Source: Thermoplasmatota archaeon (lineage in GTDB: Archaea > Thermoplasmatota > Thermoplasmata > Thermoplasmatales > Thermoplasmataceae). Taken from it: a DNA stretch of 11,240 nt. Location: the NCBI GenBank assembly GCA_023489425.1, contig JAMDCG010000097.1, forward strand, positions 1-11,240, given 5' to 3'. The translations under genes and the position numbers were made by a program. Each line of letters opens with the position of its first letter. Within the stretch, counting starts at the first letter, position 1. A model generated the notes under the pieces. The model did no database searches, was not told the origin of the DNA, and was given only the letters and a program-made list of their open reading frames with translations. Below are positions 1 to 11,240 of this stretch, one piece after another.

Positions 1-245
1 ATTGAAGTAACTGAGCCTACCACCGTGGATATCCTGACAGAGCTTGAAAAGGGATAAAGCAGGTAGACAGACATGAAGGACAGAAAACCTATGAGGAAAC
101 CGTATATGGCTGCCCATTTCTTTTTTAAAATAGCCAGTGGAACTGCTGAAATTACCACATAAAATGCATCCTTCAGGAAAAATGCTAAAAGGATCGAAAG
201 AATTGCTGAAATTGCTATGGCCAATACAGAATATTTAAGGTTCAT
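1..245 (-). CDS. Membrane protein of unknown function (3' part missing at window edge)
   Basis: An open frame starts at the ATG on 245-243 and runs without a stop through position 1, giving 81 codons; the C-terminus lies outside the window. The product begins MNLKYSVLAIAIS and is almost entirely hydrophobic. Likely membrane segments are residues 5-24, 27-40 and 45-64, and the KKKW at 41-44 suggests a cytoplasmic loop between the second and third. I do not recognise the family. The start is well supported: a perfect archaeal Shine-Dalgarno (255-262) lies 9 bases upstream, inside the 3' end of the acylase gene. The ATG overlaps the acylase stop by 11 bases in another frame, so the two genes are probably co-transcribed and perhaps translationally coupled. 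A role with the acylase is only inferred from this arrangement. Confidence 0.72.
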   Translation of the reverse strand, partial: MNLKYSVLAIAISAILSILLAFFLKDAFYVVISAVPLAILKKKWAAIYGFLIGFLSFMSVYLLYPFSSSVRISTVVGSVTS

Positions 246-2736
246 ATGTTATTCTCACCTCCACTGGTAATCCCTGCATAGGGTAATATTGATGATTTAA
301 CCATTTTGGAAGCTGGTTATCGAACCAGTGGCTCAGGATATTTTCACTTGGACCCCCTGGAAATACACCATAGAAGGTTCCGGAACCTGGTCTTGCGATA
401 GTTCTCAGCGATGAACCTATGGAAACACATGGGAGTGGATATTCAAGCAGTCTTGGTATGCTACCTACACTAACTGTGTGTCTCCCACCCCAGATCGGCA
501 TGGGTCCTATTCCCAGAGAGCTGATTCCAGTAAGGCTTGCTATTTCCAGCTTATGTATGTTGCCCCAGTCCCAGTTATTTTCCCCACCGAGCTTTGAATC
601 CATGAAAGCGATCGCCATTACGAACGCTTTCTGCATAGTAAGGGTAAAGTTTCCGTTGAACCATGATGATGTGGGGTCATTTCTCGCCATGAATATAGCT
701 GTGTTAATATAGACACATGGTGTGTAATTGTAAATACCTTTTTCCTTCAGGACCTTATCATAGGTGATATTGTAGAATGCAGCAGTTACATACTGGTAGA
801 CTGTTGGATTTTTCATTGGCTCATAAAAAGAATAATTCCAGCTCAAAAGTAAACTGTAAGCTTCTTCCTCTGAACTATTCATTGATTTCATTCCAGAAAT
901 TGCTTTTAGAATGATTGGATTAAACTGTGATGCCCAGTAATCTGTCACATTAGACTGAAGAGCCATCATGTTGGAAATATCCATTTTGGAATGATTTTGA
1001 AGATAATGATCTATTGTTTCAGCCCTTCCTCCTGTAGACCAGTATGAACCAATGAAAGGAAATGGATAATTCTTACCTACAGTGGGCTGATTTGGGGCAA
1101 ACATGTATCCCCTGGAAGGGTTAACAGCCTGCGGAAGATAATTAAAAGGAACATATCCATTTTCTCTATACTGAGGGTTTGAACCATTTAGAAGAGATAC
1201 TGAACCTACAACTTTCAACGTTTTACCGTCAGGTAGGGTCTCCCTTATAAGAGGATATCCCCCAGCTGTAATATACCCTGCATGATGCAGTGAAACAAGA
1301 GCAAAATTCTGAGGTGGTGCTGGCCCCCAGTACTTCAGTGCATTCAACATCTGGGAGTAATTTGAAGCCTGATCCAGTAGAATCTCCGCTATAAGATCAG
1401 TGCTTGGTGAACTTGCATCCCAGTTCATGCTTATTCCTATGTTGCCTGTTCGTCCTATGAGTGGCCCATTATTTGTCATATATATTTTATAATCAATTCC
1501 AGCCTGTGTGTAACTGCAGCTCTTCATGGGTATATAGGTTCCATTGTAAAGATATGAGTCTCCCTTAAGGAATTCCACATAATCATTGGCTGAATTTCCC
1601 TCTGGTGTCGTTAGTCCAAATGAAGTATTTTTTGTGTGCCCTATTAGTATACCAGGTAATCCTGCAAGTCCCCAACCTGTTATATTAAATCCAGGGTCCT
1701 TTAGCTGGAACTCTATCCATAGTGAAGGAGCAAGAAGTGGAAGATGTGGATCGTTGGCCATCATAGGATCGCTATCTGATGAATGCGAGGATGTGATCAC
1801 CCAGCTGTTACTTCCTATTGGTGAACCCGTAAGATGTGAGCCTGGTAGATTATATGGATCGGAAATATTATCGCAGGAATCTTTGATTAGCTTTGAAAGA
1901 TTACTTAAAAGGTTGGTTGATATTCCTGTTGCCCATTCCTGGAAAAAATCCTGTTTCCACAAATAAGAAGGACTGATACCCTGTTCAGATAGACTAAAAC
2001 CATTTACCGTTCCACTTCCTGGAATCATTGTTATGTTTTCCGTATAGTATGGATAATATGGCCATATTTCACTGTAATTTGCAAATCCCAAAGAATTAAC
2101 AAAGAGATCAGACTGCAGAACATTGGTAGATCCTGTCGCAAGAGACCATGACATATACTCCTGCCAGACAAGGCTGTCGAAGACTGTCCACCTGAATGGC
2201 TTTATCCCCAGGAGATGAAATCCAAGATGAGTAGAAACTGAGTTAGTGTTATTTATGTACGCATCAACACCCTCAGTATACCATTTGATATAATTGAAAT
2301 AGCCCGTATAGTTTGCCTTTAGGTCTCTCTCAAGATTGTACGCATCTCTTGAGAGCCCTATAAGTCTCATTGTGTAATCGGACTGTAATCCAGATTTACC
2401 CACAAAATTGCTGAGATTACCTGCTGCCACAGTTGCCTGAAGTTCCATCTGAAACAATCTCTGACACGCTGAGTAATATCCCTGTGCATAGAATAGATCA
2501 TGATTATTTTTGGCTGTTATATGTGCCATTCCTGAAGTATCAACGGTAATGTTAACCTCATTTTCCAGTCCTGGTACAATAAAATTACCCGATGTGAAGT
2601 TCGTTCCATCTGCACTTCTGAATACCCCGGTGGATGGATTGAGAATATTCAGGGAATTAGAAACATATGACATTGATCCTACAATTATAAATGATAACAC
2701 AACAATTATGACAAGTAGTTTTTTACCCATATTCAT
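235..2736 (-). CDS. Penicillin acylase family Ntn hydrolase, membrane-anchored, extracytoplasmic
   Basis: At 833 residues this has the usual length of a penicillin amidase (PF01804) precursor. Residues 6-24 form an N-terminal hydrophobic signal or anchor after GKK, so the enzyme should face outward. The alpha-chain hallmark is at 60-113 (DTSGMAHITAKNNHDLFYAQG, then QRLFQMEL). The autoprocessing junction is G308/S309 in GSNSWVITSS, followed by ANDPHLPL; S309 (codon at 1810-1812) is the expected N-terminal nucleophile of the beta chain. N477 in PPQNFALV is the likely oxyanion-hole Asn. The C-terminal PGGPSENILSHWFDNQLPKW is also typical. Family members hydrolyse amide bonds of acylated compounds such as beta-lactams or acyl-homoserine lactones; the substrate here cannot be read from sequence. 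About twenty N-x-S/T sequons suggest glycosylation. There is no Shine-Dalgarno; ATG 2736 is taken, but ATG 2730 (Met3) fits leaderless initiation better. It follows the importer genes after a 77-base gap. Confidence 0.93.
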   Translation of the reverse strand: MNMGKKLLVIIVVLSFIIVGSMSYVSNSLNILNPSTGVFRSADGTNFTSGNFIVPGLENEVNITVDTSGMAHITAKNNHDLFYAQGYYSACQRLFQMELQATVAAGNLSNFVGKSGLQSDYTMRLIGLSRDAYNLERDLKANYTGYFNYIKWYTEGVDAYINNTNSVSTHLGFHLLGIKPFRWTVFDSLVWQEYMSWSLATGSTNVLQSDLFVNSLGFANYSEIWPYYPYYTENITMIPGSGTVNGFSLSEQGISPSYLWKQDFFQEWATGISTNLLSNLSKLIKDSCDNISDPYNLPGSHLTGSPIGSNSWVITSSHSSDSDPMMANDPHLPLLAPSLWIEFQLKDPGFNITGWGLAGLPGILIGHTKNTSFGLTTPEGNSANDYVEFLKGDSYLYNGTYIPMKSCSYTQAGIDYKIYMTNNGPLIGRTGNIGISMNWDASSPSTDLIAEILLDQASNYSQMLNALKYWGPAPPQNFALVSLHHAGYITAGGYPLIRETLPDGKTLKVVGSVSLLNGSNPQYRENGYVPFNYLPQAVNPSRGYMFAPNQPTVGKNYPFPFIGSYWSTGGRAETIDHYLQNHSKMDISNMMALQSNVTDYWASQFNPIILKAISGMKSMNSSEEEAYSLLLSWNYSFYEPMKNPTVYQYVTAAFYNITYDKVLKEKGIYNYTPCVYINTAIFMARNDPTSSWFNGNFTLTMQKAFVMAIAFMDSKLGGENNWDWGNIHKLEIASLTGISSLGIGPMPIWGGRHTVSVGSIPRLLEYPLPCVSIGSSLRTIARPGSGTFYGVFPGGPSENILSHWFDNQLPKWLNHQYYPMQGLPVEVRITYEP
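255..262 (-). promoter_or_regulatory. Perfect Shine-Dalgarno for the left-edge membrane protein gene
   Basis: The minus strand reads GGAGGTGA, fully complementary to the conserved archaeal 16S rRNA 3' tail, with 9 bases to the ATG at 245. It lies within the last codons of the acylase gene. This fixes the start of the otherwise unrecognised small frame and supports it as a real gene. Confidence 0.8.
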
Positions 2737-2751
2737 GGAGATCAGTAGTGC

Positions 2752-2761
2752 ATATTTTTAA
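2752..2761 (-). promoter_or_regulatory. Candidate TATA box of the acylase gene
   Basis: The minus strand reads TTAAAAATAT. Its centre lies about 25-26 bases upstream of the second in-frame ATG (2730-2728), the spacing expected of an archaeal TATA box from a transcription start at that ATG. With no Shine-Dalgarno in front of either ATG, this suggests a leaderless mRNA beginning near Met3. The whole gap 2737-2813 is AT-rich and a further TATAATAAAAAT lies upstream (about 2777-2788), so the exact box is uncertain. Confidence 0.45.
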
Positions 2762-2813
2762 CTTCTGTTTGTAGTAATTTATTTTTATTATATCAGATCA
2801 AATGTATCCTAAT

Positions 2814-3200
2814 TTAAAAAAAAGCAATAACGTAAAATAATGCTACGCCAAGCAATATATATAATCCACCAACACCGACAAATATCACTGTCATTATTAG
2901 CTGCTCTCTGTTAATCTGCACTACGTCTTTTTCTCTCAATGAAGCTTTTGACTGAAACATATTATTAACATATCTATTTGCACCAAAATCATAAAATGCA
3001 CCAAAGAAAATAATTACAAATCCCACCATTACGAGGATAAGTGGAAATACGTTGGCTATGGATAAAGCACCAGCAATAAGAAGCACAATCCCGGATAGAA
3101 ATAGAATAAAAAGAAGAACCATTGGAGGAACAGTTAGTTTAAACCTTGTTCGTATCTTCTCTTTCCTTCTAATCTCCTCCTCTGGTGATGGGATCTCCAT
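2814..3200 (-). CDS. Small three-helix membrane protein at the end of the peptide-importer operon
   Basis: This 128-residue protein is of unknown family. Residues 1-24 are highly charged (EEEIRRKEKIRTRFK) and probably cytoplasmic. Hydrophobic segments lie at about 25-47, 52-71 and 100-126, with a polar loop at 72-99 (RYVNNMFQSKASLREKD). The positive charges suggest that the N-terminus is inside. The ATG at 3200 is 3 bases beyond the stop of the fused ATPase gene, whose tail carries GGAG 6 bases from this start; tandem TAG TAA stops separate the two frames. This tight junction supports co-expression with the transporter. It has no ABC, permease or binding-protein motif, so it could be an accessory or stabilising subunit of the importer, or an unrelated passenger. 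No function should be assigned. Confidence 0.8.
   Translation of the reverse strand: MEIPSPEEEIRRKEKIRTRFKLTVPPMVLLFILFLSGIVLLIAGALSIANVFPLILVMVGFVIIFFGAFYDFGANRYVNNMFQSKASLREKDVVQINREQLIMTVIFVGVGGLYILLGVALFYVIAFF
2816..2823 (-). terminator. T8 tract, candidate end of the importer transcript
   Basis: The minus strand has eight consecutive T that encode the last two Phe codons and the first base of the TAA stop of the small membrane protein; AT-rich DNA follows. Archaeal polymerase can terminate at such U-rich runs without a hairpin, and no convincing hairpin is seen. A separate candidate promoter just downstream fits a transcript boundary here, but the tract may simply be Phe codons. Confidence 0.35.
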
Positions 3201-3203
3201 TTA

Positions 3204-5711
3204 CTACTCCGTCATGTATTCTCCTTCCTCTCCACTCTCTACTTCTTCCATTACTTCCTCTCTTGTCAGTTCATCCTGTGCAAAATGGCAGCTATAATAT
3301 CTGTATCCAGTTTGTTGCAGTGGTGGGTCTTCTGCTTTGCATATATCCTTATGGTATACACATCTTCCGTAGAACCTGCATCCCTTCGGTGGATTAATCG
3401 CACTTCCAATTTCTCCCACTATGTCAAGTCCCTTATTCACCCAATCTGGATTCAGACTTGGCACTGCTGAAATTAGTGCTTTGGTATATGGGTGAAGCGG
3501 ATCTCTGATAGTCTCTTCGGATTTTCCAAATTCCACAATTTGTCCAAGATACATGACAACTATGAAATCAGAAACGTATCTGGCAGATGCTATATCGTGA
3601 GAGATGTAAAGCACAGATATATCCCTCTTATCCTTCAAATCCAGCAAAAGATTCATTATGTTTGCTCTGATGGAAACATCAAGCATTGAAATAGGTTCAT
3701 CAGCTACGAGGAACGATGGATTAAGCGTTATTGATCGGGCGATAGAAACTCTCTGCCTCTCTCCACCTGAAAGTTCATGAGGATATCTCTCCACGTAATT
3801 CTCTGGTGGTCGTAGGTTAGCGATATCTAGAGCACTGAGAACCTCTTTTTCAAGATTGAACTCATTTTCAGTCTTATCATTTCCGCCATTTACATCCTGC
3901 TGTCTTCTTTTAATTAAATCTTTTTTCTGAATTACAAGAGGTTCAGCTACTATATCAAAGATTGACATCTTAGGATTTATGGAGTCGTACGGATCCTGAA
4001 AAATCAACTGGCTTTCCTTCCTATAAATGTTGTACCTCTGACTTTTCTTGCTCATCAAAGCTATATCATTTCTTCTTTCCATTTCCTTCTTTAATTCTTC
4101 CTGAGTCTGCTGATCTTGAGGATCTACATTCATTTGCATTTCGTCATTATCAAGCTGTGAGCCACTGGAAACCTGATCGAACTTAAATATGAGCTTACCA
4201 CTAGTAGGTTCAATTGCATTTACTAAAAGCTTACCAAGAGTCGTCTTTCCAGATCCACTTTCACCAACAACTCCAATAATTACTCTTTTCCGTATAAGTA
4301 TATTTACCATGTCAACAGCGTGTACCACTGGTTTGTTTGCACCACCAAACAGATTCGTGGTTAGGTTTGAATGAACAGAAAAATATTTACTCAGGTCCTT
4401 TGCCTCGAGTAGTACAGGCTGGTTACCAGCATTAGGATCGGGTAGCAATTCATCAGTGTATCTCTGTGCACTCAAGTACCTTTCTTCATCTATCTGATCA
4501 AAATGACATAAGGATTTGTGATCCTGACTTAGGCTTTTAAGAGTAGGTTTTTCATTGTGACAAATGTCCTCCGCCATGAAACATCTGCTTGCGAAATAAC
4601 ATCCTTTTGGAGGATCTATTAGGTCAGGAACAGAACCAGGAATACCGTGAATTCTTTGTTTCGTTGTATCAATTGATGGATAACTGTGCATTAGTGCGTA
4701 TGTGTACGGATTTCTAGGGTTAACGAAAATATCTCTTGGTTCACCATATTCCATAACCCTCCCTGCATACATAACAGCAACATAATTGGCCAGTTGTGAA
4801 ACAACACCAACATCGTGTGAAATGACTATCATAGACTTAATTATTTTACTGTCTTTCAGTCCTTTTAGTTCTTTAATTATTTTTGCCTGTGTAATAACAT
4901 CCAGACCAGTTGTTGGTTCATCAGCAATTACTACCTTTGGATTAAGAGCAAGTGCCATTGCGATAATTCCCCTCTGCTTCATCCCACCACTCAACTCGTG
5001 TGGATAAGCATCAAGGAACTTTGGGTTGAAACCAGCCTTCCTACAACTGCTCTCCATCCTGTTATTCTCAAGAAGTCTTTTCTTGTCCTTTAAAGGCATG
5101 GTTTTAAGATCATTTTTCAGTTTTTCTACCATCTCTTCATAAATTTTATTTTCTATGATTTTAAATTCGGCACTTTCCTTATCTTTTATATCTTGTAAAG
5201 CCATTTCGTTAGCTCTTGCTCTGAGATTTCCTTCGTCTATGAAGTCTTCATCGGTCAAATTGGAAATATCTGAAAATGTGTTGTGGATTTCGAATACCTC
5301 CTTGATCTGGTTCCTTATGGTATGAACTGGATTAAAGGCATTCATAGCCCCCTGGAATATCATTGATATTTCTTTCCATCTTATTTCCGCAAGACGCTGA
5401 TCCAGCATTCTTCTAGCTTTTATCCTCATCTTTTTATCTGATACCGTGTCGTTGGAATTTATGATATCCTTATCTAGATAGACCACTGAACCTGTGATTT
5501 CAGCGTTATCTGGTAGCAGACCAAGAAGAGATAGCGCTGTAGTAGATTTGCCAGAACCACTTTCCCCTATTATTCCGAGAATTTCTCCCTCATTGAGATC
5601 CAAGTTGATTCCATCAAGGGCCTGTACTCTTCCTTCAAACGTTCGGAAATGAACTGACAAATTGTCTATCTTTATAAGTGTTTTAGAATTCGTAATTTCT
5701 TCTTCTAACAT
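3204..5711 (-). CDS. Fused double ATPase of an oligopeptide/dipeptide ABC importer (DppD-DppF-like)
   Basis: The 835-residue product holds two complete ABC ATPases, which would drive peptide uptake from the cytoplasmic face. First domain: Walker A GESGSGKST (49-57), Q-loop Q120, signature LSGGMKQ (240-246), Walker B VVIADEP (260-266), H-loop H299. Second domain: Walker A 483-490, Q572 in FQDP, signature LSGGERQ (647-653), Walker B FLVADEP (667-673), H705. Each is followed by an oligo_HPY-type tail with four Cys: 371/377/384/402 and 778/784/791/808, comparable to the Cys set reported to bind a 4Fe-4S cluster in some DppD proteins. Order and motifs indicate a DppD-like half, a linker around 405-435, then a DppF-like half. 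Fused peptide-importer ATPases such as GsiA and YejF are known. Unusual features are charged insertions at about 141-222 and 512-562, and FQG instead of FQDP in the first Q-loop. The start is 1 base past the permease stop, with GGAGGAGGT upstream. Confidence 0.95.
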   Translation of the reverse strand: MLEEEITNSKTLIKIDNLSVHFRTFEGRVQALDGINLDLNEGEILGIIGESGSGKSTTALSLLGLLPDNAEITGSVVYLDKDIINSNDTVSDKKMRIKARRMLDQRLAEIRWKEISMIFQGAMNAFNPVHTIRNQIKEVFEIHNTFSDISNLTDEDFIDEGNLRARANEMALQDIKDKESAEFKIIENKIYEEMVEKLKNDLKTMPLKDKKRLLENNRMESSCRKAGFNPKFLDAYPHELSGGMKQRGIIAMALALNPKVVIADEPTTGLDVITQAKIIKELKGLKDSKIIKSMIVISHDVGVVSQLANYVAVMYAGRVMEYGEPRDIFVNPRNPYTYALMHSYPSIDTTKQRIHGIPGSVPDLIDPPKGCYFASRCFMAEDICHNEKPTLKSLSQDHKSLCHFDQIDEERYLSAQRYTDELLPDPNAGNQPVLLEAKDLSKYFSVHSNLTTNLFGGANKPVVHAVDMVNILIRKRVIIGVVGESGSGKTTLGKLLVNAIEPTSGKLIFKFDQVSSGSQLDNDEMQMNVDPQDQQTQEELKKEMERRNDIALMSKKSQRYNIYRKESQLIFQDPYDSINPKMSIFDIVAEPLVIQKKDLIKRRQQDVNGGNDKTENEFNLEKEVLSALDIANLRPPENYVERYPHELSGGERQRVSIARSITLNPSFLVADEPISMLDVSIRANIMNLLLDLKDKRDISVLYISHDIASARYVSDFIVVMYLGQIVEFGKSEETIRDPLHPYTKALISAVPSLNPDWVNKGLDIVGEIGSAINPPKGCRFYGRCVYHKDICKAEDPPLQQTGYRYYSCHFAQDELTREEVMEEVESGEEGEYMTE

Positions 5712-5712
5712 T

Positions 5713-7977
5713 TTACCTCCTCCTTAGTCTTGGATTTACTACCTCGTCCATTCCCCTTGATACAAATATGAGTGAGAATATGAACATCGTGAGTGCTATG
5801 GCCGGTGGCAATATCCACTGTGGTTGTGTTATAACCACAAAGTAGTCCGTATATGCTGCATTTAGCATTCCTCCCCATGTTGCAGTAGTTAATGGAGCAA
5901 GACCCAGAAACTCAAGACCAGATACTGCACCAATTCCTCCTCCTATGGACAATGCAAGTAGATAGAGCAATAACGGTCCTATATTTGGCATTATATGTCT
6001 CCTCATGATGGAGCCTCCCTTTGAACCGAAGAGTTTTGATGCCTCCACGAATGACCTTGCTGAAACCCCTCTTACCACACCTATGAGTGTGAATGCCGCA
6101 AATGGCCAACCTGTAAGACTGACTATAAGAATTAATGTGATAAAGTTTGCACTGTTGATAACCGAAGATAAGGCAATTAGCAAGGCAAGGCTAGGTACTA
6201 GAAACAGAGCAAGTGATAATGTTTCAACGGCCTCTCCTCCGAAACCTCCTTTATATCCAACATACATAGCGACAGCTAGAGATATTATTATGGTAAAGAA
6301 ACCAATTGAAATTCCGAAAATCCAATCGTTTCCGAAACTTTCCATGAATCTGGCCCACACATCATTACCGTACTGTGTGCTCCCGAGTATTAGATTTGAT
6401 CCGGAAGGTAATTTTGCCATTGGAGGTATCGGTGTGCATTCCTTAGCGGTTGAACTATACAGGTAGATATAATCATTACTAGCAGTAACTGCGATTGCCC
6501 CAACTCCAGTTGTTGCATCCTTGAAATACTGAACTACTGAGGTGCTGGTAGGTACTGGAGATAAACCGGCACTCCATGAGAATGGATACTTTGTTCCGAA
6601 GTTTAAATTGAATGACAGGATAGATCCTTTACTAGAGACGAGTATAAGGGAATCAGCGACGCTATCGTAGGTTGCTGTTTTTGAGAATATACCAGAATTT
6701 ACAGGTAAAGCTACAACCTTGGTTTTAACAGATCCCGTGCTGTTATAGGTCAATACATAAGCATTTAGACTTGAAGTTGCAATGATATCACTGGGCAAGC
6801 CTGAATGTCCAGGTGTTGTAGATAAACCTACAAGATCTACACCAGTGTTCCTTACTGTTTGATTCAAACCAGTGAGAAGATTTATACTATCTACAGAACT
6901 TCCGACGAGGTAATATGCAGAGTTGTTTGCTGCATAACTCACCTGATAGAATTTTGGAATTACAGGCCCAACTCTTGCATTGTATGTATTTCCAACTACT
7001 TTACTCCATACTAAACCTCCATTTGATGCAGAATAAGCATTTATGGAAGTATTGTTCCAAATTAGTATTAGGGCATTTTTATCAAATCTACTTGCGGAAA
7101 ATGATGACCCGTAAAAGCTTATTCCTTCGGGGTTTTTCATGCTTAATTTTTCTATTCCCAAAATTGCTCCCGGTGAAATCTGATACCTGTAAAGATAATC
7201 CCCAGTTGCATTTTTAGATAACAAGTACACCTGACCACTGGGGTTAAAACTGTCGTTGGCATAATTACAAGATGGGATACTTGTAGATACTGTACCAGTA
7301 AATGCTATCGAATCAGATGTTATATTTCCAACAATTGTTCCGTTATACGTAAATGAAGTCATCTCAGTGAAACTTGGCTTGTTTAGTCCCGCAGTTTGAA
7401 ATGCTATTGTTCCTATAACCACATTTCCATTTGACCCATTGGCAATTGGAAGCGCGACAAACCTCTGGAATAACCCGGGACCTGCATATCCAGTAATTTC
7501 CTCAGCGCAATTTATGAGCGAGAACATAGTTGGTTGGAGCATTTTTTCCTTTCCCTTTAAATGACTGTTATAAATTAAGTTATAGTTTCCTAGTTTAGAG
7601 TCCTTTGTTGCCCCTAATCCATAGCAATAAATATCCCCATTTGAAGTCCCAAGGTAAATAGCTGAAGTTCCCTCATTCTGAAGAGTGGTTGACATGGGAG
7701 AATATAACTCCACTCCAGAGTTACCTTTAGATATGTTTGTGAGGTGAGTCTGCACTATTTCACTTGCAACGTGAGTATCGACTTCAGGTGCGATGTATGT
7801 ATAGTTAGGATGCTCAACTACAAATGGCGTTACCAAGGTTATTACAGCAAAAGCTAGTAATATATAGAATCCTACCTTACCGTAAGTACTTTTGTAGAAA
7901 ACCTTGAACTGCCTGTAAAGTCTTCTCCAGTATACAGAGGGTTCATATTTCCTCCTCTTTTCATCAGATTTTTCCAT
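5713..7977 (-). CDS. DppC-like peptide importer permease with a large extracytoplasmic beta-propeller-like insertion
   Basis: The 754-residue product is much longer than a usual DppC (about 280-320). Residues 1-33 are a basic cytoplasmic tail and 34-54 the first membrane helix, as in OppC_N-type permeases. Residues about 60-530 are an insertion facing outside, with seven or eight blade-like repeats that each pair a hydrophobic strand with a Ser/Gly/Asn turn and a second strand, for example TSAIYLGTSNGDIYCYG (104-120), NALILIWNNTSINAYSASNG (301-320), DSLILVSSKGSILSF (442-456) and GAIAVTASNDYIYLY (493-507). This resembles PQQ-like or WD40-like propellers. The core permease resumes exactly at the family landmark LGSTQYGNDVWARF (531-544, cf. 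LGTDxxGRDVxSR), with the EAA loop at 642-670 (SFVEASKLFG, then HIMPN) and the terminal NPRLRRR. It lies 23 bases after the DppB gene with AGGTGA 6 bases before the ATG. The permease call is firm; the propeller fold is inferred from repeat pattern. Confidence 0.93.
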   Translation of the reverse strand: MEKSDEKRRKYEPSVYWRRLYRQFKVFYKSTYGKVGFYILLAFAVITLVTPFVVEHPNYTYIAPEVDTHVASEIVQTHLTNISKGNSGVELYSPMSTTLQNEGTSAIYLGTSNGDIYCYGLGATKDSKLGNYNLIYNSHLKGKEKMLQPTMFSLINCAEEITGYAGPGLFQRFVALPIANGSNGNVVIGTIAFQTAGLNKPSFTEMTSFTYNGTIVGNITSDSIAFTGTVSTSIPSCNYANDSFNPSGQVYLLSKNATGDYLYRYQISPGAILGIEKLSMKNPEGISFYGSSFSASRFDKNALILIWNNTSINAYSASNGGLVWSKVVGNTYNARVGPVIPKFYQVSYAANNSAYYLVGSSVDSINLLTGLNQTVRNTGVDLVGLSTTPGHSGLPSDIIATSSLNAYVLTYNSTGSVKTKVVALPVNSGIFSKTATYDSVADSLILVSSKGSILSFNLNFGTKYPFSWSAGLSPVPTSTSVVQYFKDATTGVGAIAVTASNDYIYLYSSTAKECTPIPPMAKLPSGSNLILGSTQYGNDVWARFMESFGNDWIFGISIGFFTIIISLAVAMYVGYKGGFGGEAVETLSLALFLVPSLALLIALSSVINSANFITLILIVSLTGWPFAAFTLIGVVRGVSARSFVEASKLFGSKGGSIMRRHIMPNIGPLLLYLLALSIGGGIGAVSGLEFLGLAPLTTATWGGMLNAAYTDYFVVITQPQWILPPAIALTMFIFSLIFVSRGMDEVVNPRLRRR
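5715..5723 (-). promoter_or_regulatory. Shine-Dalgarno of the fused ATPase gene
   Basis: The minus strand reads GGAGGAGGT in the last codons and stop of the preceding permease gene. The upstream GGAGG is 7 bases from the ATG at 5711 and the overlapping second one is 4 bases away. With a single base between stop and start, reinitiation or translational coupling is likely. Confidence 0.75.
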
Positions 7978-7983
7978 ATTAGT

Positions 7984-7989
7984 TCACCT
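7984..7989 (-). promoter_or_regulatory. Shine-Dalgarno of the DppC-like permease gene
   Basis: The minus strand reads AGGTGA, 6 bases from the ATG at 7977, in the 23-base gap after the DppB-like gene. It supports this start and places the gene in the same operon. Confidence 0.7.
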
Positions 7990-8000
7990 AAACATAATTA

Positions 8001-8993
8001 TCATACTTTAATTCTTGGATCGAGCCATGCGTGTATATAGTCAATCAGCGAGTATGCTACTATGGTTAAAAGAGAGATGATGAAAGTGGAGGCTTCGCTG
8101 AGAGGGTAATCTTCATTCAAAACAGCATGATAAAGTAATGGACCCATGCCTGGCCAGTTAAAAATAATAGCAACGATTAAGGACCCACTAATTAAAAATG
8201 ATAGCTGTAAGGCCAACCTTGTTGTAACTGGTATAACAGCAATTCTAGCAGCATGTTTTCTTAATATGGATTTTTCAGGAACTCCTTTCGCCCTCGCAGT
8301 TGTTATATGATCTTCTCCCAGAGTAGAAACCATCGCTGCCCTCATTGTAATCATATGGCCCATTGATTCTATGATCAATAATGTACTAAATGGGAGAGCG
8401 ATATGATACAACAATATCGGAAAAGTGCTAAGCGATGGGTGTGTGATGTATGTAAGTGGAACACTTGATTTCAGAGGTAGTACGCTCGAATATACTGCTA
8501 GATAAAGAAACAATATGACCCCAAGAATGAAATATGGAATTGAATTTAATATCAAGCTAGTTGTCAACAACACTCCCTCTTTTTTCCCCCCTCTCATTTT
8601 TGATACTACTATTCCAAGAGGTATCCCTATTGCAAAAGATAGAAGAGCCGATGAAACTATGAGAACTAATGTGTAGGGCAGGGCATTTGCAATTTCGTTA
8701 TATACATATTGACCAGGGGAATTAAAATCCTTTCCCCAATGAAATGTAAACATTTGATAAAGATAAGTTTCGAAATCCACAAGTGAAAACTTGCCATCCT
8801 GTAAACCAAGAGTACTTAATATTGCTTCCTTCTGCTTTGTAGATAGAGGTGTCCCAGTCTTATTTGCTGATTTTAGAAGTAGTAAACCAGGGTTTCCTGG
8901 CATAAGTCTGAAGACTACAAATATTATAAGAGTCATTATAACTACAAGAGCGAATGCCTGTATGATTTTTCTAGTTAATAGATAAATATTCAT
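8001..8993 (-). CDS. DppB-like peptide ABC importer permease
   Basis: The 330-residue protein is of normal length for a DppB/OppB permease, the membrane subunit that forms the peptide channel with the DppC-like partner. Membrane segments lie at about 10-30, 104-132, 141-168, 190-212, 258-280 and 303-322. Family landmarks are FRLMPGNPG after the first helix (28-36), HWGKDF (85-90), and the EAA loop at 227-256 (EDHITTARAKGV, then KHAARIAVIPV), which docks on the ATPase. NWPGMGPLLYHAV with EDYP (279-297) and the closing LDPRIKV are also typical. The start ATG at 8993 is preceded by GGGGG with 6 bases spacing, which can pair with the 16S tail with one G-U wobble. It is the first gene after the binding protein and probably the first of the tightly packed permease-ATPase set. 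Nothing in it is truncated or odd. Confidence 0.96.
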   Translation of the reverse strand: MNIYLLTRKIIQAFALVVIMTLIIFVVFRLMPGNPGLLLLKSANKTGTPLSTKQKEAILSTLGLQDGKFSLVDFETYLYQMFTFHWGKDFNSPGQYVYNEIANALPYTLVLIVSSALLSFAIGIPLGIVVSKMRGGKKEGVLLTTSLILNSIPYFILGVILFLYLAVYSSVLPLKSSVPLTYITHPSLSTFPILLYHIALPFSTLLIIESMGHMITMRAAMVSTLGEDHITTARAKGVPEKSILRKHAARIAVIPVTTRLALQLSFLISGSLIVAIIFNWPGMGPLLYHAVLNEDYPLSEASTFIISLLTIVAYSLIDYIHAWLDPRIKV

Positions 8994-9017
8994 TTATTTC
9001 CCCCATTAAGCCTGTAT

Positions 9018-9026
9018 AAAAAAAAA
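9018..9026 (-). terminator. T9 tract between binding-protein and permease genes
   Basis: The minus strand carries nine consecutive T about 25 bases after the stop of the binding-protein gene, in a 58-base AT-rich gap. U-rich runs terminate archaeal transcription without a hairpin, so partial termination here would give more binding protein than permease. No stable stem-loop is visible. Strength and read-through cannot be judged from sequence. Confidence 0.5.
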
Positions 9027-9036
9027 GATATTTAAA
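9027..9036 (-). promoter_or_regulatory. Candidate TATA box for the permease-ATPase operon
   Basis: The minus strand reads TTTAAATATC. A start about 26 bases downstream would fall near 9005-9006, giving a leader of about 12 bases that keeps the GGGGG ribosome-binding site (9000-9004) of the DppB-like gene. AT-richness makes chance matches easy, so this is a suggestion that the permease genes can be transcribed apart from the binding protein. Confidence 0.4.
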
Positions 9037-9051
9037 AATTTATTTTAAAAA

Positions 9052-11240
9052 TTAAGATTTTATCTTTGGTTTTCTCATTACCACAAAAGCGGCCCCAGCT
9101 ACCACACCAACAGCAACCACTACACCAGCTACGATGTAGTCTGTTGTGTAATTCGCTGTAGTTACTGCAGTTACCGGTTTATTTGGCATGAGTGTTAGTT
9201 CTACTGTTGCGTTACCAGATCCAACCGTGGTCGATCCTGGAATTTCGGCTATACCAGTTATATTTACGTCCTCTGAACTAACGTGAACCACCGCTCCAGT
9301 GCTATTTGTGGTAACAAGGAGAGTATTCAAATCCTTCACTTCATATTCGAATTGTGCCACACCATTAGAATTTGTAGTTAGATTTGTTGAAGTTATGTTG
9401 AATATACCCCCGTATGTTGCCGCTATTCCAACCAGCACTGTTGCCCCTGAAACAGGCGTTGTTCCATTTGTCACAGTAAATGAGATTGTGGATGTTTCAT
9501 TATCGTATTGAGTTGTCCCAGAGCTTACGGTTGCCTTTACTGTAAGATGGTAGGGGTATTTGACTGTAGATGTTTTTGTGTGCTCTAATGAGAAGAACTG
9601 CCAATACCAATATAGATACACTGCATCGGGATTGGTATGAGAGTAGTTGGTGAAACCGTTTGTTTGTTCTGGTATAAGATCAACGAAGTATCCAAAGTTA
9701 ACCATTGTTGCCTGTTGTATCATCAAACTCTGAAGTTGTTTAACTTCCTTTGTTGTGCTTGAAAGTGAGTTTGAGTTGACTATTTTTGCTGTTATGTTGT
9801 TGAACAGATCCTGAACTTGCGTACCATTTAGTGTCTTTCCGTTAAATACCATACTTGAAAATGGACCTACATAACTGTCAGTTGGTATGCCATATTTTGG
9901 ATTAAGCGAATCACGACAATCAAGAGCTGGATCTCCTATCGGAGTGCTTATTCCTAGATCACCTATTTGGTATAGGTTACTGTTGGATGATATTGTTCCG
10001 TCAATGTTTGATATGAGTGTTGTAAAAGCTTCTTCCTTTAAGTTTACTGTTATACCAAGTTCGTTCCAGTATTTTTCTGTGGCATCAATGCCTTCTATGT
10101 TATCAGGTGCAACAGAACCAACAGTGGTCTGTATTGTCAATTTTACTGGTTTCCCATAATATTCTAGAGTTCCTGATACATTAACCATTCCAGGTATGCT
10201 TTTTATGAGACTTTTTGCCTTTGCCATATTTAGAGTGTATTCTGGTGCCGATGAATTGTAGTATAAAGTATTCTCTGGATTCACTGGATCGGATGATAGA
10301 ATTGCATAACCATCGCTAATTGCGCTTGCTATGTATGCAGTTGGTGTTGCATAGTTGAGTGCTTGTCTGAATGCGGTTACGTTCATAGGTGCTACTCTTG
10401 TGTTTAACCTTAGGTAACCATATGCACTTGATGTTTTATGATATATATACGAGCCAGGTGTGGACTGAATCTGTGGCAGGAAGTTTGGAGTTGGAGCCAA
10501 GGAAGTTGTGTCAATTTGACCTTTTTGATATGCAGCTATCATTGAGGACTCTGAGCTATAGAATGGTTCATCTATTTCGTATATCTTAGGAGTGTACTGT
10601 CTGAGTCCACTTGTCTTGTTTGCATACTGTACAAAGTAGTGTGGGTTTACATACATAGTTTCAACGTGACTTGGTATTATAGCCCCCTGCGGCATACCGT
10701 AACTGTTCTGTACCATGAATGGGCCAGTTCCTACTGATCCTGGCGATCTTCCAGTTGCCGTATTCCATCCCATGTTCCAGTCATACCATCCATTTCCTGA
10801 GGATATTCCTGGTGTGTAGTTATAAAGACCGTCAACAGATGTGAAGTCGTGTTTTATCCATATGTGATATGGTAGTACATTATTCTCAAAGTCAGCTGAG
10901 AATAACAGTAGAGTTGGCTTTGAAACATACACTTTAACACTTAGATTTCCATCTGGTACAACACTTACAACATTTGGCCAGTCACCACAGGATTGTTGCA
11001 TTCTAAAGGATTGAACTACGTCACCTGACTGCAGATAGTATTTCTTCATTGTTGTATTTTTATAGGATTTAAAAACGTGTGTTGTCATGTTTCCATTAAA
11101 GTAGTAATGAAGCACGTTTGAGAAGGTGTATGTTTGTGAGGCATTTGCTGGAGTCCAGTCAGTCCACTGAACATATGGTCTTAGGTGTATTGTATATACA
11201 TATGAGTAATTTTCAGTTTTGTTTGTCAATAAATCGTAAG
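9052..11240 (-). CDS. Peptide-type extracellular solute-binding protein (SBP family 5), C-terminally anchored; N-terminus missing
   Basis: The frame is open through the right edge, so signal peptide and true start lie outside; a TTG at 11229 is internal, preceded in frame by Tyr-Asp-Leu. Counting from that TTG as residue 1, residues 1-550 match a family 5 peptide-binding protein: TIHLRPYVQWTDW near the start, VGTGPFMV (166-173), and AFRQALNYATP (286-296). This subunit captures peptides and hands them to the permeases. Residues about 560-660 look like an Ig-like (Big_1-type) domain, with TVTNGTTPVSGATVLVGIA and TTNSNGVAQFEYE. Residues 697-717 are one hydrophobic helix followed by RKPKIKS, so the protein is anchored by its C-terminus with the binding domain outside, as in several archaeal binding proteins without lipobox. 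Many N-x-S/T sequons are present. It precedes the permease genes but is separated by a T9 tract. The substrate class is inferred from family and partners. Confidence 0.93.
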   Translation of the reverse strand, partial: YDLLTNKTENYSYVYTIHLRPYVQWTDWTPANASQTYTFSNVLHYYFNGNMTTHVFKSYKNTTMKKYYLQSGDVVQSFRMQQSCGDWPNVVSVVPDGNLSVKVYVSKPTLLLFSADFENNVLPYHIWIKHDFTSVDGLYNYTPGISSGNGWYDWNMGWNTATGRSPGSVGTGPFMVQNSYGMPQGAIIPSHVETMYVNPHYFVQYANKTSGLRQYTPKIYEIDEPFYSSESSMIAAYQKGQIDTTSLAPTPNFLPQIQSTPGSYIYHKTSSAYGYLRLNTRVAPMNVTAFRQALNYATPTAYIASAISDGYAILSSDPVNPENTLYYNSSAPEYTLNMAKAKSLIKSIPGMVNVSGTLEYYGKPVKLTIQTTVGSVAPDNIEGIDATEKYWNELGITVNLKEEAFTTLISNIDGTISSNSNLYQIGDLGISTPIGDPALDCRDSLNPKYGIPTDSYVGPFSSMVFNGKTLNGTQVQDLFNNITAKIVNSNSLSSTTKEVKQLQSLMIQQATMVNFGYFVDLIPEQTNGFTNYSHTNPDAVYLYWYWQFFSLEHTKTSTVKYPYHLTVKATVSSGTTQYDNETSTISFTVTNGTTPVSGATVLVGIAATYGGIFNITSTNLTTNSNGVAQFEYEVKDLNTLLVTTNSTGAVVHVSSEDVNITGIAEIPGSTTVGSGNATVELTLMPNKPVTAVTTANYTTDYIVAGVVVAVGVVAGAAFVVMRKPKIKS

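Follow-up and report, generated by a model that had tools for sequence, protein, structure and literature searches.

A DppC-type importer permease of Thermoplasmatota with a predicted beta-propeller in its first extracytoplasmic loop

Behind its first membrane helix, an ordinary DppC permease has a loop of a few dozen residues. In the window analysed here, a stretch of 11,240 nucleotides from a Thermoplasmatota archaeon, a gene of this type encodes several hundred residues at that site, which raises the questions of whether they form a genuine domain and what such a domain might do. Its 754-residue product forms the DppC half of an ATP-driven importer of the Dpp/Opp group (type I ABC), for which peptide is the substrate expected from the family. 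The gene and its parts are laid out as follows (window positions).

5713..7977, minus strand: ORF of a DppC/OppC-type permease with an inserted predicted beta-propeller, 754 aa (BPD_transp_1 E=1.5e-17, OppC_N E=0.007)
7819..7887, minus strand: first membrane helix, residues about 31-53 (model helix H31-53; hydropathy peak at 36-54 in the near-identical L001 protein)
6442..7788, minus strand: predicted eight-bladed beta-propeller, residues about 64-512
6943..6969, minus strand: conserved inter-blade loop GPVIPKFYQ, residues 337-345 (fourth lowest-entropy window of the insert region, 38 sequences)
6790..6816, minus strand: conserved inter-blade loop TPGHSGLPS, residues 388-396 (second lowest-entropy window of the insert region)
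6406..6432, minus strand: conserved proline-rich linker from propeller to permease core, residues 516-524 (lowest-entropy window of the insert region)
5716..6402, minus strand: core of the permease, residues 526-754, including the EAA-type coupling region (Pfam, structural alignment)

Pfam recognises BPD_transp_1 at residues 567-753 (64.3 bits against a cut-off of 26.4) and OppC_N at residues 24-59, the latter at 16.7 bits and under its cut-off of 23.9; the first helix is present in the structural model. At E up to 0.1, BPD_transp_1 was matched in every member of two families of long DppC proteins (38/38 and 27/27) and OppC_N in 31 of the 38 members of the window's family. The first membrane helix is separated from the family landmark LGSTQYGND by 471 residues (55-525, window 6403-7815), practically the interval (6388-7800) and the length (about 470 residues) given in a preliminary description of this DNA. 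The landmark starts at about residue 531 in the window protein versus 34-162, mostly 64-145, in short DppC ORFs, and the loop between helix and landmark spans at most 83 residues in the 70 proteins labelled short in the tree described below. The insert is poor in charged residues, has 0 to 4 cysteines among 38 members and contains 12 sequons against 8.0 in shuffles, an excess that is not significant (p 0.07).

An AlphaFold2 model with a mean pLDDT of 83.7 places a beta-propeller at about residues 64-512 on an otherwise complete DppC fold, which aligns with 280/282 residues of 8z1w_B (E. coli DppBCDF). The preliminary description had already called the rest of the permease intact, with a good EAA loop. 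The modelled propeller aligns with the Cake8 propeller over 313/320 residues, and a second, distant DppC family, folded separately at lower confidence, gave the identical architecture (310/318 residues aligned to Tako8). Blade number eight is taken from the best structural matches of the model. VIA-align superpositions of propellers onto the model were tighter than the alignments of Foldseek itself, which were poorer (target TM-score mostly 0.5-0.66 and rmsd about 6-27 among the matches listed). Strands start at residues 106, 183, 249, 303, 353, 397, 443 and 493 of the model, and the eight repeat positions that the preliminary description had read from the sequence (104, 186, 248, 301, 352, 396, 442 and 492) all fall in a modelled strand or at most 2 residues away. 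Its suggestion of a radial propeller finds support in two separate structure predictions and in sequence matches of relatives. As a model-based prediction, the insert is well supported as a closed beta-propeller, most likely of eight blades, and it is predicted to lie outside the cell.

Propeller-family sequence matches occur in a minority of members and are mostly weak. The window insert itself matched nothing in Pfam (E up to 1) or NCBIfam (E up to 0.01), and Pfam gave no PQQ_2 match up to E=1 for either the whole window protein or the insert. Among relatives, PQQ_2 was matched at E up to 0.1 in 2/38 and 7/27 members of the two families. A 1106-residue DppC (L176:7656-10973) has a strong Kelch-type propeller match within the same first loop; either the propeller has diverged there or a different propeller was recruited, and Kelch proteins are common in these organisms (7/11 genomes surveyed). 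Self-alignment of the window insert revealed no standout internal repeat (best off-diagonal 13%), while the inserts of the two families aligned to each other by hhalign with a local probability of 85% over 141 columns and a global one of 93%, which is suggestive only. A sequence search against solved structures (5 sequences, E up to 0.1) returned DppC relatives for the permease core only. Two protein-database searches, each scoring about 8,000 candidates, yielded 9 and 12 relatives. No description of a beta-propeller within DppC or an importer permease was found in the open-licence PMC literature, an absence that carries little weight.

Is the long frame authentic? Among 61 related genomes, at least 32 carry an unbroken frame of 700 aa or more for a long DppC (707-825 aa in those 32), and the long frame is therefore not a frameshift artefact. 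The gene is almost unchanged in genome G001, which aligns to the window with 95.7% over 11.2 kb. Among 292 genomes of the phylum, with the best three candidates per genome scored, at least 24 have a frame of at least 700 aa together with a match reaching residue 457 or earlier. Seven further genomes of this set have frames above 700 aa, including DppB-DppC fusions in G064 and G324 and a loop that by eye is of another kind in G216. Long-loop DppC proteins also occur in other lineages of the phylum (for example L061, L062 and L064). The long loop is an accessory trait: only short forms were seen in some near-complete genomes of the family, near-complete G035 of genus g6 has only the short form while G150 of the same genus bears the long one, and genomes with the long form also hold DppC paralogues without the insert. 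Other enlargements of these permeases were seen as well. Two proteins (L179 and L180; 757 and 808 aa) are single-chain DppB-DppC fusions with two BPD_transp_1 domains, L156:1498-3258 encodes a DppC with an N-terminal extension in which PKD domain matches precede the first OppC helix, and L178:4908-7205 encodes a DppC whose loop of ~350 residues is rich in D-x-D-x-D-G repeats that by eye are closer to calcium-binding repeats than to a propeller.

The window insert shows 15 synonymous and 1 nonsynonymous differences from the copy of C. divulgatum S5, and by this substitution pattern it is under purifying selection. Over a longer distance, in the comparison with L002, in which synonymous sites are saturated, pN was 0.226 for the insert and 0.034 for the core. 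Mean column entropy was likewise 2.16 for the insert and 1.04 for the core, and the insert is the fastest-diverging part of the operon measured (mean p-distance 0.73, versus 0.44 for the core and 0.54 for the binding-protein core). The most conserved windows of the insert region include the two inter-blade loops and the proline-rich linker, and G, P or Y occupies 20 of its 25 most conserved positions.

We placed 124 permease cores in a tree (47 long, 70 short, 5 mid and 2 set aside), in which N-terminal extensions (L103, L156) and the DppB-DppC fusions (L179, L180) were not counted as true long loops and in which a long loop need not mean a propeller, folds having been predicted for a minority of the long rows and L157 and L178 looking different by eye. 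The tree has 6 changes between long and not long, and its long-loop proteins form the clade of the window plus another group, placed close to short proteins of bacteria and archaea. One long-loop DppC, from a record labelled Candidatus Eisenbacteria (L082), groups with Thermoplasmata L093 despite its bacterial label, through lateral transfer or misbinning. A single clade was not rejected when both long groups were held together (p-AU 0.44; 43 rows, including the split gene L019 and the contig-edge fragment L090), when L042-L045 were added (p 0.45; 47 rows), when the window family was joined to the 35-row second clade (p 0.50), or when only the second clade's 22 long rows were held together (p 0.52), in tests whose groups were named after the tree was viewed and which used a quick tree search with some long branches. 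Therefore, as far as these sequences go, one origin of the long-loop DppC is possible.

The gene lies among the partners expected of an importer, namely DppB, DppD/F ATPases and a family 5 binding protein:

8001..8993, minus strand: DppB-type partner permease, 330 aa, without expansion (BPD_transp_1 E=3.5e-32)
3204..5711, minus strand: fused DppD-DppF ATPase with two ABC domains, 835 aa (ABC_tran and oligo_HPY each matched twice)
9052..11229, minus strand: family 5 solute-binding protein, truncated N-terminally at the window edge, with a hydrophobic C-terminal segment (SBP_bac_5 E=3e-35; C-terminal hydropathy of the G001 copy L161)
2814..3200, minus strand: small hydrophobic membrane protein, 128 aa (also found next to the ATPase in other operons of the window's family)
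235..2736, minus strand: penicillin-amidase family enzyme (Pfam)

The order DppB, long DppC, fused ATPase and small protein recurs in the window's family, with the binding-protein gene lying upstream, downstream or in reverse orientation. DppB is 324-357 aa long in this family and has no large insert. The DppD-DppF fusion is also found in the other operons of the family; the two are separate genes in the second-family loci examined. The ATPase of the window's operon may, judging by gene number, be CSP5_0340, a PepT-family ATPase listed among the proteins of actively growing cells in a cold-shock proteome study (PMC7285479). The penicillin-amidase enzyme, sequon-rich with 21 against 10.5 in shuffles, was recognised only in G001 among 20 loci. 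In other lineages, the DppB that accompanies a long-loop DppC is itself expanded, to 467-645 aa (L168, L169, L171, L176 and L177). In the four compared, L168, L169, L176 and L177, the additional residues sit between first helix and core, and they had no Pfam match in the three tested (L169, L176 and L177).

The family 5 binding protein is 866 aa long in G001 (L161). Eleven of the 20 long-DppC loci examined have a complete binding protein of 866-1652 aa, that of L176 is cut by the contig end and 8 loci had none recognised; at loci of other DppC paralogues a binding protein was confirmed in 7/12, at 582-680 aa, with that of L203 lying downstream at a distance so that its pairing is assumed. The proteins contrasted here by length are not independent by phylogeny, and the long ones were found with a profile built from long ones. 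The long extensions include Ig-like Big_1 matches in 6 proteins, with L167 alone above the family cut-off; the extension of the binding protein had no match to propeller profiles, and that of L173 matched no solved structure better than E=0.31. A hydrophobic segment lies near the C-terminus in 10/11 long binding proteins (by hydropathy or by eye) and also in 5/7 of the short-system ones (tails by eye). It is therefore the stalk that differs, and tethering alone does not require a propeller.

How does this importer compare with known systems? The E. coli DppBCDF (8z1v-8z1x) and M. tuberculosis OppABCD (8j5q) and DppABCD (8wd9) importers share its permease fold, kinds of operon partner and coupling region, but the TM1-TM2 loop of their DppC/OppC subunits is only a few dozen residues long, where the window DppC adds a predicted propeller of about 450. 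Among eight-bladed propellers of the BamB/PQQ type, BamB is a free lipoprotein of the outer-membrane assembly machine, whereas the window propeller would be nested within a permease. In the maltose importer, also of type I, a loop of the permease MalF has likewise become a large extracytoplasmic domain, P2, the nearest known analogue of the predicted DppC propeller. P2 belongs to another subunit family and another loop and has a different, smaller fold; it reportedly interacts with MalE throughout the cycle (Daus et al. 2009). In E. coli, DppA caps DppB and DppC, and a periplasmic scoop of the partner subunit DppB, between TM1 and a short helix, contacts this binding protein (PMC12136057). The scoop comprises ~30 residues in two short helices and a loop with no beta domain, whereas the DppC propeller is predicted to be a large beta domain.

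We propose that the first extracytoplasmic loop of DppC has been enlarged into a complete predicted propeller, most likely eight-bladed, which, on the published DppBCDF topology, would emerge beside the channel entrance, pseudo-symmetric to the scoop region of DppB. It would there act as a docking or retention platform for the membrane-tethered, stalked binding protein, held over the pore during peptide hand-over, with the inter-blade loops 337-345 and 388-396 as candidate contact surface. We give even chances to the proposal that the extracytoplasmic propeller docks or clamps the binding protein. Given the permease core, co-divergence of the insert with the binding-protein core was nominal in 18 of the 19 operons tried (partial r 0.31, p 0.006; 0.28 and p 0.02 once B and DF were controlled as well). 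With near-duplicates removed and the distance and control terms changed, it was weak over 16 operons, at 0.24 (p 0.05) and 0.19 (p 0.12). In these 16 operons the insert did as well with DppB given core and DF (r 0.28, p 0.03), and the link of permease core to binding-protein core given B and DF is stronger (r 0.55). The fast divergence of the insert counts against a large conserved docking face.

That same divergence suits a variable surface, and a somewhat unlikely but serious alternative is that the propeller serves for interaction or as a scaffold at the cell surface, with little transport role, and anchors the importer in the dense exterior protein layer of the S-layer-less Thermoplasmatales or binds neighbouring surface enzymes. 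PMC12448462 describes, by cryo-tomography of C. divulgatum, a dense, unordered exterior protein layer of ~20 nm without an S-layer, and PMC10354927 describes secreted beta-propeller proteins in a Thermoplasmatales genome. A scaffold role sits less well with long-loop DppC in lineages whose envelopes may differ (L061, L062 and L064), and with the position of the insert in the window's operon family, in DppC, on the side where the binding protein docks, and not in DppB. It is unlikely that the propeller supplies the channel as an additional receptor or affinity filter, by binding peptide or some other ligand: peptide-binding propellers do exist, the Foldseek list including Groucho/TLE1 with EH1 and WRPW peptides, but the conserved positions of the insert are mostly G, P and Y and a family 5 binding protein is still present in the operon. 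A passive role, in which the domain shields the channel mouth from acid or stabilises it, would suit an acidophilic lineage, with isolates from sites of pH 1-1.5 (PMC5155288), and a charge-poor insert. We nevertheless consider it very improbable, since the same genomes run DppC paralogues without a propeller, G035 does with the short form alone in a genus shared with the bearer G150, and long-loop forms occur in lineages not generally known as acidophiles. Finally, a frame joining two genes by sequencing or assembly error, or a decaying insert, is hardly credible, for although the long DppC of G043 is split into adjacent ORFs of 451 and 278 aa (L047:3076-5362), by sequencing error or as a real split, the intact frames in at least 32/61 genomes, the signature of purifying selection and the confident predicted fold refute such an artefact.

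The propeller-bearing DppC is a variant of a known importer family, with a complete, conserved globular domain predicted where binding protein meets channel; docking of the binding protein is our preferred reading of its role. More tentatively, and with a probability well below even, a whole class of peptide importers throughout Thermoplasmatota may have an eight-bladed propeller in the DppC loop and be paired with giant stalked binding proteins, the two building a raised module at the cell surface, within the exterior protein layer, in place of the bacterial periplasmic hand-over. In a lineage reported to be without an S-layer, the coupling of tethered archaeal binding proteins to their channel becomes testable, as does the makeup of the ~20 nm exterior protein layer of Cuniculiplasma (PMC12448462).
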